Shown here piece after piece: positions 1 through 36,577 of a stretch of DNA of 36,577 nucleotides (positions within the stretch are counted from its first letter, which is position 1; every line of letters begins with the position of its first letter). The notes under the pieces are model-generated. The model worked only from the letters and a program-made list of their open reading frames with translations. It was not told the origin of the DNA and made no database searches. Origin of the DNA: a virus; the IMG/VR virus record IMGVR_UViG_3300037189_018064, positions 1 to 36,577 of that record; one strand, written 5' to 3'. Made by a program: the position numbers and the translations under genes.

Positions 1-3000
1 GGTAAAGGCATCCTGTCTGGTACTACTGCTCCGTCTTCGGGTACAGGTCTCGATGGTGATTTTTATATAGACACTGAAGCGTTAGTTATTTGGGGTCCCA
101 AGACCTCTGGCGCTTGGGGGGTTGGAACCGCCTTATCCGCAACCAGTCGTACCCCTGTCGGATCAACTAACAACCCACCTCCTCCGACAGTAGATCCACA
201 GCCTGACGGTAACCCATGGCCAGCTCCGTGGGTTACGTCAGAAGACGGCGCAAGTGGTATCCAGGACTGGAGCAATAACGTTCTAAGACTCGTCAGCCCT
301 GCCGCAGCAAACCAAGCCTCACGTGCCACAGCCCCTTTTGCCGCTCTGGTGTGGTATCGATTCAGCTTGACATTCCCAGTAGTGGTGGATATGACTTCTA
401 CTTTTAGCTTTATGGGTTCAAGTGATTTGAGCAACTGTTTTCAGTTAATATTCTCTCCTAACGCTAACACTGTAGAACTGAAGAGAGTGGACGCTAGCAC
501 ACCAGTAAGCCTTTCATTGACTCAGGCTTATACCTTCGTGGCAGGTCAAGCGGTCGGCGTTTCTGTTAAGTGCGCTGATGGTCAAATTGATATCAAGGTA
601 TGGGCTGAGGGTGCGCCGGAACCCAGCCTTCCCACGCTGCAATACTCTACCACTCTCTATAGAACTAATACCTATGCGAGATTTGCTTGCACATCTGGCG
701 CAGCAGCAACGTCGAGAACCGTTCTCCTCAGTGCGTTTTCTGTTCAGACAGGAATTCAATCCCTTGATCCAACAGCGCACTTAGCTCAATCATCCAGCCA
801 AGCTTTTACCACTGGTACTACCGCGCTTGATGTAAACTTCATCAACCAAACGGGAACGTTAGTCGTCGCTTCCCAAACGCTACGTAGCAACTCAGCTGCT
901 CTTGGTGAGGCTTATTATAACTACAATATAAACTCAACAGATCATTTCGTAGAAGCAAAGCTGGTGATTGGCGCTTCGGGTACTAACGTTACGTCTGGTG
1001 TGACAGCTCGTCACTCAACTTCTACGAACACATTCTATAAACTATCATCAGCTGTAGGTATAGCTAACATAAAGCTATATAGAGTTGTTGCAGGTGTGGC
1101 TACGGAGATCGGCACTTTTGCTGCTAACATGTCCGTTAACACCACAAGAACATTACGTTTAGAAGTTCAAGGTAATTCGATTAGAGGATACCTTGACGGA
1201 ACACAAATCATAACAGCAATCGATTCTACTATCACTACCGGTACAAGGGGTGGAGTTTCTATTAACCCCGGTGCTGCTGCGGCTAACGCTAGCATAGACG
1301 ATTTTTCTGTTGGCGCGCTTACTAACACGCCTGGAATTTCAAATAACGTACTCTTTACGCAGTCATTTGATACGGGATCCAATGCTGCAAGTGTTGGATT
1401 CACCGACATGCTACCAGGAGTCCATAGCCTTGAACAGCCGATCATTATCGCAAATGGCGTGGCTCAAGTAGGCGATGGAAGCTTCTTCAGAAATGCAAAC
1501 GCCCTATGTAACACGGATATGGTTTCAGCTGACCACTGGGTTGAGGCTGATTTAGTTATTGGTTCGAGTGTAGCCAATCAATACTGCGGAGTTATGGCTC
1601 GTGTTACCAAGCCAGCTACGGGACCGTCGTACTCCTTCTATAAGTGGGAGTGTCAAGCTTCAAGTAACTCGGTTAGATTGGAAACTGTAGTAAACAACAG
1701 CGTTGGCATTTTCAGCCAAGTAGTTCCTTACAATATTCAACCCAATACTACCTATAAGCTAAGATTAGAGGTAGTTGGTTCGAATATAAGGGGCTTCATT
1801 AATAATGAAAAGATTCTTGATGTAACTAACTCTGCTCTTACTACTCAAACTGGTGTTGGTTTTAACGTTGGAAGAATTGACAACACCCTTGCTACTGCTT
1901 GGATAGATAACTTTAGGGCAGGAAACTTCCTAACAGGCGGTACTGGTGGTGGTGGTACCGGTGGCACTGGAATTTCCCTTGCTGAAGCCTTTGGCAGTGG
2001 TACAACGGGGACCGATGCTAACCTATCTAGCATCAGAGGAACCCTTGCGATTTCTGGTGGTCAGCTACAGGCAGGCACTACGTCAACGGAGATTGACGCC
2101 TACCATACTACAGATCTGGGATCTGCAAACCATTATGTGGAAGCAGACTTCGTTATCGGAGCAGCTGATACAACCACATATTGCGGTATCAATGCTAGAA
2201 TGGCAACCAGTGGATTGACTTACTACTGCATAGAAACTAGTGGAGATAGAAATCAGGTCGAATTAATTCGAATTGTAGCAGGCACTTATACGAGCCTAGG
2301 TACGTACTTAACTGGCTGGACATTGAATTCAACTCATAGAGTTAAACTGGAATGCAATGGTTCGACCATCAATGCTTATACCGATGGAACACTAAGAATA
2401 AGCGTTACGGACACAGGGATCTCTGGTGGTACCAGGGCCGGAGTTCATATGTGGACTACGTCAGTGTCAAACATTAAATTGGATAACTTTGCTGCCGCTG
2501 TTATCGGCGCAGTCTTAACGAATGAAACACCTACAGTTCCAGGTGTTGGCACCGGTACGTTCCTCACAAGTGGAAGACACATTGTCGATCCATCTGGATA
2601 TAAGTTTATTCCTATTGGTATGAATGGATTAGCTGCTCCAACTGGAAACGTTCCTGTATCAGGATGGTGGGCTACCAACCTTACTTATATGAATAGCAGA
2701 GTAACTACTTATAAAAATGATTGGAAGTGTAACTTCCTAAGAATAAACACATGGTACGACGCTGCTTCTGGATGGACACAACAAGAATTTATTGACGGAG
2801 TTTACGCAGTTGCTGACGAATATATTGCACAAAATATAGTTGTTACATACTCAGAACAAAGATGGACCGCAGACGATCCATACGTTGCTCCTACTTATAC
2901 AACGCTGATGGCAGAGCCATACTTTAAGAATCTCTTTGAAGGATGGATTGCGAGATATAAAACCAATAAGTATGCGTGGCTATATCCACTTAACGAGCCA

Positions 3001-3528
3001 TGGCGAGCTGACAACCTTTCCGGTTGGGCAGCTACTGGCACGGCGCTTTATAATCGCGCAAGAGAATTAGGTTGGACTGGTATCTTTGTTTGGGGAATGC
3101 CAGACTTTGAAAAGGCTATTGATCTAGTTTCCACATCTACAATCTTTGAAGATTTTTTGAATGGCAAGACAAACGTGGTACTAGCATGGCATAACTACAC
3201 AAACGGTACTCAAGCACAGCAATCAGCTTGGGCTCAAGCATGTAACGATAAGGGCATTCCTGTTATAATCTCCGAGTGTGGTCAAAGCCCTTGGTCGGCT
3301 CCAGATCCCGTCATGCAATCCTCTCTTCAATGGACATTTGACAACTGCTGGATTCATGGATTCGGCATGGTCCAACGTGGTGGATCTGGAAATAGAAATA
3401 ATACAGCTACACTTCGCGCATTAGATGGCGCGGCATTCTATGAAACAGCATACGCGCTTACGGATCAGGGTACCAAGCTAATGTATCTTGGAAATAACAA
3501 ACCTCTTCCACAAGCTATAGCAGTATAA
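1..3528 (+). CDS. Tail fibre/depolymerase with LamG-like repeats and C-terminal GH5 domain (5' end outside window)
   Basis: The reading frame is open from base 1, so the start lies upstream. The opening residues (GDFYIDTEALVIWGPK) match the region following the collagen-like stretch of the next gene, so roughly 100 residues are missing. Three to four concanavalin/LamG-like beta-sandwich repeats follow (about 340-770, 780-1320, 1340-1930, 1970-2500), each with a DHxVEAxxVIG strand and an IDDF/IDNF ending, separated by Gly/Thr-rich linkers. From about 2550 a GH5-type (beta/alpha)8 glycanase-like domain carries LNEPW (acid/base Glu at 2995-2997), WHNY, and SECGQ (nucleophile Glu at 3274-3276), so it may be active. 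The product is inferred to be a virion fibre that binds and cleaves a host surface glycan. Substrate is unknown. It ends with TAA 8 nt before the next fibre gene. Confidence 0.85.
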   Translation, partial: GKGILSGTTAPSSGTGLDGDFYIDTEALVIWGPKTSGAWGVGTALSATSRTPVGSTNNPPPPTVDPQPDGNPWPAPWVTSEDGASGIQDWSNNVLRLVSPAAANQASRATAPFAALVWYRFSLTFPVVVDMTSTFSFMGSSDLSNCFQLIFSPNANTVELKRVDASTPVSLSLTQAYTFVAGQAVGVSVKCADGQIDIKVWAEGAPEPSLPTLQYSTTLYRTNTYARFACTSGAAATSRTVLLSAFSVQTGIQSLDPTAHLAQSSSQAFTTGTTALDVNFINQTGTLVVASQTLRSNSAALGEAYYNYNINSTDHFVEAKLVIGASGTNVTSGVTARHSTSTNTFYKLSSAVGIANIKLYRVVAGVATEIGTFAANMSVNTTRTLRLEVQGNSIRGYLDGTQIITAIDSTITTGTRGGVSINPGAAAANASIDDFSVGALTNTPGISNNVLFTQSFDTGSNAASVGFTDMLPGVHSLEQPIIIANGVAQVGDGSFFRNANALCNTDMVSADHWVEADLVIGSSVANQYCGVMARVTKPATGPSYSFYKWECQASSNSVRLETVVNNSVGIFSQVVPYNIQPNTTYKLRLEVVGSNIRGFINNEKILDVTNSALTTQTGVGFNVGRIDNTLATAWIDNFRAGNFLTGGTGGGGTGGTGISLAEAFGSGTTGTDANLSSIRGTLAISGGQLQAGTTSTEIDAYHTTDLGSANHYVEADFVIGAADTTTYCGINARMATSGLTYYCIETSGDRNQVELIRIVAGTYTSLGTYLTGWTLNSTHRVKLECNGSTINAYTDGTLRISVTDTGISGGTRAGVHMWTTSVSNIKLDNFAAAVIGAVLTNETPTVPGVGTGTFLTSGRHIVDPSGYKFIPIGMNGLAAPTGNVPVSGWWATNLTYMNSRVTTYKNDWKCNFLRINTWYDAASGWTQQEFIDGVYAVADEYIAQNIVVTYSEQRWTADDPYVAPTYTTLMAEPYFKNLFEGWIARYKTNKYAWLYPLNEPWRADNLSGWAATGTALYNRARELGWTGIFVWGMPDFEKAIDLVSTSTIFEDFLNGKTNVVLAWHNYTNGTQAQQSAWAQACNDKGIPVIISECGQSPWSAPDPVMQSSLQWTFDNCWIHGFGMVQRGGSGNRNNTATLRALDGAAFYETAYALTDQGTKLMYLGNNKPLPQAIAV

Positions 3529-3536
3529 GGGATTCT

Positions 3537-6500
3537 ATGGCATCTCGAATTAAAATCAGAAAAGATACCGCAGCTCAATGGACGGCTATTAATCCTGTCT
3601 TAGCAAACGGAGAGATGGGTATAGAGTTAGGCAATCCACCGAGAGCGAAAATTGGTAATGGTGTTCTTACTTGGAATCTATTAGGATACATTGAAGGCCC
3701 AACTGGACTTACTGGACTTACTGGAGTTGTAGGAGAACGAGGAGCCACAGGTGCGCAAGGAGCCGCTGGAATCAACGGTACACCTGGAACTCATGGGACT
3801 AACGCAACTTATATCTTAGCAGGAAATCAGCCGCCAACTGCATCAGTCGGTAAAACGGGAGATTTCTTTGTCGATAGGGTTAGCAAAGTTCTTTGGGGTC
3901 CTAAGCAAGTGGGTGGGTGGCCAGCCTCTGGTAAGAGTATAGCCCCATCTACTACCCCGGTAGGTAATGCGAACATCAATACAGGTACCGGAGCACCCAT
4001 TGGCGCTGATGGATCTCCGTGGCCGTCTCCATGGATCACTACAGAAACAAGCTCCAGTGGAATTCAGGATTGGAACTCTGGAAAGCTCAGATTAGTTTCA
4101 CCTTCCGCGGGAGGAGAGTCCTCCTCTGCCTACGCTAACTTGACAAAATCAAATATCTTTATCAAGTACAATTTTTCCCTTTCGTCGGTTGTTGACGCAA
4201 ATGCCCAGTTCTTGTTTAGGGCTTCGTCAAACTTAAACGTAGGATTTGCACTTAATTATAATCCAGCGACTAGCACAATTGATTTTATTCAAAAGTCTAA
4301 CTCAATTGAAACAGTCCTATTCACTAGTGCTTTTAACTTCGTAGCGGATCAATCTATTACCACTGATATATATCTAATCGGTAATAGAATGCTAGCCAAA
4401 ACATACCCATCTGGTCAAGTGCAACCCACTGTGCTTACTTTTGACTTTGATGTTTCTTCGGCTTTATATAACGATCAAACAAGAGTAGCATTTAAAATCA
4501 CTGGTAACGCTAAGACGATGTATCTATCGTCTTTCATATCCAGCGAAGTTCCAGTTGGAATAGAGCCGACACCAACCATTACTCTTTCTCAGAATTTCAA
4601 TAGCGTGACATCGGCAGCAGCTGCGGGTTTTGTGGCAACTGCTGGATCTTTTGCTATTGCATCACAGGGACTAAGAAGTAATGTAGCCAGTAACTCTATT
4701 GGTTACTACAGCTACGATTTAAGCTCAAATAATACTTTTGTTCAGGCCAAGTTTATATTTGGGACAAGTGGAACAAACGTCACTGCGGGACTAAACGGAC
4801 GAGTAAGCTCTAACAAAAATAGCTACTATAGATTCACTACATCTGCTGGACTGGGAACGGTTAAACTTTCCTATGTATCTAATGGGGTAGTCACCGATAT
4901 TGATTCGTATGTAGCCAACATTCAACCGAATACAGAGCATGTGTTCAGATTGGAATGTCAGAACACATCTATAAGATGTTATATAAATAACCAAATTGTT
5001 ATTTCTTACAACGAAGCTACTCCAGGTACGACTATTAATCCATTTACTGGTATAACAATTAATCCAGGAGCGTTTACTTCTAACGTCACAATAGATGACT
5101 ATCTTATCGGTACGTTGAGTGGCACAGTAGTTGAGGGAAACAGTACGCTGTTCACGCAAGATTTCAATGCGGTGTTTACACCTAATCCAACAAATGATAA
5201 CAAACTTCCATCACGCATTATGGGTGGATACTACGAAACTGGCCCTGTATTTCCGAACAACGTTCCACCGACGGAGATGGACGACGCTTATAACGTTTTC
5301 TTCTGCGCCTTTGCTACTATCGGCGCAGATGGAACAGCCACGTTCAGTATAGCTGGCAACACCATACCTAAACCACAGCTAATCGCTTATTTTGCTCAGG
5401 TACGTGCAGAAGGTAGACCAGTTATCGTTTCCATTGGCGGTTGGGCTGGTGCCTTATCGGGCCTTTCTTCATTGGCGCATCAAAATCAATTCTTCAATAC
5501 CATCACACCGATCATTGATGAATACGGTTTTGACGGTTTAGACTGGGACTTGGAGCACGTAGACGGTAGTGCATCTGACATACCAGATGGCATCTCCGTA
5601 ACTGGATTAGCTTCCGTATCGCGCAGGCTTAAGGCCAAGTACGGAAGTAGATTCCTGATCACCATGGCTCCTGCTGTGATGAACGTAACTGAGTATCAAC
5701 AGTTAGCAGCAAACCTGCACGCAACTGGTGAACTTGATCTTGTTATGTTCCAGTTCTACAACATGAGTTACGTAGCAACGCCAGCGCAAATTGTTACAAT
5801 AATTGGTGAGTGGATTGCAGCCATTGGTAATGGATTCACGGCTAACAAATTCATTATGGGTATGATGTATACGGTTGGAAACTTCGACAGTATCAACTAC
5901 TCCCAGATGGTTGCCTGGTTCAATGCCGTAAGGATCGAGTATCCAACCATTCGTGGAGTTATGCTCTGGAGCCTTCAGGATGGAGATCTCGAACGCAACT
6001 GGGAATTTGCTAATACTTTCAGACCACTAGTGAATCCCGATCTTGGTAGCGGTATTGGCAACGGTGTCGGAGTTTCAACTGGACAATTCCATGTAAACCC
6101 TGAAGGTTCTATAGTTGATCCCAATGGACGTTTTTTCATTCCCACTGGTGGATGTACAGTCAGCCAACCAACTGGATTGAACGTAAACGATTCCGTTTGG
6201 GGCACTACAAGCGGTGCTCATAGCTATGCCAATGGAAATGCTTGGAGAGCAAAAGCTGCTGGCTGGAACTGCACCGAAATAACAGTACCGATCCCGACAG
6301 CTATCAACGGGACAACTGCTAATATTTTCACAGAAAACTTTGATGGTCGTGGGCAGACCATATCTAATGGAACCTTTGTTACTAGCACTAACTCGTTCGC
6401 TCGTATCGATCAGAACATTCCGCCTACCGGGTACGTCGACTGGAACGGCAACTATTACACGGGCCTCAACCAAGACGGCATGCCCCGGTTCTCCACCGTC

Positions 6501-9500
6501 AGCAAGACGGGGACATACTCCATGCGCGCCGGTCTGGTGTCGCAGGGGGAGGGCGTGTTCGGCGGGTCGTTCTACCACTACTCGATGGACACGGTAGAGC
6601 CGATCGTATACTTTGATTGGTGGTATCGGTTCGACAACGTCACGGCGCAGGCGGCCCAGAACGGCTCCACCCCCGGCCTGTGGCTTGCCCGCCCGAACTG
6701 GTCGAACTTCGACACCCAGACGCCGCGTCTGTCGCTCGACAGAAACCTGAACCTGTCGCAGGGAGGTGCCTGGGGAGCCTACTCTATGTCGCCAAATACC
6801 TGGTATAAGATGTCGTCGGTCATCAACTGCCCCGCGAACAAGATCACCACCACTATCCGCGATGCCAACGGCAACTGGCTCGATGCGATCGAGTCTAACA
6901 CCGGTGGCGTGTGGGGCGTCGGCTTCATTGAGTTCGGTGCTCTCTGGTGTAACATGCAGCACTTCACCACGACCGGCTACACCTACTGGGATGATGTTCA
7001 GATGAGCACGCAGCCAATCGGCGTTGGAAGTTCCGATCCGTTTACGCTTCAGCAATCTTTAGAAGGATTAGCTCAAGCTTTAGACGAGTGGACTGCTGCT
7101 GGAATCGTTTGTATTGTAACTCCAACGTCGGCTGCTATCAGAGGATCAAATCCAACTAGTTGGAACGCATCTTCATTGGATAGCGTAAGAAATATTCATA
7201 ATTATGTGATAGCTAACTATAAAAATAATCAATACGTTTGGCTTGAAACACTAGGAGAATCATTTGGCCCTGCAGGCTCTGATGGCTCAGGTCAATGGAC
7301 TAACTGGTCTAACGTAAGTGCAGCCTGCTTTAACGATGCTATCGCCCAGGGATGGAACAACATGCAGGTGTTCCTCATGGCTGGTTATGGTGATGGAATA
7401 GATGTTATGGCTAATTCCACGCTCTATGATAACTGGTTTACAGCTAGGGCTAGTACTAAGTTGGCTTTCGGTTGGCATAACTTTGGTACAGAAACAACTC
7501 TTGAGTTGATGAGATCAAAAACCGCTGCTGTTAAGGCAAAAAATATTCCATTAATCATTACGGCTTTTGGTCAGAACTGGAATGACGGACTCACTGGGTT
7601 CGGTCGAACCAACACTTCAGAGGTATTTGCTGTAGATTTCGTAAGAGATTATGGCGCACAAGCAGGATATCGCACAGGCGGATTGGCTTGGCAGGCTACG
7701 GGTCGTCATTCGACCGTGACAACTACAGCAATCGCTAATGGACCATGGCCAGGTAATTATTATTCCCTTAGATACTGTCGTAACAATGCTAGGTTTAGAC
7801 CGTGGTATGACGAAGGAGAAGCTCTCAACGAGGTAGGGCAATTGATTGCGACTCGTGGAGCACTGGGGTATTCGGTCATAGGTGGTGGCCCAATTGAGGC
7901 TAATGGTGGAGGGCAAAGCGGTGGAACCAATACCGCTACTGGTTCGTTCCTCGACTATGGGTTTAGCTATCTAACGACAAGTACTCCAACGGCTTTCACC
8001 GTTACGAATGGAGTTGTCAAGGTTACCGCAAATACAACGACGCCTTCAGCTGAAGCGTATGCGACTAAGGACATGGCCTCTTCTGATCATTGGGTAGAGG
8101 CCGATGTTATAGTGGGTTCTTCAACCTCAAACCAATTCGCTGGCGTTATAGCGAGGGTAAAAACAACTGCACCATATTCTTATTATAAGTTTGAAGTAGC
8201 AGATTCTTCTAGTCAGCTTAAGTTAAGTGCGTTCATTAATGGAGCAGAGGTCAGAGCCTGGTACGCTCCATATACCTTAATTCCTAATACATCAGTTCGA
8301 CTTAGAATGGAATGTGTCGGAACTAACACACGTTGTTTTGCTAACGGAACAAAGGTTTTGGATGTGGTTCATGAGCCAGACACCAATGTGCCCGGTAATG
8401 GAGGTATCACTTCTACCGCTAACATAGCCGTTGAAACTTATGAAGGTAAGTCACAACCCATTACGGATGGAACGTTGATAACGAGTAACAATAGTATCGC
8501 AAGAGTAGATGCAGCGATTCCAGCCACTGCCTTTTACGTTTTTGATGCGCCAGATCAGTTTAACTCGCAACCAAACAACGAAGTGCTTCCTCAGTTTGAT
8601 ACAGCCCAGAAAAAGAATGGAACATATAGCGCTCGATTTGCCTTAGAGCGTCCTCCTTCCTTCCCCACGAGTTGGGGAGCTAGCTACTTCCACTACTCTA
8701 TTCAGAATCCAGCACCAGTATTGTACTTAAACTTCTGGTGGAGGATGGATGCAGCTATGGCAAATGGCATCACTGCTGGTTCTGAGCCAAACCTCATCCA
8801 TGTACGTTCAAGCTTCGGCGGAACTCAGCTAACCTATCTGAGAGTGAATACTAATAGACAGCTGGTGTGGCACAGGTCGGTTGCCAATACACGTAGCACT
8901 GGTGGTATCCAGTATCAAATTAATACATGGTACAAGATAGAAACCACTATGGACGCAGTTGCGGGAACTAGCAGAGTTATTGTTAAAAATGAGGCTGGTA
9001 CTATCCTCCAAGATTCTTCTCATGTCTTCGATTCAGTTTCCTCTATAGGTTTCGCTGAGTGGGGTGCTGCTTGGTGTAGTTTGGCGAACTTTGCTGTTCG
9101 TGGTCATATGTGGTTTGACGATGTAGAGTTAAGTAGCGCCCCGATTGGCGTTTCAGCTCCCTCTAATACAGTACCTGGCACCATAATAGCCAACACAACT
9201 AAGGTTGGTTTGAATATGGGCAGAGCTTCTAATGCTATTTCTACTGTTAGCATAGATAACTTCAAGGCTGGAAACTTCGTTGCAGGAGGAGGGGGAGGAA
9301 CCCCACCTCCAACCCCCGGTGCCGGAGAAGCGAACAGCATAACTCAACCTTTTAACACCGGTGCTACATCTTCATCGGTTGGCTTTGCTAACTTCAGAGG
9401 CGACTTTGTTGTGAGCGGCGGAGTAGTCAAAGCTGCGACGGTCAACCAAGACTTCGACAGTTATCATACGACAACACTAACACTTTCTGATCATTTTGTC

Positions 9501-12500
9501 GAAGCAGATTTTATCTTTGGAGCTGCGGATCCTTCTGGTTCTTACTTCGGCGTTAACGCTCGTATGTCTCGCACGCAGCAGACCTGGTACGGTGTTGAGA
9601 TAGAGGGTAACCCTGGAACTCTTCAGCTGATTAAATTCATAAACGGTATTGCAACTCTACTTGGCACATGGACAACCGGATGGACCGCTAACAGTACGCA
9701 TAAAATTCGTCTGGAATGTTTTGGTAGTTCGATCAAAGTTTACGCTGATACAGCATCTGTAATTTCCGTTATAGATACGAGTATAACGGGTAATGTTAAT
9801 GTCGGTATTCATGGTTACGCCGGATCCAATGTTAACTCGGTTACTGTTGATAACTTCTATGCTCAGATAATTACTGGTGGCTCCAACCCTGGTACCTCGG
9901 TCACCATTGCCGAAGCTTTCAACTCAGATCCAATTCCATTTACCACCCGCCTGAATGCGGGAGGCTTTGAGCGCGGAGCTGGTGGTGTTCTATCCGTTAC
10001 AGCGGCGACTGGTACTGACCACGAAGCCTATCACAATACCGACATAGGATCTTCTGATCACTGGGTAGAAGTTGACATAGTACGTGGTACAACCACGACC
10101 ACAACACCTGGTGGCGGTGGGAGTGGTGCAAGTCAGGCAACTACAGCTCGATTCTTCTATGGTGGCACAGGGGTATATAACACGCTTATTGCGGATTGGG
10201 ATGTACAGGTTCATCCACGCTCTGCCGCGATTGTTCAAACTCTGGCGAACGGTACAAACGACCGCGGTCTTACGACTGAGGCGTTCGGCACCTCGATCGT
10301 GGATTATGATCCCAATGGTGAAACATACCAGTTGATCATTATGAATGACAGCATCTACGGCGGTGCATACGGTGGGTCAGGTCAGTGGGGATTTAATAAC
10401 GCTACATACCTATATCCAACCGTAAAACTGCAGCCGGGCTTCCAATGGCCGTCAGGTACGGACGGGGCGTTTGCTATCCGTGACTGGGCGAATGATCGAT
10501 GCATCAACCTGTGGATCCCATCTTATGACGCGGCGAACAGGAGAATCCTGGCTCACTGGGGTGGCGTGTTCCCAGCGAACAGCGATGGCAACTCGATGTA
10601 TCCAAACTACTCACCCGGACCATACCAACAAACACAACAGCAAAACCGTTCAACTGGCACAGGTGCAGTGTACGGACATACCGCTATTGGAGTAAGTGCC
10701 ATGCAAGGCATGTTGTTGTTCGATGACTTGCAACGTGGCGTGATCAACCATGCGCTGAACTTCGCAACTCGAATGATCGCTGGTCCACCGCAGTCGCCTG
10801 GTACGGCATTCTTCTACCCGGCTACTACGAATGACGGATCAGAATATGGCCCCGACCGTGTTGAAGCCGGTGCTCGTTTTCAGCTGACAGCATCCGACGC
10901 AACGATTAATGCTATCTCTCACCCAGGACAGCGAATGATGGCCAGATGCCTCAAGGACTACGGGGCGTTCATATCTGACTTCGCAGGAGCTATGATGACG
11001 TACGGGTCGCAGCGTCCGAAAGCGGGCGTTCCGTCCGAGGCCGCTTTGTACACGAATTACGGATGGAGTCTCGCCGGTGACGGGTGGAACCCGATGAACG
11101 AGATCCCGTGGAGCCAGGCAAGAATCTTAATTCCTGGTCCAAATGCCCCATTTATGACTCAGAGTTCTGCTACGGTCTTTAACCCGACTCCCATCACTAC
11201 AACCACACCTGTTACTGATCCACTTGGAAGTATTTTTGGCGTCCATGCTCGCATGTCTACGTCCACAAAGACATCCTATTCAGCAGTTTCGGCCAATGGC
11301 GGTGCGGTTATGCTGTACAAACACATCAACGGTGTCTCAACGCAATTAGGATCCTGGACAACCGGATGGGCTGTTGCCGGAAATCACAAGATTCGCTTGC
11401 AGTGTGTCGGTACGACTATAAAAGTTTTTGCTGATGGCGTAGAAGTTATTAGTGTAACTGATTCCTCTATCATTACTGGAACTAGAGTCGGAGTTCGTGG
11501 TGCAGCCGGTTCTGTCAAGGGCGCAATCCTGTTGGACAACTTTGCTGCTCAGTCACTTGGTTCAACTAACACTACGACACCAGCTCCCTCTGGTACTGGT
11601 GGTGGAGCTACTCCTCCTACTGGTTCGATTCTGTCGGACACATTCGACTCACTGCTGAACTTTACTATCATCGATGGCGCTGCTCAATTGGTCAGCGGAA
11701 GACTGGGCGTTACCAGCCTGAATGCAGATACAATAGCTCAACATAAGACTGACATGGGTGTCGTCAACCATTACGTAGAAGCCGACTGCGTTATTGGCTC
11801 GGCGGATACTGGTACATATTGGGCTGTATTAGCCAGAATGTCAGCTACTGGTCGTAGCTTCTACGCAGCGGAAACTGTCGGTGATCGTCAACGTGTAGCC
11901 ATAGTGAAAGTTATAAATGGAGTTAAGTCTTCTCTTGGCGAGTACATTACTGGATGGCCTCTGAATTCGACCCGTAAAATTGGATTGCAAGTTAACGGAT
12001 CTACTATCACGCTTTACACAGATGGTGCCGCAAGGTTAACGGTAACTGACAATGCACTAACTGCGGAGACCTTGGTTGGTATCAGAATAATGTCTTCGTC
12101 TTCAACGTCGGCTATGTTGTTCGATAACTTCAGAGCTACCACACTTTCATCTACTCCATCCACTGGAGGAAACACAAGCGGTGGTGGTGGAACCACAACT
12201 CCTCCACCAAGCGGTGGCGGTGGAACTACAACACCTCCCCCAACTGGCGGCGGCGGAACGACTCCTCCACCTCCGCCCCCTCACCCTCCTCCAACGGGTG
12301 GCGGTGGAACCAACGTAAATCAAGGTTTCTTCTCGACATCCTTTAACGCTGATGGAGGTGCATCTGCAAACGGTATGGCCGATACACCACCTAACGGTTT
12401 GCATGAATATAACGTACCATTGGTAGTGTCTGGCGGCGTTGCATATCCAAGGGATTGGGCTCAGGGCTATGGAGACTGCGTTGCGTTCCCAGCTCAAAAT

Positions 12501-12917
12501 GATATAAATACAAATCAGTATGCGAAAGCCCTGATCCATATCGATTGGAGCGGTAGAGCTGGAGCTTACACTGGGGTAATGGTTAGGGTTAACCCAACCT
12601 CTGGTACTGGTTGGGGTATTTTCGACTATTCTTGGTACAAGTTTGAAATGACAGGCTATGGAACCATTCGCTGTACTAAGGTTATCGATCACACCCCTAT
12701 AGATATATGGAGTGGTAACTGGACTCTGAACGCAAACACTACGTATGAATTCTACCTGGAAATTATAGGTAATACACTCAAGGGCAAGATAGACGGAGTA
12801 GAGTTGTTCACTGTTAATGACTTTGATATCACAACGGGTAAACCTGGTATCACTTTGTATAACGAGACTGGTCAACAACAAACTACGATAGAATACTTTG
12901 AAGCTGGGAGCCTTTAG
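3537..12917 (+). CDS. Giant multidomain tail fibre (3126 aa) with GH18 and degenerate GH5 domains
   Basis: ATG follows GGGA by 4 nt. Residues 1-50 resemble the phage fibre adaptor that begins IKIRKDTAAQW and includes KIGNGVLTWNLLGY; residues about 54-92 are collagen-like Gly-X-Y. LamG-like repeats follow. A GH18 chitinase-like domain at about 5199-6040 carries the full DGLDWDLE motif (5532-5555, catalytic Glu residue 673). A GH5-like domain at about 6080-7870 keeps the acid/base Glu (7257-7259, in LGES) but has Ala at 7563-7565 where its paralogues have the nucleophile Glu. At least three modules are inserted within other domains (6316-7033, 8425-9175, 10085-11215). The last repeats are joined by a Gly/Thr/Pro linker, and the C-terminal beta-sandwich closely resembles one inside the 17254 gene. 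Likely a long virion adhesin with chitin- or peptidoglycan-sugar-cleaving ability. Its stop is TAG; readthrough would add 13 residues before TGA. Confidence 0.9.
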   Translation: MASRIKIRKDTAAQWTAINPVLANGEMGIELGNPPRAKIGNGVLTWNLLGYIEGPTGLTGLTGVVGERGATGAQGAAGINGTPGTHGTNATYILAGNQPPTASVGKTGDFFVDRVSKVLWGPKQVGGWPASGKSIAPSTTPVGNANINTGTGAPIGADGSPWPSPWITTETSSSGIQDWNSGKLRLVSPSAGGESSSAYANLTKSNIFIKYNFSLSSVVDANAQFLFRASSNLNVGFALNYNPATSTIDFIQKSNSIETVLFTSAFNFVADQSITTDIYLIGNRMLAKTYPSGQVQPTVLTFDFDVSSALYNDQTRVAFKITGNAKTMYLSSFISSEVPVGIEPTPTITLSQNFNSVTSAAAAGFVATAGSFAIASQGLRSNVASNSIGYYSYDLSSNNTFVQAKFIFGTSGTNVTAGLNGRVSSNKNSYYRFTTSAGLGTVKLSYVSNGVVTDIDSYVANIQPNTEHVFRLECQNTSIRCYINNQIVISYNEATPGTTINPFTGITINPGAFTSNVTIDDYLIGTLSGTVVEGNSTLFTQDFNAVFTPNPTNDNKLPSRIMGGYYETGPVFPNNVPPTEMDDAYNVFFCAFATIGADGTATFSIAGNTIPKPQLIAYFAQVRAEGRPVIVSIGGWAGALSGLSSLAHQNQFFNTITPIIDEYGFDGLDWDLEHVDGSASDIPDGISVTGLASVSRRLKAKYGSRFLITMAPAVMNVTEYQQLAANLHATGELDLVMFQFYNMSYVATPAQIVTIIGEWIAAIGNGFTANKFIMGMMYTVGNFDSINYSQMVAWFNAVRIEYPTIRGVMLWSLQDGDLERNWEFANTFRPLVNPDLGSGIGNGVGVSTGQFHVNPEGSIVDPNGRFFIPTGGCTVSQPTGLNVNDSVWGTTSGAHSYANGNAWRAKAAGWNCTEITVPIPTAINGTTANIFTENFDGRGQTISNGTFVTSTNSFARIDQNIPPTGYVDWNGNYYTGLNQDGMPRFSTVSKTGTYSMRAGLVSQGEGVFGGSFYHYSMDTVEPIVYFDWWYRFDNVTAQAAQNGSTPGLWLARPNWSNFDTQTPRLSLDRNLNLSQGGAWGAYSMSPNTWYKMSSVINCPANKITTTIRDANGNWLDAIESNTGGVWGVGFIEFGALWCNMQHFTTTGYTYWDDVQMSTQPIGVGSSDPFTLQQSLEGLAQALDEWTAAGIVCIVTPTSAAIRGSNPTSWNASSLDSVRNIHNYVIANYKNNQYVWLETLGESFGPAGSDGSGQWTNWSNVSAACFNDAIAQGWNNMQVFLMAGYGDGIDVMANSTLYDNWFTARASTKLAFGWHNFGTETTLELMRSKTAAVKAKNIPLIITAFGQNWNDGLTGFGRTNTSEVFAVDFVRDYGAQAGYRTGGLAWQATGRHSTVTTTAIANGPWPGNYYSLRYCRNNARFRPWYDEGEALNEVGQLIATRGALGYSVIGGGPIEANGGGQSGGTNTATGSFLDYGFSYLTTSTPTAFTVTNGVVKVTANTTTPSAEAYATKDMASSDHWVEADVIVGSSTSNQFAGVIARVKTTAPYSYYKFEVADSSSQLKLSAFINGAEVRAWYAPYTLIPNTSVRLRMECVGTNTRCFANGTKVLDVVHEPDTNVPGNGGITSTANIAVETYEGKSQPITDGTLITSNNSIARVDAAIPATAFYVFDAPDQFNSQPNNEVLPQFDTAQKKNGTYSARFALERPPSFPTSWGASYFHYSIQNPAPVLYLNFWWRMDAAMANGITAGSEPNLIHVRSSFGGTQLTYLRVNTNRQLVWHRSVANTRSTGGIQYQINTWYKIETTMDAVAGTSRVIVKNEAGTILQDSSHVFDSVSSIGFAEWGAAWCSLANFAVRGHMWFDDVELSSAPIGVSAPSNTVPGTIIANTTKVGLNMGRASNAISTVSIDNFKAGNFVAGGGGGTPPPTPGAGEANSITQPFNTGATSSSVGFANFRGDFVVSGGVVKAATVNQDFDSYHTTTLTLSDHFVEADFIFGAADPSGSYFGVNARMSRTQQTWYGVEIEGNPGTLQLIKFINGIATLLGTWTTGWTANSTHKIRLECFGSSIKVYADTASVISVIDTSITGNVNVGIHGYAGSNVNSVTVDNFYAQIITGGSNPGTSVTIAEAFNSDPIPFTTRLNAGGFERGAGGVLSVTAATGTDHEAYHNTDIGSSDHWVEVDIVRGTTTTTTPGGGGSGASQATTARFFYGGTGVYNTLIADWDVQVHPRSAAIVQTLANGTNDRGLTTEAFGTSIVDYDPNGETYQLIIMNDSIYGGAYGGSGQWGFNNATYLYPTVKLQPGFQWPSGTDGAFAIRDWANDRCINLWIPSYDAANRRILAHWGGVFPANSDGNSMYPNYSPGPYQQTQQQNRSTGTGAVYGHTAIGVSAMQGMLLFDDLQRGVINHALNFATRMIAGPPQSPGTAFFYPATTNDGSEYGPDRVEAGARFQLTASDATINAISHPGQRMMARCLKDYGAFISDFAGAMMTYGSQRPKAGVPSEAALYTNYGWSLAGDGWNPMNEIPWSQARILIPGPNAPFMTQSSATVFNPTPITTTTPVTDPLGSIFGVHARMSTSTKTSYSAVSANGGAVMLYKHINGVSTQLGSWTTGWAVAGNHKIRLQCVGTTIKVFADGVEVISVTDSSIITGTRVGVRGAAGSVKGAILLDNFAAQSLGSTNTTTPAPSGTGGGATPPTGSILSDTFDSLLNFTIIDGAAQLVSGRLGVTSLNADTIAQHKTDMGVVNHYVEADCVIGSADTGTYWAVLARMSATGRSFYAAETVGDRQRVAIVKVINGVKSSLGEYITGWPLNSTRKIGLQVNGSTITLYTDGAARLTVTDNALTAETLVGIRIMSSSSTSAMLFDNFRATTLSSTPSTGGNTSGGGGTTTPPPSGGGGTTTPPPTGGGGTTPPPPPPHPPPTGGGGTNVNQGFFSTSFNADGGASANGMADTPPNGLHEYNVPLVVSGGVAYPRDWAQGYGDCVAFPAQNDINTNQYAKALIHIDWSGRAGAYTGVMVRVNPTSGTGWGIFDYSWYKFEMTGYGTIRCTKVIDHTPIDIWSGNWTLNANTTYEFYLEIIGNTLKGKIDGVELFTVNDFDITTGKPGITLYNETGQQQTTIEYFEAGSL
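6316..7033 (+). other. GC-rich jelly-roll module inserted in the GH5-like domain
   Basis: Within the 3537-12917 gene, the GH5-like fold is interrupted after its first strand-helix region by about 240 residues of a concanavalin-like jelly roll (landmarks IYFDWWYRF-type strand, NTWYKM, YWDDVQMS). Sampled 60-base lines between 6421 and 6720 are about 60-68% GC, against 47-48% in flanking lines. A paralogous module sits at 8425-9175 in the same gene at about 47% GC. The insertion is visible by comparison with the uninterrupted GH5 domain at 2550-3525. Function of the module is unknown; glycan binding is inferred. Confidence 0.7.
10085..11215 (+). other. Inserted beta-rich module resembling a bacterial secreted-protein family
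   Basis: About 375 residues interrupt a LamG-like repeat of the 3537-12917 gene between its DHWVEVDIVRG strand and its GVHARMSTS strand. The insert has a NDSIYGGAYGG segment, a VINHALNF segment and a GARFQL segment, an order I associate from memory with actinobacterial and other secreted proteins of unclear function. Its later part is GC-rich (sampled lines at 10441, 10981 and 11041 are 58-65% GC). A Thr/Gly linker marks each boundary. Function is unknown; a carbohydrate-related role is inferred only from context. Confidence 0.6.
12154..12312 (+). repeat. Gly/Thr/Pro linker with imperfect tandem DNA repeats
   Basis: Within the giant fibre gene, three imperfect units of about 30-33 bp each encode GGGGTTTPPP-type peptide, followed by a run of prolines (PPPPPPHPPP) and a final GGGG. 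The linker separates the last two beta-sandwich domains. Shorter linkers of the same style occur at about 1930-1970 and 9285-9330. Copy number is likely to change by slippage, altering fibre reach; that last point is inference. Confidence 0.75.
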
Positions 12918-12918
12918 T

Positions 12919-15195
12919 ATGGTAACGAGACTACAATTAATCTCTGGTTTCAGAGATGAGGCGTTCGCACCTGGAGTAAATCCAGGCGCTGCTGAGTTTA
13001 TCGTTTGGGGTAAGGATATCTATGATCCAAGTGGTAATAAGTTTATACCCGTTGGCATGAATGGTACTGCCGCTCCAGGTGGCAGTGGGCCACAGGGTTG
13101 GTTTGCTACTAATAACACATACGTTAATGGACATTCAGATATGTTTAGTTCAACCAACTTTGTGCATACTGATGTTTTTCATTACCAACCACTACCGCCT
13201 GCCAGACTGGTGGATACCAGGTTGAATGGCTCAACGGTAGACAACCTATACGAAGCGACAGGGCCGTTAATTCCGGGTTCTAAACACTTTCAGATAGCAG
13301 GCAGAGGTGGCGTGGCCGTAGACGCAGAAGCAGTTGTGCTTAATATCACCACTGAATCTTCATTTGAGGAAAGCTTTATTGTGATGTGGCCCGTTGGAGT
13401 AACGCACCCTCCCACTTCGATCATGAGGACTGAAGAGGATGTAACCAAGACTACAACAGTGATAATGCCGGTTGGTCCAACCGGAGCGATATCGATTTAC
13501 ACCCAAGTGGGCTCTACTGATATGACTATCGAGGCACTGGGATATTTCTCGAATGATCATGGATTTTATACCACTGATCAAGTGCGACTCTTAGACACGA
13601 GATTTGATTCACCGACTGTAGATAGCCAGTTTGAAGGTACGGGTAAGTATATCGCAGCTGAGACAAGGAATCTATCAGTACTGGGTAGAGGTGGGGTCCC
13701 GTCGACGGGTGTCTCTTCCGTAGTGCTAAACGTCACCGCTTATGATGCTAGCGTGGACACTTCAGTTAAAGTGTGGGCCGCGGGAAATGCTAAGCCCGCA
13801 AATGCTGACCTCTATGCTTCAACAAATACCACCAACTCCACGATGTGCATAGTTCCCATCGGCGCAAGTGGACAGGTGTCATTGGAAAACCTGGTTGGAA
13901 CTGTAGATATAACGGTGGATGTTCATGGTTATTTTCTCACTACAGAATCCGGTTATACATCTATTAATCAGATAAGATTGATGGATACAAGGGCAGGACA
14001 AGACACTGACGACAGACTCTATAATTCTGTCGGACAGCTAACTGCGAATGTGGCATATCCTATTCAGGTATGCGGTAGAATGGGTACGCCATTTGGAGCT
14101 ACGGCAGCAGTATTGAAGGTAACAGCATTCAACTCGGTTGAGGATGGTAGTTTAATCTTATGGGGCGATGGTATAGCTCCTGACATATCACAAGTTAGAT
14201 TTACTGATGGTAAAACTACGTCTAATACAACGATAGTTCCATTAAGTTCTCTTGGCTTTGTGCATTTGAAGTCGAGTAAAGCCGTTGATGTTGCAGTCGA
14301 CATTGTAGGCTGGCTCCCAGCGGGTAAGATGGGTTGGGGTTGCAACTTTTTGAAGTTAAACGTATGGGATCCGCCATCCAGTTATACCTCTCAGGATATA
14401 ATAGAGGGCATTTACGCAGCGGCAGATGAGTATACTTCGAAGGGAGTAGTCGTATGTGCATCGAACTACTCTTATTCAGCGGACTATACCAATGCCAAAA
14501 ATCCAAGAGGGATGCCTTCTTACGATGATCTCTATGCAGATCCATTTTTCGTGTCTCTTTTTGAAGGCTGGATAAATAGATACAAGAATAATCCAAGAGC
14601 ATGGTTGTATCCATTAAGTCAACCATGGAGAAGTGACAACCTATCTGGGTGGGATGCGACTGGAACAGCTTTATTTAACCGAGCAAGATCACTTGGTTGG
14701 ACTGGTGTATTTGTATGGGACTTGCCACACTGGGGTCTCGGTTTGGATTTGGTAGCTACTACTACTATCTGTGAAGACTTTCTAAAAGATAAAAAGAATG
14801 CAGTATTAGGATGGCATCACTACAACAATGGTAGTTATGAAAACAAAACTAAGTTGGCGCAAACCGCTGCGGATAAAGATATACCGATTATCATAAGCGA
14901 AGTGGGTAATAGAGTTAATTACTCTCCGGATCAAATGATAGAAAAAACTGGAGAAGACATTTCTGTTGACTGGTGTAGGGATAACGCTTTTAACTTTGGG
15001 TTAGGATTTGTTGCCTGGCAAGGTACTGGAAATATCAGTAATGAGTATGTTTTAGGGGACTCGAAAGGTACAAGCTTCTATCAAATCAGAGAAGCTTCAA
15101 CAGATGGTCTTGTATCTACACCAACGTTAAGCCCATTGGGGGTTGCGCTCCGTAAGGTGTCCAACGATTTAATGGTTTATTCCAGATTCAGATAA
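12919..15195 (+). CDS. Tail fibre: GH5-like domain split by three RLLDTR-type repeats
   Basis: I choose the ATG at 12919, 1 nt after the TAG of the previous gene, with GGGAG 8 nt upstream; a TTG at 12898 in the same frame lies inside that gene. The product (758 aa) starts with the DPSGNKFIPVGMNG strand of the GH5-like fold. It is then interrupted by about 380 residues of three repeats (RLVDTR, RLLDTR, RLMDTR) and resumes at GWGCNFLKLNVW. The acid/base position is Gln (LSQPW, codon 14620-14622) whereas paralogues have LNEP; the nucleophile Glu (SEVG, 14899-14901) is kept. Retaining hydrolysis is therefore probably lost, and a glycan-binding role is inferred. RLLDTR-type repeats are typical of actinobacterial secreted proteins, which hints at the host. 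Confidence 0.85.
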   Translation: MVTRLQLISGFRDEAFAPGVNPGAAEFIVWGKDIYDPSGNKFIPVGMNGTAAPGGSGPQGWFATNNTYVNGHSDMFSSTNFVHTDVFHYQPLPPARLVDTRLNGSTVDNLYEATGPLIPGSKHFQIAGRGGVAVDAEAVVLNITTESSFEESFIVMWPVGVTHPPTSIMRTEEDVTKTTTVIMPVGPTGAISIYTQVGSTDMTIEALGYFSNDHGFYTTDQVRLLDTRFDSPTVDSQFEGTGKYIAAETRNLSVLGRGGVPSTGVSSVVLNVTAYDASVDTSVKVWAAGNAKPANADLYASTNTTNSTMCIVPIGASGQVSLENLVGTVDITVDVHGYFLTTESGYTSINQIRLMDTRAGQDTDDRLYNSVGQLTANVAYPIQVCGRMGTPFGATAAVLKVTAFNSVEDGSLILWGDGIAPDISQVRFTDGKTTSNTTIVPLSSLGFVHLKSSKAVDVAVDIVGWLPAGKMGWGCNFLKLNVWDPPSSYTSQDIIEGIYAAADEYTSKGVVVCASNYSYSADYTNAKNPRGMPSYDDLYADPFFVSLFEGWINRYKNNPRAWLYPLSQPWRSDNLSGWDATGTALFNRARSLGWTGVFVWDLPHWGLGLDLVATTTICEDFLKDKKNAVLGWHHYNNGSYENKTKLAQTAADKDIPIIISEVGNRVNYSPDQMIEKTGEDISVDWCRDNAFNFGLGFVAWQGTGNISNEYVLGDSKGTSFYQIREASTDGLVSTPTLSPLGVALRKVSNDLMVYSRFR
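13190..14320 (+). repeat. Three RLLDTR-type protein repeats
   Basis: The repeats begin near 13204, 13585 and 13975 (period 381-390 bp, about 127-130 aa). Each has R-L-x-D-T-R, then a GRGGV/GRMG segment, VVLN(I/V)T or VLKVTA, and an ending such as GYF or GW. They diverge considerably at the DNA level, so the duplication is old or the module was acquired already repeated. They sit as one block in an early loop of the surrounding GH5-like fold. Confidence 0.8.
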
Positions 15196-15236
15196 TAAAC
15201 GATTACTATATCTTTAGTTGATCAAGGAGTGATGTT

Positions 15237-16886
15237 TTGAGCTACAAAATCCTTTTTAGAAGAGGCACAGACACAGAATGGTCTAGTAGCAATCCTATTT
15301 TAACCTATGGTGAAGTGGGATGCGAAATGGGCGCGTCCCCACAGCTGAAGGTTGGAGATGGAATGACGCCTTGGAACGACCTACCATATGCCGGTAGTGG
15401 TATTGGGGTTGTTCCTGGTGGAGACGCCGGAGCTGTTTTGACTAAGGATTCATCCACAAACTATGACACTTCTTGGGTATCAAGAGTTTCCTTAGCGGAA
15501 GATGAGTCGTTCAGTGAAAGATTTGAATACAAAGTCGCCATAGACGTTAGAGACCATGGCGCTCTTTTCGATGGGGTAACTGACGATTCCACAGCAATCC
15601 AAGCAGCGATTACTGCTGCTGCAGTTTCGGGTGGGATAGTGAGAATGCCCGCTGGAACTGCAATAATTTCTACTGCAATGATCTTAAGAACCAACGTCGT
15701 CATTCAAGGTGCTGGCCTCAATCTTACTACGATCAAGCTGTCCCCCAATGCTAACTGCGCAGCATTCGAGACCGAAGATTTTGCCACCCTAAATGCTGGC
15801 AACACTATAGCCGGTCCTCATTCCTTTGCCGTAAGAGACCTGACCATTGATGGAAATAAGATCTATAACGTTACAAGTTATGGACTTAAAATCTACGGTT
15901 ATGGATTTGAACTTTCAAGACTAAGAATTACTGAATGTGACAACCAGGGTATATACAGCAAGTGGTCCAGCGAATTGGGCGAAGCTCTTCCTAATGATAT
16001 GATGGCCTCGATCACCGATGTACAGGTACACAACTGCCTTGGTGACGGTATCCAGTGGCATGGCCCTCACGACTCGGTCTTCGTCAACTGCTACACGTAT
16101 CGTAATGCACGTGGGATCGTTGTAGAAACAAACGGTAATGGAAGTACTTTCTTCGGCTGCCACTCTTACGGTATCGGACAGCAATGGGGAGCTTATCTAA
16201 ACACTACCGGATGCGTACTTGTTGGATGCACCATCGAAGGTGGTGGTCTAAGTAGCTCTGATGGTGGTCAGGTATATATCGGCGCAAACGATGTGAGTAT
16301 CTTCGGAGGCCAGATCTATTCAGCTGGGGTAGGAACTCCAGCGAATAACGTAAGAGGAATCGTGATTGGTACGGCTTCACCAATTTCAGGTACACACATC
16401 GAGACAAAGATCTCTAACTGTGCAGCGGGCGCTTTGGTTCTAACCAATGATGGTGGTGGTTATTATTCTGGTTTGGTCTATCAAACTACAGGGGCATCAG
16501 TAACTGGAACTCTACACGTTGACTCTAATCTCTTGATGAACGTCAATGGTGGAGCGACATATATAGGATCTCAGATAAATGGTGGCACTTTTAAAGTTGA
16601 GAAGCTTTTTGTCCCTATTAGCAATGGTGGATTTGCTGCTATGGGTACCGCTACCCTGGTCGCTGGTAAGGCTCAAGTGTTTACGGGAGCAATCACTGCA
16701 AATAGTTACATCTTTGTCACGCCGACAAACCCAGGTGGTACCGTTGGTACCCTAGTGGCGAAGAATATTGGTGGTACTGATAGATCAGCTGGTAACTGGT
16801 TCTTCGTTTCTTCAATGACAAGTGCTGGTGCAGTGCAGACCTTAGATACTTCTACATTTAATTGGCTCCTTATTGAAGGTTCATGA
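15237..16886 (+). CDS. Tail spike with pectate-lyase-like beta-helix
   Basis: The start is TTG: AAGGAG at 15224-15229 lies 7 nt upstream, and the nearby ATG (15231 region) is followed at once by TGA in another frame. The N-terminus (YKILFRRGTDTEW, then KVGDGMTPWNDLPY) is the same adaptor type as the giant fibre, suggesting that both attach to the same virion structure. From about residue 100, VRDHGALFDGVTDDSTAIQ is the classic opening of the pectate lyase superfamily right-handed beta-helix, followed by helix coils with GNKIY and CHSYG-type turns. The C-terminal 90 residues form a separate small domain. The product is most likely a spike that binds or degrades polysaccharide; no catalytic residues can be assigned by eye. 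It ends with TGA. Confidence 0.87.
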   Translation: MSYKILFRRGTDTEWSSSNPILTYGEVGCEMGASPQLKVGDGMTPWNDLPYAGSGIGVVPGGDAGAVLTKDSSTNYDTSWVSRVSLAEDESFSERFEYKVAIDVRDHGALFDGVTDDSTAIQAAITAAAVSGGIVRMPAGTAIISTAMILRTNVVIQGAGLNLTTIKLSPNANCAAFETEDFATLNAGNTIAGPHSFAVRDLTIDGNKIYNVTSYGLKIYGYGFELSRLRITECDNQGIYSKWSSELGEALPNDMMASITDVQVHNCLGDGIQWHGPHDSVFVNCYTYRNARGIVVETNGNGSTFFGCHSYGIGQQWGAYLNTTGCVLVGCTIEGGGLSSSDGGQVYIGANDVSIFGGQIYSAGVGTPANNVRGIVIGTASPISGTHIETKISNCAAGALVLTNDGGGYYSGLVYQTTGASVTGTLHVDSNLLMNVNGGATYIGSQINGGTFKVEKLFVPISNGGFAAMGTATLVAGKAQVFTGAITANSYIFVTPTNPGGTVGTLVAKNIGGTDRSAGNWFFVSSMTSAGAVQTLDTSTFNWLLIEGS

Positions 16887-16936
16887 TTCTAGTCGGTTAC
16901 TACTGTAGGTGTTAAAAACTATTTACAGGAGTAATC

Positions 16937-17146
16937 ATGGCCGAAATGATTCACGAAGTAGTGAGAGCCGGTGACGGTTTTCTTAGGATTGCGGGCAGAC
17001 TTGCCCCAGTTGGGATAACTCCTACGCAAAAAGCAGCCTTCGCTAAGGCAATCGCTACAGCCAATGGCCTTACGCTAACCTCTACGATCTACGTAGGACA
17101 GATTTTACACGTAGATCCAGCAACCATTCCCAGTCTGGTAGCCTAG
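16937..17146 (+). CDS. Stand-alone LysM-like protein (69 aa)
   Basis: ATG follows AGGAG (16927-16931) by 5 nt. The whole protein is one LysM-like domain: HEVVRAGDGFLRIAGRL, a Thr/Gln-rich helix, an IATANGLT segment and VGQILHVD. It closely matches residues 1-65 of the next gene, including the closing DPATIPSLVA / DEATIPSVIA, so it looks like a duplicated N-terminus standing alone. LysM domains bind N-acetylglucosamine-containing glycans such as peptidoglycan or chitin. There is no signal peptide. It may be a small virion component or decoy. The stop is TAG, with TAA two codons later, so readthrough would add only one further residue beyond the amber position. Confidence 0.75.
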   Translation: MAEMIHEVVRAGDGFLRIAGRLAPVGITPTQKAAFAKAIATANGLTLTSTIYVGQILHVDPATIPSLVA

Positions 17147-17171
17147 AATTAAAAATAAGTTGGCTAAGGAA

Positions 17172-17200
17172 TTTACAATAGGGACCAAATAGGGTATAAT
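17172..17200 (+). promoter_or_regulatory. Sigma-70-type promoter for the LysM-FN3-GH5 fibre gene
   Basis: TTTACA at 17172-17177 and a perfect TATAAT at 17195-17200 are separated by 17 nt. The predicted start of transcription is near 17207, about 47 nt before the ATG at 17254. It gives the 17254 gene its own transcript in addition to readthrough from upstream fibre genes. Confidence 0.7.
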
Positions 17201-17253
17201 GCTATTGGTGGCGGACCACTAACAGAAGTCAATTGACCATCACAGGAGTATAA

Positions 17254-20205
17254 ATGGCCGTTTCGCACTACGTAGTAGTCGCCGGGGATAGTTGGGGTGG
17301 CATAGCCACTAAACTATCACCTTCAGGCGTTACTTCCACACAAATCACAACATTTGCAACACAGATTGCAGCACAAAACGGCACAACGACAGCTACCACA
17401 CTAGTGGTGGGTAGAGTTCTGCATGTTGACGAGGCTACCATCCCTAGCGTTATCGCACCACCCCCAGTAACTGTGCCAGGAGCACCTACTTCTTTGACTG
17501 CAGTAGCTGGTAATCTAAACGTAAATTTAACTTGGGCAGCTCCAGCTAATAACGGTGGCGCTGCAGTTACGGGTTACAGCGTTCAGCGTAATGGAGTCTT
17601 TCTTTCTAGCACTCCAGGTACAACCTATTCTGATGGTACCGTAACTAATGGCATTTCTTACACCTATACCGTAAGAGCTATCAACTCAGCTGGCTCTTCA
17701 GTCGATTCCAATACCGTCTCGGCTACCCCAGTAGCACCAGCCACGGCACCCGGTGCACCTACTGGGCTAACTGCTTCAGCCGGTAATGCTTCTGCCAGTC
17801 TAGTATGGACTGCACCAAATAACAATGGTGGTTCTCCTATAACCGATTATGAAATTTGGAGAGGTACTCCTGGTACCAGCGGTGCTTCGTTCTCCACTAA
17901 CTTCTCTACCGGTCTGGTAGCAAGCGATGTTGGGCTAGCTAACACTCCATCAAATGGACTACACAATTACAACGTAGCACTCGCTATTTCTGGCGGTGTG
18001 GCGAGACCATCAGCTCCAGCTGGAGAAGGTTATGGCGATTGTATCGCCTTCCCAGCACAAAATGACATTAGTGCTAATCACTTCGCTGAGGCCGATGTAG
18101 TTATCGGTGCAGCTGGGGTAGGATCTGGTGGCACTGGTGCCTATACGGGCGTCATGGTGCGCGTTACTCCAACCTCTGGTTCAGGTCATCCTGCATCAGC
18201 TTACAACTGGTATAAGTTTGAGGTTTGCGGCGATACAAATAACGTAAGATTTGTAAAGATTGTTAATGGAGCCATCGCTGGAGATCAATACTATCCATAT
18301 TCAGTCCAGCCAAACCAGACATACAGGTTCCGTCTCGAAGCGAATGGGTCTACCATCACGGGTAAGATTAACGGGTCGACAATCTTCACTAGAACAGAGA
18401 CTCAGCTGACAAATGGTAAGCCTGGCATTACCATTTATAATAACACGGCAAATCAAACCGCAATTGATAACTTTAGTGCAGGAGATTTGGCAGCCGGAAC
18501 AGGTACTACCTGGACCCTGCTGGCTGATGGAGTGGGTACTTTCGCAGCGTTTGTTGATTCAGGACTTACAAATGGAATCACATATAGCTATAAGGTAAGA
18601 GCCAAGAACGCTGTTGGCACGTCTGTTGATTCAACTGCTGTATCAGTTACGCCAACCGCACCAGTAACTCCACCTCCAACGACCACCGTTATTAATGAGA
18701 ACTTCAACAACGGCATTGGTGCGTTCACGATGCTGCGTGGAAATGTTACTGCTTCTAACGGTATGCTACGTCCATCAGCTGTCAATACAGAGGTAGACGC
18801 CTACCATAACACTGACTTGGGTACCCCAAATCACGAGGTAAGTGCTAAGCTTATCATTGGTTCTGGTACCCAAACGGGTTCTTGGTTTGCCATCAATGCT
18901 CGCATGGCTAACGTTGGTCTTTCTTATTATTCGGTTGAGACTGATTGGGATCGTAACACTCTGACTTTGATGAGAGTTGCTAATGGTAACTATACCTCAC
19001 TGGGTTCATGGACACCAACCAACTGGGCTGCTGGATCTACTCACATAGTCAAGCTAAGCTGCAACGCCTCGGCCATCAAAGTCTTTGCTGATGGAACTCA
19101 GGTTATATCGGTTACTGACACTGGCATTACCACTGGAAATCGCGTAGGACTACACGCCTATGTGGCAAGCCTTGCGCACTACGCATGGGAAGACTTCACC
19201 GCCAACCCACTCGGCGCAACTACTCCACCCCCAGTGATTCCTCCAGTCATTCCTCCAGTAACTCCGCCAGTTACAACGGGTGAATTTTATACCAAGAACG
19301 GTAGAGTTGGTAGAGACGGTAAGCAGTTCGTTGCTGTTGGATTGAACGGCGTTGCAACATCACGTAGCGCAGCCGGTGCTCCCGGCCAGTGGTGGAACGA
19401 CACAGGCATGGGTGTTATGAATGGTAAGTCACAGCAGTTTGTTCAGCTTGGATTTAACTTCGTACGCTTTAATGACATGCGTGATTATAGTCAGTTCAAT
19501 TTCCGTGACTGGCAAAATGGTATGTTCGACTGCATGGATGAATACCTTGCTCGTGGCGTAACCGTCATGCCAGCTTATCACCGCGTCGGTCCCGGCACTA
19601 ACCCCACGCCTGCTTCACTTGATGCTAACAGTGATTTCCAGAACTACTGGACGGAGATCATCGATCGCTACAAGACCAATCCTAACGTATGGGTGAATCC
19701 CCTTAACGAGCCAATCGGTACGGCTTGGGATCAGTGGGAGAACCTTAGTAACTATCAGTACAACCTGATGCGTAACAAGGGTTGGACCGGTATCATCGTA
19801 ATTGATCTACCTCAGTGGGCGCAGGGAATTAATATCGGTGCTCAAAGAATGGCTAACTTCCTGACCGGTAAGACCAAGGTCGTTCTTGGTTTCCACAACT
19901 ACGGCATGGAGAACCAGACCGCTGCGGTCCAGGCTGCACAGGCTCTTGGTGTTCCGTTCCTGATCGGTGAGTGTGGAGAGGTATGGCCTTCTGGAGCTGA
20001 TCGCTCTTCGATGGAGTGGTGTGTTGCTCAAGCAGATGCTCTCGGCATTGGATGCCTCGGATGGTGGGGTGCTGGTAACCGTAATGATGGATATGTTCTA
20101 CGTCAACAGACTGGATCAACCTTCTACGACAGCGCGCCACTAACGAACTTCGGTACCAAGATGTTCAACCTTGCTGCGAACAGACCAGTACAACCTAATC
20201 TCTAA
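17254..20205 (+). CDS. Tail fibre: LysM, FN3, LamG-like repeats and intact GH5 domain (983 aa)
   Basis: ATG with CAGGAG 8 nt upstream, behind its own promoter. Order: LysM-like domain (residues 1-65), FN3 domain (about 75-160), a second FN3 domain split after EIWRGTPGT by a beta-sandwich (about 17884-18505) and resuming at TWTLLADG, a further LamG-like repeat (about 18670-19215), a PPVIPPV-type proline linker, then a C-terminal GH5-like domain (about 19280-20200). That domain keeps LNEP (Glu 19708-19710) and GECGE (Glu 19969-19971), so it is probably a working retaining glycanase. The inserted beta-sandwich closely matches the C-terminal domain of the giant fibre. The product is inferred to bind cell-wall glycan through LysM and cut it through GH5. 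It is followed by a strong terminator. Confidence 0.87.
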   Translation: MAVSHYVVVAGDSWGGIATKLSPSGVTSTQITTFATQIAAQNGTTTATTLVVGRVLHVDEATIPSVIAPPPVTVPGAPTSLTAVAGNLNVNLTWAAPANNGGAAVTGYSVQRNGVFLSSTPGTTYSDGTVTNGISYTYTVRAINSAGSSVDSNTVSATPVAPATAPGAPTGLTASAGNASASLVWTAPNNNGGSPITDYEIWRGTPGTSGASFSTNFSTGLVASDVGLANTPSNGLHNYNVALAISGGVARPSAPAGEGYGDCIAFPAQNDISANHFAEADVVIGAAGVGSGGTGAYTGVMVRVTPTSGSGHPASAYNWYKFEVCGDTNNVRFVKIVNGAIAGDQYYPYSVQPNQTYRFRLEANGSTITGKINGSTIFTRTETQLTNGKPGITIYNNTANQTAIDNFSAGDLAAGTGTTWTLLADGVGTFAAFVDSGLTNGITYSYKVRAKNAVGTSVDSTAVSVTPTAPVTPPPTTTVINENFNNGIGAFTMLRGNVTASNGMLRPSAVNTEVDAYHNTDLGTPNHEVSAKLIIGSGTQTGSWFAINARMANVGLSYYSVETDWDRNTLTLMRVANGNYTSLGSWTPTNWAAGSTHIVKLSCNASAIKVFADGTQVISVTDTGITTGNRVGLHAYVASLAHYAWEDFTANPLGATTPPPVIPPVIPPVTPPVTTGEFYTKNGRVGRDGKQFVAVGLNGVATSRSAAGAPGQWWNDTGMGVMNGKSQQFVQLGFNFVRFNDMRDYSQFNFRDWQNGMFDCMDEYLARGVTVMPAYHRVGPGTNPTPASLDANSDFQNYWTEIIDRYKTNPNVWVNPLNEPIGTAWDQWENLSNYQYNLMRNKGWTGIIVIDLPQWAQGINIGAQRMANFLTGKTKVVLGFHNYGMENQTAAVQAAQALGVPFLIGECGEVWPSGADRSSMEWCVAQADALGIGCLGWWGAGNRNDGYVLRQQTGSTFYDSAPLTNFGTKMFNLAANRPVQPNL

Positions 20206-20229
20206 TACATAATACATAAAACCTAGTAG

Positions 20230-20266
20230 ATACCGCTCGGCTTTTGTCGGGCGGTATTTGCTTTTT
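20230..20266 (+). terminator. Rho-independent terminator after the fibre cluster
   Basis: A 12-bp stem (20230-20241 with 20246-20257, two G-U pairs) closes a TTTT loop and is followed by a T-rich tail ending in five T at 20262-20266. It separates the fibre genes from the replication genes. Confidence 0.88.
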
Positions 20267-20286
20267 ACCGACAGAACTGCTATCAT
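20258..20286 (+). promoter_or_regulatory. Possible weak promoter for mazG-dnaE
   Basis: TTGCTT (20258-20263) and TATCAT (20281-20286) are 17 nt apart and lie 28 nt before the mazG start. The -10 matches five of six consensus bases, the -35 only three, and it overlaps the terminator tail, so support is modest. Confidence 0.35.
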
Positions 20287-20313
20287 GGACTGTCCGTTCA
20301 TAAAGGAGATGTA

Positions 20314-20646
20314 ATGAGTCTTTCATTTAATGAGTACCAACAAGTTGCAAAGACAACAGCTATTTATAATCCAGATTACAAGGTGATCTACCCCGCATTG
20401 GGATTGGCTGGTGAGTCGGGAGAGGTAGCAGAGAAGGTCAAGAAGTTCCTTCGAGATGATAACGGCGTAATGACAGATGAGCGTAGACAGGTAATCATGG
20501 CTGAGGTCTCAGACGTGCTGTGGTACATCGCCGCTATCTGCTCTGACCTGGACCTGAAGATGGGTGATGTAGCTCAGTTTAACCTTAACAAGCTGGCTCG
20601 CAGAAAAGAACAAGGCACACTGAGCGGCAACGGGGACAATAGATAA
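20314..20646 (+). CDS. mazG: MazG-like nucleotide pyrophosphohydrolase
   Basis: ATG with AAGGAG (20303-20308) 5 nt upstream. The 110-residue product has the two helical metal-binding signatures of the all-alpha NTP pyrophosphatase (MazG) fold: GLAGESGEVAEKVKKF (about residues 31-46) and EVSDVLWYIAA (about 64-74). This family hydrolyses (d)NTPs to the monophosphate and pyrophosphate. Phage versions are thought to clean the nucleotide pool or lower stress alarmones; which applies here cannot be told. It is a single-domain form, much shorter than the two-domain bacterial enzyme. It abuts the polymerase gene with no spacer, so both are probably co-translated and serve DNA synthesis. Confidence 0.9.
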   Translation: MSLSFNEYQQVAKTTAIYNPDYKVIYPALGLAGESGEVAEKVKKFLRDDNGVMTDERRQVIMAEVSDVLWYIAAICSDLDLKMGDVAQFNLNKLARRKEQGTLSGNGDNR

Positions 20647-23600
20647 TTGAAACAATTTGTAAATTACCATAACCATACCGTCTATAGCTTGCTTGATGGC
20701 TACTCTAAGGTAGAGCAGTATTGTGATCGAGCTAAGCAGATGGGTCAACCAGCCGTAACTATCAGTGATCACGGCAATATGTTTGGTGCGCTGGACTTTT
20801 ACGATGCAGCCATGGCCTCTGGCGTCAAGCCATTTCTGGGGCAAGAGTTTTATCAAGCAAGAAAGACTCGCTTCGATAAAGATGGTGAAGAAAGAGCTTC
20901 TGGCTCCGCCAATGAGTGGGGTCAGCGTGGGCCTTATCACTGTGGCATTATAGCTTACAACAACGTTGGCTATCATAACCTGATCAAGCTTAGTTCTCGG
21001 GCGTTTACTGAGGGCTATTTTGTCAAGCCTCGTATAGATCATGAGCTATTAACCCAGCACCACGACGGTTTGGTTATGCTTTCAGGCTGTCTATCAGGGG
21101 AGATACAGCAGGCTCTATTGCGAGATGACTATGGGTTTGCTCTGGAGACAGCAGCAAAGATGCAGTCTATCTTCGGTAAAGAGAACTACTTTATTGAGGT
21201 CATGAATCACGGTATCGAAGAAGAGATAAGAAACTATCCCCTACTGTTGAAGATAGCCAAGGACATTGGTGCTCCAGTCATAGCTACTAACGATTCCCAT
21301 TACACTACCAAGGGTGACGCTCACTTTCATGACGTTATGCTCTGTGTGAATACAGGGTCCAGACTGGATACTCCTGACAGATTTAAGTTCAGTGAAGATG
21401 AATTCTATCTGAAGTCATTTGATGAGATGACATCTATTTTCCCGGAAGAGTTCATCACTAACACGCTGCTTATTTATGACAAGCATGATCTTAACCTTAA
21501 GTTTGAAGAGTTCCACTTCCCTCACTTCCCATTACCAGAGGGCTTTACTGCTGACTCTTACTTCTCCCACCTCGTATACGAAGGGGCTAAGAGAAGATTC
21601 GGTGAGGGATACAGAGCCGACAAGGTTATCATGGATCGTTTGGAATACGAGATCCAGGTCATCCTTCAGATGGGTTTCCCCAACTATTTCTTAGTGGTAG
21701 CAGACATAGTGTCTTGGGCCAAGGACAATGGTATCTTGGTGGGTCTTGGTAGAGGTAGTGCGGCTGGATCTCTGGCTGCGTACTGCATGCGTATCACAGA
21801 GGTTAATCCTCTTGATTACGACCTGCCTTTTGAGCGCTTCCTGGTGCCCGGGCGTAAGTCCATGCCTGATATTGACCTTGACTTTGACGATCGTTTTCGT
21901 CAGGATGTTATTGAATACACCAGACAGAAGTACGGTCACGATCATACGGCAAACATTGCCACCTTTAACAAGATAGGTGCTAAGAAGGCTGTCCGTGACG
22001 CAGCACGTGTGCTTGGATATGAGTTTGATGTTGGCGACAAGATAGCTAAGGTCATGCCACCACCTGTATTTGGTGTAGCCAAGTCTCTTCAAGAGTGTCT
22101 GGAAACAGAAGAGTTCTTCAAGCTTTATAACTCTGATGAAGATGTTAAAAACGTAGTTGATACCGCCCTTGGATTGGAGGGTCTCATTCGTGAGACCAGT
22201 GTGCACGCTGCAGGATTGGTGGTTGCCGATGCTCCCATCACCAACTATGTGCCCGTTATGCAAAAGGGTCCAGAGGCTACCGTTATTACGCAGTACGACA
22301 TGCATCGAATGGAACAGAACGGCTTGCTTAAGATTGACTTCCTAGGCTTACGTAACCTGTCCATCGTGGACATGTGTTTGAAGAACATCGAACGCACAAC
22401 AGGCGAGAAGATCGACATCTATGAGATCCCTAAGATCTATGATCAGAAGACTTTTGATTCTCTGAGTCGCGGAGAAAATGTTGGTGTATTTCAAGTTGAA
22501 TCTGCTGGCATTAAAGAGTTACTAGTAGGTTTGAAGCCATCTGAAGTGGAGGATTTAGTAGCTATCCTAGCTCTATATCGTCCTGGTCCAATGGGTTCAA
22601 ATGTGCACAACGAGTTTGTGGATCGCAAACATAAAAGAAAGCCAGTCAAATTCCTTCACGAATCATTGAAGGGACCACTGGCTAACACCTTTGGGCTTTT
22701 GTTGTACCAGGAGCAGCTGCTAGCTATAGCGAGGAACGTAGCAGGGTTTGATGTGGGAGAGGCTGACGACCTACGTAAGGTAGTGGGTAAAAAGCAAACT
22801 GAAAAGATGCCAAAGTTTAGGGCGAAGTTTATCGATGGCTGTGTTAAAACAGTCGGTATGAATAGATCGACCGCTGATCAACTATTCAACGAGATCGAGC
22901 ACCATGCATCGTATTCCTTTTCTAAGAACCATAGCGTTCCTTATGGTCTGCTTTCTTATATCACCGCTTATCTACGTGTTAATTATCCAGTTGAGTATAT
23001 GGCAGCGGCGCTATCGACGGTACAAGACAACGAAGAGAGGCTTAGACTTTACCTGGAAGGGTCCAAGTCTCTAGGTCTCTCAGTACTACCACCGTCAATC
23101 AACTACTCCGACTATAACTTTGCCGTTAAGTCTGAAGACGAGATCGTATATGGCTTCAGTGCCATATCTGGCATCGGAGAAGTACTGGCTAACAAGATGG
23201 TAGATACCAGGACGGAAGACTACACGTCCCTGTACGACTTTATGCGCAGGGTAGACGTTGATATTCTTAACAAGAAGATCATTGAACACTTCACTGCCTC
23301 AGGATGTTTTGATGAATTGATAGCAGAGGTAGACATACCTTCCTTATCTAAGATGGAAAAGATGTCCGTTCTTCAGCAAGAGTCTGAGGAGCTGGGTATC
23401 TTCTTGACTGATCATCCTTTGAATGATATATATGATATAGTTATAGATAAGATTACACATAATATTGATCAGTTAGATGATGCGTCAATAGGTAATGTGG
23501 TCAAGCTAAGTGGTGTCGTGGTTTCCTTCGCTAAGAAGATGACCAAGCGCGGCAAGAAGATGTACAAACTAAAACTTGAGGATCTTACTGACTCTATATA

Positions 23601-23976
23601 TGTAGATATCTTTCCCGCTAAAGCAGAGACAATAGAAGATGATGAGATTCAAAAGGGTGACATTCTAGTCATAGAAGGTAAGCCAGCTAGAGTATCTGAT
23701 GATGAGAACTCTACTATCAGCCTCAGGTATAACAGTCACGAGAAGATAGATATATCAGATGCTATAGGTACTAAGCCTATATTCCTAACATTCCAAGCTA
23801 AGCCACACTACGAACAGATAAAAAAGATTCATGATATAATTGATCACAATCAAGGGGAGTCTTCTGTGTTTCTATCTTTTAAAGACGGAAGAAATATAGT
23901 TAAGCTTAAGTTTTTAAAGACAACCAATCCAGAAATAGAAAATGTTCTCAAGACTATTTGCGAGGTAGTATCATGA
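20647..23976 (+). CDS. dnaE: DNA polymerase III alpha subunit (DnaE-like)
   Basis: The start is TTG directly after the mazG stop, with GGGG about 10 nt upstream; translation begins KQFVNYHNHTVYSLLDG. At 1109 aa it is close to bacterial DnaE (about 1160). The PHP domain occupies about residues 1-280, with HNH and ISDHGN metal-ligand motifs. The C-family polymerase core has GRGSAAGSLAAYC, PDIDLDFDD (two catalytic Asp near residues 407-411), and DFLGLRNL (third Asp, residue 564, codon 22336-22338), then LYRPGPMG and a tandem HhH region. The OB-fold (VVKLSGVVVSFAKK, about residue 950) is present. It replicates the phage genome, perhaps with the host clamp. PHP ligands appear largely kept, so proofreading by this domain, as in actinobacterial DnaE1, is possible but unproven. 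Confidence 0.95.
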   Translation: MKQFVNYHNHTVYSLLDGYSKVEQYCDRAKQMGQPAVTISDHGNMFGALDFYDAAMASGVKPFLGQEFYQARKTRFDKDGEERASGSANEWGQRGPYHCGIIAYNNVGYHNLIKLSSRAFTEGYFVKPRIDHELLTQHHDGLVMLSGCLSGEIQQALLRDDYGFALETAAKMQSIFGKENYFIEVMNHGIEEEIRNYPLLLKIAKDIGAPVIATNDSHYTTKGDAHFHDVMLCVNTGSRLDTPDRFKFSEDEFYLKSFDEMTSIFPEEFITNTLLIYDKHDLNLKFEEFHFPHFPLPEGFTADSYFSHLVYEGAKRRFGEGYRADKVIMDRLEYEIQVILQMGFPNYFLVVADIVSWAKDNGILVGLGRGSAAGSLAAYCMRITEVNPLDYDLPFERFLVPGRKSMPDIDLDFDDRFRQDVIEYTRQKYGHDHTANIATFNKIGAKKAVRDAARVLGYEFDVGDKIAKVMPPPVFGVAKSLQECLETEEFFKLYNSDEDVKNVVDTALGLEGLIRETSVHAAGLVVADAPITNYVPVMQKGPEATVITQYDMHRMEQNGLLKIDFLGLRNLSIVDMCLKNIERTTGEKIDIYEIPKIYDQKTFDSLSRGENVGVFQVESAGIKELLVGLKPSEVEDLVAILALYRPGPMGSNVHNEFVDRKHKRKPVKFLHESLKGPLANTFGLLLYQEQLLAIARNVAGFDVGEADDLRKVVGKKQTEKMPKFRAKFIDGCVKTVGMNRSTADQLFNEIEHHASYSFSKNHSVPYGLLSYITAYLRVNYPVEYMAAALSTVQDNEERLRLYLEGSKSLGLSVLPPSINYSDYNFAVKSEDEIVYGFSAISGIGEVLANKMVDTRTEDYTSLYDFMRRVDVDILNKKIIEHFTASGCFDELIAEVDIPSLSKMEKMSVLQQESEELGIFLTDHPLNDIYDIVIDKITHNIDQLDDASIGNVVKLSGVVVSFAKKMTKRGKKMYKLKLEDLTDSIYVDIFPAKAETIEDDEIQKGDILVIEGKPARVSDDENSTISLRYNSHEKIDISDAIGTKPIFLTFQAKPHYEQIKKIHDIIDHNQGESSVFLSFKDGRNIVKLKFLKTTNPEIENVLKTICEVVS

Positions 23977-24404
23977 CACTTCCAGGAACCTATCAAGACC
24001 CCATGCACAAGCCATGCTTTACTGCCTGCGCAGCCTGCTTTAGATGTTCTGATAAAGGTAGATACACCAAGTGTAATACGTGTAGTGGCTGTATGGATCC
24101 AGCAGGCAAGGTCGATGTGGATCCAGATCACTTCTGTGACTGCGCCCAAGGAGTTATGAGATGGAGAACCAAAGAAGGTCGTCTCATAATTACCAGGTAC
24201 CAACGTAATCCCTTTGAGGGTCAGGTTATAAAGACGCCAGACTCAGAAGACAAGAGAGACTTCCAGGCGTATCTCCAGGAGTATAGAGAGAAGATGGAAA
24301 ACCCATACGTGTCTCCTATTACAGCTACTATCGATGGCAAGAAGGCTTTCTATAACGATGACATGGTGGGCTTCTATGACGAGAATGGAAACCAAGTAGG
24401 ATGA
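23973..24404 (+). CDS. Cysteine-rich, probably zinc-binding protein (143 aa)
   Basis: The ATG at 23973 overlaps the polymerase TGA (ATGA). A TTG 15 nt upstream is also open but lies inside the polymerase gene. Residues 15-55 contain ten Cys in pairs (CFTACAACFRCSD, KCNTCSGC, CDCAQG), which suggests one or two zinc sites. The C-terminal 90 residues are charged and without Cys. I do not recognise the family. Translational coupling to the polymerase suggests a DNA replication or nucleic-acid-binding role. Confidence 0.72.
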   Translation: MTLPGTYQDPMHKPCFTACAACFRCSDKGRYTKCNTCSGCMDPAGKVDVDPDHFCDCAQGVMRWRTKEGRLIITRYQRNPFEGQVIKTPDSEDKRDFQAYLQEYREKMENPYVSPITATIDGKKAFYNDDMVGFYDENGNQVG

Positions 24405-24619
24405 ATCTTTACGGCATACTTCAATCGGAAACATCAGATCTATCTGTGTCTTTATATGTTACTAGAGAAAATAATCTGCACTTCTGGGTACGTGCTGGGA
24501 TTGCTTTGATAGGAATAGAATCGATAGAAGACGTAGATGATTTGATTGAATTATTACAAGCGGCTAAAAGAGAAGCGGTTCGTTTCGAACAAGATGGAGA
24601 AGAATCAAATGTCAACTGA
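24401..24619 (+). CDS. Small protein of unknown function (72 aa)
   Basis: The ATG overlaps the stop of the Cys-rich gene (ATGA). The sequence has a predicted beta hairpin (LSVSLYVTRENNLHFWVRAG) followed by an acidic helix (SIEDVDDLIELLQAAKREAVRF). No catalytic motif is visible and I do not recognise it. Its last 11 nt overlap the start of the next gene, as is usual in a tightly packed phage operon. Confidence 0.65.
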   Translation: MNLYGILQSETSDLSVSLYVTRENNLHFWVRAGIALIGIESIEDVDDLIELLQAAKREAVRFEQDGEESNVN

Positions 24620-24830
24620 GAATTTCTTTTATCAAAACTCTGATGCTATGGAGATTGGTGATACAGGTTTCGTATCTCGTGAAGATGGCTGGATGGAAAA
24701 CAAATACAATGGATTTGTTAGAGATCCAGAAGGTCGAATCTATGACAGTGAGGGTGAGTTAGTGTTCGACCCTTCAGACGAGGAGGATTACATTGACGCA
24801 GAAGAAGACTACGAGTGGTATCATCACTGA
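24609..24830 (+). CDS. Small acidic protein of unknown function (73 aa)
   Basis: I choose ATG 24609, with GGAGA 8 nt upstream (about 24596-24600); ATG 24594 and TTG 24546 in the same frame lack a usable ribosome site. The protein is acidic and rich in Asp, Glu and Tyr (ends DEEDYIDAEEDYEWYHH). Its middle reads like short beta turns (GFVRDPEGRIYDSEGELV). The last 38 nt overlap the next gene in another frame. Function is unknown. Confidence 0.6.
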   Translation: MSTENFFYQNSDAMEIGDTGFVSREDGWMENKYNGFVRDPEGRIYDSEGELVFDPSDEEDYIDAEEDYEWYHH

Positions 24831-25188
24831 GATCAAGCCACCTTCAACCCTGAGGATAGGCCCCTTCATCTATACGATTGACGTGGTGGAAGGGCCATTG
24901 AAGTTGGAGGATGAAGACGAATCCGATAGCGATAAGCCTAGCTTGTTAATGGGTAAAACCATAACTCATTCCCAGAAGATAGAAATTCTCGCTGGCATGC
25001 CATACGAAGTGGAGAGGGAAACTCTTTTCCACGAAATACTTCACGCTATCTATTCCATGGTTGGTGCTCCCGATGATGGAGACCCTCACGTGGGAGAAGA
25101 GAAGCTTGTACAGATGTTCTCTCCACCTATTGTAGACATATTTGATCGTAACCCAGAGTTAATAACCTACATGTTTGGAACCAAATGA
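24793..25188 (+). CDS. Small HEXXH putative metallopeptidase
   Basis: The start is TTG at 24793, set by GGAGG (24782-24786) 6 nt upstream and lying within the previous gene. The 131-aa product has an N-terminal beta-rich half (LRIGPFIYTIDVVEG) and then ETLFHEILHAIYSMVG, an HEXXH zinc motif with His80, Glu81 and His84 (codons from 25030). A third ligand could be Glu/His in HVGEEKLVQMF. Size and motif fit phage minimal gluzincin-like proteins. Protein cleavage in the cell is the default inference but the target is unknown. It overlaps the nuclease gene by 4 nt (ATGA). Confidence 0.72.
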   Translation: MTQKKTTSGIITEIKPPSTLRIGPFIYTIDVVEGPLKLEDEDESDSDKPSLLMGKTITHSQKIEILAGMPYEVERETLFHEILHAIYSMVGAPDDGDPHVGEEKLVQMFSPPIVDIFDRNPELITYMFGTK

Positions 25189-25976
25189 TTCAGTTAGAGA
25201 GCGAACTACATCCACTTAAGAAGTTATCGCTTCAAGACTTCAGTTACTCAAGACTATCAACTTTTACTGACTGTGAGCTGAAGTACTTTTATAGCTACAT
25301 ATTGAAAGAACCAAGAGAATTTGGTGCGCCAGCCACGCTGGGTAATATCATCCACCAGGCACTAGAGTTTACCTTGGAGAGTAATGAAAAACTGAACCTC
25401 TTTGAGTTGCTTGATAACTATAAGAACTCAAGACCAGACTATGATCCAGAAGAGAAGATTCCAGAAGAACTCATCTACGATGGAGAAGAGATGCTGAAGG
25501 AGTTCTTTGATCGTCACAAGGATGAGAAGTTTGACATCGTGGCAAAAGAAATGCCGTTCTCTGTAGTTATAGATAATGGTAGATTCAATGGTTACATCGA
25601 CTTGGTTTGGAAAGACGAGAAGGGTAACGTAAAGTGTTGTGACTTCAAGAGTGGCAAGCAAGAGGTAGCAGCTAAGAACGTACCGGACAATCTTCAGCTA
25701 GGTCTGTACGCTTTAATCTTACAGTACCTATACCCAGAGCAGGATGGGGTTTACGCAGAGCTTTACTACTTGCGTTCGGGTAGAAGAAAAGGCCACCTGT
25801 TTACCACAGGTGACCTTTCCCAGATTGAGATTAAGTTGTCCTCTCTTGTTCAAGAAGTCTTAGACAAGGATGATTTTAAACCTGTCCAAGACGAATCCAA
25901 ATGTTATTGGTGCGACTACGCTAAGAACGGTGTCTGCCCTACTGGGTCTAAGAGACGCAACAAGAGCAGATACTAA
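25185..25976 (+). CDS. Cas4/RecB-like PD-(D/E)XK nuclease with four-Cys (Fe-S) signature
   Basis: ATGA overlap with the upstream gene. The 263-aa product opens FSYSRLSTFTDCELKYFYSY, the usual start of RecB/Cas4-family nucleases. GYIDLVW gives the motif II Asp, CDFKSGK the D-x-K, and QLGLYAL the QxxxY motif. Cys30 together with Cys240, Cys243 and Cys251 has the one-plus-three spacing that holds a 4Fe-4S cluster in Cas4 and AddB. The enzyme is likely a single-strand or end-processing exonuclease in phage recombination or replication. No cas genes or repeats are nearby, so a CRISPR role is not supported. It ends convergently, 3 nt from the next leftward gene. Confidence 0.87.
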   Translation: MIQLESELHPLKKLSLQDFSYSRLSTFTDCELKYFYSYILKEPREFGAPATLGNIIHQALEFTLESNEKLNLFELLDNYKNSRPDYDPEEKIPEELIYDGEEMLKEFFDRHKDEKFDIVAKEMPFSVVIDNGRFNGYIDLVWKDEKGNVKCCDFKSGKQEVAAKNVPDNLQLGLYALILQYLYPEQDGVYAELYYLRSGRRKGHLFTTGDLSQIEIKLSSLVQEVLDKDDFKPVQDESKCYWCDYAKNGVCPTGSKRRNKSRY

Positions 25977-25979
25977 CCG

Positions 25980-26195
25980 TCAGAGCGAGGCAAACTCCAC
26001 TGCCTCGAAGGGGTCTTCATCGGTGGGCTGAGCGATATCATCTGAGATAGCTACTGGCATAACACCAGTGTGCACTGCATTCCAGGCAATACCGGGGTCG
26101 ATGCCACGGTCAACCATGGAGCAGAAGATCGAATCGTTCAGACCCTCGTTGAAGATCTCGGCCAGTGAGTTGATTTCATTGAATGTGTTGTTCAT
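25980..26195 (-). CDS. Small protein of unknown function (71 aa)
   Basis: I choose ATG 26195; a GTG at 26213 in frame would add six residues, and neither start has a clear ribosome site. The sequence is helical at its start (NNTFNEINSLAEIFNEGLNDSIFCSMVDRG) and acidic at its end. It is isolated between the Cas4-like nuclease (convergent, 3 nt apart) and the divergent 26312 gene. I do not recognise it. Being the only leftward gene in this stretch, it may be expressed separately. Confidence 0.55.
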   Translation of the reverse strand: MNNTFNEINSLAEIFNEGLNDSIFCSMVDRGIDPGIAWNAVHTGVMPVAISDDIAQPTDEDPFEAVEFASL

Positions 26196-26270
26196 GTGGA
26201 TTACTCTACTCACTTGTTGTCGTCAATGCAAGTCTTTTTGAAAGAAATTCTGAAAAGTTTTTTTGGGGTG

Positions 26271-26279
26271 TGTTATAAT
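26271..26279 (+). promoter_or_regulatory. Extended -10 promoter for the nuclease-sigma operon
   Basis: TGTTATAAT (26271-26279) is a perfect extended -10 element; a weak -35-like TGAAAA lies 17 nt upstream at 26251-26256. The predicted transcript begins near 26286, about 26 nt before the 26312 ATG. The surrounding stretch is very A/T-rich. Confidence 0.65.
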
Positions 26280-26311
26280 ACTATATAAATACTACAAATC
26301 TTGGGAAGCAT

Positions 26312-26899
26312 ATGAATACGAGAGACGACAATGACTTATCGTTCGAAAGAAGATTCTTCTCCGGACTTGGATTAGTCAAGAACCCACGTGCTCAAAGACG
26401 TAAGCGAAAGCTGACGGTCGATCTAGAGCAGGAACCAAAAATAGTGCCCCGTAAATACAAGAGGGGCAACGCATTTCAGCACACCAAAACTGGTGCTCGC
26501 TCCGATCTAGAGGGGATCGTGGCTAGAAGCTCTTGGGAAGCTGACGTTATGCGCGTACTGCAGGCACACAAGATTAAGTTTGAGTTCGAGCCTAAAGTGT
26601 TTGAGTTCCCAATAGATGCCCGAGGTAGGAAGAGCGCTTACCTACCTGATATCTATCTTACTGATCATGATATCTACATCGAGGTAAAGGGTTACCTGGA
26701 CTCCAAGGGACGCAACAAGATGCGTAAGTTCAAGAAGAACTACCCCGATGAGTTCTCTAGGTTGTGGGTTGTTATTAGTAAGTCTAATAAGGACAACAAG
26801 TTCTTCTTCAAGAAGCTGGGGGTGCAGGGCATACTGTACTACGAACACCTCTGTACGTTATACAAGAATAAAATTGTTAACTGGGAGGGTGGAAAGTGA
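26312..26899 (+). CDS. PD-(D/E)XK endonuclease, resolvase-like
   Basis: ATG with GGGAAG 3 nt upstream. The 195-aa product has a basic N-terminal tail (RAQRRKRKL), then RSSWEADVMRVLQ (Glu), FEFEPKVFEF, YLPDIYL (Asp) and IYIEVKGYLD (E-x-K). This is the E...D...ExK core of T7 endonuclease I-like and related phage nucleases. It probably cuts branched or mismatched DNA during recombination, replication or packaging. Its gene leads an operon with the sigma-like factor (4-nt overlap). A tRNA-splicing-type or Vsr-like nuclease is an alternative with the same core motif. Confidence 0.8.
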   Translation: MNTRDDNDLSFERRFFSGLGLVKNPRAQRRKRKLTVDLEQEPKIVPRKYKRGNAFQHTKTGARSDLEGIVARSSWEADVMRVLQAHKIKFEFEPKVFEFPIDARGRKSAYLPDIYLTDHDIYIEVKGYLDSKGRNKMRKFKKNYPDEFSRLWVVISKSNKDNKFFFKKLGVQGILYYEHLCTLYKNKIVNWEGGK

Positions 26900-27771
26900 C
26901 CGAAGAGAAGAGCGTATTCTCCCCCGAGGGAGAAAAAAGAAAGCGCAAGAAGAAAGCCACTAACGTTTCAGATAAGTATTATCATCTGTCCGAAGACGAG
27001 ATGCAGGTACTTATAGGTAAGGCTAAGGCCGGTGATCCCGCTGGACAAGAAGAGCTTCTTAAAGTATTCGATAACTTCATCATGAAGTACTGTGCCCTGT
27101 TGTACAGAGGTAAGTATGACCTACATGATTATGACATCCGTAGATTCATTTCATTATTCATACCAGATAAAACCATTAGTGTAAGACTAACTCGTAATCA
27201 AATTAACAACGCTACATACAAAGCTGTTAATGAAGTTATGCGCGGCATCAACTACATGGTGCGTAGATACTGTGACGAGATTGATGTGCGCCAGACGGTA
27301 CAGGTTACTTTCCTTCAGTGCATAGCGAGGTATGAGCGTAGAGGTTCTATCCCATTCAGTGGATATATATATAGTTACTTCTTCTACCTACTAAAAAGAA
27401 ACGTGGACTTCTTCTTGATTTCCCAGGTAGGTCGTAACACATTCCCGCTACATACTGATGATAACGTATCGTCTTCTTTCCCCAACACAGAAGAGCAGAC
27501 TCCTACTAACGTACCGATGACTCCATCAGTAGAGGACATGCTGGGACCTGATCAGATAGATGAGTACTGGATCATGGGAGAGACTGCCATCTTCCCGTTC
27601 GACAGACTGACCGTGCATCAACGACAGCTCATCAAGTGGCGTTACGTAGACGGACTCAAAGCTAGTCACATAGCTGAGAGAATAACCGAACATCCGAACA
27701 CCTGTAGAGCACAGCTCCAAGCTATTAAGGATGAACTCACTTCCATCCTCAAAGAGGAGTTTGATATCTAA
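26896..27771 (+). CDS. Sigma-70-family RNA polymerase factor (phage)
   Basis: The start is GTG (GTGA overlap with the nuclease stop), with GGAGGG 6 nt upstream. After a Lys/Arg tail, the 291-aa product shows region 2-like helices (about residues 30-180: LIGKAKAGDPAGQEELLKVF, then RQTVQVTFLQCIARYERRG, FSGYIYSYFFYLLKR). A Thr/Pro/acidic linker follows, then a region 4-like helix-turn-helix (LTVHQRQLIKWRYVDGLKASHIAERI, about 235-275). An unusual insertion of about 60 residues separates the first helix group from the rest of region 2. Likely it redirects host RNA polymerase to late phage promoters such as that of the adjacent endolysin. It is a divergent member, so the call rests on helix pattern and region 4. 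Confidence 0.75.
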   Translation: MTEEKSVFSPEGEKRKRKKKATNVSDKYYHLSEDEMQVLIGKAKAGDPAGQEELLKVFDNFIMKYCALLYRGKYDLHDYDIRRFISLFIPDKTISVRLTRNQINNATYKAVNEVMRGINYMVRRYCDEIDVRQTVQVTFLQCIARYERRGSIPFSGYIYSYFFYLLKRNVDFFLISQVGRNTFPLHTDDNVSSSFPNTEEQTPTNVPMTPSVEDMLGPDQIDEYWIMGETAIFPFDRLTVHQRQLIKWRYVDGLKASHIAERITEHPNTCRAQLQAIKDELTSILKEEFDI

Positions 27772-27779
27772 CTGTCATA

Positions 27780-27821
27780 ACGATGATTATCGGCGGGGTT
27801 TATAACGCCGATAATCATCGT
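27780..27821. terminator. Perfect 16-bp hairpin between sigma-like gene and endolysin
   Basis: A flawless 16-bp inverted repeat (27780-27795 with 27806-27821) encloses a 10-nt loop. No T-run follows on either strand, so it may be an RNA processing or mRNA-stabilising structure, an operator, or a terminator needing other factors. Confidence 0.6.
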
Positions 27822-27856
27822 ACTATAACACTGTAGCCTATTTAAGGAGGCAGTGT

Positions 27857-28738
27857 ATGGCATGGCCTGTATATCAGAGAGTACTACCATCTAATCTGAA
27901 TAATGTATCCAATGGTAACCTTGCTTCGGACCTATTGGTTTCGGTTAAGTTCCCCGGTCGTACTGGCGCGCGCTTGCACTTCCAAGCTGCCCGCTGCTGG
28001 TACGCTATGGCAGACGCTTGCCAGAAGTATACCGGAACTACCCTCACCGTTGTTAGTTCTGCAGATGCGTATAGATCATACGCTAATCAGCTAAGCACTT
28101 TCCTCGCAAGGTACGAGCCAGTATCTTTCGCCACCTATGCTATCACTGGTAAGTCTCGTCGCAGAAGTTTTTCATATGGCGGTAATAAGTACTGGAGACT
28201 AAGAGCTGGCATGTCTCCGTCAGCTACTCCTGGTATGTCTAACCACGGCTTGGGTATCGCTATCGACGTGGGTGTTCTATCTGGAGATGGTAGAGTTGTC
28301 AGTGTTTGGGGCTCTAACGCTTGGGATTGGTTCCTTGCGAACGCTGTAAGCTATGGCTTCAGCTGGGAAGATCAGATCGAGCCTTGGCATGTGAGAATGT
28401 TCACGGGCGATAAGACACCAGCTGCGGTGCTAGCCTTTGAGAACGGTGCCGGAACTGCCCCTCCCGTTTGGCCTCCGTTTGCCCCAGAGCAAGGTCAATG
28501 GGGACTGTGGCCACTAGCCGAGAAGCCACGCATTGGTACTGGCGCACAAGGTGAGGCGGTAAGGTATTTACAGGGTGTTATCCTATGGAAAGCCGGTGGT
28601 AATATTACTGTAGATGGTGACTATGGCGCTCAAACAGCACAGCGTGTGCGAGACCTACAGTCTTGGTTCGGAGCTTACGTAGATGGATGGGCGGGTCCTG
28701 AGACCTGGCATCTTATCGATACGCTAGCTGTACAATAA
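27857..28738 (+). CDS. Endolysin: M15 peptidase plus peptidoglycan-binding domain
   Basis: ATG with AAGGAGG about 6 nt upstream. In the 293-aa product the M15 (VanY/L-Ala-D-Glu peptidase-type) zinc core is SNHGLGIAIDV (His130, Asp137) and EPWHVR (His178), with Glu175 as the likely base. A linker rich in Pro leads to a C-terminal peptidoglycan-binding domain of the PG_binding_1 type (GEAVRYLQGVIL...VDGDYGAQTAQRVRDLQSWFG). It cleaves peptide bonds in the cell wall at the end of infection. There is no signal peptide, so it needs a holin; two membrane proteins at 30038 and 30490 are candidates. A strong terminator follows directly. Confidence 0.92.
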   Translation: MAWPVYQRVLPSNLNNVSNGNLASDLLVSVKFPGRTGARLHFQAARCWYAMADACQKYTGTTLTVVSSADAYRSYANQLSTFLARYEPVSFATYAITGKSRRRSFSYGGNKYWRLRAGMSPSATPGMSNHGLGIAIDVGVLSGDGRVVSVWGSNAWDWFLANAVSYGFSWEDQIEPWHVRMFTGDKTPAAVLAFENGAGTAPPVWPPFAPEQGQWGLWPLAEKPRIGTGAQGEAVRYLQGVILWKAGGNITVDGDYGAQTAQRVRDLQSWFGAYVDGWAGPETWHLIDTLAVQ

Positions 28739-28763
28739 AATCTCCATTCGTGCAGGGATGGAA

Positions 28764-28791
28764 AAGGGCCGGGGAGTGATCCCCGGCCCTT
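28764..28791. terminator. Bidirectional terminator between convergent genes
   Basis: A perfect 12-bp GC-rich stem (28764-28775 with 28780-28791) has a GTGA loop. It lies between the endolysin (+) and the leftward 28805 gene, and T-rich bases flank it weakly on both sides. Confidence 0.82.
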
Positions 28792-28804
28792 CCTTATTGT
28801 ATGG

Positions 28805-29113
28805 TCAGCTTCTGGTTGTATCTTTAATGATCTTGTATCTCTCGTATGTTTCTTCTGAAGCTATTCTAAACACCTCATCAATCGTCTCCCTGATGAGTTC
28901 GATGGTCTCATCAGGATCATCGCTCAGAGTAACCGGCATAGCAACCGCGGCATACACGTCGATGTTCTCGTAGTTACCCGTATTGATCTTGCGCTGTACA
29001 CCACAGATTACAACTGGTTGAGTTGTAACTGAGAGTGAAGCAACTACTGGGGTAAGCTTTGTCTCTAGATCTTCCATTGTCTTGTCCACTGCTCCACTTG
29101 ATAACTTTGCCAT
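28805..29113 (-). CDS. Conserved-looking phage protein of unknown function (102 aa)
   Basis: The ATG overlaps the stop of the kinase by one base (TAATG). The protein has a short helical start, a central beta segment (TQPVVICGVQRKINTGNYENIDVYAAVAMPV) and an acidic C-terminal helix (DPDETIELIRETIDEVFRIASEETYERYK). The INTGNYENIDVYA block resembles one I have seen in other phage and plasmid proteins of unknown function. It is translationally coupled to the dNMP kinase. No catalytic residues are evident. Confidence 0.72.
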   Translation of the reverse strand: MAKLSSGAVDKTMEDLETKLTPVVASLSVTTQPVVICGVQRKINTGNYENIDVYAAVAMPVTLSDDPDETIELIRETIDEVFRIASEETYERYKIIKDTTRS

Positions 29114-29898
29114 TAAACACTAACCTCCTGGGTTACTCCGATTGCTTTCTTGATAAAGGATATTGTAGCTTCTATTTGATCCAACTCATTCATGTCAGTG
29201 GTATCTAATTGAAAGTCAACCAATGAAAGGAACTCAGGAGATCTACCTACAGCTTCAGACTCATGGTTGTTCTGCTCAGCTGTCATAAGTTTTTTGTCCC
29301 TCTTGTATAGCCTATCTTGTAGTTCGCTTGGATCCGCATCATATCTGATAAGGAATCCATTTGGATGAGACTTTATCTTCTGTGCCTCGTTCATGAATCT
29401 TACATCAGAAATCAACATGATGAAAGGCTTTTCTTTAGAATCATCGCCACTGAATGCCTGACAGTCGCGGAAACGCAAATAGCTTTTAGCATGGGCGTAG
29501 TCTACAAAGCAGTTGACATTCTTTTCACGCAACATAACCCCAAGATTCTGTAGGAATGTTCTTGGCTTTCCATCAGGATCTAGCGGCATAGCATAGATAT
29601 CATATACAAGTTCTACCATATCATCATAGGGAATAGTAGAACGACAGATGTCCCTGACCAGATCATGAATCAAATGAAGCTGTCTATCTTGGGAATTCTC
29701 TCCAATGGTTTTTGTTTTGATAGAAACGAATTCATACAAAGGCATCGCATGATAAATGTGATCCCAGTTTACGTCCTTAGAGTCCGACCAAGTTCCCATT
29801 TGTTCGATTATACCAACGGCTGTAGAGGTTTTCCCCGATCCAGCAGGCCCAGAAAGACCGACTATGATGGGGTGCTCTGAGTCATAGTGACCATACAT
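29113..29898 (-). CDS. Deoxynucleoside monophosphate kinase-like P-loop protein
   Basis: I choose ATG 29898 (MYGHYDSEHPIIVG), with AAGGG about 10 nt upstream. A TTG at 29976 is open in frame, but that stretch contains the promoter itself. The 261-aa product has a Walker A (GLSGPAGSGKTS, near residue 12), LISDVRFMNEAQ as the likely Walker B/NMP-binding region, and a lid-like basic segment (RLYKRDKKL). The pattern fits phage dNMP kinases of the T4 gene 1 type, which raise dNMPs to dNDPs for genome synthesis. Another P-loop nucleotide kinase is possible. Confidence 0.75.
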   Translation of the reverse strand: MYGHYDSEHPIIVGLSGPAGSGKTSTAVGIIEQMGTWSDSKDVNWDHIYHAMPLYEFVSIKTKTIGENSQDRQLHLIHDLVRDICRSTIPYDDMVELVYDIYAMPLDPDGKPRTFLQNLGVMLREKNVNCFVDYAHAKSYLRFRDCQAFSGDDSKEKPFIMLISDVRFMNEAQKIKSHPNGFLIRYDADPSELQDRLYKRDKKLMTAEQNNHESEAVGRSPEFLSLVDFQLDTTDMNELDQIEATISFIKKAIGVTQEVSV

Positions 29899-29947
29899 GA
29901 CTTTATACCCTTTCTGAATTACTATAGAAAACGAATCTATGAACGTT

Positions 29948-29976
29948 ATTGTACCACAGATTTTATGCACCTTCAA
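29948..29976 (-). promoter_or_regulatory. Promoter of the leftward kinase operon
   Basis: On the minus strand TTGAAG (29976-29971) and TACAAT (29953-29948) are exactly 17 nt apart. The predicted transcript starts near 29941, about 43 nt before ATG 29898. This argues against the longer N-terminus that begins within the -35 element. Confidence 0.65.
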
Positions 29977-30037
29977 GGCTGGTAGGTAGTTTAGCCCTAA
30001 CGTGTTGGAAATCAGCTACTAGAATGAAGGAATCGTG

Positions 30038-30463
30038 ATGGTGTTTTATGCCGCTGCAATGGTCCTAGCCGCCACGGAAGGGGCCTCAACAACGACAGAG
30101 ATGATTAAACTTCTTGCGCCAGGTATTGTGGCCGCCCTGACGAGCTTTGGTATCGTGTACCTTAACCGTAAATTCTCCAAGACAGATAAGACAGAAGACT
30201 CCAGATCCGCCACGTACAAGACGGACTTGGATCAGGTCATCAAGCAGAGAGAGTTTATCATAAAAGAAAACGAAGAGCTATGGAATGCGTTGAAGCTAGA
30301 GCTAGAAATGTGCAGGATGGAAAGAGAAAAGCTAGATAATACTGTGGATCACTTAAAGAAAAGATTAGTTAAAGTGGAAAGTGAACTAACAGCTTGGGAA
30401 CTAGGACTGAAAGTTCCAATCGGATTCAAGCTGGTCAAGCTTACAGATGAAGAAAAGTTTTAA
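30038..30463 (+). CDS. Membrane-anchored coiled-coil protein, holin/spanin-like candidate (141 aa)
   Basis: The ATG at 30038 lies 6 nt after GAAGGA; a GTG at 30035 is too close to it. One hydrophobic segment (LLAPGIVAALTSFGIVYL, about residues 24-42), preceded by a short hydrophobic N-terminus, is followed by a long charged coiled coil (about 60-125). The layout and its position downstream of the endolysin fit a lysis accessory protein such as a holin with one or two membrane segments, but no specific family is recognised. The next membrane protein follows after 26 nt. Confidence 0.7.
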   Translation: MVFYAAAMVLAATEGASTTTEMIKLLAPGIVAALTSFGIVYLNRKFSKTDKTEDSRSATYKTDLDQVIKQREFIIKENEELWNALKLELEMCRMEREKLDNTVDHLKKRLVKVESELTAWELGLKVPIGFKLVKLTDEEKF

Positions 30464-30489
30464 AGCGCCAATCTAGAGGGGAATTTAAA

Positions 30490-30915
30490 ATGGGGATGCC
30501 CAGTGCAAAAATCACCTATAGAGTAGAGGTGCATCAACGTTATGCTAAGATAGGTATATTACTTTTTCACTTCCTATTAATGATTATAGGTGTACTTACG
30601 TTAATAGGAGATGAGACTGAAGCACCGGTAAGAGTATCAATAGGGGCGCTTTTGATATTCGCATCGGGGTTTAGCATGATAGTTACCCTTGGTAAAAGCA
30701 AGCGTATTAGAGCCGCGGGAATGATAAGTTCTACCGCTATCTTATTCAAACCGTTTTCGCTTTTAACTGAATTGATGTACGGGAATGCCTTGGATTGGTA
30801 TCCCACTACGATAACATTCTTGAGTTGGGTAGCACTTTGGTTCGCATTCTTTGCTCACTGGATCTATGTAGCAGAACCTTATGTAGAATATATACATAGT
30901 TTAGAAAAAAAGTAA
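30490..30915 (+). CDS. Four-segment membrane protein, holin candidate (141 aa)
   Basis: ATG with GAGGGG 9 nt upstream. Hydrophobic segments are at about residues 21-39, 48-66, 73-92 and 105-126, with short loops and a basic patch (GKSKRIR) after the second. The C-terminus is short and charged. Four-helix architecture and nearness to the lysis genes make it a holin or antiholin candidate; it could equally be an unrelated host-membrane modifier. No family recognised. Confidence 0.7.
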   Translation: MGMPSAKITYRVEVHQRYAKIGILLFHFLLMIIGVLTLIGDETEAPVRVSIGALLIFASGFSMIVTLGKSKRIRAAGMISSTAILFKPFSLLTELMYGNALDWYPTTITFLSWVALWFAFFAHWIYVAEPYVEYIHSLEKK

Positions 30916-30970
30916 TAATATTTTCAGTACTATATGATATAGGATTGTCCATATTACGGAGGAACAAATA

Positions 30971-31390
30971 ATGTCAAACGAGGAAGTAGAAGGCATCATC
31001 GAAGAAGCCATCGCCAAGATCGAAGAAATGGTCGAGGACGTTAAAGAAGAGATCGCTACCGTGGTTGAAGAGGCTAAGGCCGAGATCACAGAGGTAGTCG
31101 AGGAAGCACCCGCAGAAGAAGTCCCCGCAGAAGAAGTACCTGCTGAGGAAGTTCCAGTAGAGGAGGTGCCAGTTGAGGAAGCGCCAGCTGAAGAAGCACC
31201 AGTGGAGGAAACTCCTGTCGAAGAAGTACCTGCTGAAGAGCCAGCCGCCGAAGGGCCAACAGAAGAAGAAGTAGCCCTATGGATTGCTGCTGTTACAGAG
31301 ATCATGGAGCGTGATGGTGTATCGGAAGACGAAGCCAACACAAACTTAATCAACCTCTTGAAGAACCTTGAGGCTGAGGGTCAGCTCTGA
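30971..31390 (+). CDS. Highly acidic EEVPA-repeat protein (139 aa)
   Basis: ATG with GGAGG about 8 nt upstream. Residues 1-45 are an acidic amphipathic helix. Residues about 46-95 are roughly ten pentapeptides of the form EE-(V/A)-P-(A/V). The last 40 residues are a compact helical domain (ALWIAAVTEIMERDGVSEDEANTNLINLLKNLE). The net charge is strongly negative, more than 40 Glu/Asp. Such a protein could mimic DNA, act as a chaperone or scaffold, or be a stiff spacer; none can be chosen from sequence. A strong terminator follows directly, so it is the last rightward gene here. Confidence 0.75.
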   Translation: MSNEEVEGIIEEAIAKIEEMVEDVKEEIATVVEEAKAEITEVVEEAPAEEVPAEEVPAEEVPVEEVPVEEAPAEEAPVEETPVEEVPAEEPAAEGPTEEEVALWIAAVTEIMERDGVSEDEANTNLINLLKNLEAEGQL

Positions 31391-31418
31391 TTCTAATAGA
31401 TAGAATACCGTAAGGAGG

Positions 31419-31443
31419 GGGCCACTTCGGTGGCCCTTTTCTT
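31419..31443 (+). terminator. UUCG terminator closing the rightward genes
   Basis: A 7-bp stem (31419-31425 with 31430-31436) has a TTCG tetraloop and is followed by TTTTCTT. It stops transcription before the leftward block that ends at 31446. Confidence 0.9.
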
Positions 31444-31445
31444 AT

Positions 31446-31823
31446 TTACAGACCTTGTACTCGGGCAATACAAGCGCGGGCATAATCCATGTACTTCAAG
31501 TAATACTTACCAGTGAAGGCCATCCATAGGTTGAATCTAGTTCCTCCCTTAGAAAAAACAAACATTCTTTCTACAGATTTTCTAGGATCTAGAGCGGAAC
31601 TCACTGGGAAATCAGGATGCCAGTACGTATTAAATTGACATAGACCGATATCCATACTGAGGTAGGCCTTAGAGGTCGGTATGTCATTAATATTAATAGC
31701 ATACACATTACCTCGTGATTCAACCCAGATGATGGCTACGGCTGTTGCAGCGGCATCTCCGGTGAATCCAGCATCGAGTACCAGTTTGGATATCTGGTCC
31801 ATGTCAAGGAACTTAGTTTTCAT
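31446..31823 (-). CDS. Transglycosylase/lysozyme-like protein (125 aa)
   Basis: ATG with GAAGGG 7 nt upstream. The 125-aa product has a lysozyme-like SLT signature: AIIWVESRGNVYAIN (catalytic Glu near residue 35), then MDIGLCQFNTYW (the GLxQxN-type motif), DPRKSVERMF and FNLWMAF. It would cleave the glycan strand of peptidoglycan, complementing the M15 endolysin. It has no signal peptide or binding domain. It lies last in the leftward operon rather than next to the endolysin, so it could serve a different stage. Confidence 0.8.
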   Translation of the reverse strand: MKTKFLDMDQISKLVLDAGFTGDAAATAVAIIWVESRGNVYAININDIPTSKAYLSMDIGLCQFNTYWHPDFPVSSALDPRKSVERMFVFSKGGTRFNLWMAFTGKYYLKYMDYARACIARVQGL

Positions 31824-31870
31824 TTGGCGACCCTTCAGTAATGATACATCAGAGTCTATAGTAACATTAC

Positions 31871-32452
31871 TTAATCGTGTGGGCAGTCCTCAATGATAAA
31901 GGTACCATCTGATTTTACCAACACTGAAACATGATCACCAAATGCTCGCTCTAAAAGAGTTTCGTTCTGGGAAAGGAAGGTTTGAACTTCATCACGAACT
32001 TGAGCCATTTGGTTAGCAGTAACTTCATTATAGCCCTGCTGTACCGCTCGCTCGTGAAGTTCCCTGTAATAGTTTTCCAACTGAACAATCTCGGTCACAC
32101 TATACTTTCTCCAGCCAGCATCTTCAGGAGCGACAAAGGGCTTGAAAGCTTCTTTTAATTCCCAACCCATGGACCAGTTTGGATCATCGTCAGGATAGGA
32201 GTCAAACATTTCATCGCCCTTGGAGTAGTACAAGTTGTAGACACTGAATTCGCAGGGCTCTCCATCATTGAAGTATGGAGTGTACTGACTCCAGTAAACT
32301 TGCTTCACGCCAAGATCAAACAAAGGCTGAAGCGCAGACAGAACAATGGGCTGCCCTTGTTCTTGGGCAAGTTTGTTGATAGCCTGTTGAGCTTCAGCAA
32401 GCTTAGCATTAAACTCTTGCAGTTGTTGAAGTGCTGTATCCATATTAGTCAT
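31871..32452 (-). CDS. Conserved phage protein with N-terminal coiled coil (193 aa)
   Basis: ATG 32452 overlaps the stop of the preceding gene by 8 nt, with AGGA shortly upstream; a second in-frame ATG lies three codons on. Residues 1-35 are a coiled coil (LQQLQEFNAKLAEAQQAINKLAQEQ). The block VKQVYWSQYTPYFNDGEPCEFSVY resembles one in several large tailed phages whose function is unknown. The rest is mixed, with an acidic C-terminus. No enzymatic motif is seen. Confidence 0.75.
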   Translation of the reverse strand: MTNMDTALQQLQEFNAKLAEAQQAINKLAQEQGQPIVLSALQPLFDLGVKQVYWSQYTPYFNDGEPCEFSVYNLYYSKGDEMFDSYPDDDPNWSMGWELKEAFKPFVAPEDAGWRKYSVTEIVQLENYYRELHERAVQQGYNEVTANQMAQVRDEVQTFLSQNETLLERAFGDHVSVLVKSDGTFIIEDCPHD

Positions 32453-32801
32453 CCAATCCTGGAACTACTTTGCGGCCTTTGCGATAAGCGAACTGAACCA
32501 TCTGATCTTCTGGTATCAGATCTAAGAAATCAGAAACAGTAGGAATCCTACCAAGATCTTCAATGATGTGCTCTTCCACTATCTGACGCACATCAAAAGT
32601 CTTACCTTCAGAGTTGACAAGATAAGCACCGAACACCTGGACAGCAATGTAAGGACCCATAGAGTTATGAAGGATAGCTCTGTGTCTAACATCTGGGTGT
32701 GCTGCCTTGGTCATGTCCATGAACTCATGGATAGGGGTGTAGTCAAGATACACACCACCATACCTGCGAACAGATAGGTGAGCGTGGTCAAGAGGTTTCA
32801 T
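32445..32801 (-). CDS. DUF6915-like protein (118 aa)
   Basis: I choose ATG 32801: AAAGGAG lies 8 nt upstream, and the N-terminus then matches the conserved opening MKPLDHAHLSVRRYGG. A longer frame up to 32882 lies inside the HNH gene. The sequence (YTPIHEFMDMTKAAHPDVRHRAILHNSMGPYIAVQVFG) resembles the family of unknown function I recall as DUF6915, rich in conserved His and Asp. Its biochemical role is unknown. It overlaps the HNH stop by 14 nt. Confidence 0.75.
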   Translation of the reverse strand: MKPLDHAHLSVRRYGGVYLDYTPIHEFMDMTKAAHPDVRHRAILHNSMGPYIAVQVFGAYLVNSEGKTFDVRQIVEEHIIEDLGRIPTVSDFLDLIPEDQMVQFAYRKGRKVVPGLDD

Positions 32802-33318
32802 CTTGGTTCTCCTTTGGAAGAACTGAGCATCTGCAGTAGTGAAAGATTCTTCCCTTTTTCTTGATGGTTCCATCGCCAGCACAGTAAGCGCAATTGGGAT
32901 CAGGATCTACCACCCGAGAACTAAGAGAATCTCTGCGAGCAACGTTTCTATACTGAGTCTCTCTTGCCCTATAGGAGAAGTAGTCTCTGTAATAGGTCAC
33001 CTTACCAAGATCATAAAGAACTTTATTGATCAAGGCCTTGCGTTGAGCAGAGTCATCAATGACACTGAGGAATTCTTCCTTGGTCAAAGGACCCTTCTGT
33101 TGGTCACACCGCCGACAAGAAATAGCAATGTTGTCTTCTACGTTGGGACCACCACGTGACATGGGAATCCTGTGGTCGCCTACTACACGATCATTAGCAG
33201 TTATATCAAGCTCTTGATAGACTTGCTTACCACAGTACTCACACCAAGCCACACCATGTTCATCATACTGTGCTTGAATCACTTTATTAGTTATGCCGTT
33301 ACTGCGTCTACCGCTCAT
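32788..33318 (-). CDS. HNH endonuclease with extra C-terminal Cys motif
   Basis: ATG 33318 is 1 nt after the metallophosphoesterase stop. The 176-aa product shows a zinc-supported HNH core: WCEYCGK, then VGDHRIPMSRGGPNVEDNIAISCRRCDQQKG (about residues 25-75). A helical middle follows. Residues about 140-165 carry another Cys set (NCAYCAGDG, then FHYCRC) that may bind zinc. It may be a free-standing homing-type nuclease or a phage HNH used in packaging. It is fully embedded in an operon with overlapping neighbours, which argues for a resident gene rather than a recent intruder. Confidence 0.87.
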   Translation of the reverse strand: MSGRRSNGITNKVIQAQYDEHGVAWCEYCGKQVYQELDITANDRVVGDHRIPMSRGGPNVEDNIAISCRRCDQQKGPLTKEEFLSVIDDSAQRKALINKVLYDLGKVTYYRDYFSYRARETQYRNVARRDSLSSRVVDPDPNCAYCAGDGTIKKKGRIFHYCRCSVLPKENQDETS

Positions 33319-33319
33319 G

Positions 33320-34075
33320 TCAGCCTACAGTAATCTCTTCTCCGAACTCAAGCACTAGTAGTGCTGCAGAAGATTCACAGTCCACTCCAATAACAGTACC
33401 GAATTCAGTCGGTGCGCTGTACCTACAGTGCCAGTGTCCGTGTATGTGAAGTTTGGGTTTGACTGCAGCAAAGATCCGTTGCATGTGATGGTTCTGTATT
33501 GCATTCCATCCATCAATCACTTCACCAAAGCTATACTTGCGCTTAACGGGAGGACATACGACGCTATCATGGGTGAACCAAACGTCAGCAGGACCACCAT
33601 CGATAGAGGCATTTACATCGGCAGCCGAGGTTACTTCATCAGGCCACCAAGAAGTACCTTCTGTCCTTGAGAAACGATCAACACTCACCGCACCACCAGT
33701 GAATAGCACGGTGTGCTTACCGAACTGGACACGAGAACCATCAGGCACGTAATGAAGACCACCAGTAAGATCTAAATCTTTTATAAAGGTCTCTGCCTCA
33801 GGTCGCCAGTCATGGTTACCTCGTATGACCCAGATGGGAAAGTGATTGTTCTGAGCATAGCGATTGACATCTGCTGCAAAGCTATGATCAGGATCAGCAA
33901 ATGGGCGCTGTAATTCATCACGTTCGTCAGGCCAGAAACCAAAGTCGCCAACTTGAATGATCAAATCTATATCGTTTTCAATAGCAAGATCGATCGAGGA
34001 ACGTATGAAGTTGTAGTTGCCATGAGAATCTCCCACAACAAGCACTGAAAGATCTTCTTTGTCTATGACATTCAT
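33320..34075 (-). CDS. Calcineurin-like metallophosphoesterase
   Basis: ATG 34075 has a purine-rich AGAAAGAG shortly upstream. All five family motifs are present in the 251 residues: GDSHGN (about residue 15), GDFGFW, GNHDW, THDS and HGHWH. The enzyme is expected to hydrolyse phosphomonoesters or phosphodiesters, for example nucleotides, RNA or protein phosphate, using two metals; the substrate is unknown. The 15 bases before its ATG are an in-frame TAG and four sense codons that continue the frame of the upstream gene. A longer amber-readthrough form is therefore possible. Confidence 0.88.
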   Translation of the reverse strand: MNVIDKEDLSVLVVGDSHGNYNFIRSSIDLAIENDIDLIIQVGDFGFWPDERDELQRPFADPDHSFAADVNRYAQNNHFPIWVIRGNHDWRPEAETFIKDLDLTGGLHYVPDGSRVQFGKHTVLFTGGAVSVDRFSRTEGTSWWPDEVTSAADVNASIDGGPADVWFTHDSVVCPPVKRKYSFGEVIDGWNAIQNHHMQRIFAAVKPKLHIHGHWHCRYSAPTEFGTVIGVDCESSAALLVLEFGEEITVG

Positions 34076-34087
34076 ACGTTTCTCTTT

Positions 34088-34417
34088 CTAAGTATAGATT
34101 TCTATTTCATCATCAGATTCATCGTCATCAAAGTCAGCAAACTGAGGAATGAGTGATTTGTATCCAGCGTTAGGATTTATCTCGTTGTGAGAAACAGCAT
34201 TAATAAATCGTAATCCGCAAGAATCTTCCCACCACTCGACTATCTTATCATACATCTCATCAACAGTGCCAGTGAAGGTCGTGTCATAATGCGCAGCAAA
34301 CCAATCAGCTTCGGTCTGATCCATTGCAAGATAAATTTTATGACATTCATCCCAGGATACAGAAAGAGCATCCTTAAGTTCCACTCGCACTAAGTCAAAC
34401 AGATGATCTATGTTCAT
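34088..34417 (-). CDS. Protein of unknown function ending in TAG (109 aa)
   Basis: I choose ATG 34417 because a longer frame up to 34444 would run into the tRNA gene; the ATG is only 3 nt from the tRNA. GGGA in the tRNA 3' end is the sole ribosome-site-like sequence. The protein is helical and acidic (FDLVRVELKDALSVSWDECHKIYLAMDQTEADWFAAHY) with a strongly acidic tail. I do not recognise it. Its stop is TAG (34088-34090), followed in frame by AAA GAG AAA CGT and then the metallophosphoesterase ATG with no other stop. Suppression would give a fusion of about 365 residues. Confidence 0.7.
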   Translation of the reverse strand: MNIDHLFDLVRVELKDALSVSWDECHKIYLAMDQTEADWFAAHYDTTFTGTVDEMYDKIVEWWEDSCGLRFINAVSHNEINPNAGYKSLIPQFADFDDDESDDEIEIYT

Positions 34418-34420
34418 AGA

Positions 34421-34492
34421 GATCCCAGTGGTATTCGAAACCACCTTGACCTGGAGTTAGAGTCCAGCGCATTACCACTATGCTATGGGATC
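34421..34492 (-). tRNA. tRNA with CUA anticodon (amber suppressor type)
   Basis: The 72-nt sequence folds into a full cloverleaf. The acceptor is GATCCCA with TGGGATC (7 perfect pairs), the D stem GCAT/ATGC with loop AGTGGTA, and the anticodon stem CTGGA/TCCAG with loop CTCTAAC. The T stem is GTGGT/ACCAC with the canonical loop TTCGAAT. U8, A14, GG18-19, U33 and A37 are as expected. With U33 fixed, the anticodon is CTA, which reads UAG. The variable loop is 6 nt, slightly long; CCA is not encoded and the discriminator would be U. The anticodon arm resembles some Gln tRNAs with G36 changed to A, but U73 and the short D loop also recall Gly tRNAs, so the charged amino acid is undetermined. Confidence 0.85.
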
Positions 34493-34498
34493 AAAAGT

Positions 34499-34640
34499 TG
34501 AGTATGTGTGTAGGGACTCCCGATTCTCCACCCTACTTCAGAGCTTGTCTGGTCCTAGCTATCCAGACGTTATAGGATTGGCCGCAAGACTCTGGTCTTA
34601 AATTTATGGATCGTATCGTATATAAACGAACACATACTCA
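34499..34640 (-). ncRNA. Candidate structured RNA: three hairpins inside an 11-bp closing stem
   Basis: A perfect 11-bp inverted repeat (34499-34509 with 34630-34640) encloses three perfect hairpins. They are 34510-34515/34531-34536 (6 bp), 34547-34552/34563-34568 (6 bp) and 34586-34590/34595-34599 (5 bp, TCTG loop). The first hairpin abuts the closing stem and could stack on it. The layout is cloverleaf-like, but there is no T-loop or anticodon loop, so it is not an ordinary tRNA. The stems are symmetrical, so strand cannot be read directly; I assign the strand of the flanking genes and tRNA. This plus the tRNA accounts for the gap between the 34088 and 34650 genes. Confidence 0.45.
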
Positions 34641-34649
34641 TACCTTATA

Positions 34650-34973
34650 TTACAGGCTCAGACCAGTGTCTTCACCCAACTCGGTAGCATACTTATCCAT
34701 CACCAAGTGATAGAGATCGTGGCTACGCTGTGAATCTTCCATCGCCATCTCACGAAGAATGAGACGCTGAACACGCACGCGGCGGTTCAAAGCTGTCAGA
34801 GCCTTGGACTGTGAAGCGATCTTGGATTGCAGGCGTGAGCCTACATACCATTCACTCTTCGTGGTCAGAGCTTCGATCTCAAGCTTAGCATCAGCGAGCT
34901 GACGACGCAGCTCAGCGACACGCTGTTGAAGAATCTCTGTCTCAGACAGAACCTTAAGTCCAGTATCAGTCAT
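34650..34973 (-). CDS. Coiled-coil protein of unknown function (107 aa)
   Basis: ATG 34973 has GGGAGG about 9 nt upstream; a GTG at 34982 is too close to that site. It overlaps the end of the PTH2-like gene by 8 nt (ATGACTGA). Residues 12-45 form a coiled coil (ETEILQQRVAELRRQLADAKLEIEALTTK), and the rest is helical and basic (ALNRRVRVQRLILREMAME). No catalytic motif is seen. It may be a structural or regulatory protein. Confidence 0.72.
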   Translation of the reverse strand: MTDTGLKVLSETEILQQRVAELRRQLADAKLEIEALTTKSEWYVGSRLQSKIASQSKALTALNRRVRVQRLILREMAMEDSQRSHDLYHLVMDKYATELGEDTGLSL

Positions 34974-35286
34974 TGTTTTCACCTCCCTTCGAAAAAATTA
35001 AAGGGAGTGAACTGATCCACTTAGGATGACGGCCAGGCTTGATAGCTATGGCTGTATGTTCGTCATCAAGATCTGGTTCGCAAAAGTAAATTGCATCCTC
35101 AAGTCGATCAAGAAGATCAAGAATTGAATCCTCATCCTTGCCACCATCTAAAGCAATAAGGTAATGGTTCTCGGAGAGATTCCATTTACGCTGCGCTTCG
35201 ATAGCAACATGACAAGCTTGGGCAACAACCAGACCTGGTTTCAGATCAGATCTAACAATGATATAGAGGCGGTCCTATACGTTCAA
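34966..35286 (-). CDS. Peptidyl-tRNA hydrolase 2-like protein with in-frame amber codon 4
   Basis: On the minus strand the frame after TAG (35275-35277) runs 102 sense codons to TGA (34966-34968). It begins DRLYIIVRSDLKPG, then VVAQACHVAIEAQRKW, and later EPDLDDEHTAIAIKPG. This resembles the PTH2 fold (first strand, VRTDL/AAQ-H motif, late TAIA strand) seen in phage proteins. No ATG, GTG or TTG follows the TAG before the conserved core. The only standard start is TTG 35286, with AAAGAAG 7 nt upstream, giving M-N-V-amber-D-R-L-Y. Expression therefore seems to need amber reading or an unusual start. PTH2 releases peptides from peptidyl-tRNA. It overlaps the 34650 gene by 8 nt. Sequencing error or a strain mutation remains possible. 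Confidence 0.68.
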
Positions 35287-35300
35287 AGTATTACTTCTTT

Positions 35301-35750
35301 CTATGTATCGATATCAGAGATATCTTTGTTTTCGGTTTTCGCCGGTGGAATCCACGGCTCTTCACGCTTGATGTATTGTACCATACCGTTGTTCATACGA
35401 ATAGTAAAGTGTTCGCTATCTTTATATCCAGTATCGGGATGAGCAAAGATTGCATTTATATCAAGATGAGAATCTTCGACAGCAACATCAGTGTATTCAC
35501 CAGTGCGTGTCATGATAGGAATGAAGTTTCTGAAGATGCTATCTGGTTCATACTTATTGCGATACTCATCTTTTTCTTCTTCAGTGAGTTCACGGTATTC
35601 GTACTGACGCTCGAATAACAAACCATCTTCAGTGATGAAGTAGTATGACATGGCACATTCCAAAGACTTGGTCTGACCATCTTGTCCGCGGAAGTGTTCG
35701 TATCCTTCAGGAAAAGGATAGTCTACTTCAATGTAATCAAACATACCCAT
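35301..35750 (-). CDS. Conserved phage protein starting MGMFDYIEVDYP (149 aa)
   Basis: ATG 35750 is 2 nt after the stop of the upstream gene; a second ATG lies two codons on and no strong ribosome site is seen. The opening GMFDYIEVDYPFP and the QTKSLEC block match a family of unknown function found in many phages and proteobacteria. The middle is acidic and charged (YRELTEEEKDEYRNKYEP). Its stop is TAG (35301-35303); amber reading would add KEVIL after the suppressed residue, then TGA, so no fusion results. The PTH2-like gene follows after 14 nt. Confidence 0.78.
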   Translation of the reverse strand: MGMFDYIEVDYPFPEGYEHFRGQDGQTKSLECAMSYYFITEDGLLFERQYEYRELTEEEKDEYRNKYEPDSIFRNFIPIMTRTGEYTDVAVEDSHLDINAIFAHPDTGYKDSEHFTIRMNNGMVQYIKREEPWIPPAKTENKDISDIDT

Positions 35751-35752
35751 GG

Positions 35753-36091
35753 TTATGTCTCTATCTTTGCTGCTATGGCTGATGGATTAAAAATGTTTTT
35801 GAAGAAGTAGTTACGTCTACGTATATTAGCAAAGACTCTTTGAGAAGCAGGATCAATATGCATCTTGATACGAGCACCAAGTGCACCGGATTGATACCCG
35901 CACTCTTCTAAAAGATGAGGATATCTCTCACGCATTATAGTGTCGGTAAAGCTAACAATTATTTTTGCTGAATTAGTATTACGAATCAAACCGTCATACT
36001 TGGCTGCGTTCAAGGCATGTCCTGGACTAGTGGCAATGAAATCCTCAGAAGCACCTTTGGTATTCGTAACCATATACACTGTGTATGTCAT
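35753..36091 (-). CDS. Protein of unknown function (112 aa)
   Basis: ATG 36091 overlaps the previous stop (ATGA). The sequence opens TYTVYMVTNTKGASEDFIATSPGHALNAAKYDG, a beta-alpha pattern, and ends basic and aromatic (RRRNYFFKNIFNPSAIAAKIET). No motif is recognised. It is part of the tight leftward gene series. Confidence 0.65.
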   Translation of the reverse strand: MTYTVYMVTNTKGASEDFIATSPGHALNAAKYDGLIRNTNSAKIIVSFTDTIMRERYPHLLEECGYQSGALGARIKMHIDPASQRVFANIRRRNYFFKNIFNPSAIAAKIET

Positions 36092-36345
36092 GTAAGAATA
36101 TCTCCTAAACCAGTTTCTACATCAAAGAACTTTGTATTGACAAGACTATCATTGATAGCATAAGCTATCTTTCTTGCCTCAACCAGTAAAGGAGACAGAC
36201 CTGGTCCTTGAAGATCTTCTTCGTCCATGACTTCTTCTAAACCTTCGCAAAAAGAACTGATCGCAATGAACATCACTGCAATTTCTTTGTAGTCTTCGCA
36301 TACAATATCTAACTTAGAACCATCTGCTGATGGAATACATTCCAT
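36088..36345 (-). CDS. Acidic protein of unknown function (85 aa)
   Basis: ATG 36345 lies 3 nt after the preceding stop. The sequence is mostly helical and acidic (SFCEGLEEVMDEEDLQGPG, then LLVEARKIAYAINDSLV). No motif is recognised. It overlaps the next gene by 4 nt, which suggests coupled translation. Confidence 0.62.
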   Translation of the reverse strand: MECIPSADGSKLDIVCEDYKEIAVMFIAISSFCEGLEEVMDEEDLQGPGLSPLLVEARKIAYAINDSLVNTKFFDVETGLGDILT

Positions 36346-36348
36346 TAA

Positions 36349-36561
36349 TCACGTCCCTATGGCGAACTTTGATTGAAGAGATACGGGTATAGGTACATGT
36401 ACAACATTTATATATATGAAATCTATTTCTTCGTCAGCATCTGACTGCCAATCATTATAAACTTTATTGGCATCATCTATATCCAGAGTACAAAAAGTAC
36501 TGGGAGTAAAAGGATCATCTGAAGACGCCCAGATAACTTCGTAGATGGTTATAGTTTCCAT
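36349..36561 (-). CDS. Small acidic protein of unknown function (70 aa)
   Basis: ATG 36561 is 16 nt from the window edge and no ribosome site is visible in those bases. The protein begins TITIYEVIWASSDDPF and has an acidic middle (DIDDANKVYNDWQSDADEEIDF) and a beta-like end. I do not recognise it. It is the first visible gene of the leftward block, whose promoter must lie beyond the window. Confidence 0.6.
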   Translation of the reverse strand: METITIYEVIWASSDDPFTPSTFCTLDIDDANKVYNDWQSDADEEIDFIYINVVHVPIPVSLQSKFAIGT

Positions 36562-36577
36562 AGCGGGGCAGGAGGGA

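What the first reader, a model, noticed from the sequence alone, without database searches (positions are those of the whole stretch)
34966..35286. PTH2-like gene with an in-frame amber codon at position 4 and no normal start after it
Seen: the frame TTG-AAC-GTA-TAG-GAC-CGC-CTC-TAT continues for 102 codons with PTH2-like motifs, and no ATG, GTG or TTG occurs after the TAG. A purine-rich ribosome site fits the TTG. Known: PTH2 recycles peptidyl-tRNA. Inference: the gene is switched on by the phage's own CUA tRNA encoded about 780 nt downstream in the same direction, so protein level would report suppressor activity.
Basis: partly seen in the sequence, partly recalled or inferred. Interest (0 to 1): 0.92.

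Follow-up and report, generated by a model that had tools for sequence, protein, structure and literature searches.

The report
Stop codon gating a phage gene
Across many unrelated phages, the gene for a small peptidyl-tRNA-hydrolase-like protein carries a built-in UAG stop codon just after its start and lies beside a phage transfer-RNA gene that can read UAG, so the phage probably makes the protein only when that tRNA is working: apparently a natural, previously undescribed genetic switch.

Summary
TTG-AAC-GTA-TAG is followed by 102 open codons without ATG, GTG or TTG, and a good tRNA with anticodon CUA lies 474 nt past its stop, same strand. The protein has the PTH2 fold (pLDDT 92; Z 10.7-11.6 to PTH2 crystal structures) but lacks the usual catalytic lysine. 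The TAG is not decay or a local oddity. Among 118 non-redundant phage relatives, 91 have start-(0-6 codons)-TAG in frame before the PTH2 body, and 77 of these have a CUA tRNA within about 4 kb (24 of 27 without the TAG have none). All 118 CUA tRNAs counted before thinning are on the PTH2 strand; the base after TAG is a purine in 89 of 91; bodies are under purifying selection (median dN/dS 0.13). Mycobacteriophages (Myrna, IkeLoa and others) have it too: [A/G]TG-TAG at a probable leaderless start. TAG is still an ordinary stop in these phages, so this is not genome-wide recoding. Best reading: a conserved amber gate opened by a linked suppressor tRNA, a natural feed-forward loop. No report found. 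Protein data are lacking; the purpose is inferred.

The parts
34966..35286 (-). PTH2-like gene: TTG start, in-frame TAG as codon 4, 102 further codons, TGA stop
   Evidence: Pfam PF01981 E 0.001, phrog_1866 E 2e-8, AF2 model pLDDT 92.4, PTH2 crystal structures at Z 10.7-11.6
35275..35277 (-). in-frame amber codon (codon 4), followed by G (purine +4)
   Evidence: equivalent TAG in 91 of 118 non-redundant homologues
35294..35300 (-). Shine-Dalgarno-like AAAGAAG, 7 nt before the TTG
   Evidence: read directly
34419..34492 (-). tRNA with anticodon CUA (34460-34458), loop CUCUAAC, discriminator U, no encoded CCA: the presumed amber suppressor
34650..34982 (-). small ORF of unknown function between PTH2 and the tRNA, same strand (probable operon)
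   Evidence: no family match
35301..35750 (-). upstream gene (phrog_1615); ends in TAG; read-through would add X-KEVIL and stop at a TGA that overlaps the PTH2 TTG (TTGA)
   Evidence: the coupling is inference

Best explanation
It is an amber-gated PTH2-like gene with its own linked suppressor tRNA. Ribosomes start at the TTG (ATG or GTG in relatives) and meet UAG after one to a few codons. Without charged tRNA-CUA, RF1 ends translation and only a very short peptide, or a dropped-off peptidyl-tRNA, is made. When the tRNA, encoded on the same strand nearby, has accumulated and is charged, some ribosomes insert an amino acid at UAG and the full PTH2-like protein is made. Gene and tRNA thus form a coherent feed-forward loop (AND gate) that keeps the protein off until the suppressor works and ties its level to suppression strength against RF1. 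The likely purpose (inferred) is to supply a peptidyl-tRNA-clearing activity in proportion to suppressor use, because suppression and early drop-off create peptidyl-tRNAs that must be cleared. Shown here: sequence pattern, linkage, conservation, fold, purifying selection, standard code. Inferred: read-through, inserted residue, enzymatic activity, physiological purpose.
For: TAG at codon 2-5 (8 in two) in 91 of 118 non-redundant relatives, against TAA 2 and TGA 0. The scans that found the relatives used internal motifs, not the N-terminus. CUA tRNA near 77 of 91 TAG genes and near 3 of 27 TAG-less ones (Fisher p 3e-12, not corrected for kinship). 118 of 118 CUA tRNAs lie on the PTH2 strand in the unthinned set. 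+4 base is a purine in 89 of 91 against 58% expected (p 3e-19); purines there favour amber suppression (own knowledge). Median dN/dS 0.13, and pairs with dS near 1 keep the TAG while neighbouring codons change. The frame from start through TAG to body is intact in 91 of 118, not one third as free reinitiation would give. In C1/C2 mycobacteriophages a TTGACA/TAnnnT promoter ends 6-7 nt before [A/G]TG-TAG, implying a leaderless start just before the TAG. L099, whose protein begins DRLYIVVRSDLKPGL like the window's DRLYIIVRSDLKPGL, has ATG exactly where the window has TAG, and its whole 125-kb record has no CUA tRNA. Homing endonucleases beside PTH2 captured its 5' end including the TAG. TAG remains an ordinary stop: 73 of 666 long ORFs in TAG loci, 45 of 168 in phage IkeLoa.
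Against: No protein or RNA data. 14 of 91 TAG genes have no CUA tRNA found within about 4 kb; one of these has an intron-bearing CUA tRNA (L066), but in six others ARAGORN found none in the whole record (completeness unknown). Three non-redundant loci, plus two MAG contigs (L218, L219), have a CUA tRNA but no TAG. The tree is poorly resolved: only 3 independent pairs lie on supported branches, too few for significance. The canonical PTH2 lysine is absent, so hydrolase activity is uncertain.
Confidence: 0.8

Rival explanations
1. Start codon plus TAG is a separate minigene or uORF, and PTH2 is started by reinitiation at a near-cognate codon just after the stop (often AUU; GUG or AUG in mycobacteriophages). 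The short ORF would regulate PTH2 through drop-off or reinitiation, and the CUA tRNA would be incidental.
For: The codon after TAG is ATT in 58 of 116 loci and GTG/ATG in mycobacteriophages. Two-codon minigenes and early peptidyl-tRNA drop-off are known Pth-related phenomena (PMC10192219, PMC12487901).
Against: Reinitiation does not need the same frame, yet the frame is kept in 91 of 118. The next codon varies (GTA, GTT, ACA, GGC, CTT, GAC in the window), so no constant start is available. It does not explain the linked same-strand CUA tRNA or the choice of TAG over TAA and TGA (91 to 2 to 0).
Confidence: 0.1
2. The phages are recoded (code 15): TAG is simply a sense codon throughout, and PTH2 is one of many genes that contain it.
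For: CUA suppressor tRNAs are the hallmark of code-15 phages such as Lak (PMC8346664). A few members have a second TAG in the PTH2 body (LR756501, L058, L059).
Against: In TAG loci 73 of 666 long ORFs end in TAG, 45 of 168 in IkeLoa and 3 of 30 in the window. Coding coverage hardly rises when TAG is read as sense. TAG sits at codons 2-5 rather than spread along the gene. Lak-B7, which is recoded, has no TAG at the PTH2 start.
Confidence: 0.04
3. In the window alone the TAG is a sequencing error or recent mutation in a decaying gene.
For: One contig and no reads; a one-base change of TAG gives the start codon TTG. The window PTH2 is a divergent member with a shortened middle.
Against: The same TAG recurs in dozens of independent assemblies and in cultured phages, and the window also has the matching CUA tRNA on the same strand. 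The AF2 model is confident over the whole body.
Confidence: 0.03
4. The gate works as described, but the protein does not hydrolyse peptidyl-tRNA; it binds or processes something else, such as the suppressor tRNA itself or another abnormal tRNA.
For: The catalytic Lys of canonical PTH2 (G-K) is Leu or Tyr here, while R12, D14, Q23, H26, E70, P71, D72 and T78 are invariant. TAG-less relatives lie next to tRNA-like genes with odd anticodon loops, so the family keeps company with irregular tRNAs.
Against: The PTH2 fold is clear and the R, D, Q and H of the PTH2 motif are kept.
Confidence: 0.3

Closest known systems
Engineered suppressor-tRNA coherent feed-forward loop ('leak dampener', PMC7969014)
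   Same: One control input drives both a gene with in-frame amber codons and the amber suppressor tRNA, so the protein appears only when both are made
   Different: Synthetic, built in E. coli with supP and reporter or mutagenesis genes; ambers placed at leucine codons. Here natural, one amber at codon 2-5, in phages of many hosts
Phage stop-codon recoding, code 15 (crAss-like, Lak phages; PMC8346664, PMC9523058)
   Same: A phage-encoded CUA tRNA reads UAG as an amino acid
   Different: There TAG is sense throughout many genes; here TAG remains a normal stop and one gene carries it, at its very start
Canonical PTH2 (PF01981; Bit1 1q7s, archaeal Pth2 1rlk, 1xty, 2zv3)
   Same: Fold (Z about 11) and the R-x-D-L ... 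Q-x-x-H-A motif
   Different: Catalytic Lys replaced by Leu/Tyr; the D-x-G-x-T loop replaced by an invariant E-P-D; almost confined to phages (5 hits among 84,980 cellular species genomes)
Lambda bar-type minigenes and early peptidyl-tRNA drop-off (PMC10192219; PMC12487901)
   Same: A start codon followed at once by a stop yields very short peptidyl-tRNAs, which are Pth substrates
   Different: Here the mini-ORF is the in-frame 5' end of the hydrolase-like gene itself
RF2 (prfB) autoregulation by an early in-frame stop (own knowledge)
   Same: A translation-factor gene gated by an early stop that senses decoding conditions
   Different: prfB uses a +1 frameshift at UGA and no dedicated tRNA; here the frame is unbroken and a linked tRNA is present

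Membership tests
PTH2 peptidyl-tRNA hydrolase (PF01981) | PTH2 fold | tested here: met
   AF2 pLDDT 92.4; the six best PDB chains are PTH2 proteins at Z 10.7-11.6
PTH2 peptidyl-tRNA hydrolase (PF01981) | Pfam gathering score | tested here: inconclusive
   window 19.7 bits against cut-off 23; 41 of 47 relatives match PF01981, best E 9e-13
PTH2 peptidyl-tRNA hydrolase (PF01981) | catalytic Lys in the G-K motif | tested here: not met
   Leu in the window, mostly Leu or Tyr in 47 relatives
PTH2 peptidyl-tRNA hydrolase (PF01981) | peptidyl-tRNA hydrolase activity | not testable with these tools
   needs biochemistry
phage family phrog_1866 | sequence profile match | tested here: met
   window E 2e-8; 46 of 47 members of A4
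Code-15 (TAG-recoded) phage genome | TAG used as sense throughout and avoided as a stop | tested here: not met
   3 of 30 window ORFs, 45 of 168 IkeLoa ORFs and 73 of 666 ORFs in TAG loci end in TAG; coding coverage hardly changed
Pyrrolysine system | tRNA-Pyl shape (6-bp anticodon stem, one base between acceptor and D stems) | tested here: not met
   window tRNA has a 5-bp anticodon stem and two bases between acceptor and D stems; the 'Pyl' name comes from the anticodon only
Pyrrolysine system | pylS synthetase gene | not tested
   the window is a 36.6-kb fragment and was not searched for pylS
Amber suppressor tRNA | canonical cloverleaf with CUA anticodon | tested here: met
   80 linked tRNAs, loop most often CTCTAAA, all with short variable arms
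Amber suppressor tRNA | aminoacylation and UAG read-through in the host | not testable with these tools
   discriminator bases vary (A 39, G 19, T 18, C 4), so no single amino acid can be predicted
Natural suppressor-tRNA feed-forward loop | amber gene and suppressor tRNA co-directional and linked | tested here: met
   118 of 118 tRNAs on the same strand; nearest tRNA within 2 kb in 68 of 77
Natural suppressor-tRNA feed-forward loop | co-transcription and dependence of the protein on the tRNA | not testable with these tools
   needs RNA-seq and a tRNA deletion

The most novel reading that the evidence does not exclude
Phages of many hosts share a self-contained regulatory device: a suppressor tRNA and an early amber codon that together gate a PTH2-like factor, a natural suppressor-tRNA feed-forward loop that senses the balance of charged suppressor and RF1 and supplies a matching peptidyl-tRNA-clearing activity. 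It would explain why standard-code phages keep CUA tRNAs that had no known target and could be the stepping stone from which phage stop-codon reassignment evolved.
Probability: 0.55. Interest if true: 0.95.

Novelty: new variant of a known kind. Interest (0 to 1): 0.9.

Why it matters
Phage CUA tRNAs in standard-code genomes have lacked targets: the XacN1 authors looked and found none (PMC5852040). Here a specific, widely conserved target appears next to the tRNA, including in cultured mycobacteriophages annotated with 'tRNA-Pyl' and a PTH gene that begins just after the stop. It shows a stop codon kept by selection as a switch, a natural counterpart of a recent synthetic circuit (PMC7969014), and a concrete route by which phages could begin to reassign UAG. 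It also corrects a general annotation error: gene callers drop or truncate these genes.

Tried and rejected
Nearest relatives of the window phage: single-protein scans with PTH2, the upstream gene, metallophosphoesterase and DnaE found none in IMG/VR, and blastn found none among phage records. Genome-wide recoding: rejected. Pyrrolysine tRNA: rejected on shape. Other amber-gated genes in phage IkeLoa and the window: candidates no more frequent than TAA/TGA look-alikes. Lak phages, which universally carry a UUA tRNA, were examined for a TAA gate at PTH2: none seen in Lak-B7. XacN1 ORF295 is a canonical PTH2 without TAG, so it does not explain the XacN1 CUA tRNAs. A tree-based test of co-evolution of TAG and tRNA is underpowered. 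Literature searches found no description of an amber-gated phage PTH2; only open-licence papers are held, so absence is weak evidence, and one known recoding paper could not be opened.

Full report
The observation. On the minus strand of the window, 35286 to 34966 reads TTG-AAC-GTA-TAG and then 102 sense codons to TGA, with no ATG, GTG or TTG after the TAG. AAAGAAG lies 7 nt before the TTG. A tRNA with anticodon CUA lies on the same strand at 34492-34419 (ARAGORN; Rfam tRNA 58.5 bits; fold). The window is a 36,577-base virus record. Its genes otherwise follow the standard code: 3 of 30 long ORFs end in TAG.

The protein. It matches Pfam PTH2 weakly (19.7 bits, cut-off 23) and phrog_1866 well. 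An AlphaFold2 model from 47 relatives has mean pLDDT 92.4, and the best solved structures are PTH2 proteins (1q7s, 3erj, 1rlk, 1wn2, 2zv3, 1xty; Z 10.7-11.6). R, D, Q and H of the PTH2 motif are invariant, but the catalytic lysine is Leu or Tyr and the D-x-G-x-T loop is replaced by an invariant E-P-D. It is therefore a phage branch of the PTH2 fold whose activity is untested. It is almost confined to phages: a scan of 84,980 cellular species genomes gave five hits, two of them with ATG-(AAA)-TAG and a CUA tRNA 118-172 nt upstream.

The TAG is conserved. The nearest annotated relatives are mycobacteriophages Myrna and ScoobyDoobyDoo and metagenomic huge phages. Reading upstream of the annotated starts shows GTG-TAG-GTG in Myrna, ScoobyDoobyDoo and Phabba, ATG-TAG-GTG in IkeLoa, Grungle, Cane17 and the 160,985-bp record L142 (the length of Tonenili), ATG-AAG-TAG-ATT in LR756500 and ATG-TCG-TAG-ATT in LR756501, each with a CUA tRNA nearby. 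Two profile scans of IMG/VR, using internal motifs only, brought 160 loci. After removing duplicates and close copies, 118 relatives remain. In 91 the first in-frame stop upstream of the body, with a start codon at most six codons before it, is TAG; in 2 it is TAA; in none TGA. The TAG is codon 2 to 5, in two cases codon 8. The next base is a purine in 89 of 91 (p 3e-19 against the first-position composition). Bodies evolve with median dN/dS 0.13, and pairs with synonymous distance near 1 keep the TAG while neighbouring codons change.

The tRNA is linked. Of 91 TAG genes 77 have a CUA tRNA within about 4 kb; of 27 TAG-less genes 3 do (Fisher p 3e-12, not corrected for kinship). In the full, unthinned set all 118 CUA tRNAs lie on the PTH2 strand. 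In the thinned set 69 are downstream and 23 upstream, and the nearest lies within 2 kb in 68 of 77. L066, first scored as lacking the tRNA, has one with a 280-nt intron in the anticodon loop. L099, whose protein begins DRLYIVVRSDLKPGL against DRLYIIVRSDLKPGL in the window, has ATG exactly where the window has TAG, and its 125-kb record has no CUA tRNA. The tree needs at least eight changes of the TAG state, but support is too weak for a formal co-evolution test.

Not recoding. Among 666 long ORFs in TAG loci, 73 end in TAG; in IkeLoa 45 of 168 do. Coding coverage hardly changes when TAG is read as sense. In Lak-B7, from a lineage known to be recoded (PMC8346664), the PTH2 start has no TAG.

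The start. In the sampled C1/C2 mycobacteriophages and the related L108, a TTGACA box and a TAnnnT box precede the [A/G]TG by 6-7 nt, so transcription should begin at the start codon and the message would be leaderless, opening with AUG-UAG or GUG-UAG (inference from promoter spacing). The annotated GTG after the TAG would then lie at +7 without a ribosome site.

How it probably works. Gene and tRNA act as an AND gate: a coherent feed-forward loop like one built synthetically (PMC7969014). UAG in the first codons places the decision where peptidyl-tRNA drop-off is most frequent and where Pth is needed (PMC10192219). I favour the view that the phage makes a peptidyl-tRNA-clearing factor in proportion to suppressor activity. 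Purpose and activity are inference. Two facts suggest a broader link between this family and irregular translation: C1 phage IkeLoa also encodes a tmRNA and a GGQ-type RF-1-domain protein, and TAG-less relatives sit next to tRNA-like genes with unusual anticodon loops.

Limits. There is no protein evidence. Some TAG genes lie in records where no CUA tRNA was found, and a few CUA tRNAs lie beside TAG-less genes. The literature search covers open-licence papers only; within it nothing describes this arrangement, and the XacN1 authors report CUA tRNAs without identifiable targets (PMC5852040).

Noticed in passing
L010 1930-2691; L013 1709-2452; L014 3239-3982; L041 3169-3969: Homing-endonuclease ORFs (NUMOD3/HNH; DUF723/PvuRts1I-like) next to PTH2 begin with a captured copy of the PTH2 5' end including the amber codon (MT*INHKLIIITRRDLHPGYQAV...), so the endonuclease seems amber-gated too.
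   Followed up: partly
L099, L115, L121, L122, L126, L150, L155, L164, L166: TAG-less PTH2 relatives lie 0-220 nt behind a tRNA-like gene called tRNA-Ile(aat) with an apparently enlarged 9-nt anticodon loop xxTAATGxx; others have 8-nt loops (L133, L162). Some of these PTH2 frames have no ordinary start codon between the tRNA and the body.
   Followed up: no
L086 about 3975-4000: ATG-AAG-CGG-ATC-TAA-C: a TAA-interrupted start with the PTH2 body in another frame; possible frameshift gate instead of an amber gate, or an assembly error.
   Followed up: no
window 35283-35303, minus strand: The gene upstream of PTH2 ends in TAG; read-through would add six residues and stop at a TGA overlapping the PTH2 TTG (TTGA), which could couple the two genes.
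   Followed up: no
window 34088-34075, minus strand: The ORF after the tRNA ends in TAG in the same frame as the metallophosphoesterase ATG 12 nt later; suppression would fuse the two proteins.
   Followed up: no
L180 15420-15830 and L179 46639-47073 (phage IkeLoa): The same phage encodes a 136-residue RF-1-domain (GGQ) protein and a tmRNA besides PTH2 and the CUA tRNA: a ribosome-rescue set.
   Followed up: partly
L066 6780-7150: CUA tRNA with a 280-nt intron in the anticodon loop; intron-blind searches miss such suppressors.
   Followed up: partly
L100 6541-6715: Two tRNAs with anticodon UCA on a phage contig whose PTH2 frame has a TGA upstream; a possible opal version of the gate.
   Followed up: no
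L006 3405-3481; L132 4411-4487: UUA (ochre) tRNA close downstream of a TAG-less PTH2; no TAA gate was seen.
   Followed up: partly
L101 2551-2905: A record with an amber-gated PTH2 and no detectable tRNA carries a tmRNA 1.1 kb upstream of PTH2.
   Followed up: no
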